This document shows positions 1 through 64,000 of a DNA stretch of 64,000 bases, one piece after another (position 1 is the stretch's first letter; every line of letters starts with the position of its first letter). Source of the DNA: Uranotaenia lowii (lineage: Eukaryota > Arthropoda > Insecta > Diptera > Culicidae); contig NC_073692.1 in assembly GCF_029784155.1 (NCBI RefSeq), positions 237,106,503 through 237,170,502 on the forward strand, read 5' to 3'. The notes beneath the pieces were generated by a model. It was not told where the DNA came from. It worked only from the letters and a program-made list of their open reading frames with translations, and searched no databases. A program made the position numbers and the translations under genes.

Positions 1-399
1 AATTTTATTTTCTTATTGGTTCAACATAATATTTGGATATTATACAACATCTGCAATATTCAACACAAATTTAAGATTTATGGCCATCAAACGCCTGCAC
101 GGTAAAAATAATAAACTCAGCCGCCACTTTTTTGTACGCATCTCGGACAAAAAGTGCAGGGACTCAATGTTATGTTTAATGCATTTAACTCAACTTGAAG
201 TTTAGCGTATTTAACTCAGCGTTCAGTTTAGTGCATTTTACTCAACAGAAAGTTTTTCCATGTTTTCTCGCCGGTGCGTAGAATCGTATAGGATCGTTTA
301 AATTAGCGATTTTGAAATCAGAAATTAAAAAGAGAAGTATTATTATTTTAATTTCTTTATTTAAGGGTTTATTTTAAATGTATTGCTTGCCGACTAGAT

Positions 400-1930
400 T
401 ATGCACTCGACTTTCTTGAGGGCAACGGCGGAACTGGTGGCAGCGACTCCAGCAGACTTGGCTTCATTCGGACGTTGCGAGCACCGCAGAGTACTATCCC
501 ATAGGGAACTATTCGACTATCATTACCGGAACGAAAGCCGCTATTTTCTTAAGGGTACTTTCCATGGCTGGCGATTCGTATCCGGTTAGGAATCCAACCT
601 TTCGGGATAGCTCCAGAGTTTGCTGCTGATCCTTTCGGGTGGCGGCTTCGATTACCTGAAAACGGATTACAAAACTTAATTTATTATCTGTGCTTTTAAA
701 GGATTTTTTCATTATGAACATAATTTAGAATGGGGTTTGTGAGTCTTGATTGATTTTGGTATGATTACATTTTCTAACTTTAAAACGTAAACAAATAAAA
801 TGAAATTGACTCACCCTCACCCCCAATCGATCAACATAATTTGCCTGGTGTTAGCATCGTACAGAAAGTTGGATCAGTTGGGATCCGTTCGCATGCAACA
901 TAACGTGAACAGCTTACTCAGACACAACTTCATCACCGCCCGAGGGATATAATTTCGATGCTCTTGCCTGAAAATGTGAGTTAATAAATTAATATTAGTT
1001 ATTAGGTCTAAATTGATTTATTACCTTAAGACGAAGCGTTTATCCATCGGAACTCCTGGCATTAATTTTGTAGTAGTAACGGTTCCGTAACTCTAAACAC
1101 GGGCATGTGAACGATCATCTCCTGAAAATGATCGGGGTATTTCGCTCATCGGATGTAATCCACTTCCCAGGAAAATTATAAACGTTATCAATAAAGTAAA
1201 CTCCATCAGGGAAAACATCCCACACTTAAAGCATCGACACCAAATTGACGATGACGGTGTCTGTTTCACGATGATGGGCTGAGGTGGTAGGGGAATTGGA
1301 GTAGGTTAACCAATTTTGGGTTAATTCTTCTTTTTCCTTTTCGAAGCTTAAGTCAATTTTTTGATTACGGCTTTGTTCCAATTCCAATTCTTCCAAAGTA
1401 ATTTGTGAAACGTCGATGTTACCTTGAAAATAATAAAAACGTGTCAATTACTGTACAACCAACCAATCCGCTAAATACTTACTGTTTCAATTCATCTACC
1501 ACGACTCCAACCCGCTCCGGTTAATCTTTGAACTTTTCACCGGCCTTAGTCTGGTTCTGAAGGATTTGTTTAACGATGTCCTCACCCAGGCGCCGCTGCT
1601 GATTCGGCAGATCCCGGATGCTGAAATTGGCCTAAATGTAAAGGGCATTGTTGCCTAATCAGCTGCTTTAATTTACCGGTTCATTATGAATATTGCTTTC
1701 GGACCAGATTATTCATTCGATCTTCCCGAAGGCAACGGTTGCATTGGTGGTAACAGCACACTTGGCTCCAGCCGGATGTTGCGAGCACCGCTGAGCACTA
1801 GCCCGTGGGGGACTGTTTGGCAAATTCCGCTGAAATCTGTTGGCATTAATGATTTTTGGTGATATCGTGACCGGTGCTTCAGCTAGATTTGTACTTCGGT
1901 CGCTTGGAGGACACAGGAATACTCTTCCAA
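400..1930 (-). pseudogene. COQ8/ADCK-type atypical kinase pseudogene (decayed exons)
   Basis: Minus-strand exon-like blocks appear in family order. About 1180-1020 decodes to a degraded stretch ending TTTKLMPGVPMD, resembling the TTELVSGFPLD segment of COQ8. About 960-820 contains CMRTDPN, a stop, SNFLYDANTRQIMLIDWG, matching the TDPNWSNFFYD...DFG metal-binding region. About 690-510 reads VIEAATRKDQQQTLELSRKVG then FLTGYES, matching the conserved FLTGYE block. COQ8 proteins are mitochondrial atypical kinase/ATPases needed for coenzyme Q synthesis. The conserved Trp codon is a TGA stop (plus-strand 874-876) and DFG reads DWG. Frames are broken and the C-terminus stops soon after FLTGYES. Blocks near 1690-1820 and 1520-1680 may be upstream exons but I do not recognise them. 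A diverged copy of the 1690-1820 block lies at 400-490. Splice-like borders remain, so this is probably a decayed gene copy rather than a retrocopy. Confidence 0.72.
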
Positions 1931-3026
1931 ATCCGTTCTTTGAAATATTTGTTCAGAAAATCAGCAGTACCTGGCAAATAAAAAAATCAAATAAAATAGA
2001 AATAATTTAATTTGTAATTGTTTACCTGATTCGGCAGCGGGGTGCACAGTTCTTCCGGCACCAACCCAATATCCGGTGGGGAATCAGACGTAGGTACATC
2101 ATAGTCTGGTTTCTCCTACACGTTCAGCACATCCTGCATTACCCTACGGACACCTCACTACTTACTTGATACCCTGGGGAATACCGGGAATAACCTAAGT
2201 CGACCAGGGCTGACTTGCCGGATCTCGCTCATAGGGAAAGTCCACACTCCAACGGGGATATAACCTTCCGGAATTCGCTCCGGATTTAAATATTTCGCAA
2301 ATCGGTGAAAATCGCGACAACAACGCGTCTAGAACAAACAAAATGGCAACTACAAAAATACTCATTTGAAAGTTTAATGGAAAAAACTTTTGAGTTGCAT
2401 ACAAAATAAGGAACGAAAACTATGCAAACAAAAGAAAATTCCAAAAAACTCTCGGGTGCGTAGAAAAAACTTACTCGGTAAGTTTTTGACAGTTTGCGTG
2501 TGCTCATTTGATAACATTTGCGAGTGGATTCACTCTCCCAATTGAATAAATGTGTCGAGTAAAAAGGTCCGCCACGATCGAAGATATAATTAACTGATCG
2601 GATCAAAATAATGCCCGACCAAAAATAAATTCAACGCATGATCAAAACAAGTTGATACGTACGGGCTACGATAGTGTGGAACAGATTTGCGAACTCACTA
2701 TGCCGAGATTTCTACGAAAAAAAAAAGTTCAAATATGTAGTTTGTTTTTGGCTGCCAAATTCGATGGTTTGCCCAAATTGTATCACAAGATAGTAAAATG
2801 TATTGTTCCGAGGCGTGCATTATGATTATATTTTTCTATTAAATAGAGCCGATTTGGTCACTTTCGTCCTGTCACAATGATGGGTTGCTTCGATTTCTCC
2901 ATATTATGAGCACACTGCACTTGAAATGAAGAAGAGCTTTTGTTGAGAACATTTTTTCCAAACTCAACTCAAAACCAAACAATCCATTATTAATCTGTTT
3001 TAAAGTTTTGACTATTTACTAATCAC
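1931..3026. other. Non-coding interval
   Basis: No supported gene. Two short minus-strand open frames (about 2195-2606) match nothing I recognise. The 2030-2280 stretch is richer in GC and may be further debris of the neighbouring pseudogene. Confidence 0.4.
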
Positions 3027-3029
3027 TAA

Positions 3030-3329
3030 GAGCAAGTTCACTGGTGTTGGGAAAAAGTGGTAGAAATTTTGACACTTACGGCACATTTTGAAAATTTTGC
3101 CATGCAAAAATATTTTCAAGATCTGTGGCCTTCTAGTTTTTTACAACACGTGTTGTACTTTCGCATGCTGTGATGCAAAATTAGCAATATTTCTATCACA
3201 TACGTCTGAAATAGAAACAGTGTTGTAAAAAAATACAACGCCCCAAGATCTTGAAAACATTTTTGCATGGTAACATTTTCAAATTGCCAAAATTTCTACC
3301 ACTTTTTCCCAACACCAGTGAACTTGCTC
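3030..3329. mobile_element. Foldback MITE, PIF/Harbinger-like
   Basis: A 300-bp near-palindrome. The left end GAGCAAGTTCACTGGTGTTG is mirrored exactly at the right end (CAACACCAGTGAACTTGCTC), and the arms continue through AAAAAGTGGTAGAAATTTTG and beyond, with mismatches, to a short loop near 3180-3210. TAA directly flanks both ends (3027-3029 and 3330-3332), which fits the 3-bp TWA duplication of PIF/Harbinger elements. There is no coding capacity. The superfamily call rests on the TSD only. Confidence 0.75.
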
Positions 3330-3426
3330 TAATCGTACACCCTCAAGTTGTCGTTTGGCATCCATTTGTTATCGATAAAACCAACGAAGAAATGATATAT
3401 TTCTTTGAAAACTATTAGCTCTTTAT

Positions 3427-3615
3427 AAGGCTTGTGATAGAGCTCAGTTGGCAAGTCTGTTGTCTCCTGAGCCGATATCCGCGAGTTCGAGCCCAAGAGT
3501 AAACATCGAACACAGTTGTACCGGAGAAGTTTTTCAATAACGATCCGCCAACTGCAACGTTGATAAAGTCGCGAATGCCATAAAGAGGGTAAAACGACTA
3601 TAATCGAAACCAAAA
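3427..3615 (+). mobile_element. tRNA-derived SINE (family copy 1)
   Basis: A tRNA-like head reads ATAGAGCTCAGTTGG (A box) and, about 40 bases on, GCGAGTTCGAGCCC (B box). These are the internal RNA polymerase III promoter elements of tRNA-derived SINEs. A non-tRNA body follows, ending near CGACTATAATCGAAAC and an A-rich tail. ATTAGCTCTTT flanks both sides (3414-3424 and 3616-3626), an 11-bp target duplication. A related inverted copy is at 39024-39214. It is not a functional tRNA gene because the cloverleaf is degraded and a tail is present. Confidence 0.82.
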
Positions 3616-3895
3616 ATTAGCTCTTTCTTGCCTAGTACATCGAATATCTAGGATGTAAACATAACAAGTCTCAGCAACCCAAATTGCAGTTCAAGTTGCC
3701 GAGTGTGGACGAGGCTTTAAATGTCAAAGCCTACTGAGGTTTCTTTTGTTATATTTTATAAGAAAAAAAATGAGAAGAATGTTAACAGAACTCGGATTGA
3801 CGAAAAATCTGTAAAAAATTGTATGTCAAAATTCTGTATGATCGGAGCTACAAATTCTAAATTTTCACTTAATTTATCCCACAGGATCATCGAGG

Positions 3896-4582
3896 CAGTG
3901 TTCCGAAAATCACTCAATTCTCATGAGAGACACTGAAACGCTTTCAACAGCGAGAGCAAAACCTAAACTGTCGGTTGGTTTATCTCCCAGCGGGGCAAAG
4001 ATTGTGTTCGACAGCGCTGCTCCGAGAATCAAAGAAATAAAATTTGAAAGAGAGACGTTTCCTTCTCAACTGATCGAGAAGCTACCTGATTTTCAGTTTC
4101 GCTTTTCACTCAATAACTTTTCTTGCTCACTCACTCACTCACTCACTCACTCATTCATTTACTGATCGATGATCGGATGCTGTCTGCCTGATGTATCGTG
4201 CTTTGTTGTTGCTGTTGTTGGGGAGGACCAAAATAGCCATTCAAACACACAGGCAGTGTGTATCTACATATGTATTTTCCGCTATGGCTGAAAGTACGCA
4301 GGCAGTATTAACCGATGATTGAATTTGAATGGGTGAGTGAGTGGATTTTCGAATTGGATCTTGTATCAGTAAGTGTCTCAATCACTTCTGATACATCAGG
4401 TAGTGAGCTTGAGAGATAGACTTTATGCGAATCCACTCTCACTTTTGAATCTCGTTTACATTGACTTCGCATTGTCACTCTGCCGACTCTCTAGGGAACT
4501 ACAGGCAGCAGCATTCGGCTTTGAATTTTTCCAACTAGAAACCTATCATGAGCGTTTCTTCCGAGTGATTTTCGGAACACTG
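3896..4582. mobile_element. Non-autonomous hAT-like element (687 bp)
   Basis: Both ends carry the 20-bp inverted repeat CAGTGTTCCGAAAATCACTC. The perfect 8-bp sequence CATCGAGG flanks the element (3888-3895 and 4583-4590). CAGTG termini plus an 8-bp TSD indicate a hAT-type element (a P-type element also makes 8-bp TSDs). The interior has loosely mirrored ACTC/GAGT-rich stretches, a short (ACTC)n microsatellite at about 4128-4153 and TGTTGTTGC-type runs, but no transposase. Short open frames inside are not considered genes. Confidence 0.85.
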
Positions 4583-4697
4583 CATCGAGGTTGATTGAAT
4601 GCCCGACATTATTTTATTCGAAGGCTGTTCTACTTAATTTATCGGCCTTATCGTTGAAAAGTGATGTCCTTTATAGTAACATATCGAGAAAATTTAC

Positions 4698-4919
4698 TGT
4701 TACGATGTTTCGGAGTTAAAAAATTAATATCAGCGATTACTATAACTACTTATAATTCGAGTTTATTGCGATCTCGTTTACTAGCCGCTAACCGATAAGC
4801 GCGCGCTTTTTTTGTAGGTCTCTCCACACCTGACCACTTCCTGTGTTCCTCGGTCCATCTGTCATAAAAAGGCTCCTGTCACTCAGCTGCAGATTAAAGC
4901 CTTTCGTGGTATCCCAACA
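4698..4919 (-). repeat. 3' LTR of the Ty3/gypsy element
   Basis: 222 bp, TG...CA on the plus strand, beginning TGTTACGATGTTTCGG and ending TATCCCAACA. I found no difference from the LTR at 18380-18601 when read base by base. As the element is on the minus strand, this is the downstream LTR. Confidence 0.95.
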
Positions 4920-4927
4920 TCTCCCTC

Positions 4928-5245
4928 TCAATAAAGATGATAGTCTCTGTATCGAATGGGAATGGTTCGTGTTCTAGCAGATCTCCTCAATGGAACCACA
5001 GCTTCACTCGCTTCTGCTGTTGGCATCTTTGATGTGGCAATTTTTCTCGTTGGCTGCATGTCAAAACTGTCGATCAATATATCCAAAGGAAGTTGCGGAT
5101 GATCATTCGGTGCTTCACTATAGCGACGTATCATTTGGTTTATGTGTGCTGATACAATTCGCCCGTTGTCCAACTTCACCATATACATCACGTTCCCGCG
5201 ACATTCAACCACTTCCCCCGAGCGCCACTTCGATGATCCTCGCAC
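4928..5245 (-). pseudogene. C-terminal fragment of the Ty3/gypsy pol
   Basis: About 105 codons on the minus strand that belong after residue ~1261 of the upstream frame. They contain a small beta-rich module (GEVVECRGNVMYMVKLDNG) typical of the integrase C-terminal region of gypsy elements, then a basic tail with RRSARTRTIPIRYRD before the TGA stop. The fragment is cut off from its start by the 9.27-kb insertion. Disregarding the insertion and one target-site copy, the two parts are in the same reading frame. The longer open frame running to 5482 includes foreign transposon sequence and is not a real protein. Confidence 0.88.
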
Positions 5246-5666
5246 ATGCTGCTCAGGGTTCAACACGCAGGAGTGCGTCGATTGAGAAAGAGCAAATAAA
5301 ACGCAGCTCTTTCGTTCTCGGTTCACGGGCACATTTGATTGCTCGAAATTCTCTCGAGAAATTTGTGACCAAAACGCAGATTGAAAATTTTTGAGCAGAG
5401 CGAATTCGCGCGCGCCTATTCGAGAGCGCGAGCGGTTCGGAAACTGCGTTTGCGTTTTTCTGCCGCGTGCGTGTAGGAACACCGAGCATCTACCGAGAGG
5501 ACACGGCGGCTCACCGGACGACGCGCGCGGCTCTCTTTAGCACACGGAGTGTTCGCCGTGTTTTCGTTATTGAGGGCCGACGGCATAATCTGTGCGAATA
5601 ATTAAATCAATAGATATGGTAAAACAGATAGAAGCACGCAATAGCCTTGGGAGGAGGGTTATAATA

Positions 5667-8600
5667 ATCAATGTTAGAAGTTTTAAAATACATACTAGTA
5701 ATAGTAACTAGCACTAGTAACTATGAAAAATTTACCATGCAATAGTAAAATTTCGCGAAAAACGCCAAATCAAAGAGCTTTACACAAGGATTGTTAAAAT
5801 GAATGTTAAAAATATTCTAGCCACTAGTAATAGTTACCAGCACTAGTAACTATGAAAAATTTACCATGAAATAAAAAAATTTCGCGAAAAACGCCAAATG
5901 AAAGAGCTTTACGCGTAGAATGTTAAAATGAATGTTAAAAATGTTTTAGCCACTAGTAATAGTTACCAGCACTAGTAACTATGAAAAATTTACCATGCAA
6001 TAGTAAAATTTCGCGAAAAACGCCAAATCAAAGAGCTTTACACAAGGATTGTTAAAACGAATGTTAAAAATGTTTTAGCCACTAGTAATAGTTACCAGCA
6101 CTAGTAACTATGAAAAATTTACCATGAAATAAAAAAATTTCGCGAAAAACGCCAAATGAAAGGGCCTTACACAAGGATTGTTAAAATGAATGTTAAAAAT
6201 GTTTTAGCCACTAGTAATAGTTACCAGCACTAGTAACTATGAACAATTTACCATGCAATAGTAAAATTTCGCGAAAAATGCCAAATGAAAGAGCTTTACA
6301 CAAGGATTGTTAAAATGAATGTTAAAAATATTCTAGCCACTAGTAATAGTTACCAGCACTAGTAACTATGAAAAATTTACCATGCAATAGTAAAATTTCG
6401 CGAAAAACGCCAAATCAAAGAGCTTTACACAAGGATTGTTAAAACGAATGTTAAAAATGTTTTAGCCACTAGTAATAGTTACCAGCACTAGTAACTATGA
6501 AAAATTTACCATGCAATAGTAAAATTTCGCGAAAAATGCCAAATGAAAGAGCTTTACACAAGGATTGTTAAAATGAATGTTAAAAATATTCTAGCCACTA
6601 GTAATAGTTACCAGCACTAGTAACTATGAAAAATTTACCATGCAATAGTAAAATTTCGCGAAAAACGCCAAATCAAAGAGCTTTACACAAGGATTGTTAA
6701 AACGAATGTTAAAAATGTTTTAGCCACTAGTAATAGTTACCAGCACTAGTAACTATGAAAAATTTACCATGAAATAAAAAAATTTCGCGAAAAACGCCAA
6801 ATGAAAGGGCTTTACACAAGGATTGTTAAAATGAATGTTAAAAATATTCTAGCCACTAGTAATAGTTACCAGCACTAGTAACTATGAAAAATTTACCATG
6901 CAATAGTAAAATTTCGCGAAAATTGCCACATCAAAGAGCTTTACGCGTAGAATGTTAAAATGAATGTTAAAAATGTTTTAGCCACTAGTAATATTTACCA
7001 GCACTAGTAACTATGAAAAATTTACCATGAAATAGTAAAATTTCGCGAAAAACGCCAAATGAAAGAGCTTTACACAAGGATTGTTAAAATGAATGTTAAA
7101 AATATTCTAGCCACTAGTAATAGTTACCAGCACTAGTAACTATGAAAAATTTACCATGCAATAGTAAAATTTCGCGAAAAACGCCAAATCAAAGAGCTTT
7201 ACACAAGGATTGTTAAAACGAATGTTAAAAATGTTTTAGCCACTAGTAATAGTTACCAGCACTAGTAACTATGAAAAATTTACCATGCAATAGTAAAATT
7301 TCGCGAAAAATGCCAAATGAAAGAGCTTTACACAAGGATTGTTAAAATGAATGTTAAAAATATTCTAGCCACTAGTAATAGTTACCAGCACTAGTAACTA
7401 TGAAAAATTTACCATGCAATAGTAAAATTTCGCGAAAAACGCCAAATCAAAGAGCTTTACACAAGGATTGTTAAAACGAATGTTAAAAATGTTTTAGCCA
7501 CTAGTAATAGTTACCAGCACTAGTAACTATGAAAAATTTACCATGAAATAAAAAAATTTCGCGAAAAACGCCAAATGAAAGGGCTTTACACAAGGATTGT
7601 TAAAATGAATGTTAAAAATATTCTAGCCACTAGTAATAGTTACCAGCACTAGTAACTATGAAAAATTTACCATGCAATAGTAAAATTTCGCGAAAATTGC
7701 CACATCAAAGAGCTTTACGCGTAGAATGTTAAAATGAATGTTAAAAATGTTTTAGCCACTAGTAATATTTACCAGCACTAGTAACTATGAAAAATTTACC
7801 ATGAAATAGTAAAATTTCGCGAAAAACGCCAAATGAAAGAGCTTTACACAAGGATTGTTAAAATGAATGTTAAATATATTCTAGCCACTAGTAATAGTTA
7901 CCAGCACTAGTAACTATGAAAAATTTACCATGCAATAGTAAAATTTCGCGAAAAACGCCAAATCAAAGAGCTTTACACAAGGATTGTTAAAATGAATGTT
8001 AAAAATATTCTAGCCACTAGTAATAGTTACCAGCACTAGTAACTATGAAAAATTTACCATGCAATAGTAAAATTTCGCGAAAAACGCCAAATGAAAGAGC
8101 TTTACACAAGGATTGTTAAAATGAATGTTAAAAATATTCTAGCCACTAGTAATAGTTACCAGCACTAGTAACTATGAAAAGTTAACCATGCAATAGTAAA
8201 ATTTCGCGAAAAACGCCAAATGAAAGAGCTTTACACAAGGATTGTTAAAATGAATGTTAAAAATATTCTAGCCACTAGTAATAGTTACCAGCACTAGTAA
8301 CTATGAAAAATTTACCATGCAATAGTAAAATTTCGCGAAAAACGCCAAATCAAAGAGCTTTACACAAGGATTGTTAAAATGAATGTTAAATATATTCTAG
8401 CCACTAGTAATAGTTACCAGCACTAGTAACTATGAAAAATTTACCATGCAATAGTAAAATTTCGCGAAAAACGCCAAATCAAAGAGCTTTACACAAGGAT
8501 TGTTAAAACGAATGTTAAAAATGTTTTAGCCACTAGTAATAGTTACCAGCACTAGTAACTATGAACAATTTACCATGCAATAGTAAAATTTCGCGAAAAA

Positions 8601-9690
8601 TGCCACATCAAAGAGCTTTACGCGTAGAATGTTAAAATGAATGTTAAAAATGTTTTAGCCACTAGTAATAGTTACCAGCACTAGTAACTATGAAAAATTT
8701 ACCATGCAATAGTAAAATTTCGCGAAAAATGCCAAATGAAAGAGCTTTACACAAGGATTGTTAAAATGAATGTTAAAAATATTCTAGCCACTAGTAATAG
8801 TTACCAGCACTAGTAACTATGAAAAATTTACCATGCAATAGTAAAATTTCGCGAAAAACGCCAAATCAAAGAGCTTTACACAAGGATTGTTAAAACGAAT
8901 GCTAAAAATGTTTTAGCCACTAGTAATAGTTACCAGCACTAGTAACTATGAAAAATTTACCATGAAATAAAAAAAATTCGCGAAAAACGCCAAATGAAAG
9001 GGCTTTACACAAGGATTGTTAAAATGAATGTTAAAAATATTCTAGCCACTAGTAATAGTTACCAGCACTAGTAACTATGAAAAATTTACCATGCAATAGT
9101 AAAATTTCGCGAAAAACGCCAAATCAAAGAGCTTTACACAAGGATTGTTAAAACGAATTTTAAAAATGTTTTAGCCACTAGTAATAGTTACCAGCACTAG
9201 TAACTATGAAAAATTTACCATGAAATAAAAAAATTTCGCGAAAAACGCCAAATGAAAGGGCTTTACACAAGGATTGTTAAAATGAATGTTAAAAATATTC
9301 TAGCCACTAGTAATAGTTACCAGCACTAGTAACTATGAAAAATTTACCATGCAATAGTAAAATTTCGCGAAAATTGCCACATCAAAGAGCTTTACGCGTA
9401 GAATGTTAAAATGAATGTTAAAAATGTTTTAGCCACTAGTAATATTTACCAGCACTAGTAACTATGAAAAATTTACCATGAAATAGTAAAATTTCGCGAA
9501 AAATGCCAAATCAAAGAGCTTTACGCGTAGAATGTTAAAATAAATGTTGGAATACCTCTGCAACTAGTTATAGTTACCAGCACTAGTAACAATGAAAAAT
9601 TTACCATGTTATAATGATTTTTCGCGAAAAACGCTTAATCAAAGGTTCTAAAGATTGTTCAAATGAATGTCGAAATATTCTAGCTGCTAG
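5667..9690 (+). repeat. 129-bp satellite array, forward arm
   Basis: Starts of CCACTAGTAATAGTTACC at 5821, 5950 and 6079 give a unit of 129 bp. Units contain ACTAGT palindromes, TAGTTAC...GTAACTA as a 7-bp inverted repeat, and the palindrome TTTCGCGAAA. Variants such as TTTACGCGTAG, ACATCAAAG and AATAAAAAAATTT mark subtypes. The marker AATTGCCACATC recurs near 6923, 7697 and 9374, i.e. spaced 774 bp (6 units) and 1677 bp (13 units), showing block duplication by unequal exchange. The last units (9540-9690) are more divergent. Confidence 0.97.
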
Positions 9691-9937
9691 AAAACACATG
9701 CAATTATGGTCACAGAATGCATGCACACAACACTCAACTCAGTTTACATGTTAGTGTCAACAAATTTTCAATGAAAACAGATTTTTATTAGTTCTACATA
9801 TGTGTAAGCTTTTTCGTTTTTTTAGAATTCCGGGTCAAATGTCGGATCTTCGATGATGTCATAGTTATTTTCAAATAATAGATTTTTTTCTAATATTTCC
9901 GGAGACAAGTTGACACGGAATATGATCAATATTTTTT
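9691..9937. other. Unique spacer between the inverted satellite arms
   Basis: About 250 bp of AT-rich sequence separates the two opposed arrays. It has no open frame of note and no obvious promoter. It begins about where the last divergent forward unit decays (AAAACACATGCAATTATGG) and ends in ATTTTTTCGTTTTTCGCGAA, where the inverted array begins. Confidence 0.7.
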
Positions 9938-12900
9938 CGTTTTTCGCGAAATTTTACTATTTCATGGTAAATTTTTCATAGTTACTAGTGCTGGTAACTA
10001 TTACTAGTGGCTAAAACATTTTTAACATTCATTTTAACAATCCTTGTGTAAAGCTCTTTCATTTGGCGTTTTTCGCGAAATTTTACTATTGCATGGTAAA
10101 TTTTTCATAGTTACTAGTGCTGGTAACTATTACTAGTGGCTAGAATATATTTAACATTCATTTTAACAATCCTTGTGTAAAGCTCTTTCATTTGGCGTTT
10201 TTCGCGAAATTTTACTATTTCATGGTAAATTGTTCATAGTTACTAGTGCTGGTAACTATTACTAGTGGCTAGAATATATTTAACATTCATTTTTACAATC
10301 CTTGTGTAAAGCTCTTTCATTTGGCGTTTTTCGCGAAATTTTACTATTTCATGGTAAATTTTTCATAGTTACTAGTGCTGGTAACTATTACTAGTGGCTA
10401 GGATATTTTCAACATTTATTTTAACAATCCTTGTGTAAGGCCCTTTCATTTGGCGTTTTTCGCGAAATTTTACTATTGCATGGTAAATTTGTCATAGTTA
10501 CTAGTGCTGGTAACTATTACCAGTGGCTAAAACATTTTTAACATTCATTTTAACAATCCTTGTGTAAAGCTCTTTGATTTGGCGTTTTTCGCGAAATTTT
10601 ACTATTTCATGGTAAATTGTTCATAGTTACTAGTGCTGGTAACTATTACCAGTGGCTAAAACATTTTTAACATTCATTTTAACAATCCTTGTGTAAAGCT
10701 CTTTCATTTGGCGTTTTTCGCGAAATTTTACTATTTCATGGTAAATTTTTCATAGTTACTAGTGCTGGTAACTATTACTAGTGGCTAGAATATATTTAAC
10801 ATTCATTTTAACAATCCTTGTGTAAAGCTCTTTCATTTGGCGTTTTTCGCGAAATTTTACTATTTCATGGTAAATTTTTCATAGTTACTAGTGCTGGTAA
10901 CTATTACCAGTGGCTAAAACATTTTTAACATTCATTTTAACAATCCTTGTGTAAAGTTCTTTCATTTGGCGTTTTTCGCGAAATTTTACTATTTCATGGT
11001 AAATTTTTCATAGTTACTAGTGCTGGTAACTATTACTAGTGGCTAGAACATTTTTAACATTCATTTTAACAATCCTTGTGTAAAGCTCTTTCATTTGGCG
11101 TTTTTCGCGAAATTTTACTATTTCATGGTAAATTTGTCATAGTTACTAGTGCTGGTAACTATTACCAGTGGCTAAAACATTTTTAACATTCATTTTAACA
11201 ATCCTTGTGTAAAGCTCTTTCATTTGGCGTTTTTCGCGAAATTTTACTATTTCATGGTAAATTTGTAATAGTTACTAGTGCTGGTAACTATTTCCAGTGG
11301 CTAAAACATTTTTAACATTCATTTTAACAATCCTTGTGTAAAGCTCTTTCATTTGGCGTTTTTCGCGAAATTTTACTATTTCATGGTAAATTGTTCATAG
11401 TTACTAGTGCTGGTAACTATTACCAGTGGCTAAAACATTTTTAACATTCATTTTAACAATCCTTGTGTAAAGCTCTTTCATTTGGCGTTTTTCGCGAAAT
11501 TTTACTATTTCATGGTAAATTGTTCATAGTTACTAGTGCTGGTAACTATTACCAGTGGCTAAAACATTTTTAACATTCATTTTAACAATCCTTGTGTAAA
11601 GCTCTTTCATTTGGCGTTTTTCGCGAAATTTTACTATTTCATGGTAAATTGTTCATAGTTACTAGTGCTGGTAACTATTACCAGTGGCTAAAACATTTTT
11701 AACATTCATTTTAACAATCCTTGTGTAAAGCTCTTTCATTTGGCGTTTTTCGCGAAATTTTACTATTGCATGGTAAATTTTTCATAGTTACTAGTGCTGG
11801 TAACTATTACTAGTGGCTAGAATATATTTAACATTCATTTTAACAATCCTTGTGTAATGCTTTTTCATTTGGCGTTTTTCGCGAAATTTTACTATTTCAT
11901 GGTAAATTTTTCATAGTTACTAGTGCTGGTAACTATTACTAGTGGCTAGAACATTTTTAACATTCATTTTAACAATCCTTGTGTAAAGCTCTTTCATTTG
12001 GCGTTTTTCGCGAAATTTTACTATTTCATGGTAAATTTGTCATAGTTACTAGTGCTGGTAACTATTACCAGTGGCTAAAACATTTTTAACATTCATTTTA
12101 ACAATCCTTGTGTAAAGCTCTTTCATTTGGCGTTTTTCGCGAAATTTTACTATTTCATGGTAAATTGTTCATAGTTACTAGTGCTGGTAACTATTACCAG
12201 TGGCCAAAACATTTTTAACATTCATTTTAACAATCCTTGTGTAAAGCTCTTTCATTTGGCGTTTTTCGCGAAATTTTACTATTTCATGGTAAATTTTTCA
12301 TAGTTACTAGTGCTGGTAACTATTACCAGTGGCTAAAACATTTTTAACATTCATTTTAACAATCCTTGTGTAAAGTTCTTTCATTTGGCGTTTTTCGCGA
12401 AATTTTACTATTTCATGGTAAATTTTTCATAGTTACTAGTGCTGGTAACTATTACTAGTGGCTAGAACATTTTTAACATTCATTTTAACAATCCTTGTGT
12501 AAAGCTCTTTCATTTGGCGTTTTTCGCGAAATTTTACTATTTCATGGTAAATTTGTCATAGTTACTAGTGCTGGTAACTATTACCAGTGGCTAAAACATT
12601 TTTAACATTCATTTTAACAATCCTTGTGTAAAGCTCTTTCATTTGGCGTTTTTCGCGAAATTTTACTATTTCATGGTAAATTTGTAATAGTTACTAGTGC
12701 TGGTAACTATTTCCAGTGGCTAAAACATTTTTAACATTCATTTTAACAATCCTTGTGTAAAGCTCTTTCATTTGGCGTTTTTCGCGAAATTTTACTATTT
12801 CATGGTAAATTGTTCATAGTTACTAGTGCTGGTAACTATTACCAGTGGCTAAAACATTTTTAACATTCATTTTAACAATCCTTGTGTAAAGCTCTTTCAT

Positions 12901-14008
12901 TTGGCGTTTTTCGCGAAATTTTACTATTTCATGGTAAATTGTTCATAGTTACTAGTGCTGGTAACTATTACCAGTGGCTAAAACATTTTTAACATTCATT
13001 TTAACAATCCTTGTGTAAAGCTCTTTCATTTGGCGTTTTTCGCGAAATTTTACTATTTCATGGTAAATTGTTCATAGTTACTAGTGCTGGTAACTATTAC
13101 CAGTGGCTAAAACATTTTTAACATTCATTTTAACAATCCTTGTGTAAAGCTCTTTCATTTGGCGTTTTTCGCGAAATTTTACTATTGCATGGTAAATTTT
13201 TCATAGTTACTAGTGCTGGTAACTATTACTAGTGGCTAGAATATATTTAACATTCATTTTAACAATCCTTGTGTAATGCTTTTTCATTTGGCGTTTTTCG
13301 CGAAATTTTACTATTTCATGGTAAATTTTTCATAGTTACTAGTGCTGGTAACTATTACTAGTGGCTAGAACATTTTTAACATTCATTTTAACAATCCTTG
13401 TGTAAAGCTCTTTCATTTGGCGTTTTTCGCGAAATTTTACTATTTCATGGTAAATTTGTCATAGTTACTAGTGCTGGTAACTATTACCAGTGGCTAAAAC
13501 ATTTTTAACATTCATTTTAACAATCCTTGTGTAAAGCTCTTTCATTTGGCGTTTTTCGCGAAATTTTACTATTTCATGGTAAATTGTTCATAGTTACTAG
13601 TGCTGGTAACTATTACCAGTGGCCAAAACATTTTTAACATTCATTTTAACAATCCTTGTGTAAAGCTCTTTCATTTGGCGTTTTTCGCGAAATTTTACTA
13701 TTTCATGGTAAATTTTTCATAGTTACTAGTGCTGGTAACTATTACTAGTGGCTAAAACATTTTTAACATTCGTTTTACCGATTCTTGCGTAAAGCTTTTT
13801 CATCTGGCATTTTTCGAGAATTTTTACTAGTTCATGGTAAATTTTTCATAGTTACTAGTGCTGGTAACTATTACTAGTGGCTAGAATATTTTCAACATGC
13901 ATTTTAACAATCCTTGTGTAAAGCTTTTTGATTTGGCATTTTTCGCGAAATTTTACTATTGCATGGTAAATTTTTCATAGTTACTAGTGCTGGTAACTGT
14001 TAATAATG
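9938..14008 (-). repeat. 129-bp satellite array, inverted arm
   Basis: The same 129-bp unit as at 5667-9690, now in reverse complement (GTAACTATTACTAGTGGCTA). The rare variant CTATTTCCAGTGG occurs at about 11288 and 12707, and GTAAAGTTCTTTC at about 10951 and 12370. Both pairs are 1419 bp apart, exactly 11 units, so an 11-unit block has been duplicated. The terminal units at 13770-14008 are divergent. Variant mix differs from the forward arm (TTGTTCATAG and TACCAGTGG types dominate here), so the arms have evolved partly independently. Confidence 0.97.
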
Positions 14009-14521
14009 GGCAACGTTAACCACCTACATCAATTCTCATAACCCTCCGCCAGATCCCATTGCGCGCCTACATATGTTTCAACTATCCTGTTGATAAAATC
14101 TTACACACTGATTTCTCAATCGGCACTGCAAACAGAAACACGAACGAAACACAAGGCCCTCACTCGAGCCCGTGCGCGCCGCCCGGTGAAGAAAAGAGGG
14201 CCGCCTCGGACCATTCGGAGAGCCGCCGCGCGCTGCATTGTGGGCCGCTGCGTGCTGTTCTTTGAGCCAAAAGAGAGGCCTCACCCGCCGCTCGATTAGG
14301 ACGCGCGAGAGCTAGCCGTGCCTGTTTGACTCGGCCGCTCGCGCAGATTTCGGTTAGTGCATCTCGTCGACGAGAACGAGGGGAAAAGATTGAGCTACCG
14401 TGTTTTTGTTTCGAGCGAGAGCGCGTCAACGGACAGAACGCAAACGAAGAAGTGTTTCGCTCGAGAGGAATGGTTTGCGTGTGCCGCGCGCGTCTAAAAG
14501 AGTGCGTTTTGTTGAACCCTG
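14009..14521. other. Right unique end of the satellite transposon
   Basis: About 500 bp, much more GC-rich than its surroundings, with CGCGC and GAGCG runs. Overlapping open frames on both strands reflect high GC and the absence of stops rather than coding; none resembles a known protein. It ends with TGTTGAACCCTG, the inverse of the left terminus. Confidence 0.6.
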
Positions 14522-17500
14522 ATGCTGCTGAACATACACTGCATCGCCAATCTCAAAACGTCGTATTCCATCTACATCCGGAACCTCATATTTGGTGGTG
14601 TCCTTTGGTGGTAGCAAAAGATCTAAATGTGAACGTATACGACGTCCAAATAAAAGTTCAGATGGTGATTTTCCTTCACTCGCATTACGGTTCGGAGTTA
14701 TTCTGTAGTTTAACAAAAATGTGTCTAAAGCAGATTGCAAGTCTCCTTCGGGATGATAAATTTTGGCCAGCGATCGTTTAAACGTGTCCACAAATCTCTC
14801 AGCCTGCCCGTTAGACTGCGGGTGGTAAGGTGGACTACGTATGTGCTCAATGCCGTTCTGGGTACAAAATTCGAGGAAAATATCCGCAGTGAACTGTCGA
14901 CCATTATCACTGACTAACGTTTCCGGCATTCCGAAACGACAGAAAACATCTCGAAGCATTTTAATTGTAGTGGCTGAAGTACAAGTTTTGGATGAAATTA
15001 TTTCGGGCCATTTGGTGAAAGCGTCTACAATTATCAAAAAATACCAACCGTAATGCGGCCCTGCATAGTCAATATGCACTCTTTGGAAGGGCCTAGTTGT
15101 TTCAGGCCATGCCTGCGGAATTGCTCGAGCTGGAGCTTTCAAAGATATGGCGCACTGTCCACATCCGCGTACCCACTCTTGAATATCAGAATCTAGCCGT
15201 GGCCAATAGATGTAGCTTCTTGCCAAAGCTTTCATACGCTCTATGCCTGGATGAGCAGTGTGCAATTGTTTTAAGACCTTCGTGCGATAACAGCGTGGTA
15301 TGACGAGACGATCTCCAAACATAAGGCAACCCTCAGTGATGGATAGAGAGTCCCTTATTTCGTAGAATTTCTTCGTTTCTCCTTGAAGCTTGTTAGTTGA
15401 TACCGGCCAACCATTCTGAAGAAAGTTGACAACCTTCGAAAGCTCATCATCTTCGTTGAAAGCAGAGCGAATCATTCTAAAACTGAGAGGTATATTTAAA
15501 GAATTTATAGCAACATGAAGTACCTCTTTTAAATCTGCGTCAACTGATACGGCTGCTATAACAATATCATCGTCTGGCTTTGCACACCGATTGATCAGTC
15601 TAGACAATAGATCTGCATTCCCGAAGTCAGTGGTTCGCACATAAAGGATTTCAAAGTCGTACGCTAAGAGTGTTACTGCCCATCTCTGTAGTCGATTCGC
15701 AGCATAAACTGGTACACCTTTCTTAGATCCGAAAATAGAAAGTAAAGGCTTGTGATCCGTTTCCAGCTTAAAATGGCGTCCATAGATAAAACGGTGAAAA
15801 CGGGTAACAGCAAAAATCAGAGCAAGACCTTCTTTTTCTATTTGTCCGTAATTTTGTTCTGCTGATGATAGCGCACGAGATACATGGTAAATCGCCTTCC
15901 TAGTACCATCCGGAAAAACGTGTTGGATGCAGGCACCGATGCCAAAGTTAGATGCATCAGCAGAAACGATGACTGGCAAATGTGGATCGTAGTGTGTCAG
16001 TGCCAAATCTGATAACAAAATCGTCTTGAAGGAGTCGAAACTTTTCTGGCATTGTTCAGTCCATTCAAAATGCGTATTCGATGATTTCAATAGATTGTCC
16101 AAGGGATACCGCAAATTACGCATGTGCGGGATAAATTTCCCATAATAATTTACAGCACCCAAAAATGACCGTAATGTTGCAACATCGGTGGGTGCTGGCA
16201 TGTTAGAAATGGCCAGTGCTTTTTCCGGATCTGGACGTATTCCCGTACGATCAATGATGTGGCCTAAGTATTTTACTGACTCCGCAAAGAACTGGCATTT
16301 CTCTTCCTTCAACCGTAATCCGAACTCTCGAAATTTCTTCAGCACCTGTTCTAGACGATCATCATGCTCTGCTTTCGTACAACCGGTGATAATGACATCG
16401 TCTATGTACGGTTTGACGCCAGGAATTCCTGCAAGAATGGTGTCTATTACTTGCTGGAATGCTCCAGGTGCGGAACGTAGCCCCGGTGAAAGGCGGTTGT
16501 ATTGATAGAGACCCTTGTGTGTATTTATAGTCAGGTACTTACGGGACTCTTCCGAAACGTTCATCAGCAAATAACCGTCACGCAGATCCAAAATGCTGAA
16601 CATAATTCCACCGGTTAAAGTTGCGAATATTTCGTCTGGAGTTGGAAGTGGGTATTTGTGAGGCGTTAACACTGCATTCAAGCCAGTCGAATAGTCTCCA
16701 CATATTCGCACCGTCTTATCCGACTTTTTAACAACCACGATAGGGGCTGCCCAATCGGAATACGAGACAGGGGTGATAACACCACGTCTTTCGAGCCTGT
16801 CCAACTCCTGCTCAACTAGGTTTAGAGAACCAAAAGAAACTGGTCGCTTTGGTCGGAAAACAGGAACGGCGCCTTCTTTCACTGTTAGGTTAACTTCAAC
16901 TTTGGCACATACACTTGGCTCATTAGAAAACACATCCGAGTATCTGGATTTTAGTGTCCTGATTTGATTATCGTCGGATAGTTGCAGTTTCCGACAAATG
17001 CTGCTAATGGGAACGTCCCAAATGCCAAACCGTTCGATCCAATCGATTCCCAGAATGTTGAGATTGGATTTGGTAACGTAAACAGTACCTTGTTTTGATT
17101 TTCCTGCTAACGTCAAAGTTGCTTGAAACTGCGATGATAGTTGTAAGTTGGACCCAGATGCTGTTAGCGCTCTTGCTGATGTAGTTGTGGTGACAGGTTT
17201 ACCAATAATAGCCCAGCGCTTTTCAGAAATCACTGTGATATCAGACGCAGTATCAATCTGTAGATCTGTTTTGACACCGTTTAGCAACACTACAACATAT
17301 TTCCTCGACGCAACATTCAGTACTTGATTACACACCAGTGATCGAGATTTGTATCGGTGCCAATTATTACCATCTCCTCGACCACCACCTGAACGATTTT
17401 GTTTGTATGGTATATTCCTGGATGGACGAATACAGCCACAATAACCTTCTTTATGCCCGACTTGTTGACATTCCGCACAGCGATGGTTTGCGTACTCACA

Positions 17501-18304
17501 TTCACGAACGAAATGAACTCCGCCACACAACCAACATGGAGCTTTCGGTAGATTCGTTGATGTTGCTCGTGTATCAGTGTGTGCAGCTGCCTTATGCACA
17601 GAATTCACTTCTTGTTGCTCGACCATAGATGTGTCTTTCCGCAAATTCACTAACCTGTTACATTCATCCGCCAGTAGAGCCAGGGTCATGGTATCTGGTT
17701 CGGTTTCTAGTCGATTTATAAGACGCATTCTTATTTCCGCTTCATCTGGCGATTGCAAGCCGCATACGAACACTAGGCACTTAAATTGATCAACGGTTGT
17801 TCTGCCAACATTAAACTCTTCACAGCGCCGGTTAACTGCCGCAGAATAGCTTATATAATCTTCGTGGCTGGATTTTACCGTTTGGAGACAACGATAACGT
17901 TTTCGAAACATCGATGTGCCTTCGCCGAAAACAACTTGGAGTTTTGCAATCGTTTCTTCAAAATTTAAATCCTTTGGAGTTTTTGGAAGTATGAAATCAA
18001 CATAACGTTGATGTGACACAGGGGAGAACTTCCTTAGCAATAACCTAACTTTGCTCGCGTCGTCCAGTGCTGACGCATCCTTGCTGAACAAATCTTCATA
18101 ACGGCTATACCAAGTTAGGAAAGTAACTTCGTTTTCGGGATCGTACACAAATTCGGACATAGTGTTGGATAACGATTCCAAAACAAACTCATTAGCATTC
18201 GTTTTTTGTGCCACTGAATTTTTCACTAACTCTTCGAGAAGTTTCTGCTGGCCTTGCAGAATACTCATAAGTAGTTGATCGCTTGGTGGATGATTGGTAG
18301 CCAT
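14522..18304 (-). pseudogene. Gag-pol polyprotein of the Ty3/gypsy element, 3'-interrupted
   Basis: A single long frame starting MATNHPPSDQ at 18304, just inside the 5' LTR. Domains: gag-like helical region 1-230; two CCHC zinc knuckles (257-269 and 276-289); aspartic protease with DTAS at 351-354; reverse transcriptase with YIDD at 633-636; RNase H with an acidic DAS at 783-785; integrase with an HHCC zinc site (H1015, H1018, C1048, C1051) and catalytic D1079, D1133 and E1169. Gag and pol are in one frame, as in several mag-lineage elements. All key catalytic residues are present. Native coding ends at about residue 1261, where the DNA transposon begins; the last ~31 residues of the open frame (down to 14426) are transposon sequence. 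The missing C-terminus is at 4928-5245. Confidence 0.93.
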
Positions 18305-18379
18305 CGTTGTTCTAGAAACTCCAATTACTTAAACGAACGTTTTAAGAAACACACGCAACCGGAATCCTCGTCGCCAAAA

Positions 18380-18601
18380 TGTTACGATGTTTCGGAGTTA
18401 AAAAATTAATATCAGCGATTACTATAACTACTTATAATTCGAGTTTATTGCGATCTCGTTTACTAGCCGCTAACCGATAAGCGCGCGCTTTTTTTGTAGG
18501 TCTCTCCACACCTGACCACTTCCTGTGTTCCTCGGTCCATCTGTCATAAAAAGGCTCCTGTCACTCAGCTGCAGATTAAAGCCTTTCGTGGTATCCCAAC
18601 A
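18380..18601 (-). repeat. 5' LTR of the Ty3/gypsy element
   Basis: 222 bp, apparently identical to the LTR at 4698-4919. It lies upstream of gag-pol on the minus strand and would hold the element's promoter and polyadenylation signals, which I cannot pinpoint. Confidence 0.95.
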
Positions 18602-18606
18602 TTTAC

Positions 18607-19319
18607 TATGAAAATCCTCTTTACAAACATGGAAAGATCAATCAACAAAACCATATCTTATCTAAACTTATCTATCAATACAAACATGATCAGTTTGGTG
18701 CAAAACACTTGATTTTTTTTATTTATGTAAAATCTGATCTTGGTTTTGTATTGGAGCATCCACAAAATCATCTGATTAAACTTGTATGTTTTCCGAATTC
18801 ATGGTTTCAGTTCTATGGGAATTCGTATGGGAGCCTTCCTTCCTTTTTTATAAAAAGAAGTGGTCTGACAGCACAATAAATTGTCTTATTATAACATGAC
18901 TCACCTATCACTGTGATAAATCATGCCAATATTGGGGGAGTTCTTTAACTATGCCAAAATGTATGTTTTCTTCGTATGGATCATTCACCCTCTCCCTCTT
19001 CTAAAGTGGGGATGGCTCATTTGGCTTCATTTGTTAGATAAATATTCAGTTTATGCCGAAAAAAAAAATCTTCTTTTCAACTCCGCCCTGAAAAAAGATG
19101 GTCGCTTTTGATTGAATCTTCCTATCATCTTTACAGAAATATTTAAACAAAAACACCTAGGTTCTCAAGTTACGAAAATATTATAATTTTCATGCACTTC
19201 TTTGAATCATCTTAATCTGTAATGTACGCAATGCAACATGATATACAGATTGTTCCTCAATTTTCACCATCATTAATTTTTTTTAATTTTTTCACTTAAA
19301 TCAATTTTAAAACGCGTTT
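18607..19319. other. Non-coding interval
   Basis: AT-rich sequence next to the retrotransposon. The 62-codon frame at 18923-19111 has no recognisable features. I see no gene here. Confidence 0.5.
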
Positions 19320-19545
19320 TTACTTTAATTTGTGACTCGGGGCGAACAGAGCATAATTAATCAGGGCACGATGAGCGTTTTCTGCCGTAGCATCTAAATA
19401 GCAGCGAATTCAACTTGATGTATTCAACTGAATGATAGAGCTACAGCTACATCTGACGATTTGGCCTGTTGGTTAGATATCGGATGGGTAATCAGTAGGC
19501 TCGAGTTCAATTCCTGGTCGAGGAGTTTTTTTTTATTTACCATTC
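19320..19545 (+). mobile_element. tRNA-derived SINE (second family, copy 1)
   Basis: Carries GATTTGGCCTGTTGGTTAGA (A-box-like) and GAGTTCAATTCCTGG (B-box-like), followed by a T-run. The upstream part (GGGCACGATGAGCGTTTTCT, AGAGCTACAGCTACATCTGA) is shared with the inverted copy at 21440-21650. So the tRNA-like portion lies at the downstream end of a longer conserved unit. Ends and target duplication were not resolved. Confidence 0.65.
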
Positions 19546-21009
19546 ATGATCGATTATTGGGGGGTTCTTGGGAGCACTGCTTGACTGCAGTCACGGTTTT
19601 ATATCGGCTGATAATTTCATGAAAAATTCGTGTGAAAATAGTGATAAAAAGTGTTTGTTTCTAACAATTCAATGTGTGATATTAGTGTCCTTGAAATGCA
19701 TGCAATTGCGACTTAATTTTTGCTTCAAATAGAGCATAAAGTTGAATTTTGTGCGGCGTTCTTAAAACTGGTTAATCGATGACGCCATTGAAGAGAGCTT
19801 TTTTCAAAGCTTATAAATTTTTATAATAGGTGGTGCTCGCGTATGGGCTATTCCTAAAAGCTCAGCAATTGTCGATCGTTGTTCGAATTATCGATATGTT
19901 TATCAATATTCTAAAAAGCCTGTTTTCTACACCGTGAAAGTACCTACATGCACAATTCTAAGATAAGTATATTATATTGTTATATTCATTTTCGATAGTT
20001 AAAATAATAATTACGAAATCGGCATCAGATGTTCAATACAAATCACTCAATTGAAAACAGTAACATGGTTCGTTTCTCGATGAGCTTTTTTTTTTTAACG
20101 AAAAGCTCATATGAAGCTTGTGTAAAATCGATGAACAAGTGAGTTGCGGTTACATCGATGCATTCACTTGAATGAGGGAATGCCAGATATCAAGTCTTTC
20201 CAATATTAAAAGATAATATGTAAAACGTCAATTCAGAGATTTTATTCGAAACGCAAAGGTACGAAAAGGGTTGAAAAAAAAACAGATAATAGGAAATTAA
20301 AAGTTTTTATTGGTACGGCTACAATTGAAATACTTGAAGACATAAAAATATTGTAGAATGATTTTAATTTTAACTTAGCATGTGACTGAATATTTTACCG
20401 ATTGAGACATAGAATTTCCAACAAGTGTTGAAATTAGACAGAACTGAGATCCGTTAAATTTGAAACTTTTATTGATATTTTATTGAAACAAAAACAATTT
20501 TCATCTCGTGAAAATGGAACGACAAATGTTTTCATAATATTTTTACAGATTTTTGTTCTGTTTTTTTAAATAGCGATATATAATTCAGTTTTAGTCTTGC
20601 TGTAGCTTGTTTTGCATTGTTATCTTGAAAGTTTTTGTTTCTATTTAAGTTATAGACTGAAATCAATTTTAAGTTTCATGTTTTTAGAAACCTAGGGACA
20701 AAAATGTAGAAGTTTTTATATTATCAAATTGTTTTCCTTTTTAGTATGTTGAATGGAAAGGGTTTAACTTTGAATAAATGAATTTCTTTGAAACTTTTTA
20801 AACTCGTCATAAAGTTTTGAAGTTAGGGCGTTTTGCTCTTCTCGTTATAAGCACGCGGTATAATTGGTGAGTCGCACCGGTGATATAAGTACATTGTACG
20901 TGTATAACAATGCCACGTTAGGACGTATTTGCTCTAAATAAAAACGCGATGTACTCGATAGTGTGTGACGTTACGATCATTAAATATTTAACTTTGCTTT
21001 GATCACATC
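19546..21009. other. Non-coding interval
   Basis: AT-rich, without a supported gene. The interval holds no open frame of interest; about 20840-20910 is slightly GC-richer (GCACGCGGTATAATTGGTGA) but is not a convincing tRNA. Confidence 0.5.
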
Positions 21010-21270
21010 CCTTCCCAAGGGGAATCCAGATCTTATTTACCTTCCCCACTAACAAACCACCCTTCCTGTGACGACCGTGGAGATTTAGAGGTGTATTCGG
21101 TCTCTAGTAGCAACGGAAGTCGAACTAACAATCCTTCCCTTTCCCCGATGAACCGTAAGGACGTGGCCGGCGCCGTTATTGACCATATAAGATAAGGAAC
21201 CTTCGAAACGTGTACACAGAAAATGGTAAGCTAATCCCAAGCCCCATTTATTTGGATCTATGTACAATTT
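21010..21270. repeat. Dispersed repeat with C-rich CTTCCC tracts
   Basis: Contains ACCTTCCCCACTAACAAACC, then GTGGAGAT...TCTAGTAGCAACGGAAGTCGAAC and CTTCCCTTTCCCCGATGAAC. A similar series of motifs in the same order is found at 31575-31765. This suggests a 3' end of a LINE or a SINE body present in many copies, but I cannot name the family. Confidence 0.5.
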
Positions 21271-21439
21271 TGGTGGTTCTTGTCAATCACGGAGTAGCAA
21301 CTACTGAAATGTACGGTTTATCTAAGCTCAAGCTCAAGCTCAAGCTTACCATTCATGATCGATTATTTTGATTGTTGCATTTCATGACTAGTAGCATATT
21401 TGTGGTTGATGCAACGCACCAAAACATACTGTATGAGTG

Positions 21440-21655
21440 TGTGTGAATTTGTTGTATTCTACGAAAAATCACCTTGAACAGGAATCGAACTCGAGCCTCT
21501 CCGACATCTAACCAATAGGCCAAATCGTCAGATGAAACAAGTCCAGCTGTAGCTCTATTATTTAGTTGACTTCATCGAGTAAATTTGCTGCTAGATTCCA
21601 CGGTAGAAAACGCTGATCGTGCCCGATTAATGTTGCTTATACTGCCCCAAAGGGG
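21440..21655 (-). mobile_element. tRNA-derived SINE (second family, copy 2, inverted)
   Basis: Reverse complement of the unit at 19320-19545. On the minus strand it reads GGGCACGATCAGCGTTTTCT, then GATTTGGCCTATTGGTTAGA and GAGTTCGATTCCTG. The B box is better preserved here than in the other copy. Confidence 0.65.
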
Positions 21656-22455
21656 GTTCTTATTATGCCCCTACAGTGACTGATTTTCAGCTTTCGCATA
21701 AAATTTTAAGTCACATATTATAGCTGTTTTCTATGGTTAAATAAGCGTCTTCCTTAAGGTGGCCATTATGCCCTTATCTCCCCTATTATGATTTTATAAG
21801 AAAATTTCAATATTGCAGACAGTGGAAATGGCAAAAATGCGTTGCGCCAAAATAAACTGAGAGCTACATTAGAGATGAAGATTCCAATCAGTTCTTCAGC
21901 TCGAACTAATATCTGATAAATTAAATGATAAAAAAAAAGTTCCCGTGGCTAAGAACTGCATGTTGCCAATTGTAAGCATTTGTTAAAATCTAATTCAGCC
22001 AGATTGAACCGAAACCCTACAATTTTGTTTTCCAATTTACTTAAGGGAATGTAAGGATTTTGATCATTTAACGATAAAAGATGCTTTATTTTATTGCTTG
22101 CTGTCGTTCAGAATGCAACCGGTAAGTATCATTCCAAGATATTTCGTATTTCAAAAGCGCGAAATTTGTATGGCTCGGTTCACTCTGGCTTAACGGAAAA
22201 TTTTTTTTTCATGCATCAGTATTCAGTCATACTCGTTGGGTGCTGCTCGTAAGGCGCCTATAAGTAGGCTCCTACGTTGGCCCATTTTGGTTCGACCAGA
22301 GTGAACTGGGTACAAACATATTTTATTTTTATTTATTATTTATTTATTCTTTATTTATGCAACGTAAGATTGAAAATATTTTAATTTGTTATATTGTGAG
22401 ATAAGATTCGTTTGAGAAAAAAAACTAAGATCAGAAATAACTGTTTCTGAAAGTG

Positions 22456-23433
22456 TAGGGGAGAATGAGGATACTTGATCCCTGGGGATACTTGATTCCT
22501 TAGCTATATCTCGAAACTGGAATGTCTTACAAAGATCAAATGTTCTAGAAAAATGTGCCAAAATGAGCAAAATAACAATGCTTGTAGTTTAAAATTTTTT
22601 AACATAATAATTGTTTGAGTAATTGAACATTGTTTGAAAAATTTCACAAAATGTAACTTGAAGATCTTTTTTCATCACTTTAAAATATTCCTTACATGGG
22701 AAAATTATGAAAAAAAAATTTGTTCCAATGTATCAATCGTTCGAGCGTAAAATGAACTTCATAATGCCATATTTTCAAAGCAATGGAAAATTCTCAACTT
22801 TTTTCAGAAAAAGTTTTCTAAAATGTTGATTATGGGTACAATTGATCCCCTAGAGTTGGGTACAATTGATCCCCCTTCCAAACGGCATATTCTTCTTCTG
22901 AATTGATCGTTATGATTGCTGATTACGAAATTACCAATATTTATCCAAAAACTAATATTTATCAAACAATTGTCTGAAGAAAAGAGCAAAAATTATTAAT
23001 TTTCTCTTAATTATAAAAAATAGCGCCTTTAAGTATGCAATGTTTTTAGCGTTGAGACAAAGTTATAGAATTTTCTTCTTATGTCTGCTATAAATTGTGA
23101 AATGAGAACAAACATGACCAAAATAGTCAATTAACATTCTCTCTTGGGGTATTGTTTGATTTTTTACAAGGATTAGGGCTTCCTGAATAAAAGATCAAGT
23201 CTCCTTCAATAGGGGATCAAATCTCCCCTAACTTCAGAAAAATCGCATTTATTTTACTCCCACGAAAATGCTTCTAGTTCATCAACGGGTTCAAGTATCA
23301 TTCTAATTTTTGGCGCATACAAACTTGAAGTTACAAGCTGTCAGAAAATGTCAAAGACGGCGAGTTGCTAATTTTTTTCAAAAAGATATGGTGAAAATAA
23401 GAAAAGGGGATCAAGTATCCCCACTCTCCCCTA
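22456..23433 (+). mobile_element. TA-flanked inverted-repeat element (copy 1)
   Basis: The left end TAGGGGAGAATGAGGATACT is mirrored at the right by ATCCCCACTCTCCCCTA, giving TIRs of about 25 bp of the form GGGGAGAGTGGGGATACTTG. TA on each side may be a TA target duplication (mariner-like), but TA could equally be part of the TIR. A second copy lies inverted at 45667-46571 and is alignable along most of its length. The motif GGGATCAAGTATCC recurs internally. No transposase is visible. Confidence 0.75.
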
Positions 23434-23645
23434 CCTATTCTTTTTGTGTATCCTAACTTTAACTGTTAAGTTTTGCCAACAAACTCTCCCTAAAAAATAT
23501 TGCTTTTAAAATTAAGCTTTCTGCTTATTTTGTAATCATAAATCGACCTCGACGTCTTTATAAGAGTCTAAATGTGATGGTAAAATGACCAAATGTGATA
23601 TCTAATGAAATGGTATCAATTGGTAGGGCTGTTAACTTTTTAGAT

Positions 23646-25136
23646 CAGGGGTGAGCAACCCGCGGCCCGCGAGACCCTTGTGTGCGGCCCGCGAAGCTTT
23701 TTTCAAATTTTAATACCTTAACTTTTTTCTACAATGGATAATTTTTTTTCTGGCATTTTAAGCGTTTATTATGTACTGTTCAAGGCTTTAATGCAATATT
23801 GATTATTAGCATAACGTAATATTGAAGTGTTTTATTTATTCCACATCTTTTTTTCCTTATTTAACTCCTACCACTTAGAGAGCAAAATCCATTAAAGTGA
23901 GTCGGAAGAACAGCCAAAAATCGGAACCTACACATGGTCAAAGAAATTTCGAAGTCGGTTTATTGAAGTCATAACCTATTTCCATTTCAAGCAAAAATAT
24001 AAAGTTGAATGATAAAAAATATGCTCAGCAGATTTTTTTTTTAATTATTCTATCCCATTCGGCAAAAAGGCTGGTTCTGTTAGCATCCAATTACAGGAAA
24101 AAATGGAACCAAAAACCTGTTATATATTTTTTTCCGAATATTGACGAAAATTACGAAAGTTAAATAAAGCCTGGGTGAACAATTTAAGATTGTTTATCAA
24201 CATGAATCAACACACAAAAATTATAAATTCTTGATGAAAACAATTGATATCTGAAATTCTGTGATTCCACCCAAAATATCTTTGACGATTATCTGTGATG
24301 CTTTTTTCAGAAATTTGATAGAAAATTTATCACAAACATCGATAAATTGAGTTATTTCACTTATAATTCGCGGTCCACATTACCAGAGTCAAAATATAGC
24401 TTTAGTAATCCTATCACAATGATATCTTAATAAGATTAGAAATGATAAAAATGTGGATAAAAATTCTAAAATCAAGTATGTAGTTTTGAAGATAATTGCT
24501 CAAAAATACATGAAATTGAACATATTTCTGTGATTTCGACAACCTTGCTCAACATCTGAATGCAAGAATCTAACGGGCCTATAGTAAACATGTATGCAGT
24601 CTCTTTACAATGATCCAATACAGACCTTCAATTTAAACAAAACAGTTTTTTAACGTTTGTTGGAAAAAAAATCTAGGCTTTGAGAACAAGTTTTAATGGT
24701 TGAAAAAAATCACAGAAAATCAAATAGCGATTCAACGTCGAACGCCAAGAATTAGTTATCACTATGGTAAGCTCCAAAAATTTTTTAAATGGAAATGAAG
24801 ACGAATAGTATCATCGCTTTAAACAAGAATGTTGAAAAAACGAATGTTCGCCAAGAAGTACTATTAATAAATTGAGAGAATTTAAAAATGACAAAGCGAG
24901 GTACCTTTTCAATACCGGTATTTTAAATGCCGTGTTGAATTACTGTTTTTGAACATGTGAATTCGTTTTATCTTTTCTTTTTCAGATTTGTTTCCGCCGA
25001 AAATTTGTAGTAATGAAAAATGATGTGAAGTTCTGATAATTATCACAAAAGAAAAAAATATATATATTGAGTGCGGCCCGCCGACAAGTTTTAAAATTTA
25101 AATTGGCCCGTTGGTTCAAAAGGTTGCTCACCCCTG
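23646..25136. mobile_element. Non-autonomous hAT element (1.49 kb)
   Basis: Termini are CAGGGGTGAGCAACC and its inverse GGTTGCTCACCCCTG. The perfect 8-bp TTTTAGAT flanks both ends (23638-23645 and 25137-25144) and fits the hAT preference nTnnnnAn. Subterminal GCGGCCCGCGAG near the left and TGCGGCCCGCCG near the right are typical of Charlie-like hAT elements. The interior is AT-rich with no surviving transposase frame. Confidence 0.92.
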
Positions 25137-25413
25137 TTTTAGATCGATTTTATCGAAATCAAGTTCAAAGCGTTCAGTTTGGTCTGGTCGAAGTAAGAAG
25201 GCAGCAGGTTGAAATTACAGTAGATTACGATTTTATCACTCTTTGATTTCTTCAATACTCGTCAAACTCACGCTCGATTTTATCACGGTTATTGTTTCGA
25301 TTTTATCACGCGGTAAATTTCGATGAAAAAATGCAACAGAAATATTGAATATATTTAGATAGTTTCTTGTTTGTTTTTTATTTTGAATTTCAAATTTCAT
25401 TAAAAATATTACT

Positions 25414-26163
25414 GCCCCAAATTTGTATGAGAAATTTCAAGCTTGTGGAATGTTATGCGCTGCAGGCCAAAATTGATCCTAGGCCTAGTACAAGGTCTCA
25501 TGCCAAATTTGGGCCAGATCGGATCACGGAAAAGCGTCGCTCAACGAGTCTGAAGTTTGTATGGGATTTTGAGACATTTTGTTCTGGAGGAACATGAAAA
25601 TCCAGTTTGTCATGAAGAACTTTGGACCCCTTCGGCCGTTTTTTTTTGAAAACGGTTTTTCTTAAAGCCTAAACCATGACAAATATTTCATCCGAAGACT
25701 GCATTTCGATTTGACTTATGATAAAAAAGTTATTAAACTTCAAAAATGGGGTAACTTTTTTCAGGGTGATATTCATCACTGTTAATGCAACGTCAAAATT
25801 TTCGAAGCAGTGTCTCGCATTAATAGTAATGAATATCACCTTTAAAAAAGATAACTTTTTTTGTAAGCTAAATAACTTTTGTGTCTTAGCTCGAATCGAA
25901 ATGCAGTCTTCGGATGAAATATTTGTTAAGTTTAGGCTTTAAGAAAAACCGTTTTCAAAAGAAATCGGCCTAAGGGGACCAAAGTTGTTCATGAAAAACT
26001 GTATTTTCGTGTTGCTCCCGAACAAAGAGTCCAAAAATCCCACACAAACTTTAGGCTCGTTGAGCGACCCTTTCTCGTGATCCGATCTGGCCCAAACTCA
26101 GGCCTAGGATCAATTTAAGTCTGCAGCGCACAACTTTTTCAAATGTCGGGTCATTTGGGGCAC
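25414..26163. mobile_element. 750-bp palindromic MITE
   Basis: The left arm (25414 to ~25780) and right arm (~25795 to 26163) are inverted copies. Examples are CCTAGGCCT...GGGCCAGATCGGATCACG on the left against CGTGATCCGATCTGGCCCAA...GGCCTAGG on the right, and GAAGACTGCATTTCGATT against AATCGAAATGCAGTCTTC. The outer end reads AGTGCCCCAAATGACCCG when taken from the right side. Partial relatives occur at 27590-27760 and 60324-60400. No coding capacity. Confidence 0.8.
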
Positions 26164-26216
26164 TCTACCCTACATGTATGCAACATCATTATGCTTTTTC
26201 GGATATAAGCGTTGGT

Positions 26217-26745
26217 AGCTCAAAATGCAAAAAAAAACTTGATAAAAGATTGAGCTTAAATCAGTTGGGTGATCCAAGTTACCCCGAAATATTATATTTT
26301 TGGTTAAACATTTAATGGGCGATGGAATCGAAAAGGAAAACCCGTAAGATCTGCCAAAAGTTGGGTGAAAATTTAGCTGCATCTCACTTGCACTAGTGGA
26401 AAACCTCAGCCAAATTCGGACTGCTTCCGTCGCCTATTGCTAGTCAGAACTTCAAAAATCTCGCAATTGACTGTCAAGCTCTATCATCCTGACCACAGTA
26501 CAAATTTTAAAACTTGCATGGGTTACAAAATAGAAACCCCTTCCAGAATATTAATGAAATTAGATTAAAAAAGTGATTAAGATTCCTCCAGCTTACGGTT
26601 TTTATACGAAATAAATAAGTTCCAAACGAGCTCTACAATGGTGTGCTTAGAAAAAAGTCTCAAAAACAAACAGTTTCAGCAAAACTGAAAATGTTCATAT
26701 TGTCTCGTTTGGCTATCATACCCATATTTTCGTTTGCTATTCGAT
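26217..26745 (+). repeat. Dispersed repeat (copy 1)
   Basis: About 500 bp, alignable with 32264-32775 in the same orientation. Shared landmarks include GCTCAAAATGCAAAAAAAAA, AAGTTGGGTGAAAATTTAGC, CTGCATCTCACTTGCACTAG and AATTGACTGTCAAGCT. The copies differ by substitutions and small indels, for example a CTTCTTTCTC-type insertion only in copy 2. Function unknown; probably a non-autonomous element. Confidence 0.7.
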
Positions 26746-27480
26746 ACGTACCGTCAAACGGGGCATCATGCAACAGCGGGGTTCGATGCAACATTTATAT
26801 CACACTACATTGAATAAATTTTTAATTTAATGTATTGTAATAAAGTTATCTTTTAATGATAAAAAAATGATGATGACATAATTTCTCGCATCTTAAGCTA
26901 GTTGCCTTATGTTTTTTATTTTTAAGTAAAATTTGAAAAATCGAGCAATAAATGTACAAATTTTAACATTTTTTGATGCCGAAAAAAACTTTACCCAGTA
27001 TGACGGATCGGCTTGATAAAATTACCTACAAAATTTTTACAGGTTTCCTCATATTATACCAACATTGTTGGTGTAAAAATATTTTTCGAACAATCACCCA
27101 ATTTTTTTAAATGAATATTTTTAATATTCAGTTAGGTGCCTGAGGTTAAATGCAACAAAATGCAAATCAAAGAAATACCTTGTAAATCTCGGTTCCAAGT
27201 ATTGGAATATGAATGTTTTGAATCACGCGTTTGTAAACATTTAAATTTCATTCATCCAAACATTTATTTTTATGATTTCAGCTTTTAGAATTTTTCTTAG
27301 TATTATTTAACCCCTAAATGTATGCAGCATCGTTATTTTCAGAAAAAATGTGAAAATTTTATTTTACAGACCCAAAACCTACTGCAATTGGTGTAGTCAT
27401 GCGTAAAAGTCTTTAAGGCATCGCAAATATATTAAAAACTATGAATTTTCGTACGTGTTCAAAAGATTTTTCATTAAAAA
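26746..27480 (+). repeat. Dispersed element beginning ACCGTCAAACGGGGC (copy 1, uninterrupted)
   Basis: Begins ACCGTCAAACGGGGCATCAT and contains ATGCCGAAAAAAACTTTACC and TTGTTGGTGTAAAAATATTT. The same order of motifs is found at 38752-38823 plus 40927-41410, where a hAT element splits it. A further start-like piece is at 60251. No protein was recognised. Confidence 0.7.
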
Positions 27481-27589
27481 CAAAGTTTGTTGCAAGTTAC
27501 CCCATTTTCTAAGGAGTGTGAAAATCGCATGTTTTTAGAAATTGGTCGAAGGAGACAAAAGTTATTGACGAAAAACTGTTTTTTCATGT

Positions 27590-27765
27590 TCCTCTCGAAC
27601 AAAATGTCTCAAAATCCCATACAAACTTCAGGCTCATTGAGGCTGATCTGGCCCAAATTTGGCATGAGATTTTGTACTAGGCCCAGGATCAATTTAAGCA
27701 TGCAGCGTATGACATTGCACAGGTTTTAAATTTCCCATACAAATTTGAGGCAGTCTAGTGCACAG
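27590..27765 (-). repeat. Partial copy of the 25.4-kb palindromic MITE
   Basis: TCTCAAAATCCCATACAAAC, GATCTGGCCCAAATTTGGCA and CCCAGGATCAATTTAAGC match the right arm of the MITE at 25414-26163. Only one arm is clear. Confidence 0.6.
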
Positions 27766-28075
27766 TCGTTCGATGGAGTTGTGTCAGCCCAAGCCAAAAC
27801 GGTCGAGAAAAAAAAATACCGTGATCTATCCATCGCATCGGTCGAAAAATAAAGTTGTCCGAGTAAAAATTGAACAATTCGAACCCTAAAAGAACAATCC
27901 CCGTGGGTGATAGAACCGTAGTCCCAATCGTAGAGGCCAAATCGCCGCTCCTCAAACGCCACCAGTTCAACAATACTCCAACCCCAACATCCAAAAAGCG
28001 TAGGAGCCCCCGAGATTAAGAGCGAGCCGGTAAGTCTAATTTAAACCCCCTTTAAAGGTGTAAAAACCAATTGTT

Positions 28076-28945
28076 TTACATCTTGTTGAATATTCTACAG
28101 CATGTCCAGATGGGATTGTTGAGTTCGAAAAGTGTGCGGGAAGGCGGGAGCCGGGAGAAGTGTTGTTGGCGTAAAGTTGGGGGTGCGTTGATTGGCAGAC
28201 GAAATAAAAGTTCACTGCAGCCGATATTATTGCACAACAGGTCGTGAACGAAAAGTCGTTGAAGTAGCTTTCTGCGTTGCGCCAGCGTCGGGAGATGAAT
28301 CAGATTGCACTTACTCTCGTACTGCGGAAGATGCGTTGCGTTGTTCCAGGGTAATCGGCGAAGAGCGTACCTGAGAAATCTGTTCTGAACTCTTTCAATA
28401 CGATCTGAGTGCAGGGCGTAATACGGCGCCCCCACTTGAATTCCATATTCCAAAATACTTCTCACGTGTGAGCAGTAGATAGCTTTCAGACAGTAGATAT
28501 CACGAAAGTCTTGTGTGTTCCGTTCAATGAAACCCAGCATTGCAGTATGCTTTGTTAGTGGCGAAAGAAATATGCTCGTCAAATGAAAGCTTGGAGTCTA
28601 GAAGTAGTCCTAGGTCATTGATTGAAGATTTTCTGTCAAGGGGAGTTGAGTTCATTGCATAATCAAATATAAGTGGCGATTTCTTACGAGTGAATATAAT
28701 TGCGCAGCATTTGTCTACATTGACTCCCATGCCATTGCGGTGACACCACGTAAGAAGAGCATTGATGTTCCTCTGGAGCAACGAGCTATCACTCTTTCAC
28801 AACTTTGAAAATTTTAAGAACGTCGGCATAAAATAGTTTTGATGACGTTAGTACAGTGGTGAGGTCGTTAACAAATAAAACGAAAATCAAAGGTCCTAAG
28901 ATGCTCCCTTGAGATACTCCAGATGAGATTTCGAATGGTTCAGAT
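28076..28945 (-). pseudogene. Degenerate non-LTR retrotransposon reverse transcriptase
   Basis: On the minus strand the first block reads SGVSQGSILGPLIFVLFVND followed by LFYADV, matching the GxxQGSxLGP and YADD catalytic motifs of LINE RT; the second catalytic Asp is now Val. Next comes 28781-28524 with INALLTWCHRNGMGVNVDKC and LGLLLDSKLSF, then 28582-28076 with AIYCSHVRSILEYG and RIERVQNRFLRYAL. These are typical of the RT thumb and connection region of jockey/CR1-type LINEs. At least one frameshift and one stop separate the blocks. The 5' part of RT and the endonuclease are missing. Confidence 0.82.
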
Positions 28946-29020
28946 CGACTTCAGATCGATCATTCAGTAATTATTTCCAGAACCTTAATATTTATTCAAA
29001 AGCGTTTAGCGTCTTTGTTT

Positions 29021-29576
29021 TTTTTTTTTTTTTTAATTCGTTTATTTGAAACGGCTCAATCCTGTAGGTTTAAGGAGCCACGGGCATTTTTTTTAATGTT
29101 TACATTTCTTTGTTTAAACTAGGGTTAGTAACAGATAAAGGGATAGATTAAAGAATAAGATCGATAGATTTAAAGAATGAGTAGAGTTCGTAAAAGTAAG
29201 TTAAGTCCAACGCAGCTAACACATCTCTTACGGGTACATAAGGTTGCCTTCCCAGGGCCCGGAGGGAATCTACTAATTGCGCTCTAGCGACTAAGTGGAC
29301 CTCACACGACCAAACAACATGTTCAATGTCCTGGTAACCATGACCGCAGGTACAGAGATTGGTGCTAGAAAGATTTACACGATACAGTAACGCGTTTAAG
29401 GAACAGTGATTGGACATGAGTCGGGAAAATGTTTTAATAAAATCCCGGCTCAAGTTCAAACCCTTGAACCATGGTTTAAGCTTCACCTTTGGGACAATCG
29501 AATGGAGCCACCGACCCATCTCATCTGCATCCCATTTGCGCTGCCAGTTGGCGAGAGAATTTCTACGAACCAAATA
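29021..29576 (-). mobile_element. 5'-truncated LINE with target duplication
   Basis: Minus-strand 29573-29148 encodes an ORF2 C-terminus (WQRKWDADEMGRWLHSIVP, KPWFKGL) and a CTCGHGYQDIEHVVWSC zinc-binding-like motif, as in jockey/I/R1-type LINEs. The 3' end is a poly(A) seen as a T-run on the plus strand (29021-29034). AGCGTCTTTGTTT flanks the insertion (29008-29020 and 29577-29589). This is a 556-bp, 5'-truncated product of target-primed reverse transcription. The remaining frame is open for 141 codons, which suggests a fairly recent insertion. Confidence 0.88.
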
Positions 29577-29589
29577 AGCGTCTTTGTTT

Positions 29590-30589
29590 CAAAAATGGCG
29601 GCTTCTGATTACTTTAAAATGTTTATTTTTTAATAATGTTTTTTACTTGTTATTTTTTAATGCCTTTCAATGTTGAATTAAATCTTGTTTGAACTATTTA
29701 ATTTTTGTATAGTTTGTTTCTATAATTTTAATGGTTTTTATTTGTTATTGCGAATTGAAAATTTGGCAGATTATAGTTTTTTCTAAGGTCCTAATTTTCG
29801 CCAGTGAATTTAAAAAGAAACAAAAATTGATAGAAATAAAGTGATATCGTTATTTTTGCCGATACGGAAGGCCTGAAATGGAGCAACTGATGCGTGTGGA
29901 TGGATTCTGCAGGACAGGTCATGATCATAAGCTACAGGGAGCTTATCCAGGGGCGGAAAGTTGTGCCCTTAAAGGAGATTGTGGGTCTATCGGTACAGCA
30001 TCGGTCAAATCTGTAGGAGTAAGATGCCCTTAAGATAAGTATTAAAAATCTACTTTCACATCATAACTGTGGAAAAGAATTTCTTGGATGATTAGACGTG
30101 AATTTTTCCCTCAGATTCAGAGTAGATTTGAGTGTAGATTTAGAGTGGAAAGGGATTTTTTTTTAGTTTTATGTTTCAAAGTCGAAGAAAACACTCGCAA
30201 ACATTTGTGTTTCAATTCTGATGTACTTCAGATATAACTATATTAAAACGCTGTTCTATATTAAATATTCTTTTCAGAACAAAATTTTTTCATTGAAACA
30301 TCCAAGATTTTCTAAAAACCTACTTAATTTTTCTTTTTTCTTATCTTTGTTTTGAGATTGTAAAGTATGTTATTATCTACTGATGGATGAGAATAAATAA
30401 TTTTATTGAGGCTAGTTAGAAATTGTACTATAAATTTTTAAAACATGTATTGAAGTAATATTTTAAAAATCAATTTTTTTACAATTTTGTTCAAGTACAT
30501 TTAAATGAATATGATCTGACATAAATATGTTTAAAAATGTTTCTTTGAAGTCAAAATAATATTTAGTTTAAAAATTTATATGTATACCA
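29590..30589. other. Non-coding interval
   Basis: AT-rich; I see no gene, RNA or clear element. A somewhat GC-richer stretch at 29870-30030 (GATACGGAAGGCCTGAAATG) is unassigned. Confidence 0.5.
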
Positions 30590-31351
30590 CACTGAACCCA
30601 AATTCACTCTTAAATTACACATGATTTTTCACTTAAAAACAAGGATCCAGTGATTTTCTTCTATTCAAGTGCGACATATACATTTCACTTGGCAGTCACT
30701 TCAAATTCAAGTGAATTCATCCACATTTACTTCAGTCGTCACTTGAATTTGAAGTGAGAAAAAATATTCACTTCCCCATCACTTGAATTTCAAGTGGATG
30801 TCGGGTTGTAATTGTGTTTATTTTCAGAGTTCAAAATGGCAAATTCTAAAGAGCTGCGTTTAAAGCTTGCTGGATTTGGATTTTCCCAATTCTTTACTAG
30901 GTGATTTTGGCGGTAGTTTGTGTTAAACGTGATGTTAGAAAAAGTTATTTAAAGGCGTATCATGTTTCAGCTTGTGGGTTGAACTGGACAGATTTTCTGG
31001 TTTGCAGCAGGGAAGATTTAAAAGTCGCACTATTCGCAGTAACCGATTTGCCTTGGGATTACGATGGAATTTTCCAACCAATAAATTTATGGCAAAAGCG
31101 TAATGTAAGTATTAGAAATCGAAGTGGTGTTCTATAAATGTTCTTTCATTTAAAAACGCGAGAGAAAATAAACTTGAAACTTACTTAGAAATTCAGATAA
31201 ATTTCTTTCTAACGTCATAGTGTAATTCACTTGACCGGTCACTTAAGTGAATTCACTTGACCCATCATTTAAAATTCAAATGAAATTAAGTATGGCGAGA
31301 ATTTACTACAGATGTCACTTATTTTTTAAGTGAAAATTATTTTGGGTGCAG
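30590..31351. mobile_element. Inverted-repeat element with (CACTTGAA)-type subrepeats
   Basis: The left end CACTGAACCCAAATTCACT pairs loosely with the right end (AGTGAAAATTATTTTGGGTG). Both flanks are dense in CACTT/AAGTG motifs, including CACTTGAATTTGAAGTG. The centre is an unrelated segment with an open frame (30901-31137) followed by ATGTAAGT, a possible 5' splice site, which looks like a captured exon fragment. I could not define a target duplication. Confidence 0.5.
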
Positions 31352-31574
31352 GGAAAAGTAAGAAAATGATTAAAGATTTCGATACATGAACTTGATTTTT
31401 TTTCTTCGAAGGATTCATAAATGTTTCCTTCCTTTTTTAAATTTTAATATTAATGCATTTCACAAAATATTACTAATTTATATTCAATTTTATACATTGT
31501 TGTTGAAAAGCCTGTCAGTGCTAGAAGTTTCAGTAGGAAACTTTAGGAGTTTTGGACGAGTAGGACAAAATCAT

Positions 31575-31765
31575 CTCCCACAATGCTGGCCTAGCATCTC
31601 CCAGGGTTTACCTTCCCCAACTTACCTCTCTAAAACCTCCCCACGTTTATGGGTGGATCGTAGAGATCTCTGCATCTACCGTTTAAGTAAACGTTAGTCA
31701 CTTGAAGCGACTAATATACTCTTCCCTTTCCCCACACAGTCCGCAGGGTTCGGCCAGGGCACCTT
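31575..31765. repeat. Dispersed repeat with CTTCCC tracts (second copy)
   Basis: TTTACCTTCCCCAACTTACC, GATCGTAGAGATCTCTGC and CTTCCCTTTCCCCACACAG follow the same order as motifs at 21010-21270. Family unknown. Confidence 0.5.
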
Positions 31766-32263
31766 CAACATTCTGAGGTGGCAAGTTTTTCAATTTAAGA
31801 GATTCAATAGTCTGAGGAAACGAATTGGAAGACTTTGCTTCTTTTGAAATTAGAAGTCAGAATATGTAACATCATCTAGGAAAGAAGTTGGTGCAATGTT
31901 CAAAGACTCCAATTTCATAAAACGGAGAGTTGAGGAGTAGCGCCAACCGAAGTTTTAGGCGACTGTTCATGCGAATGCGAATGCGAATGCGAAAAGCGTT
32001 TAGCTTCTTTGTTTATGATATTGTTTATGGTTTATGTTATGGTATATAAGTATTCAATAATATGAAAATGAAATTGAACTCATAGTGAATTCCAGATTTT
32101 GTCACGCACCGATAATGTCTGCCCTCGATTTTGTCTTCCCGAGCAGACATTGATGCCCAATCCGATAACAAACTGAGGCCAAAATAAGCTGTCAACAGCA
32201 ACGTGAAAGAAATTATAAGAAAATTGGCACATTTTCGGTGTCGCAATAATTTCGTGTTCGTCG

Positions 32264-32775
32264 TGGCTCAAAATGCAAAAAAAAAACATGATAAAAGATT
32301 GGGTTGAACATTTAATGAGCGATGGAATCAAAAAGTTATTCTTTCTCTCCTCAAGAAAAACCCGTAAGATCTGTCTAAAGTTGGGTGAAAATTTAGCTGC
32401 ATCTCACTTGCACTAGTGAAAAACCATCACCCAAATTCGGCACCGCTTCCATCGCCTATTGCTAGTTAGAACTTCAACAATTTTGCAATTGACTGTCAAG
32501 CTTATCATCCTGACCACAGTACAAATTTTAAAACTTGCTTAGGTTACAAAAAAGAAACCCGAGAATATTAATAAAAATTGATTAAAAAAGTGATCAAGGT
32601 TCCTCCAGGTTACGGTATTTTATACGAAATAAATAAGTTCCAAATGAGCTCTAGAATGGTGTCCTTCAAAAAAAAGTCTCAAAAGCAAACAGTTTCACCA
32701 AAACTGAAAATGTCCATACGGTCTCGTTTGGCCATTATACCCATATTTTCCCTTACTCTTTGATACATATTGTAT
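32264..32775 (+). repeat. Dispersed repeat (copy 2)
   Basis: Same orientation as 26217-26745, with which it shares most of its length; see that entry for landmarks. Confidence 0.7.
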
Positions 32776-35226
32776 CAAATCAGGCATCAGGATGAAATTA
32801 TAGTTTGATTATCGTTCGATTATGGCAGATTAATGAACAGATCCCACGAAAAAAAGTGTTTGGAACATAACACCACCAGATGCACTTTTAATTGATTAAC
32901 TAATGCCGTCAATCGTCAATTAATGTAGATCAATCACCAGACCAGCTCATGTGGCAAGTGTTTTCGACCAACTTCGGCTCGAAGTGTCCTGTGCGTATGA
33001 TGAGGTGGGTCATCAATCGGCGGATCGTATCGAGGTAACTGCACCCCGAATCGATCGATCGGATTAATCGCGGCAATCGAACGCCCTTTTCGGAACACCG
33101 AAGGATTTCGCATCGATGTGGGTGTGCACTTGTGTGGGTACGGTTCGCAGATTTGGTAATTTGATAAAAACTGAAGCTCCATGCGCGGCTAGCTTAGGAA
33201 GGTTTCACAACGCGTAAGTGTCGCAAGCTGCGTATCCGTGTCTCAACGCACCCGGAAGTCAATCGAGGGTTTGAATTTTTGCAAGTGAAGTCTTTGCCAA
33301 TGGCTGGTTGGATAATGTGTGGTTAATTGGAGTATTTTTACGATTTTTTAAAGGATTATTTTGTGAGTTTATTCTGTGGTGTAAAAGTTATCCAAAGCAA
33401 AGTTATTCAAATTTTTTAATGAACTTAGTGAATAAAGTGAAAATTTCGGATGCTTGTGATTGATTTTGTTATATAACATAAGCACTGAAGAAATCTTGAG
33501 GACAATATCTTGCAGAAATTAAAGTGCCTGAATTTTTTTTTTCAATCTAAGCCTTTTTTCTCAAACTGGTAAAACAAATTCATCAGTTGTCAAAAAAAAT
33601 GGTTTTCATTAGGAAGAATTGTATATTCATTAAACAAAAGTTGTGAATTTCTGATATTGCATATTAGAAAAAGGTTCTTAAATTATTTACGGTATCGAAG
33701 ATTTCAACACAATTTTGTGAAAACGTTTTAAAAAAATTTTTATAAAAAAAACTTATAGTTTTTTTAGTTCTGTAAAAAGCACTGAACGTGGCTTTCAAAG
33801 TTAAAAGCGAATCCATAAATCTTAACAAAAAACTCTTAATTTCATTACGTCAAATCTTTAAAAAATACCCTTTTTTCCACCCCCTATTAATTCAAAAATG
33901 TAAAATATTAGCTCCCAACGCTCTGATATCCTGAAAGCCATGTGTTTCAGCAATGGGAAAAATAGAGTATTACCCGTGTAGCGAAAAAAAGCTTAACGAT
34001 CATCAAAAAGTACATTCTTGTTATTAAATATAAACTTATTTAATTGTATTTTTCTCGTTTTCATAGGTCAGTTTTTTCTTTTCTTTTTCATCTCAAAAAT
34101 AGCTGAAGAACTCACCTTTCAAATGGTGCACATGAATTTAAACGAAGCACGAGGAATTTACTGTTCAGTTTTGAAATATTACGGTTATTTATTAATAGTT
34201 TATTTTTGAATTGACATTACGATTGTGTTTTGCATAAGAGTAGGCGTTTTTTTTGTGCTATAGATTTGTGTAGTTTAGGCGCATTTTTCACCAATTATGC
34301 AACCAAAAAGCATTTGGAACAATTCTAATTTGCCATAATTGAATGGCTTTGATGACATCAGTTTTTCTAGTTCTATTGAAATCAAATTTGAGATGGCCTG
34401 TTAAAGGCTTGAAACTTTTCAAAATATCTTTTCAATGCCACGCGAAAACAATCCTTAGAAGTTCTACACCATTAAACGAATGCCAGAATTTTCCGCAATC
34501 CACAATCAGCAAGTGCTTGCGATGCTTAAATTAAACGCATTTTGAAACATGCGTGTGCTCGCTTAAGATCAACCACCAATCGAATTCTTTACTTTCGATT
34601 GAAGATGCAATGCAGATCTATTTCAGTACGAAAAAAGTCGCTAGGCACGATTTGCATTCGTAGTTTTTGTTTTTTGCGCCGACAATACCTCACTTCTTAA
34701 AAATACTATCGCTCGATCATTGCACGAGGTGGTGCAATTAAAAAAAAAAAAGAGGCCAACCACTGACTGTGACTCGATCGACAGATCATTGATTGACAAT
34801 GCTTTCTCGAATCGGCTCACGGATTCACGAACATTCCAATGCCTATTTCGTTGGTGAATTCGAGGCGCAATTCGCGTTGATCCTCCGGATGAATCAATCG
34901 ATTAACGAGTTTTGTCGAATAAGGATCGCGACCGTCTTCCAAGTTGAGGCGGATTTAAGGCACCTGAAACGTTACGTCACCAGTCGATCGAAAGTGTTTC
35001 AATTAATAAGAACAGTTTTACAGAACTTTCAGTATTCATTCTTAAGTGCGAGCTAGGAGTATATTTACTGAATCTCGTTCCTTTATTAAACTGAACAAAG
35101 TGTCCTTGAACGAGTTTGGCGAAGTGATTGCTACGCAGTGTAAGAACTTTTGAAGTGTATTTCCTGAATTTAATTTGATTGATTTTCTATTGCATAAACT
35201 TTTTGTTACATAAACGTAGGCGTTTT
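32776..35226. other. Upstream region of the myosin gene, possible regulatory DNA
   Basis: No supported protein-coding gene. Two stretches (32930-33320 and 34540-35060) are less AT-rich than their neighbours and rich in ATCGAT/CGATCG motifs. Either could hold a promoter or a non-coding first exon of the downstream myosin gene, since muscle myosin genes usually have one, but no TATA box or initiator is convincing. The short frames here are not persuasive. Confidence 0.35.
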
Positions 35227-36044
35227 GGGGTAGATACTCTAGATTTCGACAGGAGCTAGTTTTCGACAAAATTTTAATGAAAAGCTTATCTTTCTGTTTG
35301 GAGGCTCAAGCTACTTATCTTCATATTTTTCTATTTTGGCTCTCCGTATACTTAATACGTTGAATATAAAAATTCTTCTAAATAAGTTATTGAATAGTAG
35401 TAAATCAATAATTTAAAAGTATCATTCTAATTCTCCTGTGAAATTCAATGCTACCGACCAAATAAGAATGATTTTGAGTCACGAAAAAACCCCTCTTTTA
35501 TTTGATTAAAAGCAACATAAAAGGAATCAATGGATAGATAAGGTTCTGAAATCAATCTTTTCGGTAATCTGTTTTATATTTTTGCTAACATTTAATGAAA
35601 TTTCAACTGTTTTTTGAGATGTCGAAAACTAGCGCTGAAAATTCACCTAATAATCTATTTTTCGACACCCATCTTCTTCGGTATGTTTATACTGTTTCCA
35701 TGCTGTAAAAAACGCCGTGAAGTAGACAAGCAATTACAAAACGCAAATATTCATATTGCTGAACTAACAAAGGAGGTGGAAATATGCTTGTTGAAAACTA
35801 AAACTTTTTGTGTCGAAAACTAAAATTGAATGTCGAAATCTAGATCATCGAGAAGTTTCAGTAAAAGGATAATAAAAACGCTGTTTTGAAACTTTTGATC
35901 AATAAAAAATGTAGAGAATGAAGAAAAAAGTCTGATTCATATAACCAATCATATTTGAAATGAAAAACTTTGGTCAAATAGTTTATTTACATGGTTATTT
36001 TTTGAAAAATCAAGCAAAAATTGTCGAAATCTAGGTATTCAACC
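35227..36044. mobile_element. Possible MITE with TCTAGATTTCGACA ends
   Basis: The left boundary GGGGTAGATACTCTAGATTT and the inverse of the right boundary (GGGTTGAATACCTAGATTTC) are similar, and both continue CGACA. TAGTTTTCGACA/TGTCGAAAACTA recurs inside (35255, 35620 and 35811). A 69-codon frame inside (35614-35823) has a coiled-coil-like KKRREVDKQLQNANIHIAEL stretch but is otherwise unremarkable. No clear target duplication. Confidence 0.45.
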
Positions 36045-36258
36045 CTAAATTTACGGGAAATAGAATGCAGAAGGATTTATAAATCCGATATTAGAATTGT
36101 GGGATCGAGCATAATTCTAAAGATAATCGGATCTGGTGTTTTAGAAGTTCAAAAATTCTTGTTCACTCTTCGGTTGACTTCTTTTGCACTTATATTACAA
36201 ATCATTTTTATGACATTTTTATATAAAACTTATAAACCATTTTCGTTTGTCTTTACAG

Positions 36259-36453
36259 GAAGGCGTCAAAGGGCTGGGCAAAATTTCATCCCCGTAGTAC
36301 CGGAGGAAAAACTCCAAATTCTCTAGTGATTCCGTTTCGAGGTTCGGTCCACATTGGTCGACTCCCATTAGTAGTTTGGCTTCTCGCTCCCCGATACTTT
36401 TTTTTCTCCCCTCATCCGTCTAAGTCGCCGCCGTTGCCGCAACCAATCTCAAG
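36259..36453 (+). other. Probable 5' UTR portion of the first coding exon of the myosin gene
   Basis: TTTGTCTTTACAG|GAAGG at 36258/36259 is a good 3' splice site with a pyrimidine tract, and no in-frame upstream ATG competes with the start at 36454. The sequence between is CT/CG-rich, as in insect UTRs. The upstream non-coding exon was not located. Confidence 0.55.
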
Positions 36454-55303
<18,850 letters not shown>

Positions 55304-55735
55304 AGATTCCTTCATGTGTATCCGCTTTTATAATTCACCCACATAAACGAAACGCGAGATTTGCTAATTGGACTGCTGTTAGACAACTAACAGAAGCTTT
55401 GCTTTATCCATAAGCCGCTGTGGCTTAACGAAAAACAAATCACATCTTAATATAGTTAACGATGATACATTTCCCCGTCACAATTAAAGTAGAATACGAT
55501 GCATCTCCCTTATGGAAAATGCGATTTAAAATCATTTCAGTACTACTTTTTTCGGAGAAATATTACTATTTATTAGAATTAATACCCATAAAATAATGGT
55601 TGATGTTTACAAATATTGCAAAAATACATTGGTATATAAAACAGAAAAATGTTAGTAAGTGTTTTCATATTAGTTTTTGAAAGAATCTAGATTTCAACCG
55701 TTAAATTCGAAAAATAAAGGGCAGCAGTAAAAGCA
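55304..55735 (+). other. Probable 3' UTR of the myosin gene
   Basis: AT-rich sequence after the TAA stop. A canonical AATAAA is at 55713-55718, the best polyadenylation signal in the first half-kilobase. Earlier weak signals (for example ATTAAA at about 55484) may also be used. Confidence 0.55.
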
Positions 55736-57219
55736 TAAACTAAAAAAAAAAAGAGTCGATGGTTCTTATAACTATTTAGTAGGTGGTTTCCTTCCTTTTG
55801 ACAGAGTCAAAAAAAATAATCACCTCTGTTGTCAATTTCGAGGCCATTCAGATTCAAACACCCTAAATATAGCAACGATTTTTTTTTTTGCGCTTGTTTC
55901 GTTTGCATTCTTCTCACATTTCGCGACCCACGTCATTGCGCTCGGCGTCCTCTCTATGTAGGATCTATCTACTAGCTACTATAGGTAGGTACATGCTACA
56001 ATATTTGAAGATGTTTGCATTGAAAGTTCATACAAACAGCTATCTATCTGGCGAAAATTGCCCCCGAGAAACAATAAATTATGAAATGCAGCAAAATAAT
56101 TGCCGAACGTACAGCTCCGCCCGGGTGAATCAAGTATAAGCAGTCAAGAATTTTGGCGCAAAATGTGGATTACCATATGGGAAGAAGATTAAAACATTCG
56201 ATGCACTACACGGAAAATAAAAAAAAGGTGAAATTTACCTTTTTGCGATGTGATTTTATTTTTTTTCTACCCAGCGTTCTCGGTAAATTTTACCTTTTTT
56301 ATTTATTTAAGCTTTTTTTAGTTCACGTAGCGAAAAAGTTAATTTAACTTTTTTCGCATTTACTATTTAATAATACCGTTATCCCATTCTCTGATTTGAA
56401 TGGTAAAACTAACAACATTTTTGCTGATTTAGAACGCCAATTCTTTGAACATATGCTGTGTTAAGGTGATGGTTGCTGTTTCAGCTTGTTGGCTGAAAAA
56501 AGAAATACTTAAGCGCTGTTTCAGCGTGTAAGGAAGTTTTATTTCAGCCACTAGAAAGTAGGGGAAAATATGCTATAGAATAACTTGTTCAGCCTTTGTT
56601 CAACCATTTTTGACACCATTCAAATTTGACAGACGTCAGCTGTACAAGGGTAGCTTTGAAAGCGCTTTTTCAGCCATAACAAACTATATGTTGGTCATCT
56701 GTTTATCAATCAATGCATGAAAGCAAATAGATCAAAAAATTTTGATAGCGAATAGATTGAAGATTTTTATTATCATTACTCGATCTCATTTCGCTAATTA
56801 AAATTATCCGAAAAATGAACTTTAATGTTCTAGAAGTATTTCATTTTCAATTTCTTCATATGAAATTGACCTTGATTGGGCGAGATATTTCGGTTATTTA
56901 AGTACGACTCTTTTCTAATGCTCAGCAGAGTTGGTCTCATGCCGCAGAAGGCAGAACCAAGGCGGGTATATAGTAGGTGTACTGATCTGCCCAATTTCCG
57001 AATCAGCCATGCTGGTTTTTCAAATCGGCTACCATGGACACGTTGCGTTTGTTTACCAATAAAGCACTCAGTTTACGTGTTATTCGATTCGAGCTGAGAT
57101 GCTGTTAAAAGCTTCTCTCGGTAGCCTTGTTTAGTTCATGGACGTGAAAAACTCCCGAGGATCTGGATTCTGCTTTTAAAATCTGGACATTTTTTCGGAG
57201 TAGTTCTCGAGAACACGGG
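55736..57219. other. Non-coding interval
   Basis: No supported gene. It contains a stretch with mirrored AGGTGAAATTTACC/GGTAAATTTTACC (56228-56312) and repeated GCTGTTTCAGC-type motifs (56470-56680), suggestive of small MITE remnants. Confidence 0.4.
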
Positions 57220-57700
57220 AAGTGCAAATTTGGCTTTCTATGTATCATCCGTTGCCTTACCTACTTGCACCGGTCCGAGTCGCTGTAACGCTTTCAGGCA
57301 GGACGTGCAGGCGAAGGCCTCCGAAACAGAGTTTTTCGGCGGAGATTGATACACAATTTCAGCTGCTATTGGCTAACAGCAACCACTTAGTGCTCACTGG
57401 TTAACCTCGACCTTGCTGTTTGACGAAGGCATCCGCAAGAGTATCAGCCTGACGGAAGGTTTATGGGAAGGGCTAAAGGATACCGTTTTGGAGGTCACAA
57501 TGATGCTCATTCCTTTTTCCATCCAGATCCAAAACACATCCGATCCGATCACTGCATGGCGGTTTCTCGATGCTGTACGAACGTACCAGACGAAAATTAT
57601 TTTCTGCGACAATTTCAATAGCGTTCCAGAATGTGGCTTGAACCGACTGATGAAGGAACGCTTTGACGACGACGAGAAGACTGGCTGAGCAACGAGGAAA
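57220..57700 (+). pseudogene. Unrecognised gene fragment or pseudogene
   Basis: A higher-GC block with a 91-codon frame at 57413-57688 (MLFDEGIRKSISLTEGLWEG; DPITAWRFLDAVRTYQTKII). Preceding sequence has coding-like composition in another frame (DTQFQLLLANSNHLVLTG ends about 57404). The frame switch near 57405 and the lack of splice sites point to a decayed gene. I do not recognise the family, and the downstream piece (57690-57800) may continue it. Confidence 0.35.
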
Positions 57701-57899
57701 TGGCCGTTCGGTGTTACTAAAAGTGATTGATATCATTCCATTGCCTACCAAGAAGGAAGAAAAGCTCTGGGACACGCACGACATTTTGCAAACTTCCTTC
57801 GGTGCAGTCTACCAATCAATTCAATTCAAATCAATTCAAGAATTCATAGTAGAGTGCAACTGCTGGGTGACGATTTTCTTAACAGAATTCTCCGGCAGT

Positions 57900-60250
57900 T
57901 TAACTGCAATAAACGTATAATACACACAGACCGGTCTTTTTGTTAAAATAATGGACAATTATTACGGTTTGTTTTATAAATTTAAACATTTCATTAAATT
58001 CTTACATTTAATAAAACCTAATTTTTGGGTACAGCTTGAATACATATGAATGTTTTTTTTCTCATTCCAACACACAAGTAAAACAGAAAGGGAAATTTTA
58101 TGGAACATCCGGAATGGTAGGTAGGCTCAACTCGACTGGTTCCAGCGGTGAGTCCTGCTTCCGTAGAAATAGACTGCGATGTTTTTCCGATTTGCTCGAA
58201 TATCCTCACCGACAGTGCTTTTGTAGCCAGAAAAAAGAACGGCTTATACATTCGTGGAGGATGAGCTGGGATTGAACATCCGGCGAATGATCGGTTGTCT
58301 AATAATTGCCGGCTATTGATGGGTTCTGGTTTTCACGGGTTTGATTCGATGGTTGGGTGATCACGGGTTAAAGAATAACCTGGTTGACGCTGGATATTTG
58401 GCAACTGGCTCGTATTGAAAACGCCATGCAGCACAAGCGAGATCAGCTGGTTTGGAATTTCGGGTTCGTTGGTTACCGACTATCGATGGCTTCATATAAT
58501 TAATACGAACAACAACCGGTGACTGATGGAAACTGGCTTTGAGATACTGAAAATCAATTCGGATGAAATTGAATCATCTTGCCTCACTATATTTTTTTTC
58601 TTTCTTATGTTTATAAACAAAGATAACGAGCGCCACCAACCCCCGCGCACTCCATGCCTACTAACTGTTAAAGTCAGCAAACCTTCTATTTCAATAACCT
58701 TGGTCTCGTTCAATCACGGAGTATCAACCATTGGCGATGTGGACTTATTTCTACTGAGCCACGCCTGTGTTCATGATTCTCGAAATGCATTTGGTGTAGA
58801 AAAATGAAAAATAATGATAATGTTATAATTAATTGATTTTTAAAAGAAACACTAAATTTTTTAATGAAAATGATTTAGTAAAAAATAATAATATAGCATT
58901 TCGGGTTCAATGAACTAGGTGGATGTGAGTAATCAATCAAGCTAAGCTAACTTCAAACTTGATTCTTAATGCCATTCTATTCTATCTTGTGGGCATAATT
59001 TTCCTGTATGTTTGGATAACGTGCCGCTATTAAGCCTACTCTGGTTCAGATATAGTTACATTGATTCTCAATTTTGTATTTTGTATCTCATATAAGATTT
59101 CTTATTTCTGACTCATCATGTTTATTTGTTGCCTTTATATCGATCCAGTAGTTCTAAATCTATTCTGAAACGCGATTCTGATAATTATATGTGTATTTTA
59201 ATGTTGAACTTTGAAGGTAATTTTTCTTACCATGATAGGATATCGACGGTTATGCAGTTGTGAAATCATTTCATGCAACAAGTAGCCGAACAATTACACA
59301 ATATTGTTATTAAGAAAATTACACAACGTTATATAACCGTAGCCTGGCATCAGCCTGTAGGAGGGCAAGAATTTTCCCCATCATTTTGTCCCGTCTGCAA
59401 AATAACGAGGAATATTTGTGTTGTTGTGGTCGCTCTGTTGTTCATACGAGCAAACCGACCAGAAGAAAATCCAACCAAATCGTCTAAAAATATGCACCTC
59501 AATTAATTAAGCGGCCAGTCAGCTTACTAGTTTCGACGATAAAGTCAGCCAGCAGTATCGCAACCGATCGCCAAACGTGAGAGGACGGAATGAAAAAGAT
59601 TGGTCAGAAAAAGATTATTCGAAATATAGAAAGAAAATTGTTGATACACATGTTGTATCGCACATATCCCAAAAAGCGTTTGCCAAGAACTGTTTGTCTG
59701 CAGTAAAAAAAAGTCTCTGTGACTTGACTTCTCATTTCCATTTTAATTCTCGCGACACTTTTGAAGAGTGAGTCAACCGATTCTTGGCGCCACCTGTGCC
59801 ATTATGGTGTCACAGCAAATAACTTTCCTTATTTTGTTTAGATCTCGTGACCACAGCTTTTGAATAACTTACTCCTTGCTTCGTTCTCTGTCTTCTTTTT
59901 ACTTCATTCTTCCTTATTAGTTCTCCCACTATCCCTTTTACGTCTTTCCTGATTTTTTCCGTGTTGTTCTGATTTTTATAAAACTACTTGGCATTTTTGC
60001 CTGCCACTCACGGGAGCCAAACAAGCATTCTTTAACAATATTTCAGCTCTAGTTTGACTGCAAAATGTAAAATTGGTTCAGCAAATTACATGATATTCTG
60101 CTAATTTCAATTCGAAATGCTTTTTGTAAAAAAAAAAATTACAAATAGTTAAAGATCTGCGAAACAGCACATTTAGAAAAAAAAAAAAAGATTTTTTGAT
60201 TAAGTATGTCATGGGAGTTTCTATTGAAGAAAATTCAATTCAATAATTGT
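57900..60250. other. Non-coding interval
   Basis: Short open frames only. The 58080-58500 part is less AT-rich and may contain debris of the same unknown gene (QHKRDQLVWNFGFVGYR near 58435), but nothing can be named. The rest is AT-rich and empty. Confidence 0.4.
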
Positions 60251-60323
60251 TACCGTCAACTGGGGCATCATGCAACACTTTTCAACTTTAATGACTTCTA
60301 AAAACTTAATGTACACTAGAGTG

Positions 60324-60405
60324 CCCCAAATGACCCGGCATTTGAAAAAACCTCATGCCAAATTTGGGCCAGATCGGATCACGGGAAGGGGTCGTTTGAC
60401 TAAGA
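60324..60405 (+). repeat. End fragment of the AGTGCCCCAAATGACCCG MITE family
   Basis: AGAGTGCCCCAAATGACCCG followed by TTTGGGCCAGATCGGATCAC, as in the palindromic MITE at 25414-26163. Confidence 0.65.
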
Positions 60406-60520
60406 CGAATTTTCAATCTAAGACCAAATATTTAGAGTAGTTTTTGACATTTCTCACGCACATTAACATGGTGTCCCACTGGCGTGTACGGACGAGAACG
60501 GGAAAATTAACCTTCATAAG

Positions 60521-60986
60521 CAGAGATGCAAATGTGCCTGATTTTTCAGGGATTGCCTGATTTTTCGAGGTTCAGCCTGACAACCTGATATGCCATTGAA
60601 TATCCCTGATTTTTTAAAATATGCCTGAATTTGCCAGATTTTAGTGAATGTGATAAAAAATGGGTAGTGAGGAACTGGATTAAGTACCATTGCTGAAGTT
60701 AAAAAGTGCAAATGTGGCTGAATCAAAGCAATCGAAAGATATGCTTCAATTCCTAATTAAAAAAGGGCATTAAAGGGAATCTTTCGACTGCTTTGATTCT
60801 GTAGAATGATGGAACCCTAGTAGGCTCATAACACATATTAGAGTAAAAATGTGGAGCGATGACCAAAAGAGCAAAAAAAAAGGTCATCACTTTGAGCTCA
60901 ATTTCCGTTACTTTAACGTGCCTAATTTTGCCTGATTTTTATTTCACCAGTTCCCTGACTTTTGAGAAAAAATGTTGGCAACCCTG
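60521..60986. mobile_element. Small hAT-like MITE (466 bp)
   Basis: Ends CAGAGATGCAAATGTGCC and GGCAACCCTG are imperfect inverted repeats (CAGRGNTGCMAA). Flanks TTCATAAG (60513-60520) and TCCATAAG (60987-60994) agree at 7 of 8 positions and fit the hAT TSD pattern. The interior has repeated GCCTGATTTTT motifs near both ends. No coding capacity. Confidence 0.78.
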
Positions 60987-61314
60987 TCCATAAGTTTTAG
61001 TGCAAAAATCGGGCAGCTAGCCGATGAACACGTTCGTTAAAAAGTGTCAGTGAAGCGCCCTGAATTATGACACGAATACACCCATAGAAGAGGTTGCAAA
61101 AATCCAATGCCTATTTAGCACATCTCTGTGCCGATAATGCGCTGAAATGTGCACTGTGCCGAAGATGATATGTTTGAAAAACCGTAACTGGCATAAGGAC
61201 TCGCCTCCCAACTAAAATGATGCATGACCACTACATTCAAGCAAAACAAGAAAAAAATTTTATGGGATTTCGTTCCTATTGGATAATTCATCCCAGAAAC
61301 AAGAAAATAAAATT

Positions 61315-61412
61315 ATAAACCACAGCGCCCGTAGGGAGAATCGAACTCTAATCACTAACCAAATGGTCTTGCCAGACTGACATCTTAACCAGTGTACTAT
61401 TTGAGCTTCATG
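61315..61412 (-). mobile_element. tRNA-derived SINE fragment
   Basis: Minus strand reads AGTACACTGGTTAAGATGTC (A-box-like) and TAGAGTTCGATTCTCCCTAC (B-box-like) 40-50 bases apart. It lacks a foldable cloverleaf with CCA-type ends, so a SINE rather than a tRNA gene. Confidence 0.6.
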
Positions 61413-61639
61413 CAGGAAGAGGGATATTTGTCATAGGCATTCTGCCACCGATCAATCACAAAAGAAACGCACGACAGTGGCTTCCCGGCGTTTGGCCTCC
61501 TTTCAAGGTATTCATTTGTCTTGCGATGGAAACGGGAAAGGGAACGGGAGTGGAGGAAACGGGAAACCCATTGAATGAGAACTGTGCTTTGCTTACTGCC
61601 TGCTATTACATACACACGCTACATATACACAGCTGCTAA

Positions 61640-61880
61640 AGCCGGGCAGCTTTGCCGGTAAATTGAAGGAATGTTTTTGTTGTTGCTTTTGCTACATACA
61701 AACGCACAGCTTAGCCGTGGTTGTTTGCCGGTTGATTGAATTGAAGGAATGTTTTTTTTGTTGTTGCTTTTACTGCATACACACGCACAGCTCGGCCGTG
61801 GTTGTTTGCCGGTAGATTGAATGGATTGAATTAGAAGGATGTTTTTGTTGTTGCTTTTGCTACATTCACACGCACAGCGC
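61640..61880. repeat. Minisatellite, three units of about 78-91 bp
   Basis: GAAGGAATGTTTTTGTTGTT recurs at 61665, 61743 and (as GAAGGATG) 61834. Each is followed by GCTTTTGCTACATACA and CGCACAGC...GCCG-type sequence. The open frame on the minus strand (CSKSNNKNI repeats) is a by-product of the repeat. Confidence 0.8.
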
Positions 61881-62389
61881 TCGGTTCGTCGGCTGCCTGG
61901 TGTTGGCCGGTATTTATTTCCATCCTTCTTCGTCTTGTGATGCGATAGGGAGGGACGTGAAAGCGTTTTTATTTTGTTTCTTTCAGACATACGCAATTCG
62001 GTTAACTTGGGAGATTAATGCCGGTGGGAGCAAATCGAATCAGCACCAATCGCGTTATCTTCTTGTACCAATGATGCTATGTAATTGACTACACGCCATT
62101 GGCACAGAGGCTGAATTTTGGGTGTACTACTAGCCGCAAACAGGACTATAAGCAAATATATTAAAATAAATATACCTCACTCTCAGCCTTCTCCATACAT
62201 CTCATCAAGGACACGCATGTCAGCACCACCTACTGACGAAAGTTCTTACTAAAGCCACTTATCGTACAAAAATCTGCCAAAAGTAGTTCAGATCGTCGAT
62301 GTTTATACATGGTAGTTAGAACTTTCTCCATAGGATGACGTGCTTGATGTGTCGCCTTGGTTTTTGAAGAGTGAGGTATATTGATTTTA

Positions 62390-62810
62390 CTATATTTGCC
62401 GAGTCCCTACGCACCATCTATTCATCGACTTCAAAGCCGCATACGACACGATCGACCGTAACGAGCTATGGAAAATCATGGACGAGAACGGCTTTTCCGG
62501 GAAGCTGATCAGACTGATCAAGGCGACGATGGATGGAACGCAGTGCTGTGTGCGGATTTCGGGTGAATTGTCGAGTTCATTCGAATCGCGCAGGGGGCTT
62601 CGACAAGGTGATGGTCTATCCTGCATTATGATCAACGTGGCGCTAGAAGGTGTTGTTCGACGAGCGGTGGGCGAAATGCGGGGCACGATTTTCAACAGTC
62701 AACTTATCTGCTTTGCCGATGACATTGATATAGTCGGCAGATCATCTGCGGCGGTGGAGGAGATCTACCGCAAACTGAAACGCGAAGCAGGAAGGATTGG
62801 GTTGATGATT
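62390..62810 (+). pseudogene. Non-LTR retrotransposon RT fragment
   Basis: Encodes FIDFKAAYDTIDRNELWKIM, then GLRQGDGLSCIMINVALEGV and CFADDIDIVGRSSAAVEEIY: RT motifs with catalytic Asp (FADD) present. It lacks endonuclease and the RT start, and coding resemblance stops at GLMI (about 62808), where a different sequence begins. Clade (RTE/R1-like) not decided. Likely the flank of a later insertion. Confidence 0.85.
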
Positions 62811-62817
62811 GTAACCG

Positions 62818-64000
62818 TCTGTTACATATTTTTGTGTGGCTCCGCCACAAAATCCAGTAATCCCTGTCCTTTACGGAAAAACAACAAATTTCACCCAAAA
62901 GAACGGCTAACTTCACCCATCCCAACTGTCATTCCGCACAGGCACTCTCTTTCTCTGAGTGATCCATAGGCGTCGTGCTCAACCAGGGTCGTCGCGGGGA
63001 AGTGTGGGCACCCAGAGAACGACGCACCATGTAATTTTGCAGGATGTATGGGCGTCGGCCGAAATTGTAGGTCTCGCGAATTTTGGCACCACTGAGCATG
63101 TTCTTTCTGTCTGTGATCTCGTTAAAGAAAAGTAGTGCGCGTCTTGTGTCGTTAAAGTAAAAATTTATTAAATTGTATGGTGTAAATTGATTAACCTATT
63201 TCTACTTATTCTAGAGTACAAAAACAAAAACACATTAAAAGTACAATGATTAGTACAGTGTAAATTAAAATGCGGAAAAATAGTACGGTTAGTAAAATAA
63301 GAACGAAACATTGAAGTCGAAAAGCACATGTTAAAAGTTTTATGTAAATATGTTATAGCCAAAAAAATCGTTAAAAGAACAACACATTGTGAACGTTAAG
63401 CAGAACAAAACACATTTAAAAGAAAAGGTAAATGTTTGTGTGTAAAACAAAACAATTTGTGAACCACGTGGACGATGTTATTTAGTCGCTAGTATTATAA
63501 CCTTACTTGGCAGGTCCAAGAGGGCCTTTTCTTGTTCGCATGCTTTTTCTCCAGTAACATCGTCCAGCTAGAACGCACAGCGGCACTAGAAACCCAAATC
63601 CAGAAGCAGACAGAAGAGACCACAACCCTAACCTTGCTCGCCACTTCAAGGTTGTCGACGAAGCCCTCCCGGTGCTTGGTAAAAGCTGAGATCATCAACA
63701 ACAAGTTCCAGGCTCTTCCGGGACGCCGGAAAGAGGCCTGCTGAAGCTATCTTCGTCGTTGAAAACAACCCTATCAACTTTCGATGGAATTCCGTCGACT
63801 CAACCTACTGGCTTACAAACATCGTTCAACGGTTCCGCTGCATGCTGCAGCTAAGTACGAAGAAGAAAACCGCAAGTATGCTAAAATGAAAATGTGACGT
63901 CACCTTCCCAAAAATTGTTTAAAATAAACCCCAACATTATGTTTGTATACAAATTCAGGCTTTAGTAATTTGCAAGAGATAATTGGTTGATTTACACCTT
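62818..64000 (+). other. Unidentified unit at the right edge, possibly LTR-like
   Basis: Starts abruptly within the LINE fragment with TGTTACATATTTTTGTGTGG (TG start suits an LTR). A conventional LTR end, primer site or second LTR is not visible, so this is tentative. A 70-codon frame at 63532-63744 (LERTAALETQIQKQTEETTT) could be the start of a gag-like product, but stops follow. The window ends before the other side. Confidence 0.3.

What the first reader, a model, noticed from the sequence alone, without database searches (positions are those of the whole stretch)
5246..14529. A 9.27-kb DNA transposon built from two inverted satellite arrays
Seen: 12-bp TIRs (CAGGGTTCAACA), a perfect 8-bp target duplication (ATGCTGCT) and, inside, about 31 forward plus about 31 inverted copies of a 129-bp repeat around a ~250-bp spacer. 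Known: Foldback and Galileo elements have long inverted arms with tandem repeats; hAT and P elements make 8-bp TSDs. Inference: satellite DNA is being moved by a transposition mechanism and not only by local unequal exchange, which would be a route for spreading a satellite between loci. I do not know a described mosquito element with this exact build.
Basis: partly seen in the sequence, partly recalled or inferred. Interest (0 to 1): 0.93.

Follow-up and report, generated by a model that had tools for sequence, protein, structure and literature searches.

The report
A transposon carrying its own satellite
This 9,268-base stretch, with about 31 forward and 31 inverted copies of a 129-base repeat, is one of many copies of a hAT-type jumping-gene family that likely spread this satellite-like repeat through the genome by cut-and-paste, and a 31.9-kb sister copy carries transposase-gene exons between two arrays of the same repeat.

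Summary
In detail: one 12-bp inverted repeat per end, a perfect 8-bp duplication, and 31.0 + 31.5 copies of a 129-bp unit around a 253-bp spacer. It is one member of a hAT family: 171 left and 156 right ends genome-wide, control 0; perfect duplications in 30 of 31 elements tested. All 38 array loci taken from three capped lists have a family end within 12 kb. An empty site exists. Reversed, the spacer encodes the last ~39 residues of a hAT transposase. A 31,890-bp sister copy with the same ends and a perfect duplication holds about 123 forward units, transposase exons and about 42 inverted units. So the window copy is best read as a gene-deleted derivative of a transposon that carries the satellite at both ends. 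Arrays differ by multi-unit blocks, a whole double array sits at two sites with 4 mismatches in 4,956 bp, and the window's centre is inverted relative to its ends. Closest known: Herves, Tetris, Galileo. New variant of a known kind. Species, transposase activity and array function are untested.

The parts
5246..5253 (.). target-site duplication ATGCTGCT, left copy
   Evidence: single copy at the empty site C2:293047068-293047467
5254..5265 (+). 12-bp terminal inverted repeat CAGGGTTCAACA, left
5254..5693 (+). left terminal arm, 440 bp, shared by other family copies
5694..9684 (+). forward array, 31.0 copies of the 129-bp unit
   Evidence: a 6-unit block recurs
9685..9937 (.). 253-bp spacer, remnant of the 3' end of the transposase gene and what follows it, inverted relative to the coding copy
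9828..9944 (-). last ~39 codons of the hAT transposase (69% to the query piece)
   Evidence: (C2:237116330-237116446:-), translation
9938..14002 (-). inverted array, 31.5 copies of the 129-bp unit
   Evidence: an 11-unit block recurs
14003..14521 (-). right terminal arm, 519 bp, shared by other family copies
14510..14521 (-). 12-bp terminal inverted repeat, right
14522..14529 (.). target-site duplication ATGCTGCT, right copy

Best explanation
The window element belongs to a hAT transposon family whose members carry a 129-bp tandem repeat inside both ends in opposite orientations, and it likely arose by deletion of the transposase gene from such a transposon and was likely moved here by a transposase supplied by a coding sister copy. 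Shown: shared ends, perfect 8-bp duplications, an empty site, a 31.9-kb sister with the same ends, both arrays and transposase exons, and a transposase 3' remnant in the window's spacer. Inferred: recurrent internal deletions removed the gene and left double-array elements, some of which then multiplied (at least three classes with a shared junction or breakpoint). Inferred: array length changes by unequal exchange or slippage in blocks of several units. Inferred: recombination between the inverted arrays flipped the centre of the window's class. The satellite would thus be dispersed by cut-and-paste and resized in place. What the arrays do is untested; the candidate role is docking of the transposase or a host protein on the 8-bp inverted repeat in the well-conserved part of each unit.
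For: Ends: 171 left and 156 right, control 0; of the 100+100 listed, 59 convergent left/right pairs within 40 kb, 0 same-end, 0 divergent. Perfect 8-bp duplications in 30 of 31 elements; among 30 distinct ones T at position 2 in 19 and A at position 7 in 21, p = 2e-8. Empty site over 400 of 400 bases at 96%. Array loci: 38 of 38 have a family end within 12 kb. Coding copy: exact ends 31,890 bp apart, duplication TTTGTGAC, open frames of 318, 249 and 184 codons, hAT dimerisation domain E = 1.8e-12, Hermes E = 3.7e-6, 92 listed forward units in exact 129-bp register over 15.7 kb. Deletion classes: 6 of 6 gene-fragment elements compared share a breakpoint, 15 loci share the 39-residue remnant, 47 places share the head-to-head junction with 0-1 mismatch. 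Inversion: 652-column alignment at 89.6% in reverse, orientations 14 of 14 against 1 of 12. Movement of a whole double array: L068/L070, 4 mismatches in 4,956 bp, different flanks. Block growth.
Against: L068 lacks the duplication at its 3' side because another copy abuts. Two of 14 gene-fragment loci (78-80% identity) have no listed family end near. The gene's splicing and activity are untested; its first two exons hit no Pfam family at E 0.01. 133528110-133546899 of the coding copy was not read, only sampled by search hits up to 133543847. The end lists show 100 of 171 and 100 of 156, and the array searches scored 40 of 669 and 40 of 636 candidates, so free arrays elsewhere are not excluded. 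Large arrays may have grown after insertion rather than been carried.
Confidence: 0.92

Rival explanations
1. Captured satellite: an independent chromosomal satellite entered the transposon once and now hitchhikes with it.
For: The unit resembles neither terminal arm above shuffled controls (4 of 4 arm/strand alignments below the shuffle maximum), so its origin inside the transposon is not shown.
Against: No array without a family end nearby in 38 loci; the coding copy carries arrays at both ends.
Confidence: 0.15
2. Spread of array blocks by segmental duplication or ectopic exchange between loci, not by transposition.
For: Array order differs by multi-unit blocks, and inverted arrays favour exchange.
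Against: Elements end exactly at the TIRs with their own 8-bp duplications, 30 of 31 perfect; L068 and L070 have different flanks; an empty site exists.
Confidence: 0.02
3. Assembly artefact: the inverted arms are a false join or a mirror copy of one locus.
For: No reads could be inspected, and long near-identical arrays are hard to assemble.
Against: 0 of 930 left-right unit pairs in the window are identical and no mirror offset stands out; the same build recurs at other loci with other unit numbers.
Confidence: 0.01
4. A Foldback-, Mutator- or P/Galileo-type element rather than hAT.
Against: hAT dimerisation domain and Hermes similarity in the coding sister and remnants; nTnnnnAn duplications.
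Confidence: 0.02

Closest known systems
Herves, hAT element of Anopheles gambiae (PMC3143072, passages only)
   Same: hAT superfamily; short TIRs; long asymmetric ends; three imperfect 100-bp tandem repeats starting 146 bp from the left end.
   Different: Three repeats at one end there; here up to about 123 and 42 units inside both ends, in inverted orientation, plus gene-free double-array derivatives.
Tetris, Drosophila virilis (PMC4079207; abstract and first parts of Results and Discussion)
   Same: Inverted arms holding ~220-bp tandem repeats, 8-10 bp duplications, variable unit number, link to a satellite.
   Different: No transposase found there, tentatively placed in Mutator, and free satellite arrays exist; here a hAT transposase is in the family and no free array was seen.
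Galileo, P superfamily, Drosophila (PMC3688188 and PMC3573991, passages only)
   Same: Long internally repetitive inverted arms; tandem-repeat expansion; exchange between arms; transposase-binding sites shown in arm repeats.
   Different: Different superfamily (THAP/P transposase); two or three ~210-bp repeats per arm in the F group.
Tandem-repeat MITEs and Helentrons (clam Donax, Xenopus miDNA4, Pacific oyster): review PMC12628747, passages; PMC7492417, listing only
   Same: Non-autonomous elements that carry and disperse satellite-like repeats.
   Different: Other element types; no inverted double array with a coding hAT sister was seen in the passages read.

Membership tests
hAT superfamily | 8-bp target-site duplication | tested here: met
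   30 of 31 elements perfect
hAT superfamily | nTnnnnAn target preference (recalled for Ac/hobo/Hermes) | tested here: met
   19 of 30 T at position 2, 21 of 30 A at position 7, p = 2e-8
hAT superfamily | short TIR beginning CA-G-G type (recalled) | tested here: met
   CAGGGTTCAACA; the consensus itself is recalled
hAT superfamily | hAT transposase in an element with the same ends | tested here: met
   PF05699 E = 1.8e-12; Hermes E = 3.7e-6; inside exact family ends with a duplication
hAT superfamily | catalytic D-D-E with CxxH and RW motifs (names recalled) | tested here: inconclusive
   Candidate residues align with relatives, but splicing and catalysis are unverified
hAT superfamily | active transposition by the encoded protein | not testable with these tools
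   needs an excision assay
Foldback-like elements | long inverted arms made of tandem repeats | tested here: met
   inverted arrays inside both ends; it works like one, but the outer arms are not inverted copies beyond 12 bp
Galileo / P superfamily | P/THAP transposase | tested here: not met
   the transposase pieces match hAT families, no P or THAP match
Free-standing satellite DNA | arrays independent of a mobile element | tested here: not met
   38 of 38 array loci have a family end within 12 kb; capped lists, unassembled DNA not covered

The most novel reading that the evidence does not exclude
A hAT transposon grew a satellite of its own inside both ends: one 31.9-kb coding copy carries about 165 units, and the inverted arrays act as an engine that deletes and flips the gene and keeps giving rise to gene-free subfamilies. 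The whole dispersed satellite (2,040 units with an exact 21-mer) would be transposase-borne, and the inverted-repeat core of the units would serve the transposase as a many-site docking platform.
Probability: 0.3. Interest if true: 0.78.

Novelty: new variant of a known kind. Interest (0 to 1): 0.62.

Why it matters
Transposons are often proposed as birthplaces and vehicles of satellite DNA, but Tetris, the closest such case read here, lacked a coding partner. Here one genome holds a transposase-bearing element with the arrays in place, derivatives in several deletion classes, a near-identical double array at two sites, arrays caught at different lengths, and a filled/empty-site pair. Array growth relative to transposition, and any cost or benefit of arrays to mobility, become directly testable.

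Tried and rejected
Mirror duplication or assembly join: 0 of 930 left-right unit pairs in the window identical, no mirror offset stands out. Unit as an amplified piece of an arm: all 4 arm/strand alignments to the unit stay below the shuffle maximum. Shared short motif between arms and unit: AAAACGC occurs in both arms and the unit if the bases next to the TIR are counted (no significance test); with the first 12 bases of each arm left out no 7-mer is shared, and the best shared 6-mer, AAAGAG, is reached by 19 of 500 shuffles. Extruded hairpin role: folding z-score only -1.76, 12 of 200 shuffles at least as stable. Known element by its end sequence: full-text search for the TIR letters, 11 papers, 9 listed, none about transposons by title. 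Literature searches for this build; in their listings and the passages read I saw no hAT with inverted satellite-size arrays and a coding sister; the library holds open-licence papers only, and Repbase was not searchable. The mosquito piRNA satellite (tapiR) was only looked up as a listing and not compared by sequence. An NCBIfam scan of the first exon gave nothing. Aedes genome paper PMC6421076: passages only, nothing on this repeat.
Full report
Observation. A 440-bp left arm and a 519-bp right arm lie outside the arrays.

A family of elements. The exact 12-mer occurs 222+205 times in the 1.08-Gb genome, against 27+29 for the reversed control. Longer end patterns with up to 3 mismatches give 171 left and 156 right ends, control 0. 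Only 100 of each were listed, best matches first; these form 59 convergent left/right pairs within 40 kb, with no same-end and no divergent pair, 1.8 to 31.9 kb long, median 4.8 kb. 19 of 20 have a perfect 8-bp duplication at the outermost pair; the miss, L068, abuts another copy. Ten more pairs on C2 and C3 gave 10 of 10. With the window that is 30 of 31. The 30 distinct duplications show T at position 2 in 19 and A at position 7 in 21, p = 2e-8.

Insertion shown. The window flanks joined at one ATGCTGCT match C2:293047068-293047467 over 400 of 400 bases at 96%, and two further places over query bases 4-399 at 79-80%. The flank is a Ty3/gypsy-like retrotransposon frame (my reading of the translation, not scanned): the element sits inside one copy of another repeat.

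Arrays in the family. Of the window plus 20 fetched elements, 19 of 21 have unit matches in both orientations, L065 and L069 in one only. Arms hold from under 1 to about 31 units; L061 has little more than one unit in all. Eight of the 21 (L051, L052, L053, L054, L057, L060, L064, L066) share one head-to-head junction, and L055 and L062 are similar at the break. That junction occurs with 0 or 1 mismatch at 47 places genome-wide (34 + 13; up to 3 mismatches there are 255, which include ordinary units, against 2 in the control). An exact 21-mer of the unit occurs 1,063+977 times, control 0. All 38 distinct array loci taken from the listed rows have a family end within 12 kb. Those lists are capped: searches scored 40 of 669 and 40 of 636 candidates. 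Of the first 100 unit matches in contig order, 97 lie inside complete end pairs and 3 in a locus where only the left end was found. So wherever I could look, this satellite sat inside the transposon.

The transposase. Searching with the C-terminal 138 residues found 14 loci at 78-99% identity and, separately, 15 loci including the window that keep only about 39 residues at 69-79%. 12 of the 14 and 14 of the 15 lie inside family end pairs; the fifteenth has a right end 2 kb away; two of the fourteen have no listed end near. The window's spacer, read backwards, ends in such a remnant. One locus, at C3:133.55 Mb, also has the catalytic region: open frames of 318, 249 and 184 codons. The last holds the hAT dimerisation domain (E = 1.8e-12) and matches Hermes among solved structures (E = 3.7e-6). 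The first two frames hit no Pfam family at E 0.01 and together find five proteins at 24-33% identity; one carries a BED zinc finger and one, from the thrips Frankliniella, the hAT domain. The copy's ends are exact family ends 31,890 bp apart with the duplication TTTGTGAC. Just inside the left arm stands a forward unit. 92 listed forward units from there on span 15.7 kb in exact 129-bp register with no gap above two units, implying about 123 units. The inverted array runs from the gene's end to the right arm, about 42 units if that arm is as long as in the window. 133528110-133546899 was not read directly. Splicing and activity are unverified.

How the derivatives arose. Six of six gene-fragment elements compared start their match to the coding copy at the same base, with left-array units joined directly to it (the other eight fragment loci were not compared), so they share one deletion. 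The window class (15 loci) and the head-to-head class (47 places) share others. Gene-free elements therefore look like internal deletions that kept both arrays and then multiplied (inference). In the window the inner three units of the left array plus the spacer, reversed, align over 652 columns at 89.6% to the gene end plus inner right array of the coding copy. The window's innermost left unit is 5.7% from that array's edge unit, 8.1 and 8.9% from two sister right-array edges, and 16.3% or more from the other seven edges listed. All 14 relics with both ends point right to left; 11 of 12 longer gene pieces point left to right. The simplest reading is one inversion by recombination between the inverted arrays, inherited by the window's class, and another in the single exception (inference).

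How arrays change. L066 and L057, at different sites, differ by insertions of about one, two or seven whole units; a nine-unit block stands twice in a row in L066's right array, and blocks with a period of 11, 8 and 6 units recur in the window's right array, L056's right array and the window's left array. Over 400 units (pieces aligned over fewer than 115 bases dropped) the mean distance is 6.8% within an array, 7.7% between arms of one element and 8.6-8.9% between elements. The nearest relative is in the same arm of another element for 210, the same array for 143, the other arm of another element for 36 and the other arm of the same element for 11. Edge units diverge most: 8.4% outermost, 12.3% innermost, 6.3% middle, over 26 arrays of six or more units. 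This fits arrays inherited with the moving element and then resized by unequal exchange (inference). L068 and L070 show a whole 30-unit double array at two sites with 4 mismatches in 4,956 bp and different flanks.

Function of the arrays. Unknown. The 24-bp block ATAGTTAC-N8-GTAACTAT, a perfect 8-bp inverted repeat, ranks 5th of 129 circular windows in conservation over all units, 7th over 286 distinct units, and 1st to 15th in eight single elements. A protein-binding site is a lead only. Against the idea that arrays merely multiply a site of the arms: with the first 12 bases left out, no 7-mer is common to both arms and the unit; with them, AAAACGC is. Galileo offers the precedent of transposase sites in arm repeats (PMC3688188, passages).

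Known and new. hAT elements with a few subterminal tandem repeats are known (Herves), as are a foldback element linked to a satellite (Tetris) and MITEs with repeats. I saw no hAT with inverted arrays of this size at both ends and a coding sister in my searches, which cover open-licence papers only. I rate it a new variant of a known kind.

Noticed in passing
L072-L074, L078-L080 (e.g. L072 nt 1563); C3:133553034: The 12-bp TIR sequence also occurs inside the transposase's last exon, in the codons for NRVQQ; a possible internal cryptic end or a coincidence.
   Followed up: partly
window 4928-5253 and 14426-18304 (-): The element splits the frame of a Ty3/gypsy-like retrotransposon (own reading); another copy of that stretch at C2:293047068 lacks the insert. 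Observed only.
   Followed up: partly
window 50642-55303 (+): Exons of a muscle-type myosin heavy chain gene, about 36 kb from the element.
   Followed up: partly
L068 nt 5150-5356 (C1:109144494 onward): A second family copy abuts the first, its end beginning CGGGTTCAACA; a reverse TIR follows at C1:109150287. Possibly two copies at one target.
   Followed up: no
G000:C1:72638242 and C1:72655058: Pieces of a related transposase (61-83%, some with stops) lie about 230 bp from exact copies of the 12-bp TIR; possibly older relatives of the family.
   Followed up: no
G000:C3:133528030-133543847: The coding copy's forward array keeps exact 129-bp register over 122 steps, while its inverted array drifts in register; the forward array may be a recent expansion.
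   Followed up: no
window 61660-61878: A separate 81-bp tandem repeat of 2.7 copies.
   Followed up: no
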